Source: Streptosporangiaceae bacterium NEAU-GS5 (lineage in GTDB: Bacteria; Actinomycetota; Actinomycetes; Streptosporangiales; Streptosporangiaceae). From it: 64,000 bases of DNA. Where the stretch lies: assembly GCA_017592665.1 (NCBI GenBank), contig JAGFNW010000028.1:1-64000 (forward strand). Direction: 5' to 3'. The first letter of the stretch is position 1. The number at the start of each line of letters is the position of its first letter. Below the pieces are notes generated by a model. The model saw only the letters and a list, made by a program, of their open reading frames with translations. It had not been told where the DNA came from and made no database searches. The position numbers were made by a program, and so were the translations under genes. This document shows positions 1-64,000 of the stretch, in pieces.

Positions 1-123
1 CGCCCGGCAGGTCAGCCACACATCCGGCCCGACCAGTTCGCCGCTCCATTCACCCTGCACACCGACAACTGTGGCCCCGCCCGAGCAAGAACGAGGCCAC
101 AATGCAAGATCTTCAGTGGTCTT

Positions 124-357
124 CTAGAAGGGGGCCTCGTCGTCTTTGGCGTCGCGGCCGGGCTCTTGGCGCTGGGCCATGGCGGCGGCCAGCTTGACGC
201 GGGCGCCCTGCAGCCACTCCTCGCAGATCGCGGCCAGCCGCTCGCCGCGCTCCCAGAGCTCGATCGACTGCTCGAGCGTCAGCCCGCCGGCCTCCAGCCG
301 CCGGACCACGTCCGTCAGCTCCTCACGTGCCTGCTCATACGACGGCGTCTGATCCAC
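124..357 (-). CDS. xseB: Exodeoxyribonuclease VII small subunit
   Basis: 77-residue small subunit of exonuclease VII, the cytoplasmic nuclease that degrades single-stranded DNA from both ends. The protein has the family's short helical pattern: an N-terminal SYEQAREELTDVVRRLE helix, an ...LTLEQSIELWERGERL turn-helix, and a charged disordered tail. Length is typical (70-80). It lies 10 bp downstream of xseA on the same strand, so the two subunits are almost certainly cotranscribed. The remaining 123 bp to the window edge show no gene. Confidence 0.93.
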   Translation of the reverse strand: MDQTPSYEQAREELTDVVRRLEAGGLTLEQSIELWERGERLAAICEEWLQGARVKLAAAMAQRQEPGRDAKDDEAPF

Positions 358-367
358 ACCGTCAACC

Positions 368-1567
368 TTAGAGGGCTCGGACGCCGATCCGGTCGTCGGC
401 GAAGCGGATGGTGAGCTCGTCGCCGGAGGTCACGTCGGAGGCGAGGCGTACGACGTCGGCGGACGGGCGCTGCACGATCGCGTAGCCGCGCTCCAGCGTG
501 GCGGCGGGCGACAGGGCGACCAGACGGGCGCGCAGGTGCTCCAGCGAGTCGGCGGCCCGGTCGATGGAGCCCGTCAGGCAGCGCCGGGTGCGGTCGCGCA
601 GGGCGTCCACCTGCTCGGCGCGGCGCTCCAGCTCGCGCACCGGGTCGGCGAGGGACGGCCGCGACCGTACGGCCCGCAGCCACGACAGCTCGCGTTCGAC
701 CCAGCCGCCCACGACCCGGCGGCCGCGGTCGCGCAGCTGCCGTACGAGGGCCAGCTGCTCGCCCACGTCCGGGACGATCTTCTTGGCGGCGTCGGTCGGC
801 GTGGAGGCGCGCACGTCGGCCACCAGGTCGAGCAGCGGGCTGTCCTGTTCGTGGCCGATCGCGCTCACCACCGGCGTACGGCACGCGGCGACGGCCCTGA
901 CCAGCGACTCGTCGGAGAACGGGAGCAGATCCTCCAGGGAGCCGCCGCCCCGGGCGATCACGATGACGTCGATCTCGCGGTCGGCGTCCAGCTTGCGCAG
1001 CGCCTCTGTGACCTCCGTCACCGCGTACGACCCCTGGACGGCGACCGGTTCGACCTTGAAGCGGACGGCGGGCCAGCGGCGGCGCGCGTTCTCGAGCACA
1101 TCCCGCTCGGCGGCCGAGTCACGGCCGCAGATCAGGCCGACCGTGCCGGGCAGGAACGGCAGCGGCCGCTTACGGTCGGCGTTGAACACCCCTTCAGCGG
1201 CCAGCACCTGGCGCAGCCGCTCCAGGCGGGCCAGCAGCTCGCCGATGCCGACCGGACGGATGTCCAGCGCCGTGAAGGCGAAGGATCCCCGGTTGACCCA
1301 GAAGTCGGGCTTGACCTGCATGACCACGCGGGCGCCGTCGACCGGGCGCGGCACGCTCGCCTCGTAGACGGTGCGGGCGCAGGTGATCCTGGCCGACACG
1401 TTGGCGACCGGGTCGCGGAGCGTGAGGAACACCGTGCCGCCGCGCGCGGTCAGCTCGGTGATCTGCCCCTCGACCCAGACCATGCCGAGCTTGCCGATCC
1501 ACTGCGCCACCATCTGCAGCACGGACCGGATGGGCAGCGGCTCTTCCGGTGACGTCTTCGCGGCCAT
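368..1567 (-). CDS. xseA: Exodeoxyribonuclease VII large subunit
   Basis: 399-residue catalytic subunit of exonuclease VII. Residues about 10-110 form the N-terminal OB-fold nucleic-acid-binding domain ([22 protein letters not shown]), and about 125-395 the exonuclease domain with the conserved [20 protein letters not shown] and [14 protein letters not shown] motifs. It pairs with the small subunit gene 10 bp downstream. In the actinobacterial arrangement familiar from mycobacteria it sits beside ispH and a lipid-droplet-associated gene, as here. The C-terminal coiled-coil part is somewhat short, as usual in actinomycetes. Confidence 0.95.
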
Positions 1568-1594
1568 GTCGGGCAGCGTAGCCGAGTGGATCGG

Positions 1595-2281
1595 TCAGCC
1601 GGCCGCTTCGGTTTCGAGCTTGGCCAGCCGGTTTTCGTAAAGACGCACCACGTCGCCGCGGTTGGTGGTCGCGATCTCGTAGGCCAGCAACTGGCGAACC
1701 TGCTCGGCGCTCCGACCGCGCAGCCGCGCGCGCAGCGAGGCGACGGTCAGGTCGGCGTATCCCGGGATCGGCTCGACGAGGGTCTCCGCCGCCTCGGCCG
1801 CGGGAGCCTCGGCGACTTCAGCGACTTCAGCGACTTCAGCGACTTCGGTGGCTTCGATGAGCTCTTCGGCGGCCACGGGCTCGGCGACCGGCCCCGCGGC
1901 CTCTACGGGTGCGGTGGCGGCCGTCTCCGTCGACGCTGTGGTCTCTGTGGAGGCGGCCGTCTCTGTGGGCTCGCCGGCCTTCGGGTCCTTGAGGTCCTTG
2001 GGCTTGGCGCTGGGCCGGGGGGCGTAGATGACGGGCTCGCGCGGCTTGGTGGTGGCGGAGTCGTCGGCGGGCTTGGTTTCGGCCGGCGCGAGGTCCTCCT
2101 CGCCCGCCCCGGACCGCTTGACCACGTTGCGGAGTCGGTCGCCGATCAGGAGCGCGTGGCCGACGCCGCTCAGCGCCGTCTGAAGCACGTGCATCGGAAG
2201 ATCTTTGGCCCTCTCGCGGATCGCGTCGCGGTTCTCGTACGCGTCGCGGAGGGGCTTTGTCAGCACTCGGAGGACGGACAT
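1595..2281 (-). CDS. Lipid droplet-associated protein (Rv1109c-like)
   Basis: 228-residue protein matching in context and layout the actinobacterial family found between xseA and ispH (Rv1109c position in M. tuberculosis), named for recovery from lipid droplets. Residues 1-60 form a conserved amphipathic segment ([19 protein letters not shown]). The middle (about 60-170) is Ala/Glu/Thr-rich, including EVA tripeptide repeats encoded by 9-bp DNA repeats near 1810-1846. A C-terminal helical domain (about 172-225, [21 protein letters not shown]) resembles a Rho-N/SAP-like hook. It is divergent from ispH across 64 bp. Function in this organism is inferred from the family. Confidence 0.75.
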
Positions 2282-2345
2282 CGGGGGCTCCCGTAGGTTT
2301 CTGAGCGGTCAAAGGGCGACTGCCACTCCGCTTAGCATAGGAAAC

Positions 2346-3308
2346 ATGACGTCACCGACCTTCGTACGGAGCCGCCGCGTCCTGGTGGCCAAGCCTCGCG
2401 GTTATTGCGCCGGCGTGGATCGTGCCGTCGAGGCCGTTGAAAAGGCGCTCGAACGCTACGGCGCGCCTATCTACGTCCGCAAGCAGATCGTGCACAACAC
2501 CCATGTCGTGCGGACGCTCGAGGAGCGCGGCGCGATCTTTGTGGACGAGACCGAAGAGGTCCCCGAGGGGGCCATCGTGATTTTCTCGGCGCACGGCGTG
2601 GCGCCGAGTGTGCACGAGGAGGCCAGGCGGCGCAACCTCAAGACCATCGACGCCACCTGCCCCTTGGTCACCAAGGTTCACAACGAGGCCCGCCGGTTCG
2701 CCGCGAAGGATTACGACATCCTCCTGATCGGCCATGAGGGCCACGAGGAGGTCGAGGGCACCTCCGGCGAGGCTCCTGAGCACATCCAGCTGGTCGACGG
2801 GCTCGACGGGGCGCGCGGCGTCGAGGTGCGCGATCCCGACCGGGTGGTGTGGCTGTCACAGACCACGCTGTCGGTCGACGAGACCAACGAGACCGTCTCC
2901 CGCCTGCGTGAGCGCTTCCCCAATCTGATCGATCCGCCGAGCGACGACATCTGCTACGCCACGTCCAATCGGCAGCTGGCGGTCAAGGAAATCGCGGCCG
3001 AGTCCGAGCTGGTCATCGTGGTCGGCTCGAGCAACTCCTCCAACTCCAAGCGGCTGGTCGAGGTGGCCAAGGACTACGGCGCCGACGCCGCCTATCTGGT
3101 CGACGACGCCTCGTTCATCGACGACGCCTGGCTGGAGGGGGTCACCACGGTCGGCCTCACGAGCGGGGCCTCCGTGCCGGAGGAGCTGGTCGAGGGCGTG
3201 CTGGCCAAGCTCGCCGAGCACGGCTTCGACGACGTTCACGAGGTCGAGTCGGTGGAGGAGCGCATGCGCTTCGCCCTGCCGCACGAGCTGCGCAGGGATC
3301 TGCGCTAA
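2346..3308 (+). CDS. ispH: 4-hydroxy-3-methylbut-2-enyl diphosphate reductase
   Basis: 320-residue last enzyme of the MEP isoprenoid pathway, reducing HMBPP to IPP and DMAPP with a [4Fe-4S] cluster. The three cluster cysteines are visible: C21 ([10 protein letters not shown]), C105 ([10 protein letters not shown]) and C203 (ICYATSNRQ), along with the conserved [14 protein letters not shown] and [12 protein letters not shown] motifs. ATG 2346 is chosen because it begins just before the conserved [12 protein letters not shown] segment; the frame stays open to 2205 but would overlap the promoter of the divergent gene. The 3' end overlaps the next convergent gene by 4 bp. Confidence 0.96.
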
Positions 3309-3826
3309 GGCCCTGCCGGGGGAGAGGTCTCAGGGCTGGCCGCGGGTGTGCCGCCGCCGTAGACGCGGGGCTCGAAGTAGCCCTCGGGCTCCGGGTCGAA
3401 TGCGGGCTGGTCGCGGCTGCGGCGCGGTTTCGGCACCTGGGCGCGCAGGTCTTCCCGCAGTTCACGGACGTTGTCCGGCAGGCCCCTCGCCCACGCGACG
3501 GCCAGCACCAGCGCCGTACCACCGAACAGCCACGGCGCCGCGGCCGACATCTCGGTGAACAGCCCGAGCCCGAGCGACGACACGAACGACCCCGCTTTGA
3601 GCGCCCGGACGAACTCCACGAACAGCGTCGCGCAGAAGAAGACCAGCGGCGGCGTCACCACCAGCGGCAGCAGGTCGCGTGGCTGCACGAGCAGCACGGC
3701 GATCAGGCATCCCGCCACGAACACGGGGCCCGGCGCGAGCACCTGGCCGAGCAGGCAGATGACGAGGAGCAGCGTGACCGCGCCGCGCGCCGTCAGCCGC
3801 AGCCCGAACCTGCCCATCGCGTGCAC
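3305..3826 (-). CDS. DUF6542-like membrane protein
   Basis: 173-residue small integral membrane protein. Hydrophobic segments at about residues 12-30, 35-52, 55-72 and 97-112 suggest four TM helices, followed by a charged/proline-rich cytoplasmic tail (about 115-173). It resembles the actinobacterial DUF6542 proteins often encoded beside ispH; this is a recollection from synteny, not a domain search. Start may be the ATG at 3826 or the one three codons later (MGRFGLRL). It ends inside the last codon and stop of ispH (tail-to-tail, 4 bp). Function unknown. Confidence 0.7.
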
Positions 3827-3881
3827 CCTCCGCCCTGACGTCAGCCGGCGTCATTCACGTGAGCCGTTGCGTCACCCCCGA

Positions 3882-5165
3882 TTAGAGCGCCAACTTACCG
3901 TTCTGGCGAGGTAGCGGAGGCGAGGTTATCCCCTCATCCTCGCCAAGTTCCTCAACCAGTTCGGGCATGGCGAGCAGCCGTGGCAATTCCTCGACCATGT
4001 CAGGGCGGTCGAGCGGCGTCTCGACCAGGCCGAGGTCGTTCATCCGGCGGGCGCTCACCAGGACGCGGCTCTCGAGCGAGCCGACGGTCCTGTTGTAGGA
4101 GGCGACGGCCCGCGACAGGGCCTTTCCGAGGCCGTCGATGTTGCGCCCCAGCCCGCCCAACCGCTCGTACAGCTCGCGGCCGAGGTCGAAGACGGCTCTG
4201 GCGTTCTCGGTCAGGGCCGCCTGCTGCCAGGCGTAGTGCGCCGTCCGGAGCATCGTGATCAGGGTGGTGGGGGTGGCGATGTGGACCCGCTTCGTCATGG
4301 AGTACTCCAGGAGGGCTGGATCCCGCTCCAGGGCCGGCGCGAGGAACGCCTCGCCGGGGATGAACAGCACCATGAACTCGGGCGCCGGGCTGAAGGCCTG
4401 CCAGTAGGCCTTGGCCGACAGCCGGTCGACATGCTCGCGCAGGTGGCGCGCGTGCGCGTCGAGGCGGGCGCCCGACAGGTCGGGATCCTCGGCCTCGGCG
4501 GCCTCCAGATAGGCCGCCAGCGAGACCTTGGCGTCGACGATGATGTTCTTGCCGCCGCTGAGCCGTACGACCATGTCGGGGCGGACGACGCCGTCGGTGG
4601 TGGTGACGCTGACCTGCTCGTCGAAGTCGCAGAAGCGGGCCATGCCGGCGATCTCGGCGACCCGGCGCAGCTGCAGCTCGCCCCAGCGGCCGCGGGCCTC
4701 GGGCCGCTGCAGCGCCCGGACCAGGGCCCGAGTCTGGGTCTTGAGCTGCTCGGAGCTCTGCCGTACGAACTCCATCTGCTGGCTCAGCTCGGCCCGGGCG
4801 GCGCGCGCGCCCGACTCGCTCTCACGAAGCTGAGACTCCACCTTGGCGAGCGTCTCCTTGAGCGGGCTGACCAGATTCTCGACGGCCTGCCTGCGCTGGT
4901 CGAGGTCGCCCGCGGCCTCGGCGCGCGAGGTGGCGAGCCGGTTTTCGGCCAGCTCGAGGAAGCGAAGATTGTTCACGTCGAGCGCGCGGGCCGACAGCGC
5001 CTCGAAGCGCTCGGTCAGCCGGCCTTCTACGAACTGTAGTTTCTCCTCTGCCACACGCGCCCTGGCCTGCGCCTCAGCCGTCTTGGTCGTCGCCCTGACC
5101 CCCGCGAGGAGAAAGCCGATCACGATCCCCGCGGCGAGCCCCACAGCCAGTGCTATGACGTCCAC
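3882..5165 (-). CDS. rmuC: DNA recombination protein RmuC
   Basis: 427-residue RmuC-family protein, a predicted nuclease-fold factor that limits recombination at repeats. An N-terminal TM anchor (about residues 3-22, ALAVGLAAGIVIGFLLAG) is followed by a long coiled coil (about 30-150) and the RmuC domain (GRWGELQLRRVAEIAGM, IIVDAKVSLAAYLEA, MVLFIPGEAFLAPAL, TPTTLITMLRT). The GTG at 5165 is preferred: the frame runs open to 5396, but those extra residues would run into ychF and lack family similarity. It is divergent from ychF, leaving 136 bp for promoters. Confidence 0.92.
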   Translation of the reverse strand: MDVIALAVGLAAGIVIGFLLAGVRATTKTAEAQARARVAEEKLQFVEGRLTERFEALSARALDVNNLRFLELAENRLATSRAEAAGDLDQRRQAVENLVSPLKETLAKVESQLRESESGARAARAELSQQMEFVRQSSEQLKTQTRALVRALQRPEARGRWGELQLRRVAEIAGMARFCDFDEQVSVTTTDGVVRPDMVVRLSGGKNIIVDAKVSLAAYLEAAEAEDPDLSGARLDAHARHLREHVDRLSAKAYWQAFSPAPEFMVLFIPGEAFLAPALERDPALLEYSMTKRVHIATPTTLITMLRTAHYAWQQAALTENARAVFDLGRELYERLGGLGRNIDGLGKALSRAVASYNRTVGSLESRVLVSARRMNDLGLVETPLDRPDMVEELPRLLAMPELVEELGEDEGITSPPLPRQNGKLAL

Positions 5166-5301
5166 AACCGGCCATTGTCCCAGGAGACGCACCCAACACA
5201 GCGGAGGCGCGCGTGAACGGCCTGGACTCGCTTCGCCGGTAGACTCTGCTGTCGCGAATCGCACGGCGATCCGCGCAGCGATTCCACGGCGAGGAGCGGG
5301 G

Positions 5302-6378
<1,077 letters not shown>

Positions 6379-6704
6379 GGTTCCGCAGGTCGGAAGGGGG
6401 TCTAGACCTGTGTCGTCGTCTGGTGAATGCCAGGTGCCCTTTGGATAGACCCCGCTACCGTCGAGGTTACGTTCCTACCGCTCTGGCCTGGTGAAACGTG
6501 AAATCCGGTGCGAAGTGGGCGTCCAGCGCACTGTCCGAGCCATGCAGACTCGGTTTGCCCCGTTCGAGCAATGACCGCAGCATGGGCGTGGCTTTCCTGG
6601 AACAATTGGCGAGGCCGCTAAGGTGATTACTTCAATGGCCATAACCGGATCGAGAGTAAGACGACACCGCGCCAGCCGGGGGGATCGGCGCGAGCGGAGG
6701 CGTG
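6379..6704. other. 326-bp intergenic region upstream of the T4SS-like operon
   Basis: No convincing gene. It contains a 10-bp perfect palindrome GGTCTAGACC (6399-6408), nested in a CAGGTC/GACCTG inverted repeat, just past the ychF stop. The remainder must carry the promoter of the secretion-like operon, and an AGCGGAGG ribosome-binding site ends at 6700. I could not assign a -35/-10 pair with confidence. Confidence 0.5.
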
Positions 6705-7724
6705 ATGGCTCGCAGGTCAACCGTCCAGCAGGATCCGCGGATCGCTGGCGACCCCGAGTCATACCCTTCGGCGGATCTTGACCTGGTGACGGCCACGCGA
6801 AGGGCCGCGCCTCGCCGCGGGGGCTGGGGAGGCGGAGGCGGCCGCTGGCTCATGTGGGCGGGCCGCGCGCTCGTCTGGGCGTTGATCGTCGTGATCGTGG
6901 TGAACGGCGTCCGCGCGATCTTCGAGCGGGTGACCGCGCAGCCGGCCGGGTCCGGCGCGGTCGTGCAGTCCGCCGACGCGCGATTTCCGGTGACGGAGGC
7001 CGGCGCATTCGCCACCCAATTCGCCGCGGTCTATCTGAATTTCGACGCGACCAATCCGCAGCAGCGCGCCGACAGGTTGCGCCCCTTTATTCCGGAAGGC
7101 GCGTCCGAGCAGTTCGGCTGGAATGGATATGGCCGGATGTCGGCCGGCGCATTCCAGTTCGTGGGAATCGATGTGACGGGAAACAGCGCGATCGTCCGGG
7201 TGAGTTATCAGTCGGGCGGGACTCGGGGTATTCTCGCCGTTCCGGTATATCGGGAAGGCGACCGGTTCGTGGTGTCCGAGCGGCCGGCGCTGCTGGCCGC
7301 CCCGGATCGGGCCGGGCTGCCCCAGGTGTCGGAACCCGACCGCGACGACGCCACGGCGGAGGCCATGCGCCCCACCGTCGAGGGCTTCTTCAAGGCGTAC
7401 GGCGTGGGCAACGCGTCCGATCTACAGCTCTACGTGGCGACGGGGGAGACCATCAGCGGCCTCCCTGGTTCGCTGGAGTTCGCTCAGCTCAAGGACCTCG
7501 TGGTGCCACTGGGAGGCGAGACCAGTCGCGAGGTCACGGCCATCGTCATCTGGGGGCTGTCATCCGACCAGAACACCCAGAACACGACCGCGCCCAGCCC
7601 GGGCGTGGACGATCCGGCCGCTCAGCCGGCCGGTCTTGAGCAGGCCTACCAGCTCAGCATGGAGAAAGTTGGCGGCAAGTGGTTCGTCAAGTCGATCCAG
7701 GGCGCGAGCCGGTCCGTGGGGTAA
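6705..7724 (+). CDS. TcpC/VirB8-like conjugal transfer protein
   Basis: 339-residue bitopic membrane protein, first gene of the secretion-like operon. A cytoplasmic basic, Gly-rich N-terminus (to about residue 47) precedes one TM helix (about 48-66, MWAGRALVWALIVVIVVNGV), then an extracytoplasmic part with two NTF2-like repeats. The first (about 95-195) contains FATQFAAVYLNFDATNPQQRADRLRPF; the second (about 220-335) ends GGKWFVKSIQGA. This is the layout of TcpC, the VirB8-like component of Gram-positive conjugation machines. ATG 6705 lies 4 bp from GGAGG; GTG 6702 is the alternative. It would scaffold the channel at the membrane. Confidence 0.78.
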   Translation: MARRSTVQQDPRIAGDPESYPSADLDLVTATRRAAPRRGGWGGGGGRWLMWAGRALVWALIVVIVVNGVRAIFERVTAQPAGSGAVVQSADARFPVTEAGAFATQFAAVYLNFDATNPQQRADRLRPFIPEGASEQFGWNGYGRMSAGAFQFVGIDVTGNSAIVRVSYQSGGTRGILAVPVYREGDRFVVSERPALLAAPDRAGLPQVSEPDRDDATAEAMRPTVEGFFKAYGVGNASDLQLYVATGETISGLPGSLEFAQLKDLVVPLGGETSREVTAIVIWGLSSDQNTQNTTAPSPGVDDPAAQPAGLEQAYQLSMEKVGGKWFVKSIQGASRSVG

Positions 7725-7773
7725 GCATGATCCATCAAGGAGTCGCTGATCCGTACCCCCGGGAGGGCGAGAG

Positions 7774-8061
7774 TTGATACTGAAAACCATTGCCGACCAT
7801 GTGATCGATCTGGCGTCGCCATCCACGGCCCCGGCGACGGGCATCAACACCGAAGGCCTGGCGGACTTCCTGCGTAAGTTCTTCGCCCCGCTCTTCTTGG
7901 TCATTGTCTCCGTTGTGGCCCTTTTCTTCCTGTTCACGCGGGAGATCACCAGATTTGTGCAGTTCATCATTCTGGCGATCGCGATCGGCGTGATCTTCTA
8001 TGTGCCCAACATCATCGAGGTGACGGCGAAGGCGATCGCGGGGGCACTGGGCATCAAGTAA
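7774..8061 (+). CDS. Small two-TM membrane protein (TcpD/VirB2-like position)
   Basis: 95-residue protein starting at TTG 7774 behind GGGAGG (7761-7766). After a ~35-residue polar start containing TEGLADFLRKFFAP come two TM helices (about 38-54, LFLVIVSVVALFFLF; about 62-80, FIILAIAIGVIFYVPNI) and a short amphipathic tail. Size, topology and location between TcpC-like and TcpE-like genes match TcpD-type or VirB2-pilin-type small components of conjugation machines. Sequence alone does not decide between them. Gap to the next gene is 43 bp. Confidence 0.68.
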   Translation: MILKTIADHVIDLASPSTAPATGINTEGLADFLRKFFAPLFLVIVSVVALFFLFTREITRFVQFIILAIAIGVIFYVPNIIEVTAKAIAGALGIK

Positions 8062-8104
8062 GGCGGTCGGCAGGAGATTCCCGGCAGCAGAGAGAGGAGG
8101 ACCA

Positions 8105-11100
8105 GTGGATCTGCCCACATATACCAATATTTGGCGAATTGAGAAGCGGCTCTACAAGCTCTACGACCTGCGCTTGCCGACGCCGCTGCCGATCGTATGG
8201 ATCGGCGTGTTCGTCGGAGTGGCCGTCCCCTGGTTCGTCCTTCTCCAGCTGGTGGGCGTCCCGTGGGACGCGCCCTGGCACGTCATCTATCTCGTGCCGC
8301 CCGGAGTGGTGACGTGGCTGTCCACCCGGCCGGTCCTGGAAAGCAAGCGCCTCACCGAGTTGCTCCAGTCGCAGGCCCGCTATTTGACCGAGCCGCAGAC
8401 GTGGTGCCGCATGTCTCCGGCCGGCGAGCCCGACGAGATCTCCTTCACCGCCCGCGTCTGGCGCCTCCGCGCCCGCCAGTCCGCCAAGGCCGCCAAAGTC
8501 GTCAAAACCGCCAGAGCCACCACCAGCGCCGCCGCTCTGGGCACCAGCCCAGCCACTGCCACCGCCAGCGCCGCTGCCGGTTTCCCCGGTGCCGCCGCCG
8601 AGGCCGCGCGCGCTCTCCAGACAGGCAAGCCAGGGAGAGCAGGCAAGCCAGGCAGGACAGCAAAGCCAGGCCGGGCCGCCAAGGCGAATAAGACCGCCCA
8701 GCCCGCCAGGGAGGCTCAGCCCAGGCGCGCCCCCTTCGGCCTCAAGTCGCCCCCCGACCTGCCGCCCCTGGGCGCCACTAACGTGCCCCCTCTGGGCACC
8801 GCCAACATGCCTCCGCTGGGCAGCGCCAACGTGCCCCCTCGCGGCCCCGCCAACGCGCCCACCCGCGGCGCGTCCCCTGCTGGCCCGGTTCCTGCCCGCG
8901 GAACGGCTTCCGACGGTTCCGCCTCTGGGCGCGGTGCTCCCGCTGGCCCGGTCCCTGCCCGTGGCACCGCTTCCGAGGGCTCCGCCCCTGGGCGCGGCGC
9001 TCCCGCCGGCCCGGTTCCTAGCCGTGGCGGTGCTCCCGCCGGCCCGGTTCCTAGCCGTGGCGGTGCTCCCGCCGGCCCGGTCCCTGGGCGCGGTGGGGTG
9101 CCCGCTCGTGGTGCCGGGGCCGCCGGATCGCCGCCTGTGCCTCCCCGAGCCCCCGCTCCCGCCAAGGGCCCTGGCCCCGCCCGAGGCCCGGCTCCCGCCA
9201 ACCAGCCCATGCCCCCGGCCGATATGCCCGACCCTTCGGTCGTGCGGCCTGCGGTGGCCAAGGCGGCGGCCGCTGCCGCAGCGGTGCCCGAGCTCGCCGT
9301 GCCCGACCTGTCGGTTCCGCCACGGCCGTCGTCGGACCGCAGCGTCGCCACACCGGACTTCGGCGTCGCGAAGGGCCAACCGGTCTTCCTGATGCCAGAG
9401 CCCGGCGATCGCCGCCCTCGGGCGCCGAAGGAGCCCTCGGCTCCCGAGCCGCTTGTGTCGGGGCCTTCTTCAGGATCCGCGTCCGGGCCCACTGCAGAGT
9501 CCGCGTCGGGATCCGCGTCCGGGTCCGGGTCCGCCCCTGGCACGCCGCCGATCGGGACCGAGGCACTCCGTCGCCTGCGTCGCCTGGCCGCATCGGCGGA
9601 CAGTCCCCCCGCGTCCTCAGCCGCGTCCTCCGCCGGGCCGTCGGCCACGGGCGAAGAGGACAGCGGCCCCAAGCATGCGGGTGCGGAGACGGGTCTTCGG
9701 CCTGCCGGGGGTGAGTCTGGGCCTCGGCACGCGGCCGCTTCTGCGGCGTCGTCGGGTTCGGTGTCGTCGGGTTCGGCTGCGTCGGGCTTGGCATCGGGCT
9801 TGGCTGCGCCGGGTTCGGCCGCGATGTCGGGTTCAGGACCAGCGGCGGCGGGTGCGGGGGTGGGTTCGGGAGCCTCGGCATCGGGCTCGGGGGCCTCGGG
9901 GTCGGATGCGGTGCCGGGTGCTGAGAGCTCTGAGGGCTCTGGTGAGGAATGGGATCGGGACGCTCGCGAGCAGCACAAGAAGGGGCAGCCGCCGCAGTTC
10001 GGGCGGTTGCCGGGGCCGCCGCCCAACCGTGACCTGGCCGCATCCCTGCACGAACGGCTCTCGTCGTCGATCCAGGGGCCACGTCGGCCTGCCGAGGCGC
10101 AGCCTGGGCCCGCTGAGTCGGGGCAGCGCGGGGAGTCGGCCCAGCGTGGCGAGGCGGGGCAGCGTGGCGAGGCGGGGCAGCGTGGCGAGGCGGGGCAGCG
10201 TGGCGAGGCGGGGCAGCGTGGCGAGGCCGGGCAGCGTGGCGAGGCGGCGCAGGCCGGTGAGATGGGCGGCCGGGGAGGTGAGCAGCCGTGGGAGCAGCCG
10301 GTTTCGATCCGGCGGGTGCCGGCGGCGCCGCGCGATCGGGCGGCCGCGGATGGCCCGACAGGGGATCTCGTGCCAGGGGCGCGGGGCTCCGGCGAGCGTG
10401 TGCCCGAGGAGCCCAAGATCCGCCGGGTCGAGTCGGTCGTCGGGCGTGATCACGAGGGTGGCTGGCGACGGCTGGCGCAGGTGGTCGTCGGCGCCGGCAA
10501 CAGCCGTACCGACGGGATGGAGAGCGACGAGGCGCGCGTCAGGACCGAGCTCACGGGGCCGCGGCGGATCGTCGTCCTGGGCTGCACGGGCGGCGCAGGG
10601 CAGACGACGACGGCGCTCATGATCGGGCACACCCTGGCCCGCTATCGCGACGACAGCGTGGTGGCCATCGACGCCACGGCCGGCGACCAGGCCATGACGG
10701 CCCGCGTGCCCGTCACCTCGCCGCAGACCCTGACCGCGCTGCTCGCCGCCGACGGGCCGATCGCGCTGTCCGAATACCTCACGCGGTGCGAGTCGGGCCT
10801 GGACGTGATCGCGGGCGACACCGACCCCGGCGCCGCGCAGCGCCTGTCGGATCGGGCGCTCTTCTCCGACCAGCGGATCGCCCGCGTGCTCGGCGAGCTC
10901 GACCGGCACTACCAACTGACCGTCATCGACCCGGCGGCCACGCTCGCGGCCCGGCTGCTGCCACACGCCGACCAGCTGGTCCTCGTCGCGCCAGCCAGCG
11001 AGGACGCCCCCGACGCGGTGGCCATGACGTACGAGTGGCTCGACGGCCACGGTTGCTCCGACCTGCGGCGTCGTGCGGTTATGGTGATCAACGGAGTGAG

Positions 11101-11308
11101 TCGCCGGAGCATGGACGACGTCGAGCACGCCGAGTCGGTCGCGCGCGGGCGCTGCCGGGCGATCGTCCGTGTGCCGTGGGAGGACGAGCTGGCCAACACC
11201 GGCCCGATCGCCCTCAACCAGCTCCGGTCCGGTGCCCGCAGGGCGTACGTCGCCCTCACCGGTGTGATCGTTATCGGTCAGGCCGCCAGGCAGGAGGTGG
11301 CGAGGTGA
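8105..11308 (+). CDS. TcpE-like membrane domain fused to MinD-like ATPase domain
   Basis: 1067-residue fusion. Residues 1-110 are TcpE/PrgI-like: YTNIWRIEKRLYKLYDLRLPTPLP, two TM helices (about 32-50 and 57-75), then a polar stretch with the family-like LTEPQTWCRM. Residues about 120-810 are Ala/Pro/Gly/Ser low complexity, including APAGPVPSRGG repeats and seven QRGEA units. Residues about 820-1060 are a MinD/ParA-like domain: VVLGCTGGAGQTTTALMIGH, VVAIDATAGD, LTVIDPAATLAARLLPHADQLVLVAPAS. Both lysines of the deviant Walker A motif are missing (Q replaces the catalytic K), so ATP hydrolysis is doubtful. GTG 8105 follows GAGAGGAGG. The stop overlaps the VirB4 start (GTGA). Confidence 0.75.
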   Translation: MDLPTYTNIWRIEKRLYKLYDLRLPTPLPIVWIGVFVGVAVPWFVLLQLVGVPWDAPWHVIYLVPPGVVTWLSTRPVLESKRLTELLQSQARYLTEPQTWCRMSPAGEPDEISFTARVWRLRARQSAKAAKVVKTARATTSAAALGTSPATATASAAAGFPGAAAEAARALQTGKPGRAGKPGRTAKPGRAAKANKTAQPAREAQPRRAPFGLKSPPDLPPLGATNVPPLGTANMPPLGSANVPPRGPANAPTRGASPAGPVPARGTASDGSASGRGAPAGPVPARGTASEGSAPGRGAPAGPVPSRGGAPAGPVPSRGGAPAGPVPGRGGVPARGAGAAGSPPVPPRAPAPAKGPGPARGPAPANQPMPPADMPDPSVVRPAVAKAAAAAAAVPELAVPDLSVPPRPSSDRSVATPDFGVAKGQPVFLMPEPGDRRPRAPKEPSAPEPLVSGPSSGSASGPTAESASGSASGSGSAPGTPPIGTEALRRLRRLAASADSPPASSAASSAGPSATGEEDSGPKHAGAETGLRPAGGESGPRHAAASAASSGSVSSGSAASGLASGLAAPGSAAMSGSGPAAAGAGVGSGASASGSGASGSDAVPGAESSEGSGEEWDRDAREQHKKGQPPQFGRLPGPPPNRDLAASLHERLSSSIQGPRRPAEAQPGPAESGQRGESAQRGEAGQRGEAGQRGEAGQRGEAGQRGEAGQRGEAAQAGEMGGRGGEQPWEQPVSIRRVPAAPRDRAAADGPTGDLVPGARGSGERVPEEPKIRRVESVVGRDHEGGWRRLAQVVVGAGNSRTDGMESDEARVRTELTGPRRIVVLGCTGGAGQTTTALMIGHTLARYRDDSVVAIDATAGDQAMTARVPVTSPQTLTALLAADGPIALSEYLTRCESGLDVIAGDTDPGAAQRLSDRALFSDQRIARVLGELDRHYQLTVIDPAATLAARLLPHADQLVLVAPASEDAPDAVAMTYEWLDGHGCSDLRRRAVMVINGVSRRSMDDVEHAESVARGRCRAIVRVPWEDELANTGPIALNQLRSGARRAYVALTGVIVIGQAARQEVAR
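10121..10246 (+). repeat. 7 x 18-bp tandem repeat inside the fusion gene
   Basis: Seven in-frame copies of an 18-bp unit encoding GQRGEA/AQRGEA, nearly identical at DNA level (core GGGCAGCGTGGCGAGGCG). It lies in the disordered linker of the TcpE-MinD fusion. A candidate for copy-number variation between strains. Confidence 0.85.
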
Positions 11309-13797
11309 GCAAGGCCAAGAGCCGGTTGGCGGTGCGGTACTTCGACGACCGCATTCTTCTCACGGATGCCGCCGCCTGGGCGTACTTCCGGCTGCCCACA
11401 GTCAGCTACGAGTTCATCACCCCGGAGGAGCGCGAGGCGCTGGCGACCAACGTCACCATCGCGCTCGCCACCATCCGCATGCCGGATGCGGAGGTCCACC
11501 TCCGGGTGGCGCACCGCACCTACCCGGCGGCCGAGTGGGCCATGGCGCTCAACACCACCTCCGACGAGGGCCCCGGCTGGCGCGACTACCTCGAGGAGAT
11601 GTATCGGCACGTCTGGGCCAAGGACTTCTGGTCCAAGGAGGTCTACCTCGGCGTACGGCTCGGTCAGCGCGGCCATCAGCTCGGCACGGGTGTTTTTTCC
11701 CAGCTTTTCGGCTTCTACAAGCGTAGTGAGAAGGCGCTCGGCCTCGATGACGACCACGTTCCCGAGCGTGAGATCGAGAAGTGGACCGACCAGGCCGAGC
11801 GGCTCGGGCGCGCGCTCGGCGTGAGCGCCCTCTACGCCAGGCACGCCACGTCCACTGAGATCGCCTGGCTGTTCCAGCATGCGGCCACCGGCGCGCTGGG
11901 CGACCCGCCCCCGTCGGCCTCCCCACGGCGCAAGTGGGGCAAGGGCGAGCTCGAGTCCCTGGTCGAGGGCCAGATCATCAACGGCCGCTCGCTGCTGCGG
12001 ATCGTCCAGCCGACGGGCGACTCCTATGTCGCGCACCTGTCGTTCGCCCGGTTCCCCGATCTGATGCCGTTCCCGGACGGCGAGCCCTGGATGCACTTCG
12101 CCGACCAGTTGCCGTTCCCCGTGGAGATCAGCTCGCGGATGCGTCTGATCCCGCCCGTACGCGCCAGCAAGGACGTGGCGCGGAAGCTGGCGCACGCCCG
12201 CGACATGGACATCCACATCCGCGAGGCGGGCGCGGAGGCCCCGATCGCGCTGGCCGAGCAGATCGACGCGGCCCGGATGCTGGAGCACGGCATCACCAAG
12301 GAGCGGCTGCCGTTCGTCTACGGCTGGCACCGCCTGAGTGTGGCCGCGCCGTCCATGGAGATCTGCGTGCAGCGCGTGGAGGCGGTCGTCGAGCACTACC
12401 GCGACATGGGCATCGACGTGGTCAACTCGACCGGCGACCAGTTCTCGTTGTTCTGCGAGGCGCTGCCGGGCGAGCGGGTCAGGGTCAACGCGTACGCGCA
12501 GCGCCAGCCGCTGCGGACGATCGCGGGCGGGATGGCCACGGCCACCGTCGACCTCGGCGACCGGGTCGACGACTCCAACGCCGGCTGGGTCGGGCCTTAC
12601 ATCGGCGAGACTCTGGGCCGCGCCCGCTCCATCGTGCACTTCGACCCGCTGGTGGCGGCCACCCGCAACCGGCCGACCGCCATCGCGATCACCGGTGAGC
12701 CGGGCGGCGGCAAGACCACGCTCGCGCTGCTGCTGATCTACCAGATGGCTCTGCGCGGGGTGACCGTGGCCGTGATCGACCCGAAGGGTGACGCGGAGTC
12801 CCTGGTCACGCTGCTCCAGCAGCGCGGCAGGAAGGCGCGGACCATCCCGCTGGGCAGCGCCGCGCCCGGATTGCTCGACCCGTTCTCGTTCGGTGACGAC
12901 CTCGCCACCAAGAAGACCATGGCCAGCGAGACGCTGCGGCTGCTCCTGCCGCGCATGTCGGAGGAGCGCGAGTCGGCCATGATCCAGGCGGTGGCGGCGG
13001 TGGCCAACGCGCCCGACCCGTCCCTGGGCAAGGTGGTCGACCACCTGGAAGGCGCCGAGGATCCGGCGTCCAAGAACCTCGGCGCCGTGCTGCGCTCGAT
13101 GTCCGACATGCATCTGGCCCGGCTCTGCTTCGACCCGTACGGCGGCGAGCAGATCGACACGGCCGGCTGGACCACGGTGTTCACGCTCGGCGGGCTGACC
13201 CTGCCGGATGTGACGACGACCCGCGATGACTACTCCTACGAACAGCGGCTGTCGGTCGCGCTGCTCTACCTCGTGTCGCAGTTCGCCCGGAGACTCATGA
13301 ACGGCCTCGACCGCAAGCAACCCAAGGCGATCTTCCTGGACGAGGCCTGGGCGATCACGTCGACTCCGGAAGGAGCCAAGCTGGTGCCTGAGGTGTCGCG
13401 CATGGGTCGCTCCCGGAACACGGCGCTCGTGCTGGTCTCGCAGAACGCCGGCGACCTGCTGAACGAGCAGGTCACCAACTGTCTGTCGTCGGTCTTCGCC
13501 TTCAGGTCCAGCGAGAAGGTGGAGGTCGAGCACGTGATGGAGTTGCTCGGTGTGGATCCGTCCGAAGAGCACAAGGCGGTGCTGCGCGCGCTGGGCAACG
13601 GCGAGTGCGTCTTCCGCGATCTGGACGGCCGGGCAGGGCGCATCGGAGTGGATCTGATCACGGAGGAACTGGTCCGCTGGCTCGACACTAACCCGACGCA
13701 CGACAAACCTGGCGAAAACGACAGGCGTGAACGTGGTGGGGTGCGCGGGATAAACAGTCGGGGGGCGTTGGGGGTCGCGCAGGAGGTGCGGTCTTGA
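11305..13797 (+). CDS. VirB4-like conjugation ATPase
   Basis: 830-residue cytoplasmic motor ATPase of the secretion-like machine. The N-terminal ~430 residues are the VirB4/TraE-type region. The C-terminal RecA-like domain has Walker A GEPGGGKTT (from residue 464), a VIDPKGDAESLV strand, Walker B AIFLDEAWAIT (D near 679) and the VLVSQN motif typical of VirB4/TraC. GTG 11305 overlaps the preceding stop (GTGA) and has AGGAGG at 11292-11297. Its stop overlaps the next start (TTGA), indicating translational coupling. VirB4 energises assembly of T4SS channels; no separate VirD4/TcpA coupling ATPase is seen nearby. Confidence 0.87.
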   Translation: MSKAKSRLAVRYFDDRILLTDAAAWAYFRLPTVSYEFITPEEREALATNVTIALATIRMPDAEVHLRVAHRTYPAAEWAMALNTTSDEGPGWRDYLEEMYRHVWAKDFWSKEVYLGVRLGQRGHQLGTGVFSQLFGFYKRSEKALGLDDDHVPEREIEKWTDQAERLGRALGVSALYARHATSTEIAWLFQHAATGALGDPPPSASPRRKWGKGELESLVEGQIINGRSLLRIVQPTGDSYVAHLSFARFPDLMPFPDGEPWMHFADQLPFPVEISSRMRLIPPVRASKDVARKLAHARDMDIHIREAGAEAPIALAEQIDAARMLEHGITKERLPFVYGWHRLSVAAPSMEICVQRVEAVVEHYRDMGIDVVNSTGDQFSLFCEALPGERVRVNAYAQRQPLRTIAGGMATATVDLGDRVDDSNAGWVGPYIGETLGRARSIVHFDPLVAATRNRPTAIAITGEPGGGKTTLALLLIYQMALRGVTVAVIDPKGDAESLVTLLQQRGRKARTIPLGSAAPGLLDPFSFGDDLATKKTMASETLRLLLPRMSEERESAMIQAVAAVANAPDPSLGKVVDHLEGAEDPASKNLGAVLRSMSDMHLARLCFDPYGGEQIDTAGWTTVFTLGGLTLPDVTTTRDDYSYEQRLSVALLYLVSQFARRLMNGLDRKQPKAIFLDEAWAITSTPEGAKLVPEVSRMGRSRNTALVLVSQNAGDLLNEQVTNCLSSVFAFRSSEKVEVEHVMELLGVDPSEEHKAVLRALGNGECVFRDLDGRAGRIGVDLITEELVRWLDTNPTHDKPGENDRRERGGVRGINSRGALGVAQEVRS

Positions 13798-16712
13798 GGC
13801 GGATGCGGGTTCGGCCTGCTATGGAAATTCGCCCTATTCACGAAAGCCGCTCGTGGTTTCGCGGCCTGCGCCCGGCCCGAGCGGCCGAAGCGCAAGGCAG
13901 AGCGGCGGCCGAAGCGCAGGTGCGGGCGGCCGACAACGCCCCGGGCCGGGCGGCCGGCGATCCCTCGGGCCGAGCGCTCGGCGATGCCTCAGGCCGGAAT
14001 GCCTCGGGCCGGGCGAAGGATGCCTCGGGCCGGGCGATCGGCAATGCCTCGGGCCGGGCGAAGGATGCCTCGGGCCGGGCGAAGGATGCCTCGGGCCGGG
14101 CGAAGCAGGCTCCGGGTCGGCGGCCGCGCAAGCGTCGCCTGATCTCCCGGCGGCTGGCGCTGCTGCTGGTGGGCTTCGTCGCCTTCCTGTCGCTTCCGCT
14201 GGCCGGGTCGGCGCAGGCGGCCGGGCCGTGCGACCTGTCGTCGGCGCTCGCGCCCGAGCTCGTCGGCGGCGGCGTCGACGGGCTGGTCAAGTCGCCGCCG
14301 CCGGATGCGGGCGACACCGGCGCGGTCACCGGGGCCAAGGTCGGCGCCGGCACCCAGCCGCCGGTCGCCGCCGCGCCGAAGCAGGAGCCCACCAACTACG
14401 AGCGCTACGGCATGGCCGGCCAGTTCTGGCACACCTACGGCCTGGGCTGCTCCGACGTGGCCGCCGTGCTCGGCAACGCGTGGGCCAACACGATCTTCTC
14501 CTGGGCCAAGGCCCTCGACCGGATGACGATCACGACCTATCAGGCCGCGGCCACCGAAGGCCCGCTGCTGCCGATCAAGAACGTCGTCGACGACATCGTC
14601 GGCAATCTGGCCAACGCCATGTACTGGCCCTATCTGCGGCCGGTCGTCATCCTCGCGGCGATCTGGCTGGCCTGGTACGGCCTGATCCGTAAACGGGCCA
14701 CGACCACCACCGAGGGCGTCATCTGGATGGTCCTCGCTGTCACCGTGGCCATCTGGTTCTTCAGCCGTCCCGGCGACTTCACGGGCCTCGGAAAGACCGT
14801 TACCGACAAGACGGGCGAGGTCGTCAACTCGGCCTTCTCCGGCCTGCCCGGCGCCGGTGGGGCGTCCTGCCTGCCGCTGAAGGGTCAGACGGGCGCCTCG
14901 CCCACCGTCAGCGGCTACGGCATGCCCGGCACGCCCAGCGTCGACCAGAACGCCGACGCCCTGTGGTCGACCCTGGTCTGCAAGCCGTGGCTGATGGGCG
15001 AGTTCGGCACGGCCGACGCCAACGCCCCCATGGTCCGGCTCATGGGCGCCAAGCTGCTCGACATCCAGGCCGTCGACCAGGACGAGCAGTCCGCCAAGCA
15101 GTTGCCGAGCGGTGACTCCCACCAACAGGCCTTCGAGGAGCAGATCGCCAAGCCACTGCAGAACCAGGCGATCTTCAACCTGTTCCAGGGCAAGGATTGG
15201 ACCAGCCGCCTGGGCATCGCGATCGGCGCGTTCATGGCGGCCATGGTGGCCGGGCTGCTGATCTTCCTGGTGGCGGTGTCGCTGCTGGTGCTCAAGGTCG
15301 GCTTCCTGCTGCTGCTGATCCTCGCGCCGATCTTCCTGCTGATCGGGGTCCATCCGGGCACCGGCCGGATCATCGCCATGCGCTGGGTCGAGATGCTGGT
15401 CGGCACGTTGCTACGGCAGGGCGTGCTGGCGCTCGCCCTCGGCGTCCTCGTGTACGGCTACGCCTTGATCATTTCGACCAACATGCCGTGGGGCATGCAG
15501 ATCATGTTCATGGCCTTGCTGACGATCGCCGTGTTCTTCTACCGGCGGCCGTTCCAGCATCTGTTCGCGTCCATGGACGGCCATACGATGGCCAGCCGTC
15601 TGCTCGGCGAGGCCACGACCGCGCCCACGCTGTCGCGCGCGGCCAACGCGCTGCCGCCGGTCGCGGCCAACCGTCTTGGGCGCTGGGGCCTGCGCAAGGC
15701 CGAGCCCGTGATGAACACGGCGGCCATGGCCGGTGGTGCGGCGGCGGCCGCCGCCACGGTCGCACAAGGCCGTATGCGCGGCGAGGAAGCCGCTCATGCG
15801 GGCGCGGCCGGGGCGCGGGCCGGAGCGCAACCGGCACCGCTCGAGACTGACACGGCCGGGCGCCGGCGCGCCGGCACCACGGCTCCGCGCGCGGGTTCCG
15901 CGCCACCACTCAACTTGAGCGGCGTACGCCCGGGCGGCGGCGCCCCTGGCGGACGGCCCGGCGGACCCGCGGGCAACGGCGCCGGAGCGGGCCGGGCTTC
16001 CGGTCCGGGCAATCCCGCCGGTTCGGGTGGTCCTGGCGGCCGGGTCAACATGCCCGGTGGCCGAGCCCCGGCTGGTCCCGCGCGTGGGGGCGCCGCAGGC
16101 GCCTCCAGCGGCATGGGCGGCGCGTCCGGTGGCGGAGCGGGCAGCGCGTCCGGCGGCTGGTTCAGCGGCCGTTCTGGGGGCGGCTGGGCGTCGCGTCCCG
16201 GCGCCGCGTCCGGCACGGGCGGTGGCCTTCTCGGCACGGCCCGGCCGCGTAACTCGGCCGGCGGCGGCAGCCTGTTCGGCGGTTCGGGCTCCGGCTCGGG
16301 CGGCGGTGGCAGCCTGTTCGGCGGCGGCAGTGGCGGCAGCAGCGGTGGTGGCGGTCGCGGTGGCGGCTCGGCCTCCGGCGGAAGCTCGGGTGGCGGCGGT
16401 GGCTTCTTCGGAGGAGGAGGCGGCGGCTCCAGCAGGCGTTCGTCGGGCGGTGGCATGTTCGGCGGTGGCGGGTCCCGCGGCGGCGGTGGCTCCCGCGGTT
16501 CACGCGACTCCGGTTCTGGCAGGTCAGGTGGCTCAGGCGGCGGCTTCTTCGGCCGCTCGTCGAACGGATCCCGCGGCGGAGGCCGGGCTCCGGCTCCCCG
16601 CGAGGGCGAGAGCCGCCGCGAACCGCCGCCGTTGTGGCTGCCGAGCCGCAGGGACGGCGGTGACGACTCCGCCGCTCCGTTCTGGGCCCGACCCAACGAA
16701 TCGGATCGGTGA
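13794..16712 (+). CDS. VirB6/TrbL-like polytopic membrane protein with low-complexity tails
   Basis: 972-residue protein. Residues 1-115 are Arg/Ala-rich with a repeated DASGRAK heptapeptide. A hydrophobic segment (about 120-142, LALLLVGFVAFLSLPLAGSAQA) resembles a signal anchor, perhaps cleaved after AQA. An extracytoplasmic loop follows, then TM helices near 283-298, 308-325, 470-500, 503-520, 540-560 and 567-583. The order fits VirB6/TrbL, the polytopic channel subunit. Residues about 620-972 are Gly/Ser/Pro-rich with FGGG and SGG repeats. TTG 13794 overlaps the VirB4 stop and is 7 bp from AGGAGG. Role inferred from topology and neighbours. Confidence 0.7.
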   Translation: MRRMRVRPAMEIRPIHESRSWFRGLRPARAAEAQGRAAAEAQVRAADNAPGRAAGDPSGRALGDASGRNASGRAKDASGRAIGNASGRAKDASGRAKDASGRAKQAPGRRPRKRRLISRRLALLLVGFVAFLSLPLAGSAQAAGPCDLSSALAPELVGGGVDGLVKSPPPDAGDTGAVTGAKVGAGTQPPVAAAPKQEPTNYERYGMAGQFWHTYGLGCSDVAAVLGNAWANTIFSWAKALDRMTITTYQAAATEGPLLPIKNVVDDIVGNLANAMYWPYLRPVVILAAIWLAWYGLIRKRATTTTEGVIWMVLAVTVAIWFFSRPGDFTGLGKTVTDKTGEVVNSAFSGLPGAGGASCLPLKGQTGASPTVSGYGMPGTPSVDQNADALWSTLVCKPWLMGEFGTADANAPMVRLMGAKLLDIQAVDQDEQSAKQLPSGDSHQQAFEEQIAKPLQNQAIFNLFQGKDWTSRLGIAIGAFMAAMVAGLLIFLVAVSLLVLKVGFLLLLILAPIFLLIGVHPGTGRIIAMRWVEMLVGTLLRQGVLALALGVLVYGYALIISTNMPWGMQIMFMALLTIAVFFYRRPFQHLFASMDGHTMASRLLGEATTAPTLSRAANALPPVAANRLGRWGLRKAEPVMNTAAMAGGAAAAAATVAQGRMRGEEAAHAGAAGARAGAQPAPLETDTAGRRRAGTTAPRAGSAPPLNLSGVRPGGGAPGGRPGGPAGNGAGAGRASGPGNPAGSGGPGGRVNMPGGRAPAGPARGGAAGASSGMGGASGGGAGSASGGWFSGRSGGGWASRPGAASGTGGGLLGTARPRNSAGGGSLFGGSGSGSGGGGSLFGGGSGGSSGGGGRGGGSASGGSSGGGGGFFGGGGGGSSRRSSGGGMFGGGGSRGGGGSRGSRDSGSGRSGGSGGGFFGRSSNGSRGGGRAPAPREGESRREPPPLWLPSRRDGGDDSAAPFWARPNESDR
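13985..14107 (+). repeat. 21-bp tandem repeats encoding DASGRAK
   Basis: About six imperfect copies of a 21-bp unit (core GCCTCGGGCCGGGCGAAGGAT) at the 5' end of the VirB6-like gene, in frame and encoding a basic Ser/Gly/Arg/Lys repeat on the predicted cytoplasmic side. The last two copies are identical. Confidence 0.8.
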
Positions 16713-16718
16713 TCCAGG

Positions 16719-17393
16719 GTGGCCGGGGACAGTCGTAGAGGGCTCGCCTTCGCCGGTGTCGTCGCGGTGCTGGCCGCCGTAGGCGTCTACTTGACGATGA
16801 TGCCCGGCGGCGACAGCCGTACGGAGACCTCGCCGAGCAAGCCGGCCGCGGCGGGGCAGCCGTCGACGGCGGCCGACCAGACGCGAGATCCCGCCCAGCC
16901 GTCACAGGTGCCCTCCCAGATCGCGCCGCCCCAGGCGTCGCCGGACGCGAGGGGCTTCGACGTCTACTCCTATCTGCCGGTGTCGCGCGAGGACCTGGCC
17001 GCCGCGGCCGACGTGGCCCGCCGGTTCACCGCCTCCTACGCCACGTTCCGCTACGACGAGGATCCGGTCTCCTACGCGACCCGGTTGAAGAACTTCGCCA
17101 CAGCCGAGTTCGGCGACTCCCTCACCAGGACCGTCACGGCTCCCGCGCTCGTGCAGCGCAACCAGGTCGACCAGGTGGTGTCGGCCGGCTCGGCCAAGGT
17201 GAAGACGATCCGCGACATGAGCTACGACAGCGTCGTCTTCGTGGTCACCGCGACCGCCCACGTGTCGGCCAAGAGCGGCGACACGGAGCAGGCCGACGAC
17301 TACGCCGTGACCGTGAGCAGGGACGGCGCGGTCTGGCGGGTCTACGACATGGAGCCGGCCGACGCGGGTCAGGACGGTGACACGACGCCATGA
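16719..17393 (+). CDS. VirB8-like/NTF2-like membrane-anchored protein
   Basis: 224 residues, GTG start at 16719, 6 bp after the VirB6-like gene. A single N-terminal TM anchor (about 7-26, LAFAGVVAVLAAVGVYLTMM) is followed by a Pro/Ser-rich spacer. The NTF2-like domain (about 85-215) contains DVARRFTASYATFRYDEDP and ends AVTVSRDGAVWRVYDMEP. The fold pattern is that of VirB8/TcpC periplasmic domains, making this a second, single-repeat VirB8-like subunit in the operon. Its stop overlaps the next start by 4 bp (ATGA). Confidence 0.65.
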   Translation: MAGDSRRGLAFAGVVAVLAAVGVYLTMMPGGDSRTETSPSKPAAAGQPSTAADQTRDPAQPSQVPSQIAPPQASPDARGFDVYSYLPVSREDLAAAADVARRFTASYATFRYDEDPVSYATRLKNFATAEFGDSLTRTVTAPALVQRNQVDQVVSAGSAKVKTIRDMSYDSVVFVVTATAHVSAKSGDTEQADDYAVTVSRDGAVWRVYDMEPADAGQDGDTTP

Positions 17394-18565
17394 CCGCCCC
17401 TCCCCGGGCTCCCAACCGTCTGCGCATCCTCCCGCCCCGGCCGCAGACCAGGAGGACCGGCGGCCGGAATCCTTGGATCCGCGCCGGGACCTTGATCCCG
17501 TGGATCGTGACAGGGCTGGGCGGCTTGGCGATTCTCGCCATGCTGCTCCAGATGATCTTCATGACCCCGACCGTGGTCCCGTCGCTCGGCGGCCGGTCGG
17601 AGGCCGAGTGCGCGGGCGACGTGGCGAGCACGGTGGGCCTGTCGAAGACCGCCCAGTCCGACATTCCGCCGGAATACCTCAAGGAGTACAAGAAGTCCGC
17701 GCAGAAGATCGGCATTCAGTGGGAGGTCCTGGCCGGCATCGGCAAGCGGGAGACCGACCACGGCCGGTCGAAGCTTCCGGGTGTCAGCAGCGGCACCAAC
17801 TACGCGGGCGCGGCCGGGCCGATGCAGTTCCTGATCAGCACCTGGGGCGGCAAGGCCAAGATGAAGATCCCGTCGACGTTCAACGGATACGCCTCCGACG
17901 GCGACGACGACGGCATCGGCGACGTCTACAACCCGGCCGACGCGATCCTCGGCGCGGCGCGCATGCTCAAGCGCAACGGCGCCCCCGACGACCTGCGCAA
18001 GGCGATCTTCGCCTACAACCACGCCAACTGGTATGTGGACCAGGTCCTCGAGTTCGCCAAGAAGTACACCGAAAACGGGCAGATCGAGGTGCTGCCGGAC
18101 GCCGACCCGGCCTGTGACATCCCGTTCGTGGCCTCGGCGCCCAACGTGGTCGTGGCCAAGATCCTCGACTACGCGCTGGAGCAGCGCGGCAAGCCGTATC
18201 GATGGGGAGGGACCGGGCCGGACGCCTTCGACTGCTCCGGCATCGTCTACATGGCCTACCGGAACGCCGGGCTGTCGATCCCGCGCACCACGTTCGGCCA
18301 ATACCCGTTCGGGGTGACCGTGCAGGCGGGTCAGGAGCAGGCCGGCGACCTGGTGTTCTTCAATGCGGGCCCGGGCACGTCGCTGCAGCATCCCGGGCAC
18401 GTCGGGCTGATCGTCTCGCCCGGCAAGATGGTCGAGGCCCGCTGCACCCTCTGCGGCCCGATCAAGGTCTCCACCTATCGCGACCGCGAGAACATCGTGG
18501 GATACACACGCCCCCTCGCCAACGAGGATGTGCTGGAGCAGATCAAACGCCTCGGCATAACCTAG
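17390..18565 (+). CDS. Membrane-anchored lytic transglycosylase / NlpC-P60 peptidase
   Basis: 391-residue bifunctional wall hydrolase, the VirB1-like member of the operon. A TM anchor (about 42-62) is followed by an SLT-type domain with predicted catalytic E121 (GIGKRETDHGRS) and GPMQFLISTWG and YNPADAILGAARML motifs. The C-terminal NlpC/P60 domain has catalytic C282 (DAFDCSGIVYMAYR) and H337 (GHVGLIVSPG). The pair would cleave glycan strands and peptide stems to open peptidoglycan for the channel. Starts within the preceding stop (ATGA). Confidence 0.88.
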   Translation: MTAPPRAPNRLRILPPRPQTRRTGGRNPWIRAGTLIPWIVTGLGGLAILAMLLQMIFMTPTVVPSLGGRSEAECAGDVASTVGLSKTAQSDIPPEYLKEYKKSAQKIGIQWEVLAGIGKRETDHGRSKLPGVSSGTNYAGAAGPMQFLISTWGGKAKMKIPSTFNGYASDGDDDGIGDVYNPADAILGAARMLKRNGAPDDLRKAIFAYNHANWYVDQVLEFAKKYTENGQIEVLPDADPACDIPFVASAPNVVVAKILDYALEQRGKPYRWGGTGPDAFDCSGIVYMAYRNAGLSIPRTTFGQYPFGVTVQAGQEQAGDLVFFNAGPGTSLQHPGHVGLIVSPGKMVEARCTLCGPIKVSTYRDRENIVGYTRPLANEDVLEQIKRLGIT

Positions 18566-18571
18566 TCCGGC

Positions 18572-18970
<399 letters not shown>

Positions 18971-18991
18971 CGCGCGGAGGTAGACGGGGGA

Positions 18992-19669
18992 GTGCCGGTG
19001 AACCGGTGGGGGCGGCGCGCACAGATCGTGTGCGCGGTGGGTGCGGCCGTGGTCGTCTTCGGAGGGACGGGGGTGATCATGGCCGGAAGCGTCAATCAGG
19101 CATGGCCGGCGTCCGCCGCGCGGCCTCCCGTGCTGACGCTGCGGCTGGCGGGCGCGGTCGATCCGGCGTGGAACGGCTGGATCCAGGCGGGTGACGTGCT
19201 GCGCTTCCGGCTGGCGCTGTCGGGGTCCATGCGCCGGGCGAGGGTCGCGCTCGCCGCCGACCCTGCGTCCGCGACGCTGTCGGCCGCCTGTCCGCGCAAG
19301 CCGTCGGTCTCCCCGCCGGGCCAGGTCTGCGACCTGGGGAGAGTGCGCGACGGACGGGAGATGGACGTGCGCGTCACGGTCCCGCCCGGCGCGCGTCAGG
19401 TGGCGCTCACGGCGGTCGCGCACATAAAACGCCCGGCCGACACCCGCACCCGCTGGCTCAGCCGTACCACCGCGGTGATCGTCGGCACGCGCATGACCAG
19501 CCTCGAGACGCCGAACGGCGCGTACGTCACGGCGCCGCGCCCCGGTGACCGGCCGCTCGGACCGCCGCTCGCGCCGAGGCCGGGGCCATCGGCCACGCCG
19601 CGCGGGCTAACGGAGGACGGCGTGCTGCCGGCCATGCCCCCGCCGCTGCGGCCGGTCCAAGATTCGTAG
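18992..19669 (+). CDS. Exported protein of unknown function
   Basis: 225 residues, not recognised. An N-terminal signal anchor (about 9-32, IVCAVGAAVVVFGGTGVIMAG) leads to a region resembling a beta-sandwich (about 50-165), with two Cys (SAACPRKPS and GQVCDLG) placed to form a disulfide, then a proline-rich C-terminus ending PAMPPPLRPVQDS. GTG 18992 or GTG 18998 may be the start; a weak GACGGGGG precedes. The disordered tail suggests a wall- or surface-associated protein. Confidence 0.6.
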   Translation: MPVNRWGRRAQIVCAVGAAVVVFGGTGVIMAGSVNQAWPASAARPPVLTLRLAGAVDPAWNGWIQAGDVLRFRLALSGSMRRARVALAADPASATLSAACPRKPSVSPPGQVCDLGRVRDGREMDVRVTVPPGARQVALTAVAHIKRPADTRTRWLSRTTAVIVGTRMTSLETPNGAYVTAPRPGDRPLGPPLAPRPGPSATPRGLTEDGVLPAMPPPLRPVQDS

Positions 19670-19755
19670 CCGTATTCCTTCTTTACCGTTACTTGGTCCA
19701 ACTAGGATCGGATCTGACCGGAAAAGTCAGGCGATTCGGGGTGGAGGGTAGCGCG

Positions 19756-20763
19756 GTGTTTGGACGCGCACGTGGGAAGGCCGCGTCCGCGGTGGCGACG
19801 ACACTGGGCATCACGGTCGCCGTCATGACAATCGCGGTCACCGCCTGGGCCTCGCCGGATCCGGACGCCACCGAGTCGCAGCCCGTGGTGACCATCACGG
19901 TGACCACGACGCCTTCCCCGACGCCGACGCCCGAGGCGACGCCAGTAGTGACCAAGACGGTCACCATCACGCCGACTCCGACGCACAAGGCCAAGCCCGC
20001 GACGACGACGCCCGCTCCGGCCGTGCAGCCGACCCAGCAGCAGCCGACCCAGCCGGTCCAGCCGCCGACGCTGCCCACCAGCGACGCGATCGTGCCGACC
20101 ACTCCGACCACGGAGCCGCCGGTGTCGCTGGCGCCCGCGCTGCCCGTGCCGTCGCCCAGCACGACCGCCCTGACCTCCGAGGAGCAGCCGGCGCTCGCGA
20201 TCAGGAACGCCAGCCCCGAGTTCGACCAGACGGCGCTGAGCAAGAAGCTGGCCGTTCCCGCGGCCCTGCTGGTGCTGCTGGCGCTGTTCGCCTGGTTGAT
20301 CTTCGAGGGCAGGCTGCGCCGGATGGCGCACGCCGCGGCCATCCGCAAGGCGGGCCCGCGTCCCGTGCCTGAGCTGACCGGTTACCCGGTGCCTCCGGGG
20401 TATGGCCAGACCGTGGTGGGCTTCATGCCGGTTCCTACCTATCCGGCCTATCCGGTCCCGTACGGCTACGGCTACCCGCCCGGATATCCGCCGCCCTACC
20501 CGCCGCCTGGATATCCGCCTACGGGTTACCCACCTCCGGGTTACCCGCCGCAGGCCTATCCACAGCAGCCGCCTCCGTACGCCTATCCGCAGGCCGAGGT
20601 GATCGAGACCAACCCGCCCGTGGATCCGTGGGGCCAGGCCGTACGCGATGAGGAGCCGCCGCCCGCGGCCGGGCAGAATCCGGCTTTAGAACCCCCGGCG
20701 ACTGACGGCAGGCCGGAGGATGAAGGCCCGAGCGGCACGAAGATGTGGCCCACGCAGCGTTAG
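19756..20763 (+). CDS. Two-TM protein with Pro/Thr ectodomain and PPGYP-repeat tail
   Basis: 335 residues, not recognised as a named family. TM1 lies at about 13-30 (ATTLGITVAVMTIAVTAWA). An extracellular Thr/Pro-rich segment (about 31-175, PTPTPEATPVVTKTVTITPTP) precedes TM2 (about 180-198, AALLVLLALFAWLIFEG) and a cytoplasmic Pro/Gly/Tyr tail with PPGYPPPGYPP-type repeats (about 215-300). GTG 19756 is chosen because GGAGGG lies 7 bp upstream; the open frame extends to 19693. The TAG stop is the first triplet of a 32-bp repeat shared with 44777. Confidence 0.62.
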   Translation: MFGRARGKAASAVATTLGITVAVMTIAVTAWASPDPDATESQPVVTITVTTTPSPTPTPEATPVVTKTVTITPTPTHKAKPATTTPAPAVQPTQQQPTQPVQPPTLPTSDAIVPTTPTTEPPVSLAPALPVPSPSTTALTSEEQPALAIRNASPEFDQTALSKKLAVPAALLVLLALFAWLIFEGRLRRMAHAAAIRKAGPRPVPELTGYPVPPGYGQTVVGFMPVPTYPAYPVPYGYGYPPGYPPPYPPPGYPPTGYPPPGYPPQAYPQQPPPYAYPQAEVIETNPPVDPWGQAVRDEEPPPAAGQNPALEPPATDGRPEDEGPSGTKMWPTQR

Positions 20764-20792
20764 AGCCTGTTGGTGGACTCCCGTCCGTCGCG
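20761..20792 (+). repeat. 32-bp dispersed repeat, half-copy
   Basis: 32 bp identical to 44777-44808, beginning TAGAGCCTGTTGGTGGACTC. In this copy only one arm and part of the loop are present; the sequence after 20792 does not return as the complementary arm. It supplies the TAG stop of the upstream gene and lies between convergent genes. Confidence 0.9.
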
Positions 20793-20800
20793 AGCGGCGG

Positions 20801-21268
20801 TCAGGCACGCTCTTGGACCTGCGCGCCCGGTCCCGGGAGCACGTCGACGTTGCGGGCGTGCATCGGCTGATCGCACACCGAGCAGTGCAGCTCGACGTGG
20901 CTGATCTGGCCGCAGGTGTGGTGGCGGTAGAGCATGGGAGGCCCCGCGTCGCCGGCCGTCCACCGGTCGCCCCAGCGGACCATCACCATCAGCACGGCGA
21001 CCAGATCCGTGCCCTTGGCGGTGAGCGCGTACTCATAGCGGGGCGGGCGCGCGTTGTACTCCCTGCGCTCCAGCACGTCGTTGTCGACCAGCCATTTGAG
21101 GCGCTCGGCCAGCACCTTCCGGGAGATGCCGAGACTCTGCTGGATCTGGTCGAATCGGTTGATCCCCACGTAGATGTTGCGGAGGACCAGCGGCGACCAG
21201 GGCTCGCCGATGACGTCGAGCGTGCGGGCGATGGAGCAGGCCATGTCGCCGAACTGGGTGCGCTGCAT
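20801..21268 (-). CDS. HxlR-family transcriptional regulator
   Basis: 155-residue winged-helix regulator: CSIARTLDVIGEPWSPLVLRNIYVGINRFDQIQ and LGISRKVLAERLKWLVDNDVLERREY match the HxlR/MarR-like DNA-binding domain (about 10-105). A C-terminal extension holds C-x2-C-like pairs (HHTCGQ and LHCSVCDQ) that could bind metal or sense redox state. Divergently transcribed from the DUF899 gene across 46 bp holding a palindrome, so it probably controls both genes. Confidence 0.88.
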   Translation of the reverse strand: MQRTQFGDMACSIARTLDVIGEPWSPLVLRNIYVGINRFDQIQQSLGISRKVLAERLKWLVDNDVLERREYNARPPRYEYALTAKGTDLVAVLMVMVRWGDRWTAGDAGPPMLYRHHTCGQISHVELHCSVCDQPMHARNVDVLPGPGAQVQERA

Positions 21269-21282
21269 GCCTCCAGTCTATT

Positions 21283-21299
21283 AGTTCCCTAAAGGAACT
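21283..21299. promoter_or_regulatory. Palindromic operator between hxlR-like and DUF899 genes
   Basis: Inverted repeat AGTTCC-N5-GGAACT (21283-21288 / 21294-21299) centred in the short divergent spacer. HxlR proteins bind such short palindromes as dimers. It lies 16 bp upstream of the ATG at 21315 and 15 bp upstream of the regulator start, overlapping any promoter there. Confidence 0.5.
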
Positions 21300-21314
21300 G
21301 ATAGGGTCGTGAGT

Positions 21315-21974
21315 ATGAGTCGTCCACGAGTTGTCTCCCTAGACGAGTGGCAGGTCGCGCGTGAGGCGCTGCTGGCCAAAGAGAAGGCGCACACCCACGC
21401 GCTCGACGCCCTGGCCGCCGAGCGCCGCCGGATGCCCATGGCCCGGCTGGACAAGGACTACCGATTCGTCGCCCCCGACCGCTCCGAGGCCGGCCTCACC
21501 GACCTCTTCCAGGGTCGCCGCCAGCTGGTCATCTACCACCACATGCTGGAGCCGGGGCAGGACTGGATCTGCGGCGGCTGCGGCACGTTCACCGACAACA
21601 TCCCCGAGCACGTGCACGAGCACCTCAACGCCCGCGACACCACGCTGATCCTCATGTCCCGCGCGCCGCAGGACGAGATCGACGTGGTGCGCAAGCGGAT
21701 GGGCTGGACCACGCCGTGGTATTCGAGCCACGGCTCCGACTTCAACGACGACATCGGCCTCGAGGGCGGCTTCGGCCTCAGCGTGCTGCTGCGCGACGGC
21801 GAGGAGGTCTTCCGCACCTACTTCACCCGCGGCCGGGGCGTCGACCGGCTGCGGCTCGACTTCAACCTCCTCGACCTGACGCCCTACGGGCGCCAGGAGA
21901 CGTGGGAGGACTCGCCGGAGGGCTGGCCGCAGAGCCAGACCATGGCCTGGCTCCGCCTCCACGACGAATACTGA
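21315..21974 (+). CDS. DUF899 thioredoxin-like protein
   Basis: 219-residue protein of the DUF899 (thioredoxin-fold-like) family. It shows VVSLDEWQVAREALLAKEK at the start, YHHMLEPGQDWICGGCGTFTDN with a CGGC motif (near residue 95) in the redox-active position, and the C-terminal FNLLDLTPYGRQETWEDSPEGWPQ block. Some members are annotated as dithiol-disulfide isomerase-like or FrnE-like; the reaction is not established. ATG 21315 is preferred over GTG 21309. Divergent HxlR control suggests induction by an electrophile or aldehyde stress (inference). Confidence 0.85.
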   Translation: MSRPRVVSLDEWQVAREALLAKEKAHTHALDALAAERRRMPMARLDKDYRFVAPDRSEAGLTDLFQGRRQLVIYHHMLEPGQDWICGGCGTFTDNIPEHVHEHLNARDTTLILMSRAPQDEIDVVRKRMGWTTPWYSSHGSDFNDDIGLEGGFGLSVLLRDGEEVFRTYFTRGRGVDRLRLDFNLLDLTPYGRQETWEDSPEGWPQSQTMAWLRLHDEY

Positions 21975-21977
21975 AGG

Positions 21978-22724
21978 CTAGCGCCGGAAGATCTTGTTGC
22001 CCAGCCAGACCAGCGGATCGTACTTGCGGTCGACCACGCGCTCCTTCATCGGGATCAGCGCGTTGTCGGTGATCTTGATGTGCTCCGGGCAGACCTCGGT
22101 GCAGCACTTGGTGATGTTGCAGTAGCCGAGGCCGTGCTCCTCCTGCGCCGCGTCCTTGCGGTCGGCGACGTCATAGGGGTGCATGTCGAGCTCGGCGATC
22201 CGCATCAGGAAGCGCGGCCCGGCGAAGGCCGGCTTGTTGTCCTCGTGGTCGCGGATCACGTGGCAGACGTTGTTGCACATGAAGCACTCGATGCACTTGC
22301 GGAACTCCTGGGACCGCTCGACGTCGATCTGCTGCATGCGGTATTCGCCCGGCCGCACGTCCGAAGGAGGCGTGAACGACGGGATCTCGCGCGCCTTCTG
22401 GTAGTTGAACGAAACGTCCGTCACCAGGTCTTTGATGACGGGGAACGTCCGCATCGGCGTGACGGTGACCGTCTCGTCCTCGGTGAAGGTCGACATGCGG
22501 GTCATGCAGCCGAGGCGCGGCCTGCCGTTGATCTCCATGGAGCACGAGCCGCACTTGCCGGCCTTGCAGTTCCACCGGACGGCGAGGTCGGGGGCCTGGG
22601 TGGCCTGGAGCCGGTGAATGACGTCGAGGACGACCTCGCCCTCGTTCACTTCGACGGTGAAGTCCTCGAGCCGTCCTTCGCCGCCCTCGCCCCGCCACAC
22701 GCGGAACTTCGCCTTGTAGCCCAT
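21978..22724 (-). CDS. sdhB: Succinate dehydrogenase (Sdh1) iron-sulfur subunit
   Basis: 248-residue electron-transfer subunit. The N-terminal [2Fe-2S] ferredoxin domain has CKAGKCGSCSMEIN...C; the C-terminal domain has CIECFMCNNVC for [4Fe-4S] and NITKCCTEVCPEHI for the [3Fe-4S]/[4Fe-4S] clusters. Sequence style (ending VDRKYDPLVWLGNKIF) is that of the mycobacterial Sdh1 (Rv0247c-type) enzyme. Begins one base after the sdhA stop, the last gene of the Sdh1 operon. Confidence 0.93.
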   Translation of the reverse strand: MGYKAKFRVWRGEGGEGRLEDFTVEVNEGEVVLDVIHRLQATQAPDLAVRWNCKAGKCGSCSMEINGRPRLGCMTRMSTFTEDETVTVTPMRTFPVIKDLVTDVSFNYQKAREIPSFTPPSDVRPGEYRMQQIDVERSQEFRKCIECFMCNNVCHVIRDHEDNKPAFAGPRFLMRIAELDMHPYDVADRKDAAQEEHGLGYCNITKCCTEVCPEHIKITDNALIPMKERVVDRKYDPLVWLGNKIFRR

Positions 22725-22725
22725 G

Positions 22726-24585
22726 TCAGGACAGCTCCTCTTCGGTGAGGTACTTCGTGAGTTCCGAGCGCTCGAACAGCGCCAGCAGGTCGGGCCGCAT
22801 GTCCGGCTGGATCTTCTCCTCGACCGCGATGCCGCCGGCGCCCTCCAGTGAGCAGACCAGCAGCCTGCGCCGCCACTGCGGCGACATCTCGGGGAAGTCG
22901 TCGCGGGTGTGGCCGCCCCGGCTCTCCCGTCGCTTCAGCGCGGCCCGCGCCACGCACTCGCTGACCAGCAGCATGTTGCGGAGGTCGATGGCGAGGTGCC
23001 AGCCCGGGTTGTAGACGCGGCTGCCCTGCGCGCCCGTGTGCTCGGCCCGCTCCTTGAGCTTCTGGATGGCGTCCAGCGCCTCCTCGATCTCCGAGGCCCG
23101 CCGGATGATGCCGACCAGGTCGTTCATGGTCCGCTGCAGCTCGTGGTGGACCTCGTACGGATTCTCCCCGCCGGTCCGGCCGAGCGGCGCCTCCGCCTCG
23201 ATCTCGGCCGCCTCGATGCCCACGGCCGTGGGACGGGCCGCGAGGCCCGACACGTACGCGGCCGCTCCCGCGCCGGCCCTGCGGCCGAACACCAGCAGGT
23301 CGGACAGGGAGTTGCCGCCGAGCCGGTTGGAGCCGTGCATGCCGCCCGACACCTCGCCGGCCGCGAACAGCCCGGGCACCGAAGCGGCGCCGGAGTCGGC
23401 GTCGACCTCGACCCCGCCCATGACGTAGTGGCAGGTCGGGCCGACCTGCATGGGCTCCCTGGTGATGTCGACGTCGGCCAGCTCCTTGAACTGGTGGTGC
23501 ATCGACGGCAACCGTTTGATGATCTCGGTGGCCGGGAGCCGGGTCGACACGTCGAGGAACACGCCGCCCTGCGGCGATCCGCGGCCGGCCTTCACCTCGG
23601 CGTTGATGGCGCGGGCCACCTCGTCACGCGGCAGCAGCTCCGGAGGGCGCCGGTTGTTGCCCTGGTCGGTATACCAGCGGTCGGCCTCCTCCTCGCTCGT
23701 CGCGTACTTGTCCTTGAAGACGTCGGGGATGTAGTTGAACATGAAGCGCTCGCCCGCGGCGTTGCGCAGCACGCCGCCGTCGCCACGGACCGACTCGGTG
23801 ACGAGGATGCCGCGCACGGACGGCGGCCACACCATGCCGGTCGGGTGGAACTGGATGAACTCCATGTTGATCAGCTTCGCCCCGGCCAGCAGCGCGAGCG
23901 CGTGGCCGTCGCCGGTGTACTCCCAGGAGTTGGAGGTCACCACATACGACTTGCCGATGCCGCCGGTCGCGAGGACCACGGCGGGGGCGTCGAAGCAGAT
24001 GTACTTCCCGGTCTCGCGCCAGTAGGCGAACGCCCCGGCGATCGAGCCGCCCTCGTCCTGCAGCAGCCGGGTGACCGTGCACTCGGAGAAGACCTTGAGG
24101 TAGGCCTCGTAGTCGCCGTGGACCTTGTAGTCCTCCTGCTGCAGCGCGACCACCCGCTGCTGCAGCGTGCGGATCATCTCCAGGCCGGTCCGGTCGCCGA
24201 CGTGGGCCAGCCGCGGATATTCGTGGCCGCCGAAGTTACGCTGGCTGATCTTGCCGTCTTTCGTCCGGTCGAACAGCGCGCCCCAGGCCTCGAGCTCGTA
24301 AACGCGGTCCGGGGCCTCCTTGGCGTGCAGCTCGGCCATCCGCCAGTTGTTGAGGAATTTGCCACCCCGCATGGTGTCGCGGAAGTGCACCATCCAGTTG
24401 TCGTCGGAGTTGACGTTTCCCATCGCGGCGGCGGCGCCGCCCTCGGCCATGACCGTGTGGGCCTTGCCGAAAAGGGACTTGCAGACGATCGCCGTGCGCT
24501 TGCCCTGCTGACGGGCCTCGATGGCCGCGCGGAGCCCCGCTCCGCCGGCCCCGATGACTACGACGTCGTATTCGTGACGCTCCAC
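22726..24585 (-). CDS. sdhA: Succinate dehydrogenase (Sdh1) flavoprotein subunit
   Basis: 619-residue FAD subunit that oxidises succinate. The Rossmann motif VVIGAGGAGLRAAIEAR is at the N-terminus. HTVMAEGGAAAAMGN carries the FAD-linking His (near residue 44); FIQFHPTGMVWPPSVRG holds active-site His/Thr; HGSNRLGGNSLSDLLVFGRRAG is the C-terminal FAD loop. Length fits the family. It lies between the membrane anchor gene (42 bp upstream) and sdhB (1 bp downstream). Confidence 0.94.
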   Translation of the reverse strand: MERHEYDVVVIGAGGAGLRAAIEARQQGKRTAIVCKSLFGKAHTVMAEGGAAAAMGNVNSDDNWMVHFRDTMRGGKFLNNWRMAELHAKEAPDRVYELEAWGALFDRTKDGKISQRNFGGHEYPRLAHVGDRTGLEMIRTLQQRVVALQQEDYKVHGDYEAYLKVFSECTVTRLLQDEGGSIAGAFAYWRETGKYICFDAPAVVLATGGIGKSYVVTSNSWEYTGDGHALALLAGAKLINMEFIQFHPTGMVWPPSVRGILVTESVRGDGGVLRNAAGERFMFNYIPDVFKDKYATSEEEADRWYTDQGNNRRPPELLPRDEVARAINAEVKAGRGSPQGGVFLDVSTRLPATEIIKRLPSMHHQFKELADVDITREPMQVGPTCHYVMGGVEVDADSGAASVPGLFAAGEVSGGMHGSNRLGGNSLSDLLVFGRRAGAGAAAYVSGLAARPTAVGIEAAEIEAEAPLGRTGGENPYEVHHELQRTMNDLVGIIRRASEIEEALDAIQKLKERAEHTGAQGSRVYNPGWHLAIDLRNMLLVSECVARAALKRRESRGGHTRDDFPEMSPQWRRRLLVCSLEGAGGIAVEEKIQPDMRPDLLALFERSELTKYLTEEELS

Positions 24586-24627
24586 AGCTACTAATCCTTA
24601 GTGCTTCCGGGACCCGCAAGCGGTCCC

Positions 24628-25407
24628 TTACGAGAACGGGAAGGTGAGAACGCCCTTGGCGACCAGCCGGACGTAGAAGTCGGCGATCATGACCGAGAAC
24701 ATCGACGCCCAGGCGAGCTGCTGGTGCTTGGCGTTGAGTTTCGACACGAGCGTCCACATCCGATACCGCAGTGGGTGCCGGGAGAAGTGGTTCAGCCGGC
24801 CGGCCGTGATGTGCCGGCAGGAATGGCAGCCGAGGGTGTAACCGGCGATGAGCACCACGTTGATCACCAGGATCCAGGTGCCGATGCCCTGCGGTTTGTG
24901 GATCAGCGCGAGCACCGCGTCATAGGTCAGGACCGCGCCGATGAGGATGGCCCCGTAGAAGAAATAGCGGTGGATGTTGTTCAGGATCAGCGGAAGCCTG
25001 GTCTCACCCGAGTATTTGCCGTGGGGTTCGGCCACCGCGCATGCCGGGGGGGAAACCCAGAACGAGCGGTAGTAGGACTTGCGGTAGTAGTAGCACGTCA
25101 GCCGGAATCCGCCGGGCAGGCCGAGGATCAGCAGCCCGGGGGGCAGGCCGTACCAGTCGCCGAAGGGCGCCAGGCCGAGGAAGCGCGCGCCCTCGGGGCA
25201 CGAGGTGGCCAGACAGGGCGAGGCGAACGGCGCGATATATGGATCGGCGAAGTAGCTCTTGTCGAAGATCGCCCAGAATCCGTAGATCAGGAAGGACAGG
25301 AGCCCGGCGAACGTGAGCGCCGGGGCGAGCCACCATCGGTCCGTGCGAAACGTGCGTACCTTGATCTGGGCCCGCTGCTTCCGCTGTGCGGGTTCCACAA
25401 TGGTCAT
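24628..25407 (-). CDS. Sdh1 membrane anchor subunit (Rv0249c-like)
   Basis: 259-residue membrane protein, promoter-proximal gene of the Sdh1 operon. Five hydrophobic segments are visible (about 30-48, 87-100, 141-160, 172-192, 230-250). Histidines in NNIHRYFFYG and GCHSCRHITAGRLNHFSRH are candidate haem or quinone-site ligands. It is unlike classical SdhC/SdhD; the match in size, order and style is to the single anchor of mycobacterial Sdh1, a menaquinone-linked succinate oxidase. A 128-bp spacer upstream presumably holds the promoter. Confidence 0.8.
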   Translation of the reverse strand: MTIVEPAQRKQRAQIKVRTFRTDRWWLAPALTFAGLLSFLIYGFWAIFDKSYFADPYIAPFASPCLATSCPEGARFLGLAPFGDWYGLPPGLLILGLPGGFRLTCYYYRKSYYRSFWVSPPACAVAEPHGKYSGETRLPLILNNIHRYFFYGAILIGAVLTYDAVLALIHKPQGIGTWILVINVVLIAGYTLGCHSCRHITAGRLNHFSRHPLRYRMWTLVSKLNAKHQQLAWASMFSVMIADFYVRLVAKGVLTFPFS

Positions 25408-25535
25408 CGGAGACCTCTCTGAAGCCGCGCGAACCGCATCACTCCCTGGGCCGCGCGCGTGTTGGTGGGGGATACGTTACGACGACCAATTCCGCATGTG
25501 TGAGCCGGGTCACTGACTGCGGCCTGTGATTCCTG

Positions 25536-25988
25536 TCACGTTTCGCGTGCGGCGTTCTGTGGCAGTTTGACCACAGTTACGAAGAAGTCGTCGATCTGTC
25601 GCACCACCTTGATGAACTGGTTGAAATCGACCGGCTTGGACACGTACGCGTTGGCGTGCAGCTGATAGCTGCGCACGATGTCCTCCTCGGCCTCAGAGGT
25701 GGTCAGGATGACCACGGGGATCGAGCGCAGGTCGTTGTCGTGCTTTATCTCCTCCAGCACCTCCCGGCCGTCCATCCGGGGCAGGTTGAGGTCGAGCAGG
25801 ACGAGGTCGGGCCGGGGCACGTCGGCGTACGGCGCCTGGTTGCGCAGGAAGCGCAGCGCCTGCTCACCGTCGTGGACCACGTGCAGCTTGTTGCGCACCT
25901 TGTTGTCGGCGAACGCCTCCCTGGTCAGCAGCACGTCACCCGGGTCGTCCTCGACCAGCAGGACGTCGATCCACCGGTATTCGTTCAT
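25536..25988 (-). CDS. Single-domain response regulator (Rcp1-like)
   Basis: 150-residue CheY-type receiver without an output domain. The acidic pocket [19 protein letters not shown], phosphoacceptor Asp in [13 protein letters not shown] (near residue 68), T/S at [11 protein letters not shown] and K at [11 protein letters not shown] are all present. EDDPGDVLL is typical of Rcp1-like regulators paired with phytochrome-type or CHASE3 kinases. ATG 25988 overlaps the kinase stop by 4 bp (ATGA), making the kinase its likely partner. Confidence 0.9.
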
Positions 25989-27622
25989 TGGGCCGCCCCC
26001 TCCAAGGTGAATCGGAACGTCGTGCCGGGCTCGTCGATGTGCTCGCCCAGCCAGATCACGCCCCCGTGGTATTCCACGATCTTGCGGCAGAGCGCCAGGC
26101 CGATGCCCGTGCCCGGATAGACGTCCCGCGGGTGCAGCCGCTGGAAGATGAGGAAGATCCGATCGGCGTACTTGGGCTCGATCCCGATCCCATTGTCGGT
26201 GCAGGCGAACTCCCACTGCCCGTTCTCGGCCGCTTTTACCGAGATATGGATGCGCGGTGGGTCGGTCGTGCGGAACTTCAGCGCGTTGCCGATCAGATTC
26301 TGGAACAGCTGGGTGAGCAGGACGCGGCTGCCCAGCACGACCGGCATCTCGTCGTGGGTGACGACCGCCTCGCTGTCCTCGATCTGCACGGCAAGGTTCT
26401 CCAGCGCCGCCGTGAGAGGGATCTCGGCGTTCAACGGCTCGCGCTCACTGGTGATCCGGCCGACCCGGGAGAAGTCGAGCAGGTCGTTGATGAGCAGCTG
26501 CATCCGCTTCGCCCCGTCGACCGCGTACGCGATGTAGGTCTTGGCGCGCTCGTCGAGCTGCGCCGCGTAGCGCTGTTCGAGCATCTGGGTGAAGCTCGCC
26601 ACCTTGCGCAGCGGCTCCTGCAGGTCGTGGCTCGCCACATAGGCGAACTGCTCCAGCTCGCCGTTGGAGCGCCGCAGCTCGGCCGCCTGGTCGGCGAGGG
26701 CCTGCTGCGTGTAGGCCGAGCGCCGCCACTCGTCGAGCAGCCGGTGGCGCATGGCGTCCACCCGGCCCGACAGCTCGGAGAGCTCGGCCGGCCTGTCTAC
26801 GCCGAGGGGGCGTTCGAAGTCGCCGCCGGCCACCTCTCTGACCTGGGTGGCGAGCATGGACACCGGCCGCAGGACGGCGTAGCGGATGACCAGCGTGAAC
26901 ACGATGGCGGTGATCAACAGGACGATGGCCATCGCGCCCATCGTGACGTAGAAGGTCTGCCAGCCGTTCTCGAGCGCCGTGCGTCCGTCGGCGTGCAGCC
27001 GGCCGAGCGTGCGCTGCTGGGCCGCGAGCGCCGCCCGCACCTCGGCGAACTTGGCGATGTTGACCCGGCCCGTGTCCCTGTTGACCGCGCCGGAGCCCTT
27101 CGTCGGCACGTCGGCCCTGACCTTTTCCGCGTACGCGACGCGCCAGGCGTCCGCGGCCGCGGTCAGCCGCTTGAGGCCGGCCTCGATGTCGGTCCGGTCG
27201 GGCAGTCGTGGCAGCAGGTCACGGATCTGCCCGGCCGCGCGCCGTTCCTCGGCCAGCCCGTCGAGATAGGACTGGAGGTAGGTCTGCTCGTTGGTGATGC
27301 CGTATCCACGGATTGCGCCCTCTTGCGTCTGCAGCGCGGTGGCCATCTCCAGTGTGTGCATGGCCGCCGGGTCGACCACGTCGACCAGTGTGTCCCTGGC
27401 GTGGCGCGCGTCTTCCAGCGCGCGTACGGTGAAACCGGCCGTCATTCCGAACGCGAGCAGCGCGAGCATGCCGATCAGCAGAAACCAGCGGCCGAGCGGG
27501 AGCCTGCCGAGGCCGCTCGGCGGTTCGGGGGACGGGAGCGGCGTCAACACGGGGGCGTTGGTTGCTTTCATCGCGGCTTCCTCTGCGCGGCTCTCATCGC
27601 GGTTCGCCGGCAGGGCGGTCAT
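25985..27622 (-). CDS. CHASE3/HAMP sensor histidine kinase
   Basis: 545-residue membrane histidine kinase. TM1 is at about 47-66, followed by a CHASE3-like helical extracellular domain (about 70-215, with [21 protein letters not shown]), TM2 (about 225-245), HAMP (about 246-300) and a coiled coil. HisKA carries the phospho-His in [17 protein letters not shown]; the HATPase has N-box [25 protein letters not shown] and [15 protein letters not shown] 27622 has GAGGAAG upstream and overlaps the phosphatase stop by 4 bp. Kinase, phosphatase and receiver form one translationally coupled signalling set. Confidence 0.92.
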
Positions 27623-28779
27623 CGAGGCTTCCTCGACACCGCGACGGCCGCCAGGTCGTCGGTCAGCTCCTCCTCGTGGAGCTCCTTCACCCGCGTGATG
27701 ATCTTGTCGAGATCCACCCCGCCCTGCTCTCTGACCAGGCGGACCAGGCCTTCGGTGCCGAGCAGGTCGCCGCCGGCGCTGACGGTGGCCTCGATCAGGC
27801 CGTCGGTGTAGAGCAACAAGGTCCAGTCGTCGCCCAGATCGACCTCGATAGGCAGCCACTCGATATCCGGAAATATGCCCAATGGGGGTCCGGATGGGGC
27901 GTCGGTCGCCACGGAGACCTCGCCACGCTTGACCACGAGCGGCGGCGGGTGGCCCACCACGTACAGCTGGGCCCAGTCGAGGCTGGGGCTGATCACGGCG
28001 GTGCAGAGGGTCGTGAAGATCTCCGGGGAGTTGCGCTCGTGGCGCAGCAGCGTGTCGAGGATGCTCAGCACGTCGTTGCCGTAGCGGCCGGCCAGCACGA
28101 GCGTCCGCCAGGCGATCCGCAGCGCCGCACCGAGCGCCGCCTCGTCAGGCCCGTGACCGCACACGTCGCCCACCAGGACCTGGATGGACCCGTCCCTGGT
28201 CTCCACGGTGTCCCAGAAGTCGCCGGCCAGCAGGCTCTGCGCCCGGCCCGGCAGGTAGCTGGTCTGATGGTGCAGGTCGGTGGTGTGCAGCATGGGAGTG
28301 GGCAGCAGCCCGTGCTCGAGGCGGGCCGTCTCCTGCGCCAGCAGCCGCTCGGCGACCAGTTCGCGCTGGGCCACGTCGCCGCGCTTGCGCTCGATGGCGT
28401 AGCGGATGGCACGTGCCAGCATGCGCTCGTCGATTTCCTGCTTGACGAGGTAGTCCTGAGCGCCGGCGGCGACCGCGTCGATCGCGACCTGGACGTCGTT
28501 GAGGCCGGTCAGCACCAGGATGGCGGTGTCAGGGGCGACCGCGAGGACCTCTTGGAGCGCCTCGAGCCCCGAGGCGTCGGGCAGTGACAGGTCGACGAAC
28601 ACGCAGTGGATCCCCGGAGCCGTCAGGTGAGGTTGCCCTTCCGCGATGCTCCGGACCCAGATGATCTTCGGGGGGCCGGGGGCGTCCGCCAGAAGCTGCT
28701 CCACGAGGAAGGCGTCCTGTGGGTCATCCTCTATGAGCAGAATTGTGAGCGGGACGGGAAGGCCGTGCGCGAGGGGCAT
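27619..28779 (-). CDS. Response regulator with PP2C (SpoIIE/RsbU) phosphatase output
   Basis: 386 residues. The N-terminal receiver (about 10-130; LLIEDDPQDAFL, CVFVDLSLPDASG, ILVLTGLNDVQVAI, DYLVKQEIDE) is joined by a coiled-coil helix to a PP2C-type Ser/Thr phosphatase (about 165-385). The phosphatase has the metal-binding blocks LLAGDFWDTVE, VLVGDVCGHGPDEAA, LLLYTDGLIEA and DDLAAVAV. Such proteins dephosphorylate anti-sigma antagonists in partner-switching networks. No antagonist or anti-sigma gene is adjacent, so its target lies elsewhere. First gene of the three-gene operon. Confidence 0.92.
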   Translation of the reverse strand: MPLAHGLPVPLTILLIEDDPQDAFLVEQLLADAPGPPKIIWVRSIAEGQPHLTAPGIHCVFVDLSLPDASGLEALQEVLAVAPDTAILVLTGLNDVQVAIDAVAAGAQDYLVKQEIDERMLARAIRYAIERKRGDVAQRELVAERLLAQETARLEHGLLPTPMLHTTDLHHQTSYLPGRAQSLLAGDFWDTVETRDGSIQVLVGDVCGHGPDEAALGAALRIAWRTLVLAGRYGNDVLSILDTLLRHERNSPEIFTTLCTAVISPSLDWAQLYVVGHPPPLVVKRGEVSVATDAPSGPPLGIFPDIEWLPIEVDLGDDWTLLLYTDGLIEATVSAGGDLLGTEGLVRLVREQGGVDLDKIITRVKELHEEELTDDLAAVAVSRKPR

Positions 28780-28845
28780 GCAGCCTCTTTCACAGGGGGC
28801 TCTTTCGTGGGGCAGGTTTTCGACAAATATAGCGAGACAGGCTAC

Positions 28846-29766
28846 CTACGGAAGCACTTCGACCCCAGGGGGAAGTGTTCTTTCGCGTGACGAATCGGTA
28901 AGAAACGCGAGGAATGTCGTACGAAACGCCTGCGCCGCCCGGGTCGGTTCCACGTCCTTCCGATGGGCCAGCGCGATCGTCCGGCTCAGCCCTGGGACGA
29001 GGGGCGTGCCGGTCAGTCCCGGCCGCCCGTCGAGGACCATCGACGGGACCACCGCCGCGCCCAATCCGGCCTCGACGAAGCGCAGCACCGCGTCCATCTC
29101 GCCGCCCTCCACGGCGAAGCGCGGCTCGAAGCCGGCCTGGCGGCAGGCGTTGAGCGTGGCCTCACGGAGGTCGTAGCCCCTGCGGAACATCACGAGGGGC
29201 CGCCCGCGAAGATCCTCGACCCGCATCCGCGCCCGCGGCCGCTCGCCCTGGCGCGTGGCCACGACCAGGTTCTCGCGGAGGATCTCCTCGGTGGTGAGCG
29301 CCGGATCGCTGCTCTGCAGCGGCAGGATGATGAGCGCCAGGTCGAGCTGGCCGCGTGCCAGGTCGCGTACGAGGTCGCGGGAGCCGCCCTCCTCCACCAG
29401 CAGCTCCACGCCCGGATAGCCGTGGTGGAAGCGGGCCAGCGCGTCGGCCAGCAGGCCCGCGCAGAGGGATGGGGTCGCGCCGAGCCGGACCCGTCCTTTC
29501 CGCAGCCCCGCGAGCTCGGCCACCTCGCGGCGTGCCGTGTCGGCGTCGGCGAGCATCCGGCGGGCCAGCGGCAGCAGCGCCTCTCCGGCGGGCGTCAGCG
29601 TCACGTTGCCGCGCGCCCGGCTGAACAACGGCGCGCCGAGGTCGGTCTCCAGCGCCCTGATCTGCTTGCTCAAGGACGGCTGGGCCACCCGCATCCGCTC
29701 GGCGGCCTGCGTGAAGTGGCGCGCGTCGGCCACCGCCACGAAGTACGCCAGTTGCTGCAGCTGCAC
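28846..29766 (-). CDS. LysR-family transcriptional regulator
   Basis: 306 residues. The N-terminal winged HTH (MQLQQLAYFVAVADARHFTQAAERMRVAQPSLSKQIRALE, about 1-60) precedes a periplasmic-binding-like effector domain (about 90-295). GTG 29766 is chosen because GGGAGGGG lies just upstream and the homologous sequence begins there; the open frame extends to 29883. It is divergent from sdhCAB, with a T-N11-A palindrome in the 158-bp spacer, so it is the likely regulator of the second succinate dehydrogenase. Confidence 0.9.
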   Translation of the reverse strand: MQLQQLAYFVAVADARHFTQAAERMRVAQPSLSKQIRALETDLGAPLFSRARGNVTLTPAGEALLPLARRMLADADTARREVAELAGLRKGRVRLGATPSLCAGLLADALARFHHGYPGVELLVEEGGSRDLVRDLARGQLDLALIILPLQSSDPALTTEEILRENLVVATRQGERPRARMRVEDLRGRPLVMFRRGYDLREATLNACRQAGFEPRFAVEGGEMDAVLRFVEAGLGAAVVPSMVLDGRPGLTGTPLVPGLSRTIALAHRKDVEPTRAAQAFRTTFLAFLTDSSRERTLPPGVEVLP

Positions 29767-29850
29767 GGCCCCTCCCTGTGTGATCCCTGTGTGAGATTCA
29801 TCGCAGCCGGTCCTGGTCTCGGATTCGGCAATCCCGTGTGGGCAGACGTC

Positions 29851-29865
29851 ATAGCCAACAGCTAT
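29851..29865. promoter_or_regulatory. Candidate LysR-type binding site
   Basis: ATAGC-N5-GCTAT perfect inverted repeat containing the T-N11-A signature of LysR-type recognition sites. It is placed midway between the lysR-like start (29766) and the sdhC start (29925). No experimentally known site is claimed. Confidence 0.5.
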
Positions 29866-29924
29866 CGGAACCACATCTGTCATGACTTGGACGGCACTCT
29901 TCTCGAAACCTACCGTCCGAAGAC

Positions 29925-30640
29925 GTGACAGCGACGATTGACCACGCGCCCGCGTCCGTCCGCAGGTCGCCGGGCTTCCTGCGTTCGTCGAACGGGAAGA
30001 AGGCCGTGATGGCCGTCACCGGGGCGATCCTGGTGCTCTACCTGGTCGCCCACATGCTGGGCAACCTCAAGATCTTCCTCGGCGCCGGCGCCTTCAACGC
30101 GTACGCGGAATGGCTGCGCACGGTCGGCGAGCCCGCGGTGCCCGGCCGTACGGTGCTGACCTTGACGGAGATCGTGCTGACCGTCGCGGTGGTGCTGCAC
30201 ATCTGGTCGGCGGTGGCGCTCGCCCGGCGCGCGGGAAAGGCGCGGCCGGTCAAATACGCGGCCCGGCCGAAGGCTCATGCCAGCCGATATGCGACTCACA
30301 TCATGCGCTACGGCGGTTTGACCATCGCGTTGTTCGTCGTCTGGCACCTGCTCGACCTCACCTTCGGTGTGGTCAACCCCGCCGGCGGCGCGGCCGCGCC
30401 GTACGACCGGGTGGTCGAAAGCTTCGACCTCTCGCGCTGGTACGTCACGCTGTTCTACTTCGTCGCGGTGATCATGGTCGGGCTGCACCTGAGGCACGGG
30501 ATCTGGAGCGCGTTCCAGACGCTCGGAATGACCACGCACCGCACCCGCGGCCGGATCCGGGTCGCGTCGGCCCTGCTGTCGGCCGTTCTCGTGCTGGGTT
30601 TCCTGTCCGTTCCCGTCGCCGTGATGATCGGAGTCGTCAA

Positions 30641-30644
<4 letters not shown>
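29925..30644 (+). CDS. sdhC: Succinate dehydrogenase (Sdh2) cytochrome b subunit
   Basis: 239-residue membrane anchor of the SdhC/FrdC b558 type. Five TM helices are visible: about 28-45 with VAHMLGNLK, 75-95 with VLHIWSAVA, 125-145 with [10 protein letters not shown], 170-190 with [12 protein letters not shown], and 212-235. The histidines named are the expected dihaem ligands of B-type succinate:menaquinone reductases. GTG start; the stop overlaps the sdhA start (GTGA). Confidence 0.92.
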
Positions 30645-32574
<1,930 letters not shown>

Positions 32575-32578
<4 letters not shown>

Positions 32579-33312
32579 AGATCACACTCAAGGTCTGGCG
32601 GCAGAAGGGCCCGTCGGACAAGGGCCGGCTGGTGTCGTACGTCGTGGACGACGTGTCGCCCGACATGTCGTTCCTGGAGATGCTGGACGTCCTCAACGAG
32701 CGGCTGATTCTCACGGGAGACGACCCGGTCGCCTTCGACCACGACTGCCGCGAGGGCATCTGCGGCATGTGCTCCATGGTCATCGACGGCACTCCGCACG
32801 GGCCGCAGCGCGCGACGACCACCTGCCAGCTGCACATGCGGCACTACAAGGACGGCGACACGATCACCATCGAGCCGTGGCGGGCCGCTCCGTTCCCAGT
32901 GGTGAAAGACCTGGTCGTCGACCGGTCGGCGTTCGACCGGATCATCCAGGCCGGCGGCTTCATCTCGGTGCCGGCCGGGTCGGCGCCGGACGCGCACTCG
33001 ATGCCGGTGGCGAAGAACGACGCCGACGACGCGTTCGACGCGGCCACCTGCATCGGCTGCGGCGCCTGCGTGGCCGCCTGCCCGAACGGCTCGGCCGCGC
33101 TGTTCACCGGCGCCAAGATCACCCACTTGGGGCTGCTGCCGCAGGGCCAGCCGGAGCGGATGGCGCGCGCCAAGGCCATGGTCGAGCAGATGGACGCCGA
33201 AGGCTTCGGCGGCTGCACGAACACCGGCGAATGCGTCGCGGTCTGCCCCAAGGGCATCTCCCTCGACGTCATCGGGCGGATGAACGCCGACTTCCTCAAG
33301 TCGTCGAAGTAG
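32575..33312 (+). CDS. sdhB: Succinate dehydrogenase (Sdh2) iron-sulfur subunit
   Basis: 245-residue subunit carrying three Fe-S clusters: [15 protein letters not shown]...C ([2Fe-2S]), [12 protein letters not shown] ([4Fe-4S]) and [15 protein letters not shown] ([3Fe-4S]-type). GTG 32575 overlaps the sdhA stop by 4 bp. With SdhC and SdhA it makes a B-type succinate:menaquinone oxidoreductase, which can in principle also run as fumarate reductase. Confidence 0.94.
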
Positions 33313-33318
33313 ACGGGG

Positions 33319-33345
33319 TTATCCACAGGACGCGGGTTATCCACA
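33319..33345 (+). promoter_or_regulatory. Two DnaA-box-like TTATCCACA repeats
   Basis: Two copies of TTATCCACA (33319-33327 and 33337-33345), in the same orientation with start points 18 bp apart, directly after the sdhB stop. Each sits in a GGTTATCCACAG context. The 9-mer is the classical high-affinity DnaA box. Whether DnaA binds here is untested; no origin genes are nearby. Confidence 0.6.
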
Positions 33346-33466
33346 GAAGGTTGCTGGCGGTCATTGGGCGATGACGAAGAGTGCCATCGTTGGGCGTCGT
33401 CGCTGAGTTGTGGCTGAGCCGTTGCTGGGCCGCCGCTGAGCCGTCCGCAGGCAGGAGGCCGCCCTG

Positions 33467-34297
33467 ATGACCCGACAGACTCTGACGCTGGGCATGCCCG
33501 CTCGAGTGAGCGTGCTTTATGTGGTGGCCGCGCCCGAGGGGCCGCCGCCTCCCGCCGCGGTCACCGAGCTCGCCGACGCGCTTCCCGATGGCGTCGAGCT
33601 CGAGGTGACGGAGCTGACGGCCGGCCATCCTGCGATGGCGGCCGCGGTTCGCGTGCTGTCCTGCCCCGACTGCTCGCCCGATCTCGATCCGCTGGTGCCG
33701 ATGCTGATCGACGCCACGGGCGGGCATCTCGCGGTCCGCTGCAGCGCCTCACCGGGCTGGCCGCCGCACCATCTGACCTGGGCCGCGCTCGCCACCGACC
33801 AGATCGCCCGGCTGACCGGGGGGATTCGGCTCGACCCCGGCGTGCCCTGTCTCCTGCCCGATCCGTGGCGGCCGGCGCCCCTCACCACGCCGGAGGCGTT
33901 CGCCGTGTCCGAGTGGGTGACGGTCGGCACGAGCCGCGAAGAGGCGGGCCGGGTCGGCATGCACACCACCGGGCTCACCGCCTTCGGCCTCCCGGAGCTG
34001 CTGGTGCGCCGATTGCGGCCGGACGACGTGCACGGCTGGTGGCATCTGTTCCGCGCCCTGTCAGACTCGCTTGTCCGGCGCACGTTCGACCTCGACCGTG
34101 GCATTGAGAGCGGGCCGACGCTACAGCTGGCTTCGGAGCCGGTGGTCGCGATCCCAGGTCTGCCGCCCATCGAGGTCGAAGTGCGGCTGCGGCATCTGCG
34201 GCGCGACGGCCTGCTCGGCGTGATCGCCCCTCGAGGTTACGAGGGGCGCGAGATGTCCTGGCGCTCCTCGGTCGCGTCGTCGATATGCGGCTCCTGA
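33467..34297 (+). CDS. Conserved hypothetical protein
   Basis: 276 residues, soluble, not recognised. It contains VLSCPDCSPDLDPLVPMLIDATGGHLAVRC (two Cys-x2-Cys-like residues near 65-68) and a C-terminal half with a conserved-looking WWHLFRALSDSLVRRTFDLDRG stretch. A mid-protein AVSEWVTVGTSREEAGRVGMHTTGLTAFGLPEL segment suggests an alpha/beta domain. ATG follows AGGAGG. The last 61 bp overlap the 3' end of the convergent MFS gene. Confidence 0.6.
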   Translation: MTRQTLTLGMPARVSVLYVVAAPEGPPPPAAVTELADALPDGVELEVTELTAGHPAMAAAVRVLSCPDCSPDLDPLVPMLIDATGGHLAVRCSASPGWPPHHLTWAALATDQIARLTGGIRLDPGVPCLLPDPWRPAPLTTPEAFAVSEWVTVGTSREEAGRVGMHTTGLTAFGLPELLVRRLRPDDVHGWWHLFRALSDSLVRRTFDLDRGIESGPTLQLASEPVVAIPGLPPIEVEVRLRHLRRDGLLGVIAPRGYEGREMSWRSSVASSICGS

Positions 34298-35481
34298 CCG
34301 CGGGGGATTCGGGCCACCGGGGTGAAGCAGGCGATCACCGGGATGGCCAGGTAGGCCGCGCCCACGAGCAGGCAGGTCGTCCGTATGCCGAGATTCCCGG
34401 CGAGCCCGGTGACCACGGCCGCTCCCACCGGCCCGAGCGAGAAGTGGATGGTCCAGAACGCGGAGGTCACCCGCCCCAGCAGGTGGGCGGGCGTGATCTG
34501 CTGGCGCAGCGACATGGAGCAGATCCCGCCCACGGTGATCCCGAAGCTGAAGCCGGCCGCCACGATCCCGGCCAGGATCGCGTTCTGGGTCAGGCCGAGC
34601 GCCATGATCAGCACCGCGATGAGCACCTGCGAGCCGATCCACGCCCGGCTGAAGCCGAGCCGGGCGCGCAGCGGTCCCACGAGCGCGCCACCCGCGATGG
34701 TGCCCGCCGCGGCCGCCGTGAGCACATAGCCCACCACCTGGCCGCCCTGCTGCAGATCGTGCCTGACGTGGAAGATCAGAATGTCGGTCAGGCCCAGGCT
34801 GAGGAAGATCACCGGGGTGAGCAGGAAGGTCATGGTCCGCAGCACCGGCTGCGCCCACAGGAATCGGGCGCCCTCGAGGAAGTCGGCCAGCGCCCCGGAC
34901 GAGGGCGCCCGCTCGGTCCTGGGGATCCGCAGAACGCAGAGCGCCAGCCCCGCCACGCCGAAGCTGATCGAGTCGACCGCGATGGCCGCCGACGGGCCGA
35001 ACCGCCCCGCCACGAGGCCGGCGAGCACCGGCCCGAGCACCGAGGCCAGCGCGTAGGTCGCCTCCATCCGGCCGTTGGCCCGCGTCATGTCGGCCTTGCC
35101 GACCAGCCCCGCCACCACGGCCACGTACGCGATCTGGAACAGCATGCCGAAACCCGCGCTGAGCGCGGTCACCGCGTAGAGCAGCCACAGCTTCGGCCCG
35201 AGGAGGGGCACCAGCCCGAGCAGCGCGAACCGCGCGACGTTGCAGCCCACCATGAGCCACCGGCGGTCCATCCGATCCACGATCATGCCGCCGACGAGCC
35301 CCGTCACGAGCGAGCCCGCCGTGCCCACGCCGGTGAGCAGTCCCATCTGCGCGACCGATCCGGTGGCCGCGAGGATCAGCAGCGGCATCGCCACCAAAGT
35401 GAACGAGCTGCCGACGACCGACACCACCTCGGTCGCCCACAGGACTCCCAACCCCCGCCGCACCCGGACAACGTATGTCAT
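34237..35481 (-). CDS. MFS transporter (enterobactin/macrolide exporter type)
   Basis: 414-residue major facilitator with 12 predicted TM helices. It begins RRGLGVLWATEVVSVVGSSFTLVAMPLLIL, with the loop 2-3 motif GGMIVDRMDRRWLMVGCN typical of the MefA/EntS drug-exporter branch. A charged tail ends IDDATEERQD. ATG 35481 is chosen because the conserved first helix follows at once; the frame stays open far upstream without meaning. Divergent from the ABC exporter pair across 81 bp. Substrate unknown. Confidence 0.88.
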   Translation of the reverse strand: MTYVVRVRRGLGVLWATEVVSVVGSSFTLVAMPLLILAATGSVAQMGLLTGVGTAGSLVTGLVGGMIVDRMDRRWLMVGCNVARFALLGLVPLLGPKLWLLYAVTALSAGFGMLFQIAYVAVVAGLVGKADMTRANGRMEATYALASVLGPVLAGLVAGRFGPSAAIAVDSISFGVAGLALCVLRIPRTERAPSSGALADFLEGARFLWAQPVLRTMTFLLTPVIFLSLGLTDILIFHVRHDLQQGGQVVGYVLTAAAAGTIAGGALVGPLRARLGFSRAWIGSQVLIAVLIMALGLTQNAILAGIVAAGFSFGITVGGICSMSLRQQITPAHLLGRVTSAFWTIHFSLGPVGAAVVTGLAGNLGIRTTCLLVGAAYLAIPVIACFTPVARIPRGQEPHIDDATEERQDISRPS

Positions 35482-35562
35482 CCCGGAGGATTTCCTGCAC
35501 AGTCCCCGCGGCGAGAAAATGATTTGCCGTGTGACCAGGGAATTTGCCAGCCTAGTACGGTT

Positions 35563-37761
35563 ATGCGCTCTCTCCCCGTCGCCGACCCAGGCACCCCCGA
35601 CGCCCGCAGCCCGTTCCGGTATCTGTGGTGGGTGGCGCGCGTCCAGGCCGCGCCTCTGTTCATCGGCATCGGATTCGCCATCCTCTGGTGGCTCGGGCAG
35701 GCGCTGGTCCCGGCCGCGCTCGGCAAGGCGGTCGACGCGCTCGCCGGGTCCGACACGGCCGCTCTGACCCGCTGGTCGGCCGTGGTCTTCGCGCTCGGGG
35801 TCGTACAGGCGATCGCCGGCGTCATGCGGCACCGGTTCGCCGTCTTCGTCTGGCTCGGCGCGGCCTACCGCACCGTCCAGGTCACCGTCCGGCAGGCCAC
35901 CCGGCTCGGCGCGACCCTCCCCAAGCGCCTGTCCACGGGTGAGGTCGTGAGCGTCGGCAACTCCGACATCGCGCACATCGGCAACGCGATGGACATCCTT
36001 CTCCGCGGCACCGGGGCCGTCGTCGCGATCGCCACCGTGACCGTCATCCTCATCACCACCTCGCTGCCCCTCGGCCTGATGGTCCTCATCGGCGTCCCCC
36101 TCATGGCCGCCGCCGTCGGCCCGCTGCTCCGCCCCCTCCACCGCCGTCAGCACGCCCAGCGCGACCTCCAGGGCGAGCTGGCCACCCGGGCCTCCGACAT
36201 CGTGGCCGGCCTCCGCGTCCTGCGCGGCATCGGCGGCGAGCAGGTCTTCGCCGACCGCTACCGCGAGGAGTCCCAGCGCGTCCGCCGCGCCGGCGTCCGC
36301 GTCTCCTCCGTCGAATCCCTTCTCGAAGGCGCCCAGGTCCTCCTGCCCGGCATCCTCATCGCCGGCGTCACCTGGCTCGGCGCCCACTTCGCCCTCGACG
36401 GCCAAATCACCGCCGGCCAGCTCGTGGCCTTCTACAGCTACGCCGTCTTCCTCATCGCCCCCCTCCGCACCCTCACCGAAGCCGCCGACAAACTCACCAA
36501 AGGCCACGTAGCCGCCCGCCGCGTCTGCCGCGTCCTCTCCCTCACCCCCGAAATCTTCCCCACCCCCACCGCGGCGCTCGCCACCCCCACCCTCCCCACC
36601 GCAGCCACCTCCACCCACCCCACCGCAGTGACCCCCACCACGGCCGCACCCGTCCCCACCCTCCCCACCGCAGTGACCCCCACCACGGCCGCACCCATCC
36701 CCACCGAGGCCACGCCCGTCCCTACCTCCGCGAGTGCCGGCCCCACCGCTGCGCTGGCCACCCCCGCCCCCGCCACCGAGGCCACGGCCGCACCCATCCC
36801 CACCGAGGCCACGCCCGTCCCTACCTCCGCGAGTGCCGCCCCCACCGCGGCGCTCGCCACCCCCACCGCGGCCACCCCCACCGAGGCCACGGCCGCACCC
36901 ATCCCCACCTCCGCGAGTGCCGCCCCCATGACGCCCGCGGCCGTAAACATCGAGACCTACGCACCCGGCGCCGGCGACCTCGTCGATGTCGCTTCCGGCG
37001 TGGCGGTGCGACCAGGCCGGTTCACGGCACTCGCCACAGCCGTGCCCGAAGAGGCGGCGGCCATCACCGACCGGCTCGGCCGCTACGCCGAGGGCGACGT
37101 GACCCTCGACGGGCGTCAGCTGTCCACCATGTTCCTCACGGACCTGCGCAGCCGCGTGCTCGTGGCCGACAACGCCGCCAAGCTCTTCACCGGCCGTCTC
37201 CGCGACACCCTCGACGTACGAGGCCGCGAATCCGAGACCGCCGGGCACCAGGGCACTGCGGCCGGCGACCGGGCAGGGAGCGAGACAGGCGAGACAGGGG
37301 ACAGTGAGACAGGGGACAGCGAGACAAGGGACAAAAGGGGCATCGAGGAAGTCGAGACAGCCATCGCGGATGCGCTCTATGCGGCATGCGCCGACGACAT
37401 CGTGGCTGCGTTGCCGGGCGGGCTTGACGCGCATGTGGCGGAATCAGGCCGCGAGTTCTCCGGCGGCCAGCAGCAGCGGCTGCGGCTGGTCCGGGCGCTC
37501 GTCGCCGACCCCGACATCCTCATCCTCGTCGAGCCGACCAGCGCGGTCGACGCCCACACCGAGGCGCGGATCGCCGAACGGCTGGCCAAGGCCCGCGCCG
37601 GCCGGACCACGCTCGTCTGCACGACCAGCCCCCTGGTCCTCGACCACGCCGACCACGTGCTCTACGTCGAAGACGGCGTCGTCCGCGCCGAGGGCACCCA
37701 CCGTGAGCTGCTGACCGCCGAGCCCGGCTATCGATCGACCGTGACCCGAGGGGAGGACTGA
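35563..37761 (+). CDS. ABC exporter half-transporter with degenerate nucleotide site
   Basis: 732 residues. The N-terminal type IV exporter TM domain (about 15-325) is followed by a ~125-residue Thr/Pro/Ala repeat insert (about 332-459), then the NBD (to 732). The signature FSGGQQQRLRLVRAL (about 631) is intact. Walker A is absent (RPGRFTALATAV), the Q-loop Gln is missing, Walker B reads LILVEPTSAVD with Val for Asp, and the switch His is lost (CTTSPL). A second Gly/Ser/Thr/Asp insert (SETGETGDSETGDSE) interrupts the NBD. It must work with the next gene, 3 bp downstream. Confidence 0.87.
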   Translation: MRSLPVADPGTPDARSPFRYLWWVARVQAAPLFIGIGFAILWWLGQALVPAALGKAVDALAGSDTAALTRWSAVVFALGVVQAIAGVMRHRFAVFVWLGAAYRTVQVTVRQATRLGATLPKRLSTGEVVSVGNSDIAHIGNAMDILLRGTGAVVAIATVTVILITTSLPLGLMVLIGVPLMAAAVGPLLRPLHRRQHAQRDLQGELATRASDIVAGLRVLRGIGGEQVFADRYREESQRVRRAGVRVSSVESLLEGAQVLLPGILIAGVTWLGAHFALDGQITAGQLVAFYSYAVFLIAPLRTLTEAADKLTKGHVAARRVCRVLSLTPEIFPTPTAALATPTLPTAATSTHPTAVTPTTAAPVPTLPTAVTPTTAAPIPTEATPVPTSASAGPTAALATPAPATEATAAPIPTEATPVPTSASAAPTAALATPTAATPTEATAAPIPTSASAAPMTPAAVNIETYAPGAGDLVDVASGVAVRPGRFTALATAVPEEAAAITDRLGRYAEGDVTLDGRQLSTMFLTDLRSRVLVADNAAKLFTGRLRDTLDVRGRESETAGHQGTAAGDRAGSETGETGDSETGDSETRDKRGIEEVETAIADALYAACADDIVAALPGGLDAHVAESGREFSGGQQQRLRLVRALVADPDILILVEPTSAVDAHTEARIAERLAKARAGRTTLVCTTSPLVLDHADHVLYVEDGVVRAEGTHRELLTAEPGYRSTVTRGED
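36565..36928 (+). repeat. Degenerate tandem repeats encoding a Pro/Thr/Ala insert
   Basis: Repeated blocks such as ACCCCCACCACGGCCGCACC and CCTACCTCCGCGAGTGCCG recur several times within the ABC exporter gene. They encode PTEATPVPTSASA- and AVTPTTAAP-type repeats between TM domain and NBD. In frame throughout and extremely C-rich. Confidence 0.8.
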
Positions 37762-37764
37762 GCC

Positions 37765-39489
37765 GTGTCCAAGCAGATTCTGCCGGTCGCCGACGAGGCG
37801 CAGGTGCGCGCCTACGCACGCCGTCTCACCCTGAAGTATCCAAGGCAGCTGGGGCTGGCCCTCGGCCTCCACGCGCTCGCCGCGATCGCAGGCCTGGCCG
37901 CGCCGCGGCTGCTGGGCGAACTCGTCCAGTCCGTCGCCAACGGCATGTCCAGCACGAGCGTCGACACCGTCGTCCTCGCCATCGCCGGGTTCGTGGTCCT
38001 GCAGGCCGTGCTGATCAGGTTCGCCGTTTATGCCTCGTCCTCGCTCGGTGAGCGCGTCCTCGCCGAGTTGCGTGAGGAGTTCGTCGACCGGGTTCTCGGG
38101 CTTCCGCTGTCCACAGTGGAGCGTGCGGGCTCGGGCGACCTGATCACACGAACGTCCCGCGACGTCGATGCGCTGTCCCGGACCGTGCGTCAGGCCGTGC
38201 CGGAGACGCTGATCGCCGTCGTCAGCGGGGCCTTCGTCGTCGGCGCGCTGGTCCTGGTCGGGCCGCTGATGGCGCTTCCGGCGCTGCTTGCCGTACCGAT
38301 CATTTGGATCTCCACCCGCTGGTATCTCAAACGCGCCCGAGACGGCTATCTCCGAGAGAACGCCGCGTACGCGGAGATAACCGAGGGTCTTGCCGAAACC
38401 GTCGACGGCGCGCGGACGGTCGAGGCGCTGGGCCTGCAGGAGAGCCGCCATGCACGCACCGACACCGACATCGCCCGCTCCTACGCCGCCGAGCGCTACA
38501 CGCTCAGCCTGCGCATGATCTGGTTTCCCACGGTCGAGGTCGGCTACATCATCCCGGTCGTGTCCACGCTGCTCATCGGCGGCCTGTTCCTCGCCAACGG
38601 CTGGGTTTCTCTGGCTCAGGTCACCGCTGCCACGCTCTACGTGCAGCAGCTGCTCGATCCGCTCGACCGGCTGCTGTCCTGGGTGGACGAGCTGCAGGTC
38701 GGCGGGGCGTCCATGGCGCGGCTTCTCGGCGTCTCCAACGTTCCCGACGATCGCACCGTCGGCGAGGCCAGCCCCGATGGTGAAGAGCTGGTCGCATCCG
38801 AGGTCCGGTACGCCTACCGGGAGGGGCACGACGTTCTGCACGGCATCGACCTCGATGTGCGGCCGGGGGAGCGGATCGCCATGGTGGGCCCGTCGGGAGC
38901 GGGCAAGTCGACTCTCGGCCGCCTCCTGGCCGGCATCCACGGCCCCCGTTCCGGCTCGGTCACCGTAGGCGGAGCCTCGCTCGTCGAGTTGCCCCTCGAC
39001 GAGCTGCGAGGCCATGTCGCGCTGGTCACCCAGGAGCATCATGTCTTCCGCGGCAGCCTCCGTGACAACCTGCTCATCGCCCGCCCCGACGCGACCGACG
39101 ATCAGGTACGGCATGCCCTCGACGCAGTGGACTGGGTGTCCGACATGAGCCTCGACACGGTCGTCGGCTCGGGCGGTGCCGCTGTTTCGCCTGCCGAAGC
39201 ACAGCAGATCGCGCTGGCGCGGTTGGTTCTGGCCGACCCGCACACGCTTGTCCTCGACGAGGCGACCTCGCTGATCGACCCGCGCGCCGCCCGCCACCTG
39301 GAACGCTCGCTGGCCGCTGTCCTCGACGGCCGCACCGTCATCGCCATCGCGCACCGCCTCTACACGGCACACGACGCCGACCGCGTCGCCGTCGTCGAAG
39401 ACGGCCAGATCACCGAGCTCGGCTCCCACGCCGAGCTCATCGCCGCCCGCGGCCCCTACGCCGCCCTCTGGACCAGTTGGCAAGGCTAG
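37765..39489 (+). CDS. ABC exporter half-transporter with intact Walker motifs
   Basis: 574 residues. The exporter TM domain (about 25-330) is followed by an NBD with Walker A GPSGAGKST (about 375), Q-loop ALVTQEHHVFRG, Walker B HTLVLDEATSL and switch His in VIAIAHRLYT. The signature is degenerate (VSPAEAQQ instead of LSGGQ). Its motifs complement those of the upstream partner, so a heterodimer would have a single competent ATP site. GTG 37765 starts 3 bp after the partner's stop. Substrate unknown; lipid or peptide/drug export is typical. Confidence 0.9.
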   Translation: MSKQILPVADEAQVRAYARRLTLKYPRQLGLALGLHALAAIAGLAAPRLLGELVQSVANGMSSTSVDTVVLAIAGFVVLQAVLIRFAVYASSSLGERVLAELREEFVDRVLGLPLSTVERAGSGDLITRTSRDVDALSRTVRQAVPETLIAVVSGAFVVGALVLVGPLMALPALLAVPIIWISTRWYLKRARDGYLRENAAYAEITEGLAETVDGARTVEALGLQESRHARTDTDIARSYAAERYTLSLRMIWFPTVEVGYIIPVVSTLLIGGLFLANGWVSLAQVTAATLYVQQLLDPLDRLLSWVDELQVGGASMARLLGVSNVPDDRTVGEASPDGEELVASEVRYAYREGHDVLHGIDLDVRPGERIAMVGPSGAGKSTLGRLLAGIHGPRSGSVTVGGASLVELPLDELRGHVALVTQEHHVFRGSLRDNLLIARPDATDDQVRHALDAVDWVSDMSLDTVVGSGGAAVSPAEAQQIALARLVLADPHTLVLDEATSLIDPRAARHLERSLAAVLDGRTVIAIAHRLYTAHDADRVAVVEDGQITELGSHAELIAARGPYAALWTSWQG

Positions 39490-39915
39490 CGCCCCCTAAT
39501 TACCCGGCCCCCCATCATCTGGCCCCCATCACCCGGCCCCCATCGCTCCTCCTCTCATGCCGTCCCATGCCGCCGTCCCACTTGCAAAGCGCAAACCGGG
39601 CGGGGCAGCGGGGGGCGGGTGCTGGGAGCGGGTGCTGGAGCTGGCCGGGTGCCCCCGGGGTGCGCGCGCCGCGCGGTGGGCGGCGGGGATGCAGTGCGCC
39701 GCAATGCATTGCAGTGCGTCGGGATGCGCCGGGGTGCGCCGAGGTGCGCCGAGGTGTGTCAGGGTGCTTGCAGTGATTCACACGCCCCGTTCCCGGGTGT
39801 GTGGATCACACTTGTCGTCCGTGTGACACACGGAGAGCGTTTGCCTGGGCCTGAAAATGTGCACAGGGACGACCAGTGTGATCGCGACCTGCCGGTGAGG
39901 CGATGCCCCGTCCCT

Positions 39916-39959
39916 CGCGCTGATCGCGCGCTGATCGCGCGCTGATCGCGCGCTGATCG
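39916..39959 (+). repeat. 4 x 11-bp tandem repeat
   Basis: Four exact copies of CGCGCTGATCG (39916-39926, 39927-39937, 39938-39948, 39949-39959) in non-coding DNA. Each contains TGATCG and the GATC tetramer. Confidence 0.9.
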
Positions 39960-39962
39960 CGC

Positions 39963-40008
39963 GGGGGTCGCGCCGGGGGTCGCGCCGGGGGTCGCGCCGG
40001 GGGTCGCC
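39963..40008 (+). repeat. 3.8 x 12-bp tandem repeat
   Basis: Copies of GGGGGTCGCGCC at 39963, 39975 and 39987, with a partial fourth at 39999-40008, immediately after the 11-bp array. Non-coding. Confidence 0.9.
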
Positions 40009-40251
40009 GGTCGCCTTGGGTCGCTATGTCGGCTCGTTCGCGCCGTGATCTGTTCGCGCGCTGCGGCGCGCAAGCGACCCTCGCGGGTGCGGGGCTGGCT
40101 TGCCCGAGGTGAAGTGCGGGCGTGCGGATGGCGGCGTGCGGCGTATGCGGAGGGAAGCGCGCGCGGGGTCGTGCAGGGAGAGGGCGCGCGGGGGGCGTGC
40201 AGGGGGAGAGGGTGCAGGGGGAGAGGGTGCAGGGGTCAGAGGGATAGGGGG

Positions 40252-42504
40252 TCAGAGGGATAGGGAGCGTTTGAGGAAGTCGAGTTGGAGGAGCAGGAGG
40301 TTTTCGGCGACTACTTCTTGGGGGGTCATGTGGGTGACGCCGGAGAGGGGGAGGACGGTGTGGGGGCGGCCGGCTGCGAGCAGAGCGGATGAGAGGCGCA
40401 GCGTGTGGGCCGCGACTACGTTGTCGTCGGCGAGGCCGTGGACGAGAAGCAGCGGGCGGTCGAGCTTCTCGGCGTCGGCGAGCAGGGAGGATGCGTCGTA
40501 GAAGCCGTCGGCGGGCTGGCCGAGGTAGCGCTCCGTGTAGCAGGTGTCGTAGAGGCGCCAGTCGGTCACGGGGGCTCCGGCGACTGCGGCGTGGAATATG
40601 TCGGGGCGACGAAGGACGGCCAGTGCGGCCAGATAGCCGCCGAAGGACCAGCCGCGGATGGCGACACGACTGAGGTCGAGGTCGTCGGGGTACTGCGCGG
40701 CGACACCGGTAAGGGCGTCGATCTGGTCGTCCAGGGCGAGGGTGAGGTCGCGATAGACCTCGCGCTCGAAGGCGGGACCTCGCCCGGGGGTGCCTCGGCC
40801 GTCGGCCACGATCACGGCGAAGCCCTGGTCGGCCCACCACTGCGATTCAAGGAAGGCCCGCCGCGAGGCGACCACGCGCTGGGCGTGCGGGCCACCGTAT
40901 GGGTCCATGAGGACGGGGAGCCGTGACGACCCCGGTTTGTGGCCGGATGGGAAAAGGACCGCGGCGGACAGGTCGCGGTTGCCTACGCGTCTGATGGTCA
41001 CGTGCGGGGCGATGTCCGGGCGCTCGGCGACGGATTTGATCTCCGCGGATTTGATCTCGGCGGACTTGGTTTCTCCGCGCAGCGGGTTGGTCTGGGTCAG
41101 GCTTGTGGGGGGTTGGGGGGCGCGGATGACGCGGATGATGGTGGATTCGTCGGTGAGGGTGGACGTGGCGAGGACTACGGTGCCGCCGTTGGCGGCGGCG
41201 TTGGCTACGCCGCCGGAGGTGAGCTGGGTCAGTTCGCCGGCGTCGGCCGCGGAGTGGTGGGCGGCGGCGCCGGGGGTGGCGGCCTCGGGGTGCGGGGTTG
41301 CGGCCTGGGGGGCGGCTGCGGCGGCGGCGGGGTCGTGAGCGGCGGCGTCGGAGATCGGGGCTGGGGTCTGCGCGGCGGCGGGGTGGCGGGCGGTGGGGTG
41401 GGGGGTGGTGTAGGACCAGATGTCGATTTCGGTGGGGGTGGTGCTGGCGCGGAAGTAGATGGTGTCGGCGTCGACGGTGAGGATGTCGCGGACTTGGAGG
41501 GAGGGCGGGGTGACGGCGGTGGAGCCCAGGATGAGGCGGCGGGTGTCGTCGTCGATCGCGGTCCAGACGAGGGTGCCGTCGCTCAGGCGGGCGGGGAGGC
41601 CGGGGATGATGTCGACCCAGGCGGGGTCGGTGTCTTCGCGGAGCAGGGTCGATCGGCCGGTCGAGGTGTCGATCGCGAACAGGCGCTGGGCCTTCTGGTC
41701 TCGGGGCATGGTGACGATGGCCAGGCCGTGGTCGTCCCAGGCGGCTGTCACCAGGTATTCGTCCTCGAAAGGCACGGAGACGCGCGCGCCGTCCAGGCCC
41801 ATGACGAAGAGGGTGACGGTGGCGTTGGGGGTGCCGGCGGCGGGATAGCGCTGCTCGACCGGCGGGTTGGCGGGGTTGGCGGGGTCGCCGATGTGCCACC
41901 GCTGCACGTCCGACTCGTCTACGCGCGCGGCCAGGAGCGCGTCGGACGACGGCGACCACCAGTAGCCGCGGAAGCGTTCCATCTCCTCGGACGCGATGAA
42001 CTCGGCCAGGCCGTACGTGACGCCGTCCTCGGCGGCCACGGTGCGGTCGGAGCCGTCGGCGAGGTCGTGCACGCGGAGGGCGCCGCCGGAAACGTACGCC
42101 ACGTGCGACCCGTCCGGCGACAGACGTGGGTCGATGACCCCGCCCGGCGTCTTCAAGGCACGCGCCGTGCCGCCTTCCAGCATGTAGAGCTCCCCGGAGA
42201 GGGCGAAGACGATGCGGTGGAGCGCGCTGTCGGTGGCGTACGCCACGACTCCGCCGGCGCCTTCGCGCAGCCGCTCGCGCCGGGCGCGCTCCTCCGGCGG
42301 CAGCGTCTCGTCGGTGGCCCCCGGGTCGAACAGCAGCCGCTCCTCGCCCGTCTCGACGTCGAACTCCCACAGGCAGGTCACCGCGTCGGTGCCCGACCGG
42401 CTGCGGAGGAAGACCACCCGCGCCCCGTCAGGAGAGATCGTGAAGTTCCGCGGCACACCGAGGGTGAACCTTCTGGTCCTTGCCTGCAGACGAGGGAAGC
42501 TCAT
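40252..42504 (-). CDS. S9-family prolyl oligopeptidase (DPP IV-like)
   Basis: 750-residue serine peptidase. An N-terminal beta-propeller (about 20-500, [52 protein letters not shown]) gates a C-terminal alpha/beta-hydrolase. The nucleophile is S620 in [12 protein letters not shown]; the acid is in [13 protein letters not shown] and the His in [12 protein letters not shown] ~60-residue Ala/Pro/His-rich insert ([20 protein letters not shown]) interrupts the propeller near residues 365-425, an oddity among S9 enzymes. No signal peptide, so cytoplasmic. ATG 42504; divergent from mshB. Confidence 0.9.
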
Positions 42505-42528
42505 GGCCGCAAGCTTATGCTGAGCCGC

Positions 42529-43374
42529 ATGACCGACCGGCGGCTGCTCCTGGTTCACGCGCACCCCGACGACGAGACGATCGGCACGGGGGCGACCATG
42601 GCGAAATACGCGGCCGAAGGGGCCCACCTCACGCTCGTGACCTGCACGCTCGGCGAGGAAGGGGACATCATCCCGCCGGAGCTCGGCCACCTGTCGCCGG
42701 AGGATCTCGGCCGCCACCGGATCGGCGAACTGGCCGACGCCTGCGCCGCGCTCGGGGTCGCGGATCACCGCTTTCTGGGCGGCGCCGGCCGCTACCGCGA
42801 CTCCGGGATGATCGGCACCCCGCCCAACCGGCGGCCCGACGCCTTCTGGCGCGCCGACCTCGACCGGGCCGCCGCCGACCTGGTCGAGGTGATCGACGAG
42901 GTACGCCCCCAGGTCATGATCACCTACGACGAGAACGGCTTCTACGGCCATCCCGATCACATAAAGGCCAACCGGGTGGCCCTAAGGGCCGCCGGCCTCG
43001 CCGGTCACCGCATCGCGAAGATCTACTACACGGCCGTCCCCGAGTCGGTCGTCATCCGGTCGATCGAGGATCGGATGCCCTTTCACGTGCCCGAGCCGTA
43101 CGGGTGCCAGGACGACGCGGTGGACGCGGAGATCGACGCGAGCGCCTACATCAGCCGGAAGCTGGACGCCATGCGCGCCCACCGCACCCAGATCGCGGTC
43201 GACGAGCCCTGGTACGCGCTGTCCAACATGCTCGGCCAGCGGGCGCTCGGCGTCGAACATTTCATCCTCCACGCCGGTCAGCGCGGGCCCGCCAAGCCTG
43301 GTCCGCCCGTTGAGCTGGGCGGAATCGGCGAGCCGTATACGCGGGAGGACGACCTGTTCGCGGGGATCGGTTAA
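42529..43374 (+). CDS. mshB: GlcNAc-Ins deacetylase, mycothiol biosynthesis
   Basis: 281-residue PIG-L-family zinc deacetylase that converts GlcNAc-Ins to GlcN-Ins in mycothiol synthesis. The zinc site is visible as [11 protein letters not shown] near the N-terminus and GHPDHIKAN further on; [33 protein letters not shown] and [16 protein letters not shown] are the MshB-specific blocks (Mca lacks several of these). ATG 42529 is preferred; ATG 42517 would add four residues. Slightly shorter than the mycobacterial enzyme. Divergent from the S9 peptidase (24-bp gap). Confidence 0.93.
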
Positions 43375-43383
43375 CCTCTGGCC

Positions 43384-43860
43384 ATGATGGAGGCCCCCGA
43401 GGTGCCCGAGCTGCCGGAGCCGCTGCCCGAGGCGCCGGACGACGAGCCCGACGCCGGGGCGGCGGCGGTGACCGGCGCTGCCTACGGCACGCTCGTCATG
43501 CTGGGCCTGATCCTCGGGGTCATCGGCGGCCTGGAGCATTCCTGGTACGTCCAGGGAATCCCGGTCGCTGCCGTCGGGTGGGTCCTTGCGCTGTTCGCCC
43601 TGCCTTATTCCATCGGCCGCCTGACCAAGTCGCGGATGGCTCCGCTGGTGCTGGTGGTGGCGTGGCTGCTCATGTCGTTCGTGCTGGCCGGGCGGCGCCC
43701 GGAGGGCGACCTCGCGATCGCCGCCGACGCGTCCGGCTATCTCTACCTGTACGGGGGGGCGGTCGCGGTGGTCCTGGCCGTCGTCCTGTCCCCATCTCGG
43801 GGCCCTTCGTGGCTGCTGCGCAGTTGGACCCCCGGTTCCAACAAAGAAATGTCTGAATAA
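43384..43860 (+). CDS. DUF6113-like membrane protein
   Basis: 158 residues. An acidic Pro/Glu-rich cytoplasmic N-terminus (about 1-30) is followed by four TM helices (about 35-52, 58-76, 85-101, 119-136) and a short tail. Size, topology and position just after mshB match a small actinobacterial membrane family (DUF6113) that I associate with this locus; this was not verified. It lies 9 bp after mshB, so probably cotranscribed. Function unknown. Confidence 0.68.
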   Translation: MMEAPEVPELPEPLPEAPDDEPDAGAAAVTGAAYGTLVMLGLILGVIGGLEHSWYVQGIPVAAVGWVLALFALPYSIGRLTKSRMAPLVLVVAWLLMSFVLAGRRPEGDLAIAADASGYLYLYGGAVAVVLAVVLSPSRGPSWLLRSWTPGSNKEMSE

Positions 43861-43869
43861 AGTAGTTCT

Positions 43870-44349
43870 GTGCTTGTGGACAGGGACCTCTACCGAAAGG
43901 TCGCGGGGCGCTATGCCACTGGCATCGCGATAGTCACCACCCGCGCCGACGAGGTGGATCACGCGATGACGGTGAACTCGCTCGCGTCGGTCTCCCTCGA
44001 TCCCCTCCTCACCCTGTTCTGCGCCGAGAAGATCGCGCGCTTCCACGACGCCGTGCTCGAGGCCGGCGTGTGGGGCGTGTCGGTGCTCCGCGAGGACGAC
44101 GAGGAGGCGTCCCGCTACTTCGCCAAACGCGGCCGGCTGCTGGAGGGCCAGCTGGACGCCTGGCCGCACCACCACGGCGAGCTCGGCGTGGCGCTGTTCG
44201 ACCGCGCGGTCGCCACGATGGAGTGCCGGACCACGGCCGTCTACGACGGAGGCGACCATTCCATCGTCGTCGGCGAGGTGATGGCCGTCGACACCCCATC
44301 CGACGGCGAACCGCTGCTTTACCACGAAGGCCGCTATAGAAGATTCTGA
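43870..44349 (+). CDS. Flavin reductase-like FMN-binding protein
   Basis: 159-residue flavin-reductase-domain protein (split-barrel FMN fold): YRKVAGRYATGIAIVTTRADEVDHAMTVNSLASVSLDPLLTLFC is the family's N-terminal block, and a GDHSIVVGEVMAV strand with LLYHEGRYRRF closes it. Such proteins reduce FMN with NAD(P)H for a monooxygenase partner, but none is adjacent. Start is GTG 43870 or GTG 43876. Confidence 0.86.
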   Translation: MLVDRDLYRKVAGRYATGIAIVTTRADEVDHAMTVNSLASVSLDPLLTLFCAEKIARFHDAVLEAGVWGVSVLREDDEEASRYFAKRGRLLEGQLDAWPHHHGELGVALFDRAVATMECRTTAVYDGGDHSIVVGEVMAVDTPSDGEPLLYHEGRYRRF

Positions 44350-44353
44350 GCGC

Positions 44354-44779
44354 ATGCGGAGAGCGCACCGGACCCGGCAGATCCTCAACTACGCCAACCT
44401 GTCGACCCCGGCCGGGTTGTTGATCGGGCGGCTGGGCGGGGGCCGCGCCGTACGGCACGAGACGGGGCTGGTCCTCGTCTACGGCTGCCGCCTCATTCCG
44501 CCGCGTGCGGGCGCTTTCACGGTGGGCAGCGTGGTGATGACCAAGCGCCCGCCGGAGGAGGACTACCTGTCCGGCCGCCTGCTGGCGCACGAGGCGCGGC
44601 ACGCCTGGCAGTGGTCGGGCTGCGTGCTCGTGCCGTTGGGAGCCGTGCTCTACCTGCTCGCGCTCACCGCCTCGTACGTCATCTGCGGCGACCCCGGCTC
44701 CTGGAACGTCTTCGAACGGATGGCCAACCTGGAGGACGGCGGCTACGCCCGCCTCGCCCCCTGGTGGTCCCGGACTTAG
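44354..44779 (+). CDS. Small membrane protein with HExxH motif
   Basis: 141 residues, not assigned to a named family. GRLLAHEARHAWQW contains HEARH, a zincin HExxH motif, near residue 80. It is followed by one TM helix (about 92-111, VLVPLGAVLYLLALTASYVI) and NVFERMANLEDGGY, whose Glu could be a third zinc ligand. It begins 4 bp after the flavin reductase gene. Possibly a membrane-attached metalloprotease or an inactive relative. Its TAG stop is the start of the 32-bp dispersed repeat. Confidence 0.62.
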   Translation: MRRAHRTRQILNYANLSTPAGLLIGRLGGGRAVRHETGLVLVYGCRLIPPRAGAFTVGSVVMTKRPPEEDYLSGRLLAHEARHAWQWSGCVLVPLGAVLYLLALTASYVICGDPGSWNVFERMANLEDGGYARLAPWWSRT

Positions 44780-44840
44780 AGCCTGTTGGTGGACTCCCGT
44801 CCGTCGCGTAGCAGGACAGCGGAGTCCACCAACAGGCTCT
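44777..44840. repeat. Complete palindromic copy of the dispersed repeat
   Basis: Perfect 20-bp inverted repeat: AGAGCCTGTTGGTGGACTCC (44778-44797) and its complement (44821-44840) around a 23-nt loop containing CGTCC/GGAC. The first 32 bp are identical to 20761-20792. It fills the gap between convergent genes, providing the stop of one and abutting the stop of the other (44840). It may be a bidirectional terminator without a T-tract or a mobile palindromic element. Confidence 0.85.
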
Positions 44841-46096
44841 CAGACGCTCCAGAGCTGGCCGTCGGGCGTGTCGGTCACGTCGACGCCGAGGGCGGCGAGC
44901 TCGTCGCGGATCCGGTCGGCGGCGGCCCAGTCGTGCGCGGCCTTGGCCCGCTCGCGCTCGGCCAGCAGCTCGCCCGCGCCGGACGGCAGGACGGCGGGTT
45001 TGCCGATGTCGGCCGACAGGTCGAGCCCGAGGATGTGGTCGGAGTCGAGGAACGTCTCGAACTTCGCGCCCGCCGGGACCTCAGGGTCGCGTTCGAGCTC
45101 GCGCAGGATCTGGATGGCTCGCGGCGTGTCGAGGTCGTCTTCGAACGCCTCCCGGATCCGCTGCCCGTAGTCGGCGGAGATCGGACGGCTCGGCGACTCG
45201 GCCCATTCGGCCACCCGCTGCCGGAATCGCCGCAGCGTGCGGTCGGCCACGCCGAGGCCGTCCCAGGTCAGGTTCATCTGGTGCCGATAGCGGTGGTCGA
45301 GCAGCGCGAGCCGTACGGCCAGCGGGTCGAGACCGCGCTCGGCCACATCGGACATCAGCACGACGTTTCCCGCGGACTCGGCCATCCTCCGGCCCTCGAA
45401 CAGCACGTGCTCGCTGTGCGCCCAGTGGGCCACGACCTCGTGGCCGGTAGCGGAGTCGGACTGGGCGCGCTCGTTCTCGTGGTGCGGGAAGCGCAGGTCG
45501 ATGCCGCCGGTCTGGAGGTCGATCCGCTCACCGAGGAAGCGCAGGGACATGGCCGAGCACTCGACGTGCCATCCGGGCACGCCCTCGCCCTCCCACGGCG
45601 TTTTCCAGGTCGTCGCGCCGTTCATCGAGCCGTCCGCCTGCTTCCACAGGACCCAGTCTTCGGCCTCGTTTCCGGAGATCTCCCCGTACGTGGGGAAGGA
45701 ACCGGCCTCGAAGAGGACCGAGCCGTCGGGACCGCGATAGGCGTGGCCCTTTTCCAGCAGCTTCGCGACCAGCTCGATCATGGGCTCGATCGACTCGCTG
45801 GCCCGGGGGGCGTGCTCCGGCGGCCGCAGGTTGAGCGCGGCGGCGTCGGCGGTGAAGGCCTCCTCGTGAAGACGGGCCGACTCACCGAGGTCGGTGATGT
45901 CGCGGCACGCGCTCACGCGTACGCCGCGACGCTCGACCACCCGTCTGATCAGGTCGGCGAACACATATGAGCGGAAGTCGGCGATGTGGACGGGGCGGTC
46001 GACGGCCGGGCCGCATGTGTACATGCGCAACAGCCGCGCCCCCGCAGGGGTGAGCGGTTCGACCTGACGATGACGTGTGTCGTACAGCCGCAACAT
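44840..46096 (-). CDS. Cysteinyl-tRNA synthetase-like protein, divergent
   Basis: 418-residue class I synthetase homologue. Zinc-site residues of CysRS are kept: C in MYTCGPAVD, C in GWHVECSAM, H/E in FPHHENERAQ. The C-terminal ...RAKAAHDWAAADRIRDELAALGVDVTDTPDG block is also CysRS-like. However, the HIGH motif reads HIAD and KMSKS reads RMAES, and the anticodon-side region is short (CysRS usually ~460 residues; MshC ~410). It could be a MshC- or natural-product-type cysteine ligase or a degenerate paralogue. Convergent with the 44354 gene. Confidence 0.72.
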   Translation of the reverse strand: MLRLYDTRHRQVEPLTPAGARLLRMYTCGPAVDRPVHIADFRSYVFADLIRRVVERRGVRVSACRDITDLGESARLHEEAFTADAAALNLRPPEHAPRASESIEPMIELVAKLLEKGHAYRGPDGSVLFEAGSFPTYGEISGNEAEDWVLWKQADGSMNGATTWKTPWEGEGVPGWHVECSAMSLRFLGERIDLQTGGIDLRFPHHENERAQSDSATGHEVVAHWAHSEHVLFEGRRMAESAGNVVLMSDVAERGLDPLAVRLALLDHRYRHQMNLTWDGLGVADRTLRRFRQRVAEWAESPSRPISADYGQRIREAFEDDLDTPRAIQILRELERDPEVPAGAKFETFLDSDHILGLDLSADIGKPAVLPSGAGELLAERERAKAAHDWAAADRIRDELAALGVDVTDTPDGQLWSV

Positions 46097-46105
46097 GGCT
46101 CAAAC

Positions 46106-47932
46106 TTACGATGCCGTCAGGAAGCCGAGGATGTCGCGGTCGCCGCGCTCGCGCAGCCGTTCCAGCACCTCTTCGCGCGACGGCCCCTCGTGCAGGCCGA
46201 TGCGGCCGCCGATCAGCCGCAGCCCTTCGGCCTCCGAGGCCACCGGCGCGGTGTAGCCGATCAGGTGCAGCGACCTCGCCAGCGGCGGCAGCCCGGGCGA
46301 GGCGGCCGGCAGGAACCGGGTGAGCAGCTCGCCGCCGTCGGAGACGGTCAGGAAGACGTGATCGCCCTCGCCGGCGTTGTATTCGACCAGGATCGGACGG
46401 ATCGAGCCCATGGTCGGCTGGTTGTGCCAGCTGATCACGACGTCGCCGGTCGGCGTGGACGCGGTCAACGAGCCGCCGGGGGCCATGCCCAGGTGCGCGG
46501 CGAAGCCGGTCGGCAGCGGAGAGCCGGAGCCGCGCAGGTGCTCGGCGTTGACGTCGACCCGGTGCCACCACCGGCCGTCGCGGCTGCGGAAGCAGCGGCG
46601 GGTCATCGAGACGTCGCGCCGCGGCTGGTAGTCGCCCTGACCGGCGCCGGCCACCCGGATCCAGCCGCGCTGGGTGCGCTCGAAGCCCGGCCCTCCCGCG
46701 TACGCGCGCACGGAGCTCTCGCTGACCTCGTAACGCGTGGTCAGGGATTCGACGATGGTGTTGACCGAGGCCTCGCCGCCGGCCCGTTCGATCTCCCGGG
46801 CGATCATCTCGCGGATGCCCAGATATTCCTCGCCGCCCCAGCGGGCCAGGCCGTACTTGTTGCGGTCGAGGCGGAGGAAGCGGGCGTCGGCGGTCAGCTG
46901 GTTGCGGATGCCGACCAGGCTGTAATCCTCGCCGATCCGGCTCTGGATCTCCTCGGGGGACAGCGACGCCCCGGCCACCGCGAGGACGGCCTCGGCCTTG
47001 TCGTTGACGCTGCGCGGCCACGGGACCACGTGGCCTTCGAGCAGCCGCAGATGCGGCACCGCGGCCAGCCACCGCTCGCCCACGTCCTCGCGCACGCCGA
47101 GCTGGGCCACCATGGAGACGGCCTCGCCGAGCGGCACGGGCCCGTCGGTGAACAGCTGCCGGGTTTTCTCCCGAAGCTCGTCCGAGCCGCCCGCGACCAG
47201 CCAGCCGTCGGCCTGCTCATAATCGGTGAGCAGGGTGCGGATGAACCGCCACACCGGTATGCCGAGCGTGACGAGCTCGGTCGGGTGCCAGGCCGCTGCC
47301 GAGGCCAGTTCGTCGGCCGGCAGCGCCGAGCCGAGCTGGGTGCGCAGCCACGCCAGGTGGGCCGTCAGCGGGGCCGCGCGCGGGCTCTCGAGCCAGGCCG
47401 TCACATGATCGCGGAGGTCGCGCTCGATCTGCCGGATGCGCTCCCTGGTCACCGAGAACCGCTGCGCCAGCTCGTCGAGCGTGGCCCGGTGCGTGGCGTA
47501 GAGCCGGTCGCGGGAGATGGCCCGCTGGCGCTCGTCGAGCGCGCCGAACGCCTCGTCGATGATCTCCGGGATGGACTGCCGCTCGGGCTGGGCCGTCTCG
47601 TCCTGCGGCTCGGTCTCCAGCAGGTGCTCGAGCACCTTCGTGCACAGCGCGAGGACCTGCTCCCGCGAGCTCGGCGTACGGAGGCTCTCCTCGAGATTGG
47701 TGAAGCGCAGCAGCGGAATGATGTCGCCGAGGATCAGATGCCCCCAGCAGGCGACCGTGAGATCGGCGAGCCGGGATGCCACCTGCGCGATGCCGACCGC
47801 GGCGCAGGCGCGGTCGAGGGGCAAGGCCTGCCACCACGCCTCCGGAAGACCGGGGTCGCTCGCGATCGGCTCCACCTGGCTGGGTGCGGTCCAGCGAAGC
47901 GGAGGCACGATGTCGCTCAGGCTCAGGTTCAT
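46106..47932 (-). CDS. Unknown protein with sigma-region-4-like HTH (paralogue A)
   Basis: 608 residues, no named family. The N-terminal block (about 1-85, SLSDIVPPLRW, LPEAWWQALPLDR) is shared with the gene at 50033. Residues about 140-195 (LDERQRAISRDRLYATHRATLDELAQRFSVTRERIRQIER) resemble sigma-70 region 4. About 305-440 carry winged-helix/HARE-HTH-like segments (SPEEIQSRIGEDYSLVGIRNQL, GGEASVNTIVESLTTRYEVSES). The last ~150 residues (TRRCFRSRDGRWWHRVDV...LRERGDRDILGFL) again match the paralogue. Likely a DNA-binding regulator or sensor working with the helicase encoded 51 bp upstream. Confidence 0.72.
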   Translation of the reverse strand: MNLSLSDIVPPLRWTAPSQVEPIASDPGLPEAWWQALPLDRACAAVGIAQVASRLADLTVACWGHLILGDIIPLLRFTNLEESLRTPSSREQVLALCTKVLEHLLETEPQDETAQPERQSIPEIIDEAFGALDERQRAISRDRLYATHRATLDELAQRFSVTRERIRQIERDLRDHVTAWLESPRAAPLTAHLAWLRTQLGSALPADELASAAAWHPTELVTLGIPVWRFIRTLLTDYEQADGWLVAGGSDELREKTRQLFTDGPVPLGEAVSMVAQLGVREDVGERWLAAVPHLRLLEGHVVPWPRSVNDKAEAVLAVAGASLSPEEIQSRIGEDYSLVGIRNQLTADARFLRLDRNKYGLARWGGEEYLGIREMIAREIERAGGEASVNTIVESLTTRYEVSESSVRAYAGGPGFERTQRGWIRVAGAGQGDYQPRRDVSMTRRCFRSRDGRWWHRVDVNAEHLRGSGSPLPTGFAAHLGMAPGGSLTASTPTGDVVISWHNQPTMGSIRPILVEYNAGEGDHVFLTVSDGGELLTRFLPAASPGLPPLARSLHLIGYTAPVASEAEGLRLIGGRIGLHEGPSREEVLERLRERGDRDILGFLTAS

Positions 47933-47983
47933 TCGGGTCCAACCGGCAAGGGGAAATAAGTTTCCGCAGTTCAGACTATTCGA

Positions 47984-50026
47984 TCAGGTCGGCAAGAATG
48001 GACTGGCCCGCCCCGTGTATGAGACGTAGAGCACCTCGCTGGCACGCGTGCAGGCCACGTAGAGCAGCCCCCGTTCACGTTGCAGGTCGTGCGCCCTGGC
48101 GGCGGGATCCTCCGCTGCCGGGGTGAGCGCTTCGGGCGCCGGCACGATTCCGTCTGCCACGCCTATCACGGCCACCCTGCGAAACTCCAGTCCCTTCATT
48201 CCATGGAGCATCGTCACCTTGACCGTCACGCCCGCCTCGCGTAGCGCCGCGCGGACGGATTTGACCAGGTCAGTGGTGCGCGCCGCGACAGCGATCTCGG
48301 TTGAGGGAACGCCTTCCCCGAGCCATCCGGTCACCTGGGCCACCAAACCGGACAGCTCGGCCGCCGCGCTCACATACTCACGCACCAAGGGCCGTACGCC
48401 CTGACCGGCCGCGCGGAAGCCGTACATGTCGGCGATGCCCTGAACCAGGCCATCGGCCGGGCCGCCGCCGCGCAGCCGTACGCCGAAGGACAGGATCTCC
48501 TGCGGCAGCCGATAAGAGATCTTGAGCCGGAACTGCCGCGCCGGGATGCCGAGCCCGGCCAGCGCGACCCGGGTGTCGAACATCCGCTGGTGCGGGTCGC
48601 CCACCACGAACAGGTCGTTCGGCGCGGCCGGCACCGCGGCCCGCAGCAGCCGCCACTGCGCCGGGTGCAGGTCTTGCGCCTCGTCCACCACGATGTGCCG
48701 ATAAGGCTCTCGCCCCGGCGCCTGGTCGCCCAGCATGTCGCCGGTCGAGCGGCCCAGCAGTTCGGCCGCCTCTGCGGCCAGCTGCAGCAATGTGCGCCGC
48801 CCCGACTCGCGTAACCGGGTCACCGTCTGCTGGATCGACTGCCACACGGTCGTCCTGATCTCGCGGGACAGCTCGACGCCGCGCCCGGGACGCTCCGCGG
48901 TCAGGTATTCCTCGAGCGTGCGCAGGTTCTGCGCGAGGATGACCTGCTCCCACTCGCGGCGTAGGAACGCCGCGCCGAAGCGGCCGCCCTGCGTGAAGCC
49001 CGGCGACTCGATCAGCGTGGGCGACCGGCCCTCCGCCTCGGTGACGATGCGGTGGGCCAGCCGGTCGACGTTGGTGACCTCGACCCGCTTGCGGATCACC
49101 TCGTCGTCGATGATCAGATCGAGCCGGGAGCTCAGCTCGGTCGCGAGCCCCTGCGAGAACGTCACGAGCAGCACCGGGCCGCGCGCCTCACGGGCGAGGA
49201 AGGCCGCGCGGTGCAGCGCGATCACCGTCTTGCCGGTCCCGGCGCCGCCCGTCACCAGCACGGGCGCCTCGAAGCGCGGCCAGTTGGCGAACGTGTGCTG
49301 CGGCGGATAGAGGAAGGTGACCCAGTGCGGCACCGACAGGATCCGATCCAGTTCGACCCGGTCGGCGGCGAACGCGGCACGCCCCGGGCTGCGCCGAAGG
49401 GCCGTCGTGAGGTCGTCGGTGTCGATGTCGTCGGCGATCATGGCGCGGCAGCCGTCCAGCTCCCGCCAGGCCGCGGCCGGGGATCCGCCGCGCGCCAGCA
49501 CCGCGAGCGGGGCGATCTGGGTGTCCGGCAGCAGCGACTCGATCGCCGTCAGATGCGCGTCGGAGGTCATCATCCGAAGCAGCGGCAGCAGGGTCGGATC
49601 GATGCCGAGGTGCAGCAGATCGGAGTCGCACACGTGGGCGAACAGCCGGTGGCTGGTGCCGTGCGAGGCGCGCCGCAGCGCCGGGCCCACCCGTTCGAGC
49701 GTCTCGGCGTCCCACACCTCGACCACGCCGATGGCGGCGTTCACCTTGATCTTGTGCCGTTGCGCGTACGACCAGGCCTCGGCGTCGGGGAGGACGGTGA
49801 GGAACCAGTAGACGTCGCGCTGGCGCACCGCGACCGCCCGATGCCGGTCGGTGAGCCGAAGCGTGGCGATCCGCGGATCGCGGGCCCCGCGCACGCGCTC
49901 GGGATGCGGCGCGGCGGGCGAGTTGAGCAGGAAACGGCGGGTCGCGACCACGGCGTCCCTGCGCGCCGGCGGGGCCAGCGCGCCGAGTTCCCGGGTGAAC
50001 TCTGGGGAGATCGCGATCCGGGGCAT
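47984..50026 (-). CDS. UvrD/Rep-type helicase with RelE-like N-terminus
   Basis: 680 residues. Residues 1-95 (ISPEFTRELGALAPPARRDAVVATRRFL, IATLRLTDRHRAVAVRQ, VYWFLTVLPDAEAWSYAQRH) have the pattern of a RelE/ParE-fold domain. SF1 helicase motifs follow: Walker A GGAGTGKT (K265), Walker B VVDEAQDLHPAQ (D448/E449), motif III VVGDPHQRMF, motif IV KISYRLP, motif V TMLHGMKGLEF and motif VI LLYVACTRASEVLYV. It sits between two paralogous unknown genes (6 bp from the upstream one), suggesting one operon and one system. Confidence 0.88.
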   Translation of the reverse strand: MPRIAISPEFTRELGALAPPARRDAVVATRRFLLNSPAAPHPERVRGARDPRIATLRLTDRHRAVAVRQRDVYWFLTVLPDAEAWSYAQRHKIKVNAAIGVVEVWDAETLERVGPALRRASHGTSHRLFAHVCDSDLLHLGIDPTLLPLLRMMTSDAHLTAIESLLPDTQIAPLAVLARGGSPAAAWRELDGCRAMIADDIDTDDLTTALRRSPGRAAFAADRVELDRILSVPHWVTFLYPPQHTFANWPRFEAPVLVTGGAGTGKTVIALHRAAFLAREARGPVLLVTFSQGLATELSSRLDLIIDDEVIRKRVEVTNVDRLAHRIVTEAEGRSPTLIESPGFTQGGRFGAAFLRREWEQVILAQNLRTLEEYLTAERPGRGVELSREIRTTVWQSIQQTVTRLRESGRRTLLQLAAEAAELLGRSTGDMLGDQAPGREPYRHIVVDEAQDLHPAQWRLLRAAVPAAPNDLFVVGDPHQRMFDTRVALAGLGIPARQFRLKISYRLPQEILSFGVRLRGGGPADGLVQGIADMYGFRAAGQGVRPLVREYVSAAAELSGLVAQVTGWLGEGVPSTEIAVAARTTDLVKSVRAALREAGVTVKVTMLHGMKGLEFRRVAVIGVADGIVPAPEALTPAAEDPAARAHDLQRERGLLYVACTRASEVLYVSYTGRASPFLPT

Positions 50027-50032
50027 CGCGGG

Positions 50033-51808
50033 CTACGCCAGGAGGGCGAGCAGGTCGCGGTCTCCGCGTTCGCGGAGCCGGGTGAGCAGTTCGGGCGGGC
50101 CCACCGGGCCGGTCAGGCCGATCCGCGTCGAGATGACCCGGACCGCCTGCTCGCGGGTGCCGCTCGGAGCCGTGTAGCCGACCAGGCGCAGCGCCCGCGA
50201 GATCGGCTCGCCGCCGACCCCGGCCGGCAGGTGCCGTACGCGGAGCATGCCCTCGTCGGACAGGGTGAGGAAGACGTGGCTGTTCTCCTTCGCCGCGACC
50301 TCGGTGAGGATCTGCCGGAGCGAGCCGAGCACGGGGTGTGCCTGCCAGGACAGCACGACGTCGCCCGCGGCGCTCCGGACCGTACGGCTGTCGCCTGGCG
50401 ACAGCCCGATGTACGAGGCGAAGCCGCTGGGCAGCGCGATCTCCGCGCCGGCCAGGTGGTCGGCGGTGACGTCCACGCGGAGCCACCAGCGCCCGTCCGG
50501 CTGCCGGAAGCAGCGCCGGGTGAGCGCCACGTCCTTGAGCGGGCCGCGGACCGGCTCCTCCTTGACCGCGGCGGCCGGCCGCACGCCGTTGGCGCCCCCG
50601 CTCTGGATGCGCAGCTGGGGCACGTTCTCCAGCCACTCCTTGGCGACCTCGGGATGGATGCCGAGCGAGGAGACCAGCTCCAGGGCGCGGGAGACGGTGG
50701 GCGGCCGCTCGGAGTTCACGATCAGGCCGCGGGTCTTCTCGTGCAGGTCGGCGAGGTCGCCCGCCACCAGCCAGTCGCCGGACACCTGATAGCCGGTGAG
50801 GCAGGCCAGCACGAACTGCCAGGCCGGCACGTCGAGGGAGCGCAGCTCCTGCTCGTGCCAGGGCGCGGCGGCGATCAGCCGCGACTTGGGCGCGGCCACG
50901 CCGAGCGCCTCGGCCACCCGGGCGACGTGCGCGTTGAACGGGGCGGCCGGCGCGCCGGCGAGCCACTCGCGCAGCCGGTCGCGCAGCGCCGTCTCCAGCG
51001 TCTCGATCACTTCGGGGGTGCAGCTGAGCAGCTTGGCGAGCTCCTCGGGCGCGGACGGCACGTCGGTGAAGACCCGGTTCTGGGCGACCATCCACATCCG
51101 GTCGTCGAGGTCGGCGAAGGCCGCGTCGAGCAGGGCGGGGATGTCGGCCGGCGCGCTCTCCGAGGACGCGCGGGGCGTGGGGATCACCGCCGGTGACGAC
51201 GCGACCGCGGGCGCCGGATTCACCGGGGGCGCCGGGCTGACGTCGGCCGGCTTCACGAGGGGGGCCAGCATGGTGGGCTTGGCGCTCGACGGGACGTTCT
51301 GCTGGGCCTCCGGCCGCGACTGCGCCCGGGCCTCCTGCTTGACCGGGGCGGCCTCTTCCGCGGCCGGCTCCACGCTGCGGACGGGGGCCGGGATGGCCGC
51401 CTCGTCGGGGGCGAGTCGTACGAAGGCCGCCGTGAACAGCGCCGCGAGGACCGGGCGCGCCTTGATGAACGGCTGGTCGGACAGCTCCCGGCTGGTCAGG
51501 GCCAGCAGGCCGGACCACGAGCCGACCCGGTCGAGCGCGATGGCCACCTGCGGGTCGTCGGCGTCGTCGGGGTCGAGGATGTGCAGCGCCGGCAGCACGT
51601 CGCCGATCGAGGCCGCCGGCCACTGGTCCAATGCGAGATCGGTGAGCAGATCCCCGAGCGACTCCGGGTCGAAGATCGCCATCACCCGGTCCATGGGAAG
51701 GCTGCGCCACCACGCGTCCGGGAGCGGCCCGCGCCCGTGAAGACCTTCGATCCGGGCCGCGTCACTCCAGCGCAACGGTGGCACGAGGTCACTCAGGCAG
51801 AAGTTCAT
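50033..51808 (-). CDS. Unknown protein, paralogue B of the helicase cassette
   Basis: 591 residues, no named family. It begins MNFCLSDLVPPLRWSD like paralogue A and ends with the same ~150-residue domain (TRRCFRQPDGRWWLRVDV...LRERGDRDLLALLA). A Pro/Ala-rich linker (about 150-235) is unique to it. The segment matching A's sigma-like HTH is present but weaker (LDDRMWMVAQNRVFTDVPSAPEELAKLLSCTPEVIETLE), and the winged-helix-like part of A is missing. ATG 51808 aligns with A; upstream ATG codons at 51820 and 51823 are alternatives. First gene of the cassette. Confidence 0.72.
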   Translation of the reverse strand: MNFCLSDLVPPLRWSDAARIEGLHGRGPLPDAWWRSLPMDRVMAIFDPESLGDLLTDLALDQWPAASIGDVLPALHILDPDDADDPQVAIALDRVGSWSGLLALTSRELSDQPFIKARPVLAALFTAAFVRLAPDEAAIPAPVRSVEPAAEEAAPVKQEARAQSRPEAQQNVPSSAKPTMLAPLVKPADVSPAPPVNPAPAVASSPAVIPTPRASSESAPADIPALLDAAFADLDDRMWMVAQNRVFTDVPSAPEELAKLLSCTPEVIETLETALRDRLREWLAGAPAAPFNAHVARVAEALGVAAPKSRLIAAAPWHEQELRSLDVPAWQFVLACLTGYQVSGDWLVAGDLADLHEKTRGLIVNSERPPTVSRALELVSSLGIHPEVAKEWLENVPQLRIQSGGANGVRPAAAVKEEPVRGPLKDVALTRRCFRQPDGRWWLRVDVTADHLAGAEIALPSGFASYIGLSPGDSRTVRSAAGDVVLSWQAHPVLGSLRQILTEVAAKENSHVFLTLSDEGMLRVRHLPAGVGGEPISRALRLVGYTAPSGTREQAVRVISTRIGLTGPVGPPELLTRLRERGDRDLLALLA

Positions 51809-51890
51809 CGCGTACCCCATCATGTGCTATGACCAGAGCTAAGTCTGGCAAATCACCCAGTTCTCCGTCAGCGGCCGAGCGCGTCATTCA

Positions 51891-52706
51891 TCAGTGTCTG
51901 ACCGCCGCGAAGCGCAACCGCACGTAGTCGGCCATCCACCCCGACTCGCGGCGCAGCGCCGGCGCCGCGAGTTCGTTTACACGCCGCAGCAGCGGCTCGA
52001 CCGTCGCCGGTGGCACCCCTTCTAGGAGCGCTCCAGCGAACATCCGGACCCAGTCGGCGGCGCCGTTCGGGCACTCGTCGAGCGGGGTCGGCCGGTCGAA
52101 GAACTCGATGATCCGCAGCGCGAAGCCGGCCTTCTCCAGGCGCGCGGCGTATTCGGCCGGGCTCGGGAAATACCACGGCAGGTGCGGCTCGTTCAGGCCG
52201 TGCTCGCGCCAGGCGGTGAGCATGGCCGCGGTCAGCGCGGAGCAGTTGCCGGCGCCGCCCATTTCGGCGACGAAGCGGCCGCCGGGGCGCAGCGCCATCC
52301 GGACGCACTCGATCACCGCGTCCGGGTCGCGGTTCATCCAGTGCAGCGCGGCGTTGGAGAAGACCGCGTCGTACGGGTCGGCGACGGTGAAGTCGTGCCC
52401 GTCTCCCACGATGAAGTCGAGGCCGGGATGGTGGGCGATGGCCGCCTCGATCATCGCCGGCGATCCGTCGATGCCGAGCGCCAGGGCGCCGCGGGAGGCG
52501 ATCTCCGCGGTAAGCACGCCTGTGCCGCAGCCCAGGTCGAGAATTCGTTCACCGGGCTGCGGATCGAGCAGGTCGATCAGCGGGGCCCCGTGCGCGCTCA
52601 CATACCCGAAGCTGCTGTCATACGCACGAGCGTTCCAGCGGACGAGGCTGGGAGTGTCGTATCGCAAGATCAGCTCACATTCCCGGTGTCTATGGTAAAG
52701 ACACAC
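51891..52706 (-). CDS. Class I SAM-dependent methyltransferase
   Basis: 271-residue methyltransferase of the trans-aconitate/UbiE-like type. Motif I ILDLGCGTGVLTAEIA binds SAM, with ALGIDGSPAMIEAA as the acidic loop, FDAVFSNAALHWM-like DAVFSNAALHWMNRD and LRPGGRFVAEMGG following. HWM after motif IV is typical of trans-aconitate methyltransferase relatives, but the substrate cannot be told. Start uncertain: GTG 52706, or TTG 52667 just before RYDTPSLVRWNARAYDS. No operon partner. Confidence 0.86.
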   Translation of the reverse strand: MCLYHRHRECELILRYDTPSLVRWNARAYDSSFGYVSAHGAPLIDLLDPQPGERILDLGCGTGVLTAEIASRGALALGIDGSPAMIEAAIAHHPGLDFIVGDGHDFTVADPYDAVFSNAALHWMNRDPDAVIECVRMALRPGGRFVAEMGGAGNCSALTAAMLTAWREHGLNEPHLPWYFPSPAEYAARLEKAGFALRIIEFFDRPTPLDECPNGAADWVRMFAGALLEGVPPATVEPLLRRVNELAAPALRRESGWMADYVRLRFAAVRH

Positions 52707-52731
52707 TTTACGGCGTGGCCGACTGCGGGAC

Positions 52732-53802
52732 CTAACCCATCTGGTGGGACCAGTGGGACTGGAGGTACCGCTTGGCCGCGTCCTGCTGGGCCATCGTCAG
52801 CGTCACAGGGGTCCCTGGAACCTTCGGCAGCCGTGCGGCCAGCTCCGTGTCGAGCGTGCCGCGCATTTCCATGGCCTCCATGCGGGCCGGCCGCGCGAAG
52901 CCCTTGAGGAAGAGGTTCTGGCCGACGTCGGAGAACAGGAACTCCTCCCACAGCCGGGCGGCCGCCGGATGCGGCGCGGTCTTGTTGATCGCCTCGGCGT
53001 AGTGGGTGGCGAGCACGGCGCCCTGCGGGATCGTGACCTGCCAGGTCGGCTTGCCGTCGACCACGGTGGCGCGGGCCGCGTTCAGGTAGTCCCAGTCGAC
53101 CAGGGTGGCCGCCTGCTCGGGCGTGCTCATCCGGCCGGCCTTCTTCAATCCGGCGAAATATTCAAGCCCGCGCTTGGCGTCGCGGCCCGGCAGCGAGGCG
53201 GCCATCACCGCGGCGAAGGCCGACGCCGTCTCGCGCGGGTCACCCGGAAGCGCCACCGTGGCGCCGGGCTTGGCGAGGTCGGCGAAGGAGGCCGGCGCCG
53301 TCGTGACCTTGGTGGGGTCGTAGCCGATCGACATGTAGCCGCCATAGCCCGCGTACCAGGCGCCGGACAGATCTTTCTGTGCGTCCGGGATGTCCTGCCA
53401 CCCGGACACCTTGTACGGCGCGAACTTGGCCTTGCCGGCGATCGCCACATCGGTGCTCAGGTCGAACACGTCGGGATCCTCGGAGGTGCCGCGGGCCGCC
53501 GCGATCTCCTGTGCGCTGTTGGCGTCCGGCTTCAGGACCGTGACCTTGACGTCGTACTCGTCCTGGAACCTGTCGATGATCTCGCCGAAGTTCACCCACG
53601 CCGGGGGAAGGCCGATCACCGTGAGCGAGCCCTCGCGCTGCGCCGCGGCGACCAGCCGGTCCATCGTGGTGAATCCGGCCGACAGGCTCGCGGCATGTAC
53701 GTCGACGGGCGGCAGCTTCTTGTCGTCCGTCGCCGGCGCGGAGCAGGCGGCCGCCGCCACGGCGAGGAAAGCTACAGCGGCGGCACAGGCACGTGTGGTC
53801 AC
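52732..53802 (-). CDS. Extracellular solute-binding lipoprotein
   Basis: 356-residue ABC-type substrate-binding protein of the iron/spermidine/thiamine-like (family 1) fold. GTG 53802 starts a signal peptide, with lipobox AVAAAACSA making Cys the lipidated residue. The binding domain includes GSLTVIGLPPAWVNFGEIIDRFQDEYDVKV, DVFDLSTDVAIAGKAKFAPY, SIGYDPTKV and HPAAARLWEEFLFSDVGQNLFLKGFARPAR, the last typical of Fe3+/putrescine binders. No permease or ATPase gene is adjacent, so it must use components encoded elsewhere. Confidence 0.86.
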   Translation of the reverse strand: MTTRACAAAVAFLAVAAAACSAPATDDKKLPPVDVHAASLSAGFTTMDRLVAAAQREGSLTVIGLPPAWVNFGEIIDRFQDEYDVKVTVLKPDANSAQEIAAARGTSEDPDVFDLSTDVAIAGKAKFAPYKVSGWQDIPDAQKDLSGAWYAGYGGYMSIGYDPTKVTTAPASFADLAKPGATVALPGDPRETASAFAAVMAASLPGRDAKRGLEYFAGLKKAGRMSTPEQAATLVDWDYLNAARATVVDGKPTWQVTIPQGAVLATHYAEAINKTAPHPAAARLWEEFLFSDVGQNLFLKGFARPARMEAMEMRGTLDTELAARLPKVPGTPVTLTMAQQDAAKRYLQSHWSHQMG

Positions 53803-53951
53803 GAGCGCATACTCAACGCGCCATAGCCCAAGGTCGAGGAGGCACACGGAGGCTTTACCGGAATAGGGGCCGAAGGATTGGCCCCCTCAGGTTCCGACTA
53901 TCCGGCAGGCACCGCAATACTAGGCGTAGAGACCGAGATAAGGAGCCCGAG

Positions 53952-54281
53952 GTGACCTACGTCATCGCGCAGCCTTGCGTGGATGTCCTGGACAAGGCGT
54001 GCATCGAGGAGTGCCCCGTCGACTGCATCTACGAGGGCAACCGCATGCTCTACATCCACCCCGATGAGTGCGTGGACTGCGGCGCTTGCGAGCCCGTCTG
54101 CCCGGTTGAGGCCATCTTCTACGAGGACGACACGCCCGAGCAGTGGAAGGACTACTACAAGGCGAATGTGGAGTTCTTCGACGACCTCGGGTCGCCGGGC
54201 GGCGCCTCCAAGGTCGGGAAGATCGACAAGGACCACCCGCTGATCGAGGCCCTGCCCCCGCAGGCAGAGGGCGAGCACTGA
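53952..54281 (+). CDS. fdxA: 7Fe ferredoxin
   Basis: 109-residue [3Fe-4S][4Fe-4S] ferredoxin of the actinobacterial FdxA type: TYVIAQPCVDVLDKACIEECPVDCIYEGNRMLYIHPDECVDCGACEPVCPVEAIFYEDD holds both cluster-binding sets, followed by a family-typical WKDYYKANVEFFDDLGSPGGASK tail. GTG 53952 follows AAGGAG. It directly precedes dapC, a pairing seen widely in actinobacteria. Confidence 0.95.
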   Translation: MTYVIAQPCVDVLDKACIEECPVDCIYEGNRMLYIHPDECVDCGACEPVCPVEAIFYEDDTPEQWKDYYKANVEFFDDLGSPGGASKVGKIDKDHPLIEALPPQAEGEH

Positions 54282-55388
54282 TTGAAAGCACTGCCCGATT
54301 TCCCGTGGGATCGGCTCGTGCCGCACAAGGAGGTGGCGCGCGCGCACCCGGGCGGGCTGGTCGACCTGTCCGTGGGCACGCCGGTCGATCCCGTGCCCGC
54401 GGTGGTCCAGAAGACGCTGGCCGAGGCCGCCGACAGCCCGGGCTACCCGCTCACCCACGGCACGCCCGACCTGCGTCGGGCGGCCGCCGGCTGGCTGGCC
54501 AGGCGGCTCGGCGTGAGCGTCGACCCGGTCGCGATCCTGCCCACCATCGGCTCCAAGGAGCTGGTCGCCTGGCTGCCCACCCTCCTCGGCGTACGCCCGG
54601 GGGATCGGGTGGTCATCCCCGAGCTCGCCTATCCGACCTATGACGTCGGCGCGCGGATCGCCGGGGCCGAGCCGTGCGCCACGGATGGGCTGGTCTCGGT
54701 CGGGCCTGCGCCTTTTCGCGCCGAGTCCGCGCAGTCGCGGGTGCCGCTGGTGTGGGTCAACTCGCCGTCCAATCCGACCGGCCGCGTGCTGCCGGCCGAG
54801 CATCTGCGCAAGGTGGTGGCCTGGGCGCGCGAGCGCGGCGCGGTGGTGGCCTCCGACGAGTGCTACATCGAGCTCGGCTGGGAGGACCAGCCGATCTCGA
54901 TCCTCCATCCGGACGTGTGCGGCGGCTCGCACGAGGGACTGCTCGCGGTCCACTCGCTGTCGAAACGGTCCAATCTGGCCGGCTATCGGGCCGCGTTCCT
55001 CACGGGCGACCCGGCGCTGGTCGCGCGGCTGCTGGAGGTCCGCAAGCACGCCGGCATGATGGTGCCGGATCCGATCCAGGCGGCCATGGCGGCCGCGCTC
55101 GACGACGACGACCACGCCGAGGAGCAGCGCGAGCGCTATGCCCGCCGCCGGGCCGTGCTCCGCCCGGCGCTCGAAGGCGCAGGCTGGCTGGTCGACCACT
55201 CGGCCGCGGGCCTCTACCTGTGGGCCTCGAACGGCACGGCGTGCTGGGATCAGGTGAGCGCTCTCGCTGAGCTCGGGATCCTCGTCGCGCCCGGCGAATT
55301 CTACGGCGCGGCGGGCCGTGATCACGTCCGTGTTGCGATCACGGCAACGGATGAGCGGATCGATGCGGCGGTGCGCCGCCTCCAGTAG
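54282..55388 (+). CDS. dapC: N-succinyldiaminopimelate aminotransferase
   Basis: 368-residue PLP-dependent class I/II aminotransferase of the lysine/meso-DAP succinylase pathway. Motifs: PGYPLTHGTPDLRRAAAGWLARR, WVNSPSNPTGRVLP, VVASDECYIELGW (PLP-stacking Asp and Tyr) and the Schiff-base Lys in HSLSKRSNLAGYRAAF (near residue 230). TTG 54282 immediately follows the fdxA stop. Position after fdxA and close to dapD/dapE supports DapC over other aminotransferases. Confidence 0.9.
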   Translation: MKALPDFPWDRLVPHKEVARAHPGGLVDLSVGTPVDPVPAVVQKTLAEAADSPGYPLTHGTPDLRRAAAGWLARRLGVSVDPVAILPTIGSKELVAWLPTLLGVRPGDRVVIPELAYPTYDVGARIAGAEPCATDGLVSVGPAPFRAESAQSRVPLVWVNSPSNPTGRVLPAEHLRKVVAWARERGAVVASDECYIELGWEDQPISILHPDVCGGSHEGLLAVHSLSKRSNLAGYRAAFLTGDPALVARLLEVRKHAGMMVPDPIQAAMAAALDDDDHAEEQRERYARRRAVLRPALEGAGWLVDHSAAGLYLWASNGTACWDQVSALAELGILVAPGEFYGAAGRDHVRVAITATDERIDAAVRRLQ

Positions 55389-55399
55389 GATCGCGCGCC

Positions 55400-56020
55400 A
55401 TGACCGCGGTGGTGTTGGGCGTGAGCGTCATGGCGCTGGCCCTCGTGCTTGTCGCGATCATTTTGTCGGTGCTGGGGCGGCGGAATCCGGAGGCCGAGCG
55501 CCGCGAGCCTCCTTCGCCGGACGCTCCCGTGCTCGCCGCGCCCGACGCGGACATCGACTTCTTCGACCCACGGACGATCAAGGTCGGCGACGTCGTGCAC
55601 TGCCAGGGCGTGCGGACCCGGGCGATCGGCGCGCTGCACCTGTCCAGGCAGGGCGAGCAGTGGACGGAATACCTGCTCGAGGTCGGCATCGGCCGCTATG
55701 AGTGGCTGTCGGTCGAGGAGCGCGGCGAATACACGCTCGAGGTCATCCTGTGGACCCCGGTGCCGGCCGAGGGCATGGTCCCGGCGAAGAGCATGCTGAT
55801 CCTCGAGGGCACCGAGTTCTATCCTGTGGAGCGTGGCACGCTCGCCTTTCGCTCCGAAGGCGTGACCGGGCTGCCCGACCGGGGCCTGCTCGACTACGCC
55901 GACTATCGCGCCGAAGGCGGCCGCATGCTGTCCTTCCAGCGCGTTCAGGGCGCCAAGTGGATCGCGGCCTTCGCCAACCCGCTCGCGCCGGGCACCATCC
56001 GTGTCGAGCGGCCGTCTTAG
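55400..56020 (+). CDS. Membrane-anchored DUF4178-like protein
   Basis: 206 residues with an N-terminal TM anchor (about 3-25, VVLGVSVMALALVLVAIILSVL). A soluble cytoplasmic beta-rich domain follows (about 55-200: IKVGDVVHCQGVRTRAIGALHL, WTEYLLEVGIGRYEWLSVEE, EGTEFYPVERGTLAFRSEG, GRMLSFQRVQGAKWIAAF). The GDVV...YLLE...WLSVE spacing resembles DUF4178, a domain of unknown function. Starts 11 bp after dapC. Confidence 0.72.
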   Translation: MTAVVLGVSVMALALVLVAIILSVLGRRNPEAERREPPSPDAPVLAAPDADIDFFDPRTIKVGDVVHCQGVRTRAIGALHLSRQGEQWTEYLLEVGIGRYEWLSVEERGEYTLEVILWTPVPAEGMVPAKSMLILEGTEFYPVERGTLAFRSEGVTGLPDRGLLDYADYRAEGGRMLSFQRVQGAKWIAAFANPLAPGTIRVERPS

Positions 56021-56038
56021 AACGCTCCCACGAGGCCC

Positions 56039-56839
56039 TCAGACCACTTTCACGGACTGGGTGGGCGAGGGGTCCTTCTGCCACCCGTCGTGGCCGGAGA
56101 CCGCGTGCCAGGTGACGCCACCGAAGTGGACCTCGCGCAGACCGAACTTCTGGGCGTGCGCCACATACCACGACGCGACCAGCCAGCCGCGGCCGTCGAC
56201 GCCGGCCATGCCGAGGGCGCGGGTCAGCTGCTTTCGCGCCGTGTCGGGGTGCGACGCGACGGGCTTCTCGGCCGGCGGATACCAGCAGTGGACGGCCTTC
56301 GGCACCCGGCCCGTGAACGCCCCGGCGAGGATCGTGGCCTGCGGCTCGTGCTCGGCGTAGGCGGTGCCGTCGGCGGAGCGCTGGACGGCCTGTGCGGCCT
56401 CGTGCAGCGGCAGCTTCTTGTAGCCCTTGACCTTCTCCAGGGCGCCGAAGAACTTCCGCGTCGCGTACACCGGATCCTGCAGTTGCTCGGGCGTGCCCCA
56501 GCCCTGCGACGGGCGCTGCTGGAAGACCCCGACCGAGTCGCGGTCGCCGTAGGGGAGGTTGGTCAGCTTGGACTCCTGGATCGCCGTGACATAGGCGATC
56601 TGGACGGCTCGCTCCGGCAGGCCGCGGCGGGCCGCGACGGCGGCGATCGTGGCCGCCACCTGAGCTTGATCGATATCGATGTCCATGGCGCCGTCGGGCG
56701 TCTTGACCTCGCAATGTTCGCCGAGCGCGAACGGTTCGGCCTTCTGCAGCAGCCGGTAGGCGCCATAGAAGATCCCGGCGGCGAGCAGCACGACGACGCC
56801 CATCACCGTCAGGGCCGTGCGGGAGATACGCCGAGTCAC
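56039..56839 (-). CDS. Exported transglycosylase-like protein of unknown function
   Basis: 266 residues with an N-terminal TM/signal anchor (about 9-27). YVTAIQESKLTNLPYGDRDSVGVFQQRPSQGWGT resembles the catalytic Glu region and GLFQ motif of lysozyme-fold transglycosylases. AQAVQRSADGTAYAEHEPQA and a C-terminal substrate-side domain (WLVASWYVAHAQKFGLREVHFGG) follow. Related actinobacterial proteins carry vague names and no proven activity. Divergent from dapD. Confidence 0.7.
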   Translation of the reverse strand: MTRRISRTALTVMGVVVLLAAGIFYGAYRLLQKAEPFALGEHCEVKTPDGAMDIDIDQAQVAATIAAVAARRGLPERAVQIAYVTAIQESKLTNLPYGDRDSVGVFQQRPSQGWGTPEQLQDPVYATRKFFGALEKVKGYKKLPLHEAAQAVQRSADGTAYAEHEPQATILAGAFTGRVPKAVHCWYPPAEKPVASHPDTARKQLTRALGMAGVDGRGWLVASWYVAHAQKFGLREVHFGGVTWHAVSGHDGWQKDPSPTQSVKVV

Positions 56840-56907
56840 GCTCAGAACCTACCTGGTGAACTTGCAATCCACCTGATCCGCGCTGACCGCTGGTTATGCT
56901 CGCGCCC

Positions 56908-57722
<815 letters not shown>

Positions 57723-57726
<4 letters not shown>

Positions 57727-58775
57727 GACTGGATCAGGACGTGGTGGCGCTCACCGCGGCGCTCGTCGACGCCGAGTCGGTCAGCGGCGACGAGAAGGCG
57801 ATCGCCGACGAGATCGAGCGCGAGCTACGCCGGTTGCCGCACCTGACCGTCGATCGCGACGGCGACAACATCGTGGCCAGGACCCACCTCGGCCGGGCCG
57901 AGCGCGTGGTGATCGCCGGACATCTCGACACCGTCCCCATCGCCGACAACGTGCCGTCCCGGATCGAGGGCGGCCGGATTCACGGCTGCGGCACGTCCGA
58001 CATGAAGTCAGGCGTCGCCGTGCAACTCAAGCTGGCGCTGCTGGCCGAGCCCAACCGTGACCTGACCCTCGTCTTCTACGCGTGCGAGGAGGTGGAGGAG
58101 GTCCGCAACGGCCTGCGCCATCTCGCGCGTGAGCACCGCGACTGGCTCGCCGGCGACTTCGCGATCCTCATGGAGCCGACCGAAGGCGAGATCGAGGGCG
58201 GCTGCCAGGGATCGGTCCACGCCGAGGTCGTGGTAACCGGGGTCCGCGCGCACAGCGCCCGCTCCTGGCTCGGCGTCAACGCCATCCACGAGGCCACGGC
58301 CGTCACCGAGCGCCTGCGGAGGTATGAGGCGCGGCAGCCGGTGGTCGACGGGCTGCAGTACCACGAGGGCCTGAACGCGGTATTCATCAAGGGCGGCCAC
58401 GCCGGCAACGTGATCCCCGACGAGTGCGTGGTGTCGGTCAACTACCGCTTCGCCCCGGATCTGACGGTGGAGCAGGCGATGCGGCACATCCACGAGGTCT
58501 TCGACGGATTCGAGGTGCGGATCTTCGACAGCGCGCCGGCCGCGCGGCCGGGCCTCACGCATCCGATGGCGGTGGCGTTCGCGGCGGCCGTGGGCGGCGC
58601 GCCCCGCGCGAAACTGGGCTGGACCGACGTCGCGCGTTTCGCCGAACTCGGCGTGCCCGCCGTCAACTACGGACCTGGGGATCCCAACCTGGCCCACAAA
58701 CGCGATGAATCAGCCGAAATCATCAAGATCATCGAGGCTGAGCGGCGGATGGTGTCCTGGTTGACCGGGGCATAG
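57723..58775 (+). CDS. dapE: Succinyl-diaminopimelate desuccinylase
   Basis: 350-residue M20 zinc hydrolase releasing succinate from N-succinyl-LL-DAP. Metal ligands are visible in VVIAGHLDTVPIADN (His and Asp), GRIHGCGTSDMKSG, FYACEEVEE (catalytic and metal Glu) and ILMEPTEGEIEGG. The dimerisation domain starts near VVVTGVRAHSAR. The C-terminal NYGPGDPNLAHKRDES provides the last His. Coupled to dapD. Confidence 0.94.
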
Positions 58776-58800
58776 GGCTCAGACGGACGGTAGAAATGGA

Positions 58801-58846
58801 GAAAGTGGCTTTCCTCGCCGGCCATTTGACGGGGAAAGCCACTTTC
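58801..58846 (+). terminator. Stem-loop downstream of dapE
   Basis: Perfect 14-bp inverted repeat GAAAGTGGCTTTCC (58801-58814) and its complement (58833-58846) with an 18-nt loop, 25 bp after the dapE stop and 145 bp before the next gene. No T-tract follows, but position fits a transcription terminator for dapDE. Confidence 0.6.
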
Positions 58847-58990
58847 AGTCCCGAGCAGCACCCTCGACTCTTAGACGCGGGCACCGGTTCTGGCGGTTCC
58901 GCATCAATTCCAAGATTTTTTTGACGGCTTCCTGGGGCTCCGGTTGGACGTGTCATGCGTAGGAGGGCTCGTCCGGTTAGCGTGATCCGC

Positions 58991-59785
58991 ATGACTACGA
59001 CGCGCCGCGAGCGCCGCCAGGGACCGTCGCTGGTCCGTGGCGACCTCGTCCCCGATTCGACCTATGACCAGCGGCTGCTCGACAGGCGAGGACCGGCCGA
59101 CTGGCTGCACATGGATCCGTGGCGGGTGCTGCGGATCCAGGCGGAGTTCGTGGAGGGCTTCGGCGCCCTCGCCGAGCTGCCGCCCGCGGTGACCGTCTTC
59201 GGATCCGCGCGGACCAAGCCGGGGGCCGCGCCGTACGAGACCGGGATCCAGCTGGGCGCCGCGCTGGCCGACGCCGGCTACGCGGTGATCACCGGCGGTG
59301 GGCCCGGCTGCATGGAGGCGGCGAACAAGGGGGCGCTCGATGCGGGCGGCATCTCGGTGGGGCTCGGCATCGAGCTGCCGCACGAGCAGAAGATGAACGA
59401 CTACGTGAACCTCGGCGTCGAGTTCCGCTACTTCTTCGTGCGCAAGACCATGTTCGTGAAGTACTCGTGCGGGTTCGTCACCCTGCCGGGCGGCTTCGGC
59501 ACGCTCGACGAGCTGTTCGAGGCGCTGACGCTGGTGCAGACCAAGAAGGTCACCATGTTCCCGGTGATCCTGATGGGCACGGACTACTGGCGGCCGCTGA
59601 TCGACTGGATCCAGGGCACGCTGGTCGAGCGCGGCACGGTCTCGCCCGCCGACGTGGAACTGATCCGTCTCACCGACGACGTCGACGAGGCCGTGCGGAT
59701 CATCGTCGAGGCCGACAAGCACCGCACCGACGCCACCGACCGCGAGGAAAGGTCCCAGGAGGGCACGGTGGGCGACGCGCAATGA
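58991..59785 (+). CDS. LOG-family protein (TIGR00730), first copy
   Basis: 264-residue Rossmann-fold protein of the LOG/TIGR00730 family. VFGSARTKPGAAPYETGIQLGAALADAGYAVITGGGPGCMEAANKGA binds nucleotide, and LPGGFGTLDELFEALTLVQT is the PGGxGTxxE signature. Family members are nucleotide 5'-monophosphate nucleosidases (cytokinin riboside phosphate hydrolase in plants). The ~45-residue basic N-terminal extension is common in the Rv1205-like group. Its stop overlaps the second LOG gene by 4 bp. Confidence 0.9.
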   Translation: MTTTRRERRQGPSLVRGDLVPDSTYDQRLLDRRGPADWLHMDPWRVLRIQAEFVEGFGALAELPPAVTVFGSARTKPGAAPYETGIQLGAALADAGYAVITGGGPGCMEAANKGALDAGGISVGLGIELPHEQKMNDYVNLGVEFRYFFVRKTMFVKYSCGFVTLPGGFGTLDELFEALTLVQTKKVTMFPVILMGTDYWRPLIDWIQGTLVERGTVSPADVELIRLTDDVDEAVRIIVEADKHRTDATDREERSQEGTVGDAQ

Positions 59786-60348
59786 ACGTCTGCGTTTTCT
59801 GCGCGTCCAGTCAGAAGATCGACGCCCGCTACTTCGACCTGGCCAGGCAGGTCGGCGAGGAGCTGGCCCGGCGCGGGCACGGCCTGGTCAGCGGTGGCGC
59901 GACCGTGTCCTGCATGGGCGAGGTGGCCAGGGCGGCGCGGGCCGGCGGGGCCCGCACGGTGGGCGTGATCCCGCAGGTGCTGGTCGACATCGAGATCGCC
60001 GACACCGACTCCGACGAGCTGATCGTCACCGGCGACATGCGCGAGCGCAAAGGGATCATGGACTCCCGCGCGGACGCGTTCCTCGTCCTGCCGGGCGGCA
60101 TCGGGACGCTGGAGGAGCTGTTCGAGATCTGGACGTCCCGGGTGATCGGCATGCACGCCAAGCCGCTGGTCGTGCTCGACCCGTGGGGGCTGTACGCCGC
60201 ACTGCGGGAGCTCGTCCAGACCATGTACGACCAGGGGTTCACCCGGCCGGACGTGTTCGACGCGATCTCCTGGGCCACCACGGTGGAGGAGGCGTTCGAC
60301 CTGCTCGTGCGGAGCCAGCCGGCGATCACCGTTTTGCCGGACGAATGA
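59782..60348 (+). CDS. LOG-family protein (TIGR00730), second copy
   Basis: 188-residue compact LOG protein beginning NVCVFCASSQKIDARYFDLARQVGEELARRGHGLVSGGATVSCMGEVA, with MRERKGIMDSRADAFLVLPGGIGTLEELFEIWTSR holding the catalytic Glu/Arg and PGGxGTxxE motif. Predicted to hydrolyse nucleoside 5'-monophosphates to base and ribose phosphate. Translationally coupled (ATGA) to the longer paralogue. Confidence 0.91.
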   Translation: MNVCVFCASSQKIDARYFDLARQVGEELARRGHGLVSGGATVSCMGEVARAARAGGARTVGVIPQVLVDIEIADTDSDELIVTGDMRERKGIMDSRADAFLVLPGGIGTLEELFEIWTSRVIGMHAKPLVVLDPWGLYAALRELVQTMYDQGFTRPDVFDAISWATTVEEAFDLLVRSQPAITVLPDE

Positions 60349-60400
60349 CCTTTGCGGGGCGAGCGCCCAGACCGCTCGGGAGTTGTGGCACGATTCGTAT

Positions 60401-60802
60401 GTGCTGGTCGTACTCGTCATCGCCGCCCTCGCCGTGCTGGGCTGCGTGGTCGTGGTCTCCACGGGCCGGGGCGGGGAGCTGGCCGAGTTCCCGCCGGACG
60501 TGCCGCCGCTCGACCTTCCCGAGGCCGCGCAGCTCAACGCGGTCGACTTCGTGTCGCTGCAGCTGCCCATCGGCCTCGTCGGCTATCACACGCAGTCCGT
60601 CGACGAGACGCTGCAGCGCGCCGCCACCGCCCTGAGCGAGCGTGACACGCGCATCGCCGTGCTCGAGCAGCGGGTGGCCGAGCTGCTGGCCAGCCGGCTG
60701 CAGGCGCGGCAGGAGGCGTTCGCGCGCCCGGCCGAGCCGCCGAAGACCGAGCACAAGCCCGTGTGGGACGACGACCGCGCGGACGTCGAAGAGTCATGGT
60801 GA
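60401..60802 (+). CDS. DivIVA-domain-like small membrane protein
   Basis: 133 residues (GTG 60401; TTG 60383 would add six). One TM helix (about 1-20, VLVVLVIAALAVLGCVVVVS) is followed by a spacer and LPIGLVGYHTQSVDETLQRAATALSERDTRIAVLEQRVAELLA. That stretch resembles the GY..xxVDxfl DivIVA motif plus coiled coil. A similar small protein precedes tag in mycobacteria, which supports it as a real gene. It overlaps tag by 7 bp. Confidence 0.75.
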   Translation: MLVVLVIAALAVLGCVVVVSTGRGGELAEFPPDVPPLDLPEAAQLNAVDFVSLQLPIGLVGYHTQSVDETLQRAATALSERDTRIAVLEQRVAELLASRLQARQEAFARPAEPPKTEHKPVWDDDRADVEESW

Positions 60803-61332
60803 TCCGCTGCTCCTGGGCGACGTCGGCGCCCGACTATCTCGCCTATCACGACGAAGAGTGGGGCCGGCCGCTGCGCGGTGACGACCACGTCTTCGAGCGG
60901 ATGACCCTGGAGTCCTTCCAGTCGGGCCTGTCGTGGCTGCTGATCCTGCGCAAGCGGGAGAACTTCCGCCGCGCGTTCGAGGGCTTCGCGCTGGAGAAGG
61001 TGGCCGCGTTCGGCGAGCCCGACGTCGAGCGGCTGCTGCTGGACGCCGGCATCGTGCGCAACCGCAAGAAGATCGAGACCGCGATCGCCAACGCCCAGGT
61101 CGCCCTCGAGATCCCCGGCGGCCTGTCCGACCTGGTGTGGAAGTACGCCGACCCGGACGCTCCGGCCCCCAAGACGATGGCCGACATCCCGGCCACCACG
61201 CCCGCCTCGATCGCCCTGGCCAAGGAGCTCAAGCGGCACGGCCTGCGCTTCGTCGGCCCCACGACGATGTATGCGCTGATGCAGGCGATCGGCGTGGTCA
61301 ACGACCACATCGAGGGTTGCGTGGCCCGCTGA
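60796..61332 (+). CDS. tag: DNA-3-methyladenine glycosylase I
   Basis: 178-residue HhH-type glycosylase that excises 3-methyladenine. The zinc ligands of E. coli Tag are conserved: C5 (IRCSW), H18 (AYHDEEWG), and the C-terminal His/Cys in VNDHIEGC. Also seen are ESFQSGLSWLLILRKRENFR, the substrate-pocket region, and LKRHGLRFVGPTTMYALMQAIG. ATG 60796 overlaps the upstream stop by 7 bp. Confidence 0.95.
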   Translation: MVIRCSWATSAPDYLAYHDEEWGRPLRGDDHVFERMTLESFQSGLSWLLILRKRENFRRAFEGFALEKVAAFGEPDVERLLLDAGIVRNRKKIETAIANAQVALEIPGGLSDLVWKYADPDAPAPKTMADIPATTPASIALAKELKRHGLRFVGPTTMYALMQAIGVVNDHIEGCVAR

Positions 61333-62100
61333 TCAGCGGCCGTGGAAGCGGGGCTGCTTCTCCTTGTTGAGGAAGGCCCTGACGGCGTTCTGGTGATCCT
61401 CTGTCGCCACGCAGCGGTCCTGCAGGTCGGCCTCCTCGTCGAGGGTTTCGGCCAGGGTGTGGGTCGCCCCGAAGTCGAGCGCGCGCTTGGTCGCCACGTA
61501 GGCCTCCGTGGGGCCGTGCGCGAGCCGTACGACCAGCTCCCGGGCCTCGGACAGGCTGCCGATCGCGGTGAGCAGGCCGAGCTCGAGCGCCTTCTCGGCG
61601 GAGATCTCATCGCCCAGCAGCAGCATCTCGCGGGCTCGGGCCGGGCCGACCAGCCGCGGTAACGTCCACGAGGCGCCGGAGTCGGGGGCCAGCCCGATGG
61701 CGCCGAACGCCATCGAGAACTTGGCGCTCTCCGAGCCGACCCGAAGGTCGCAGGCGAACGCCAGGGCGGCGCCCGCGCCCGCGGCCACGCCGTTCACATA
61801 GGCGATGACGGGCTTGGCCATGGTCGCGAGGGCCAGCGCGATCGGGTTGTAGTGGTTGCGCACCGTCCCGAACAGGCCGCGTCCGCGGGCCAGGTTCTCG
61901 GAGTGCTCACGCAGGTCCTGCCCCGCGCAGAAGGCCCGGCCGTTGCCCGTGAGCAGCACCGCGCGCACCGCGCTGTCGTCACGTGCGCGCTCCACGGCGG
62001 CGCGCAGGGACCGCTTCATATTCAGGTTCAGCGTGTTGAGCGCGTCGGGGCGGTCGAGCGTAATCAGGGCGACGGCCTCGATCACGTCGTAGTTGATCAA
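61333..62100 (-). CDS. Enoyl-CoA hydratase/isomerase (PaaG-like)
   Basis: 255-residue crotonase. The oxyanion-hole segments are GRAFCAGQDLREHSE and YVNGVAAGAGAALAFACDLRV; AFGAIGLAPDSGASWTLPRLVG carries Asp at the position used by PaaG-type isomerases rather than the hydratase Glu. The TTG start at 62100 overlaps the PaaX-like stop by 4 bp (TTGA), so the pair is one unit. Probably a 2-(1,2-epoxy-dihydrophenyl)acetyl-CoA isomerase or related enzyme; other paa genes are absent here. Confidence 0.86.
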   Translation of the reverse strand: MINYDVIEAVALITLDRPDALNTLNLNMKRSLRAAVERARDDSAVRAVLLTGNGRAFCAGQDLREHSENLARGRGLFGTVRNHYNPIALALATMAKPVIAYVNGVAAGAGAALAFACDLRVGSESAKFSMAFGAIGLAPDSGASWTLPRLVGPARAREMLLLGDEISAEKALELGLLTAIGSLSEARELVVRLAHGPTEAYVATKRALDFGATHTLAETLDEEADLQDRCVATEDHQNAVRAFLNKEKQPRFHGR

Positions 62101-62873
62101 TAGTCTGGTCCATCCAGGTTACGGTCAACGAACGCGGCGGCCGCCGGATAGAGCCGGGCCGCCTCCTGTTCGAAGTATGCCCGGGCCTTCTCGCCCGGCC
62201 ACCCCGGAGGCAATAACTCGGCCGGCAGACCCGGATCCCGGAACAGGAAGTTGCGCCAGCCGTGCAGCAGCCGGGAGCGCACCGCGAAGACGTCCGCCTC
62301 GGGGGCGTCGCCGGGCAGCGTCCCGATCAGGTCGAGCGCGCCGGCCAGCCAGTCTTCGTACTGCTCGGCCAGGCCGTCGAGATCCCAGGCGCGGGCGACC
62401 AGCTCGCGCGGGTCGCCGTCGAGGGTGCCCTCGAAGCAGACGGAGCCGAATTTCAGCGCGGCCAGCTCGGAGGAGGGGCGCGGCCCTAGCCAGGTGCCGT
62501 CCGACAGCGGGGCGTAGCCGAGGAAGGTCAGGTCGGAGCGGATCCGCTCACGCCGGGCCCGATCCCGCACGGGATCGAGCACCACCACGTGCCAGCGGCC
62601 TGACCAGGGCAGATCGCCGGTGCGGTAGATCCTCGCGGCCGCCTCGTCGAGCCGGGTGACGCACTTGGCGGTGGCGGCGTAGCCGGGGCCGTGCGGCAGC
62701 CGTACGGGCTCGAGCCAGCCCTGGCGGACCATTCGGGAGATCGCGGTGCGCACCGCCGGTGCGGCGACCCCGAGGGGTGCGAGGAGCCGGACCAGCGCGG
62801 CCACGGACGCGCGTCCGCCCCGGGTCCGCAGGTGGTCCCCGTACAGATCGAATAGCGCGGCGCGGGCGTTCAT
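62097..62873 (-). CDS. PaaX-family transcriptional regulator
   Basis: 258-residue regulator of the PaaX type, which represses phenylacetate degradation and responds to phenylacetyl-CoA. The N-terminal winged helix (ARAALFDLYGDHLRTRGGRASVAALVRLLAPLGVAAPAVRTAISRMVRQGWL) is followed by the family's central domain (GRWHVVVLDPVRDRARRERIRSDLTFLGYAPLSDGTWLGP) and a helical C-terminus. ATG 62873 matches the homologous start; the frame opens at 62936. Coupled to the PaaG-like gene. Confidence 0.87.
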   Translation of the reverse strand: MNARAALFDLYGDHLRTRGGRASVAALVRLLAPLGVAAPAVRTAISRMVRQGWLEPVRLPHGPGYAATAKCVTRLDEAAARIYRTGDLPWSGRWHVVVLDPVRDRARRERIRSDLTFLGYAPLSDGTWLGPRPSSELAALKFGSVCFEGTLDGDPRELVARAWDLDGLAEQYEDWLAGALDLIGTLPGDAPEADVFAVRSRLLHGWRNFLFRDPGLPAELLPPGWPGEKARAYFEQEAARLYPAAAAFVDRNLDGPDY

Positions 62874-63022
62874 CCCACCCAGTGTGCGGTCAGGATCTGG
62901 CTCCGACAATGCATAGGGGTGCGGGCTTTGATCCACTTAACGGGGCCAGGACGTTACCCTTTTGAGCTCGGAGGCGGGATAATAGGACATCACAGAAGAC
63001 GTGAATGGGAAGGGATACACGC

Positions 63023-63190
63023 ATGGCGGCGATGAAGCCGCGGACTGGCGACGGTCCGCTGGAGGTCACCAAGGAAGGACGGGGCATTGTCATGCGGGTC
63101 CCCCTCGAGGGTGGCGGCCGGCTCGTCGTCGAGCTCTCGGCGGATGAGGCCAGCGCCCTCGGCGACGCACTGAAGCAAGTGGTCGGCTGA
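63023..63190 (+). CDS. DUF3117 domain protein
   Basis: 55-residue protein almost wholly made of the conserved actinobacterial DUF3117 block: MKPRTGDGPLEVTKEGRGIVMRVPLEGGGRLVVELSADEASALGDAL. ATG 63023 follows AAGGGA. Same neighbour (tag) as in mycobacteria, where it is Rv1211. Function unknown. Confidence 0.93.
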   Translation: MAAMKPRTGDGPLEVTKEGRGIVMRVPLEGGGRLVVELSADEASALGDALKQVVG

Positions 63191-63290
63191 CGATACCAGC
63201 CGGCTTGATCATTTTCCGGCCCTGGCCGTGGACGACCGGTCCGCGCCCGGGGCCGATCCTTGAGCGGGGTAGCAGATCGGGGTCCTTGCC

Positions 63291-64000
63291 GTGCCTTTCG
63301 AAACCACACTGTCCGTGACCGACGCCGGCGTCGAGCCGGGTGAGCTGCTGGCTGTTCCCTTTGGGCCGGATCTGTCGGCCGAGGTCGAGCTGCCGCTGCC
63401 GGTCGACGCGGTCCTTCGCCACTATGACGCGAAGGGCGAGCCGGACGAGGTCGTCGAGGTGCCGGTGGCGCGGGGCGACGAGGTGGGCCGGGTCCTGCTC
63501 TACGGCGTCGGCGACCGCTCCGTCAGCGCGCTGCGCCGCGCCGGAGCCTCCCTCGCGTCCCGGGCGAAAGGCCACGTGTCGATCACCGTCGTGCCACCGG
63601 CCGACGCCGACCTCGCCGCGCTCGCCGAGGGCGCGCTGCTCGCCGCGTACGGTTTCACGCTCGGTGAGACCAAGACCAGGCCGGTCAAGGAGATCGTCTT
63701 CGCCGGCGGCGACCGGGCCGCCATCGCGCGCGGTGAGACCGTGGCCCGCGCGGTCGGCCAGGCCCGCGACCTGATCAACACCCCCTCCTCGGTCAAGACC
63801 CCGGCGTGGCTGGCCGACCAGGCCGCCGCCACCGGCATGGTGACCCGCGTGTGGGCGGGCGCGGAGCTGGAGCCGTTCGGCGGCATCAGGGCCGTGGGCC
63901 AGGGCTCGCCCAGCGACCCGCGGCTGGTCCAGCTCTCCTACGAGCCCGAGTCCTACGAGCGGCATGTGGTCCTGGTCGGCAAGGGCATCACGTTCGACAC
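63291..64000 (+). CDS. pepA: Leucyl aminopeptidase, partial (cut by window end)
   Basis: First 236 residues of a cytosol (M17) leucyl aminopeptidase. The N-terminal macro-like domain (about 1-150) and the start of the catalytic domain are present: RDLINTPSSVKTPAWLADQAA, SDPRLVQLSYEP and VLVGKGITFDT, whose Lys and Asp are metal/active-site residues. The rest of the catalytic domain lies beyond 64000. GTG start at 63291. Confidence 0.92.
   Translation, partial: MPFETTLSVTDAGVEPGELLAVPFGPDLSAEVELPLPVDAVLRHYDAKGEPDEVVEVPVARGDEVGRVLLYGVGDRSVSALRRAGASLASRAKGHVSITVVPPADADLAALAEGALLAAYGFTLGETKTRPVKEIVFAGGDRAAIARGETVARAVGQARDLINTPSSVKTPAWLADQAAATGMVTRVWAGAELEPFGGIRAVGQGSPSDPRLVQLSYEPESYERHVVLVGKGITFD

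What the first reader, a model, noticed from the sequence alone, without database searches (positions are those of the whole stretch)
6705..18565. Chromosomal type IV secretion-like apparatus without relaxase or coupling protein
Seven adjacent genes give two VirB8/TcpC-like proteins, a small two-TM protein, a TcpE-like fusion, VirB4, a VirB6-like protein and a VirB1-like wall hydrolase, most joined by 4-bp overlaps. No relaxase, VirD4/TcpA coupling ATPase, oriT-like repeat or integrase is visible, and housekeeping genes flank it. It may be a domesticated conjugation machine used for protein or DNA export or uptake (inference).
Basis: partly seen in the sequence, partly recalled or inferred. 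Interest (0 to 1): 0.75.

Follow-up and report, generated by a model that had tools for sequence, protein, structure and literature searches.

The report
Domesticated conjugation machine in Streptosporangiales chromosomes
Nearly all sampled members of a large group of filamentous soil bacteria carry in the chromosome a well-kept version of the machine that plasmids use to pass DNA between cells, apparently without the parts that handle DNA, so it probably exports something else for the cell itself.

Summary
Window 6705-18565 encodes TcpC (VirB8-like), a TcpD-like 2-TM protein, TcpE fused to a MinD/ParA-fold domain, VirB4, VirB6, a second VirB8-like protein and a wall hydrolase. It does not behave as a mobile element. 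VirB4 is in 247 of 250 genomes of the GTDB family (219 of 219 good ones). In 34 of 40 loci ychF lies upstream and/or the nudix gene downstream, both in 21. VirB4 distances follow those of ychF. Eight outgroup ychF regions lack the genes. The own genome has no TraG-D_C coupling protein and no PF03432 or TrwC relaxase. Two Nocardiopsis plasmids carry the apparatus complete: VirB4 71-74% identical, unfused TcpE, separate MinD with intact P-loop, VirD4 and MobF relaxase. By contrast, the chromosomal form has TcpE-MinD fused, glutamine for the P-loop lysine (119 of 119 loci), an NlpC/P60 domain, and invariant VirB4 and hydrolase catalytic residues. So it is a domesticated, maintained apparatus; protein export is the likeliest use (inferred, substrate unknown). 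A second, probably separately acquired core T4SS occurs in another actinomycete family (75 of 81 genomes).

The parts
5302..6378 (+). ychF, upstream neighbour (marks the site; not part of the system)
   Evidence: upstream in 27 of 40 loci; outgroups
6577..6609 (+). conserved upstream element, core GGAACAATTG at 6599-6608; probable promoter/regulator site of the operon
   Evidence: at least 9 of 10 bases in 20 of 38 upstream regions, shuffles mean 0.23, max 2; no Rfam match reaching its cut-off
6663..6692 (+). 5' leader just before gene A, conserved among close genera (possible stem CGCGCC..GGCGCG)
   Evidence: alignment; structure not tested
6705..7724 (+). gene A, TcpC-like (VirB8-type) protein, 339 aa
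   Evidence: PF12642 1.1e-14
7774..8061 (+). gene B, two-TM protein, 95 aa, TcpD-like
   Evidence: weak NF040685 E 0.017; 67% identical to the plasmid counterparts
8105..11308 (+). gene C, TcpE (residues 5-103) + long low-complexity linker + MinD/ParA-fold domain without P-loop Lys (residues about 820-1055)
   Evidence: PF12648 5.3e-22; model pLDDT 81, Z 24.5 to Soj; Gln at the Lys place in 119 of 119 loci
11305..13797 (+). gene D, VirB4/TcpF ATPase, 830 aa
   Evidence: PF12846 2.3e-66; Walker A string in 120 of 120 loci, Walker B DE in 41 of 41 rows
13794..16712 (+). gene E, VirB6/TrbL polytopic protein, 972 aa (TTG start uncertain)
   Evidence: PF04610 1.4e-8; NF046089 9e-21
16719..17393 (+). 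gene F, second VirB8-like protein, 224 aa, one N-terminal helix (probable TM) + VirB8/NTF2-like domain
   Evidence: AlphaFold2 model, VIA Z 13.2 to DotI, 12.2 to PrgL
17390..18565 (+). gene G, VirB1-like wall hydrolase: SLT + NlpC/P60, 391 aa
   Evidence: PF00877 3.3e-20; SLT Glu and NlpC Cys motifs in 104 of 104 loci
18572..18970 (+). nudix hydrolase, downstream neighbour (marks the site)
   Evidence: PF00293 8.6e-16; downstream in 28 of 40 loci

Best explanation
A conjugation apparatus of the Gram-positive TcpC/TcpE/VirB4 type was captured, most simply once and between ychF and the nudix gene, in an ancestor of most Streptosporangiales and became a core cellular machine (distribution, neighbourhood and plasmid comparison are shown; the single capture is inferred). 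Compared with the plasmid machine it lacks, in the own genome, the VirD4 coupling protein and MobF relaxase; its MinD is fused to TcpE and has no P-loop lysine; its wall hydrolase has an extra peptidase domain (differences shown; direction inferred). Likely working (inferred): the two VirB8-like proteins, VirB6, the TcpD-like protein and TcpE form a membrane channel; VirB4 uses ATP to assemble it and drive export; the SLT-NlpC/P60 enzyme opens the wall; the tethered pseudo-MinD domain docks the machine at a cell site or to a cytosolic partner. The cargo is most likely protein, taken in without a coupling protein as in Bordetella Ptl and Brucella VirB.
For: VirB4 in 247 of 250 family genomes, the 3 misses being 67-74% complete; in a class sample all 28 listed family genomes carry it at 77% identity or more, while matches outside reach at most 33% over 330 or more residues. 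TcpC in 118 of 121 order genomes. Gene order A-G never broken in 40 loci where the genes are in view; ychF upstream in 27, nudix downstream in 28, both in 21, neither in 6. Outgroup ychF regions lack the operon (8 of 8); two keep ychF..nudix..sdhB. VirB4 distances track ychF over 25 loci, r 0.861, 0 of 2000 permutations as high; VirB4 is more conserved than YchF. Catalytic residues invariant. No TraG-D_C, PF03432 or TrwC in the own genome, with control genomes ringing. Plasmid counterparts have VirD4 and MobF.
Against: No substrate, expression data or phenotype. The own genome has FtsK-type translocases in 8 proteins; one could act as coupling protein. Relaxase families other than PF03432 and TrwC were not searched; coupling-protein absence was tested only in the own genome (127 contigs). 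Neither flank gene is in view in 6 of 40 loci, four of them genus g47, where the operon is also split by other genes. Genes A, C, E, F evolve fast (median dN/dS 0.45-0.71). Plasmid VirB4s lie nearest to g47 (74-80%), so transfer from chromosome to plasmid is not excluded. The best sequence match of P0006's profile in the PDB is OmamC, a mycobacterial Mce-associated protein (that description recalled; E 3.4e-4), so its T4SS role rests on fold and context.
Confidence: 0.6

Rival explanations
1. The apparatus moves DNA for the cell: uptake (like Helicobacter ComB, recalled) or chromosomal or mobile-element transfer between hyphae, with an FtsK-type protein of AICEs or the host as coupling protein.
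For: The closest mobile relatives are on plasmids with VirD4 and MobF; the own genome holds five FtsK-type translocases beside FtsK and two EccC-like ones, four with an integrase-like gene nearby by inspection.
Against: No PF03432 or TrwC relaxase in the own genome; AICE translocases are described as not requiring a genuine T4SS (PMC3218068, passages).
Confidence: 0.15
2. A structural or developmental role without cargo release: a wall-spanning complex at septa or hyphal tips, positioned by the pseudo-MinD domain.
For: Presence in 67 of 68 sampled genera speaks for a core cell process rather than a niche trait; MinD/ParA fold at Z 24.5; strong conservation of that domain (mean column identity 72% over 19 sequences).
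Against: VirB4 Walker motifs fully kept indicate energy use; no localisation data.
Confidence: 0.18
3. A conjugation apparatus whose relaxase and coupling protein sit elsewhere in the chromosome.
For: In the plasmids VirD4/MobF lie tens of kb from VirB4.
Against: Own genome lacks TraG-D_C, PF03432 and TrwC altogether.
Confidence: 0.05
4. An ordinary integrative conjugative element or decaying remnant.
For: Homologous to conjugation genes; other VirB4 loci in actinomycetes look patchy in the class sample.
Against: Near-universal presence, shared neighbourhood, distance congruence, intact genes.
Confidence: 0.02

Closest known systems
MobF/VirD4 plasmids of Nocardiopsis (NZ_CP099838.1, NZ_CP080600.1)
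   Same: TcpC, TcpD-like, TcpE, VirB4 (71-74% to the window, up to 80% to chromosomal copies), VirB6, VirB8-like, SLT enzyme, MinD-like protein
   Different: TcpE and MinD are separate, MinD has KGGVGKT, hydrolase has SLT only, VirD4 and MobF relaxase present
tcp apparatus of Clostridium perfringens pCW3 and Tn916-type elements (gene content recalled)
   Same: TcpC/TcpE/VirB4(TcpF)/VirB6/wall hydrolase set
   Different: No VirD4 or searched relaxase in the own genome; pseudo-MinD fusion; chromosomal core gene; VirB4 far below the TcpF cut-off (240 of 1100 bits)
T4SS of Patescibacteria (PMC12102498, abstract and passages)
   Same: Monoderm, chromosomal, mostly relaxase-less, widespread in the clade
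   Different: MPF-FATA type with VirB2-like pilins and many VirD4 homologues, mostly not near virB4
MOBless T4SS of Guglielmini 2011 (PMC3158045, passages and one section)
   Same: VirB4 with other T4SS genes, no relaxase nearby, chromosomal
   Different: Not described, in what I read, as a core system of an actinobacterial order; [quoted passage not shown]
Bordetella Ptl and Brucella VirB (named in PMC12102498 passages as lacking T4CP)
   Same: T4SS without coupling protein, protein transport
   Different: Diderm systems of another type (recalled)
Lone virB4 of Micromonospora lupini (PMC4182475, passages)
   Same: Chromosomal VirB4 noticed in an actinomycete; probably the second system found here (inferred)
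   Different: Reported as a single gene with neighbours of unknown function
VirB4-like gene conserved in three Frankia strains (PMC2266912, passages)
   Same: A VirB4-like gene kept across strains of an actinomycete genus
   Different: Single gene, judged of unclear significance there; not compared here

Membership tests
Conjugative Gram-positive T4SS (TcpC/TcpE type) | mating-channel genes TcpC, TcpE, VirB4, VirB6, wall hydrolase | tested here: met
Conjugative Gram-positive T4SS (TcpC/TcpE type) | VirD4-type coupling protein | tested here: not met
   no TraG-D_C match in the own genome; FtsK-type (TcpA-like) proteins exist, none on the contig of the locus
Conjugative Gram-positive T4SS (TcpC/TcpE type) | relaxase | tested here: inconclusive
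   PF03432 and TrwC absent from the own genome; other relaxase families not searched
Conjugative Gram-positive T4SS (TcpC/TcpE type) | oriT | not tested
   no oriT search made
Integrative conjugative element | sporadic presence, variable sites | tested here: not met
   247 of 250 family genomes; ychF and/or nudix beside it in 34 of 40 loci
Integrative conjugative element | integrase and att sites at the borders | not tested
   no integrase-family scan or att search was made around the locus
MOBless (domesticated) T4SS | VirB4 plus channel genes, no relaxase nearby, chromosomal | tested here: met
   for the two relaxase families searched; definition PMC3158045, section read
MOBless (domesticated) T4SS | non-conjugative function | not testable with these tools
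   needs experiments
VirB8 family (P0006) | N-terminal helix + VirB8/NTF2-like fold | tested here: met
MinD/ParA ATPases (P0003 C-terminal domain) | MinD/ParA fold | tested here: met
   Z 24.5 Soj, 23.6 MinD
MinD/ParA ATPases (P0003 C-terminal domain) | deviant Walker A with catalytic lysine | tested here: not met
   Gln at that place in 119 of 119 loci

The most novel reading that the evidence does not exclude
Core, coupling-protein-less T4SSs are native export machines of actinomycetes, domesticated at least twice (Streptosporangiales; a second family, probably Micromonosporaceae), and in Streptosporangiales steered by a dead MinD domain tethered to TcpE. They would be the first clade-wide T4SSs of ordinary Gram-positive bacteria devoted to the cell's own protein export or cell-to-cell traffic rather than to mobile DNA.
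Probability: 0.45. Interest if true: 0.85.

Novelty: new variant of a known kind. Interest (0 to 1): 0.74.

Why it matters
A 2025 review (PMC12857230, passages and one section) calls the question whether Gram-positive T4SSs evolved into dedicated effector translocators long-standing. Here is a VirB4 machine kept by 247 of 250 sampled genomes of a family, with a mobile counterpart on plasmids for comparison. A single virB4 deletion in one cultivable species would test function. The TcpE-pseudo-MinD fusion suggests how a conjugation machine can be rewired when it no longer serves a plasmid.

Tried and rejected
ICE or remnant: rejected by distribution, shared neighbourhood, distance congruence and intact catalytic residues. 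Dedicated coupling protein among FtsK-type genes: 10 matches in 8 proteins, read by inspection as FtsK, two EccC-like and five others; four of these five (C58:5004, C67, C35, C94) have an integrase-like gene nearby, the fifth (C58:25403) has none in view. Riboswitch for the conserved leader: best Rfam match E 0.9, below its cut-off; the sigma-70 scan found nothing. Substrate search by neighbours: genes 18992 and 19792 have no Pfam match; 18992 was matched in 6 and 19693 (the longer frame of 19792) in 18 of 40 loci, in the closer genera. Extra genes inside the operon of genus g47 (oxygenase-, nuclease- and kinase-like by inspection) look unrelated. dN/dS: Nei-Gojobori values are inflated by codon bias and gene G failed (nan); only the ranking is used. 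HMM counts: the hit of gene F in L127 proved to be gene A, so F is 36 of 40, not 37. Rooting the plasmid VirB4s: the tree with distant outgroups did not resolve; the unrooted tree puts them next to g47. ICE control L154/L207-208: no clear relaxase by Pfam among the proteins scanned, so it is a weak control. Phage records: 4 weak VirB4 matches only. Plasmid records with a relative of the MinD domain: 72; apart from the Nonomuraea record the rows listed are at most 37% identical. VirB4 was not searched in family f48, only TcpC. Papers: ten searches in open-licence PMC papers; judged by titles, abstract starts and passages read, none treats the Streptosporangiales system.
Full report
What is there. 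The seven reading frames at 6705-18565 are real. Pfam and NCBIfam identify TcpC, TcpE, VirB4/TcpF, VirB6/TrbL and an SLT-NlpC/P60 hydrolase; the 95-aa protein resembles TcpD weakly. The 224-aa protein P0006 has no Pfam match; a model from 49 aligned sequences has a core pLDDT near 98 and matches VirB8 proteins (DotI Z 13.2, rmsd 2.9 over 126 residues; PrgL of pCF10 Z 12.2, rmsd 2.8 over 117). Its profile's best sequence match in the PDB is OmamC (E 3.4e-4). The C-terminal domain of P0003 matches MinD/ParA ATPases (Soj Z 24.5, rmsd 2.7 over 230). Three of six gene junctions overlap by 4 bp.

It is a core locus. VirB4 was found in 247 of 250 genomes of the GTDB family (67 of 68 genera; 219 of 219 genomes at least 90% complete and at most 5% contaminated); the three misses are 67-74% complete. 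In a class-wide sample of 296 genomes all 28 listed family members had it at 77% identity or more; 65 of the 268 others had weaker matches, at most 33% over stretches of 330 or more residues. TcpC was found in 118 of 121 order genomes; the one genome of sister family f47 has it, the three of f48 do not.

Neighbourhood. ychF lies upstream in 27, the nudix gene downstream in 28, both in 21 and neither in 6 (L118, L120, L122, L124, L125, L127). Some misses are short views: L094, L118 and L122 show under 600 bases upstream. Others are real at this range: L097, L101, L103, L109, L110 and L133 have 3.3-4.9 kb in view upstream without ychF but keep the nudix gene. Four of the six with neither are genus g47, where unrelated genes also split the operon. 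HMMs found A 38, B 38, C 40, D 40, E 38, F 36, G 36 of 40 after correction; the misses lie where the locus or contig ends, and continuation loci L150 and L151 show E, F, G for two of them.

Empty site. Eight outgroup ychF regions (one only 6.3 kb) carry no T4SS gene in blastp at 1e-6. Two (f37, f13) keep ychF, nudix and sdhB in one neighbourhood, one (f48) keeps ychF and sdhB; five show no sdhB in the stretch read. One insertion between ychF and nudix, with later rearrangement in some genera, is the simplest history (inference).

Constraint. Over the 25 loci with a full ychF, VirB4 distances follow those of YchF (r 0.861; 0 of 2000 permutations as high; best 0.439), and VirB4 is more conserved than YchF (mean 0.185 against 0.213). 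The VirB4 Walker A string is identical in 120 of 120 loci, the SLT Glu and NlpC Cys motifs are present in 104 of 104 (named and unnamed loci overlap in part), Walker B DE in 41 of 41 rows. The MinD-like domain has Gln at the P-loop lysine place in 119 of 119 loci. TcpE and MinD share one open frame in 37 of 40 loci; two are cut by contig ends and one (L121) has TcpE in another frame. Other genes change faster: median Nei-Gojobori dN/dS A 0.448, C 0.456, E 0.446, F 0.709 against VirB4 0.154 and YchF 0.192; G failed.

Missing DNA-handling parts. The own genome (99.4% complete, 127 contigs) has no TraG-D_C, no PF03432 and no TrwC match, while the same searches ring in control genomes, and one AAA_10 protein, this VirB4. 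FtsK-type matches fall in 8 proteins: FtsK, two EccC-like and five others, four with an integrase-like gene nearby by inspection. Relatives were not tested for these families.

The mobile counterpart. A plasmid search found VirB4 relatives of 71-74% identity on three Nocardiopsis plasmid records. A fourth record, 87%, is an 11.85-Mb Nonomuraea record listed as a plasmid, which by its size is the chromosome (inference). Plasmids NZ_CP099838.1 and NZ_CP080600.1 carry TcpC (32 and 31%), TcpE as a separate 169- or 158-aa protein (54 and 55%), the 2-TM protein (67%), VirB6 (30 and 31%), the second VirB8-like protein (30 and 29%), an SLT-only enzyme and a separate MinD/ParA protein with KGGVGKT that is 30 and 28% identical to the P0003 domain. 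Both have a MobF relaxase and a VirD4-family protein elsewhere on the plasmid (annotation; Pfam-checked on the first). PLSDB types both as non-mobilizable, against this annotation. Plasmid VirB4s are nearest to genus g47 (78-80% for one, 74-76% for the other). That unfused TcpE and an active MinD are ancestral is inferred: regaining both is less likely than losing them once; replacement on the plasmid is not excluded.

A second case. The best VirB4 relatives of the window outside the family, in family f37, are also core: 75 of 81 genomes, 41 of 44 genera, 73-98% identity. In G430, G339 and G577 the genes lie beside folP-side genes; in L200-L202 no fol gene is in view. In the VirB4 tree f1/f47 and f37 are separate clades, each 100/100; f37 joins two other VirB4s (98/94), f1/f47 joins L198 with weaker support (86/62), and long branches are flagged. 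Two acquisitions are therefore likely, not proven.

Mechanism. Channel parts, an intact motor and an intact wall enzyme are kept, so something is assembled or exported at a cost in ATP. Without VirD4 and the searched relaxases, and with presence in nearly every genus, protein export for the cell is the likeliest use (about 0.6), a positional or developmental structure next, DNA traffic last. The pseudo-MinD domain on a linker of several hundred residues is read as a docking device; this is inference. An upstream element with core GGAACAATTG (at least 9 of 10 bases in 20 of 38 regions, shuffles at most 2) suggests dedicated control.

Known or new. T4SSs without relaxase are a known kind (PMC3158045), and clade-wide ones are known in Patescibacteria (PMC12102498). 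Single VirB4 genes were noted in Micromonospora (PMC4182475) and Frankia (PMC2266912). Ten paper searches showed nothing on this system (see Tried and rejected). The near-universal Gram-positive machine without VirD4 and with the TcpE-pseudo-MinD fusion is a new variant.

Noticed in passing
L152, L153, L200-L203 (family f37): Second core chromosomal T4SS (VirB4, VirB6-like, VirB8-like, M23 peptidase, TcpE-like, 2-TM) with VirB4 in 75 of 81 genomes; in L152 and L153 an FtsK/SpoIIIE protein of 842/939 aa lies close by.
   Followed up: partly
L168, L169 (family f19, genus g103); L156 (G030): T4SS-like genes next to Tad-pilus-like genes (CpaB-, MinD-, TadA-like by inspection); 12 listed g103 genomes each have a weak VirB4 match of 1e-12 to 1e-15. 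Possibly a third chromosomal system.
   Followed up: partly
L204-L206 (G551 contig 57): Another T4SS, VirB4 40-42% identical, between his-like genes and a miaA-like gene (by inspection), with a VirD4 protein about 24 kb further on (TraG-D_C 1.4e-18).
   Followed up: partly
L118, L124 (genus g47): The operon is split by unrelated genes between C-D and D-E, yet all seven genes remain.
   Followed up: partly
window 6577-6692: Upstream region highly conserved among close genera, with a possible hairpin before the start codon.
   Followed up: partly
f37 genus g191 (G550, G581, G601): All three sampled genomes of this genus lack a match to the f37 VirB4, a candidate clean loss for comparison.
   Followed up: no
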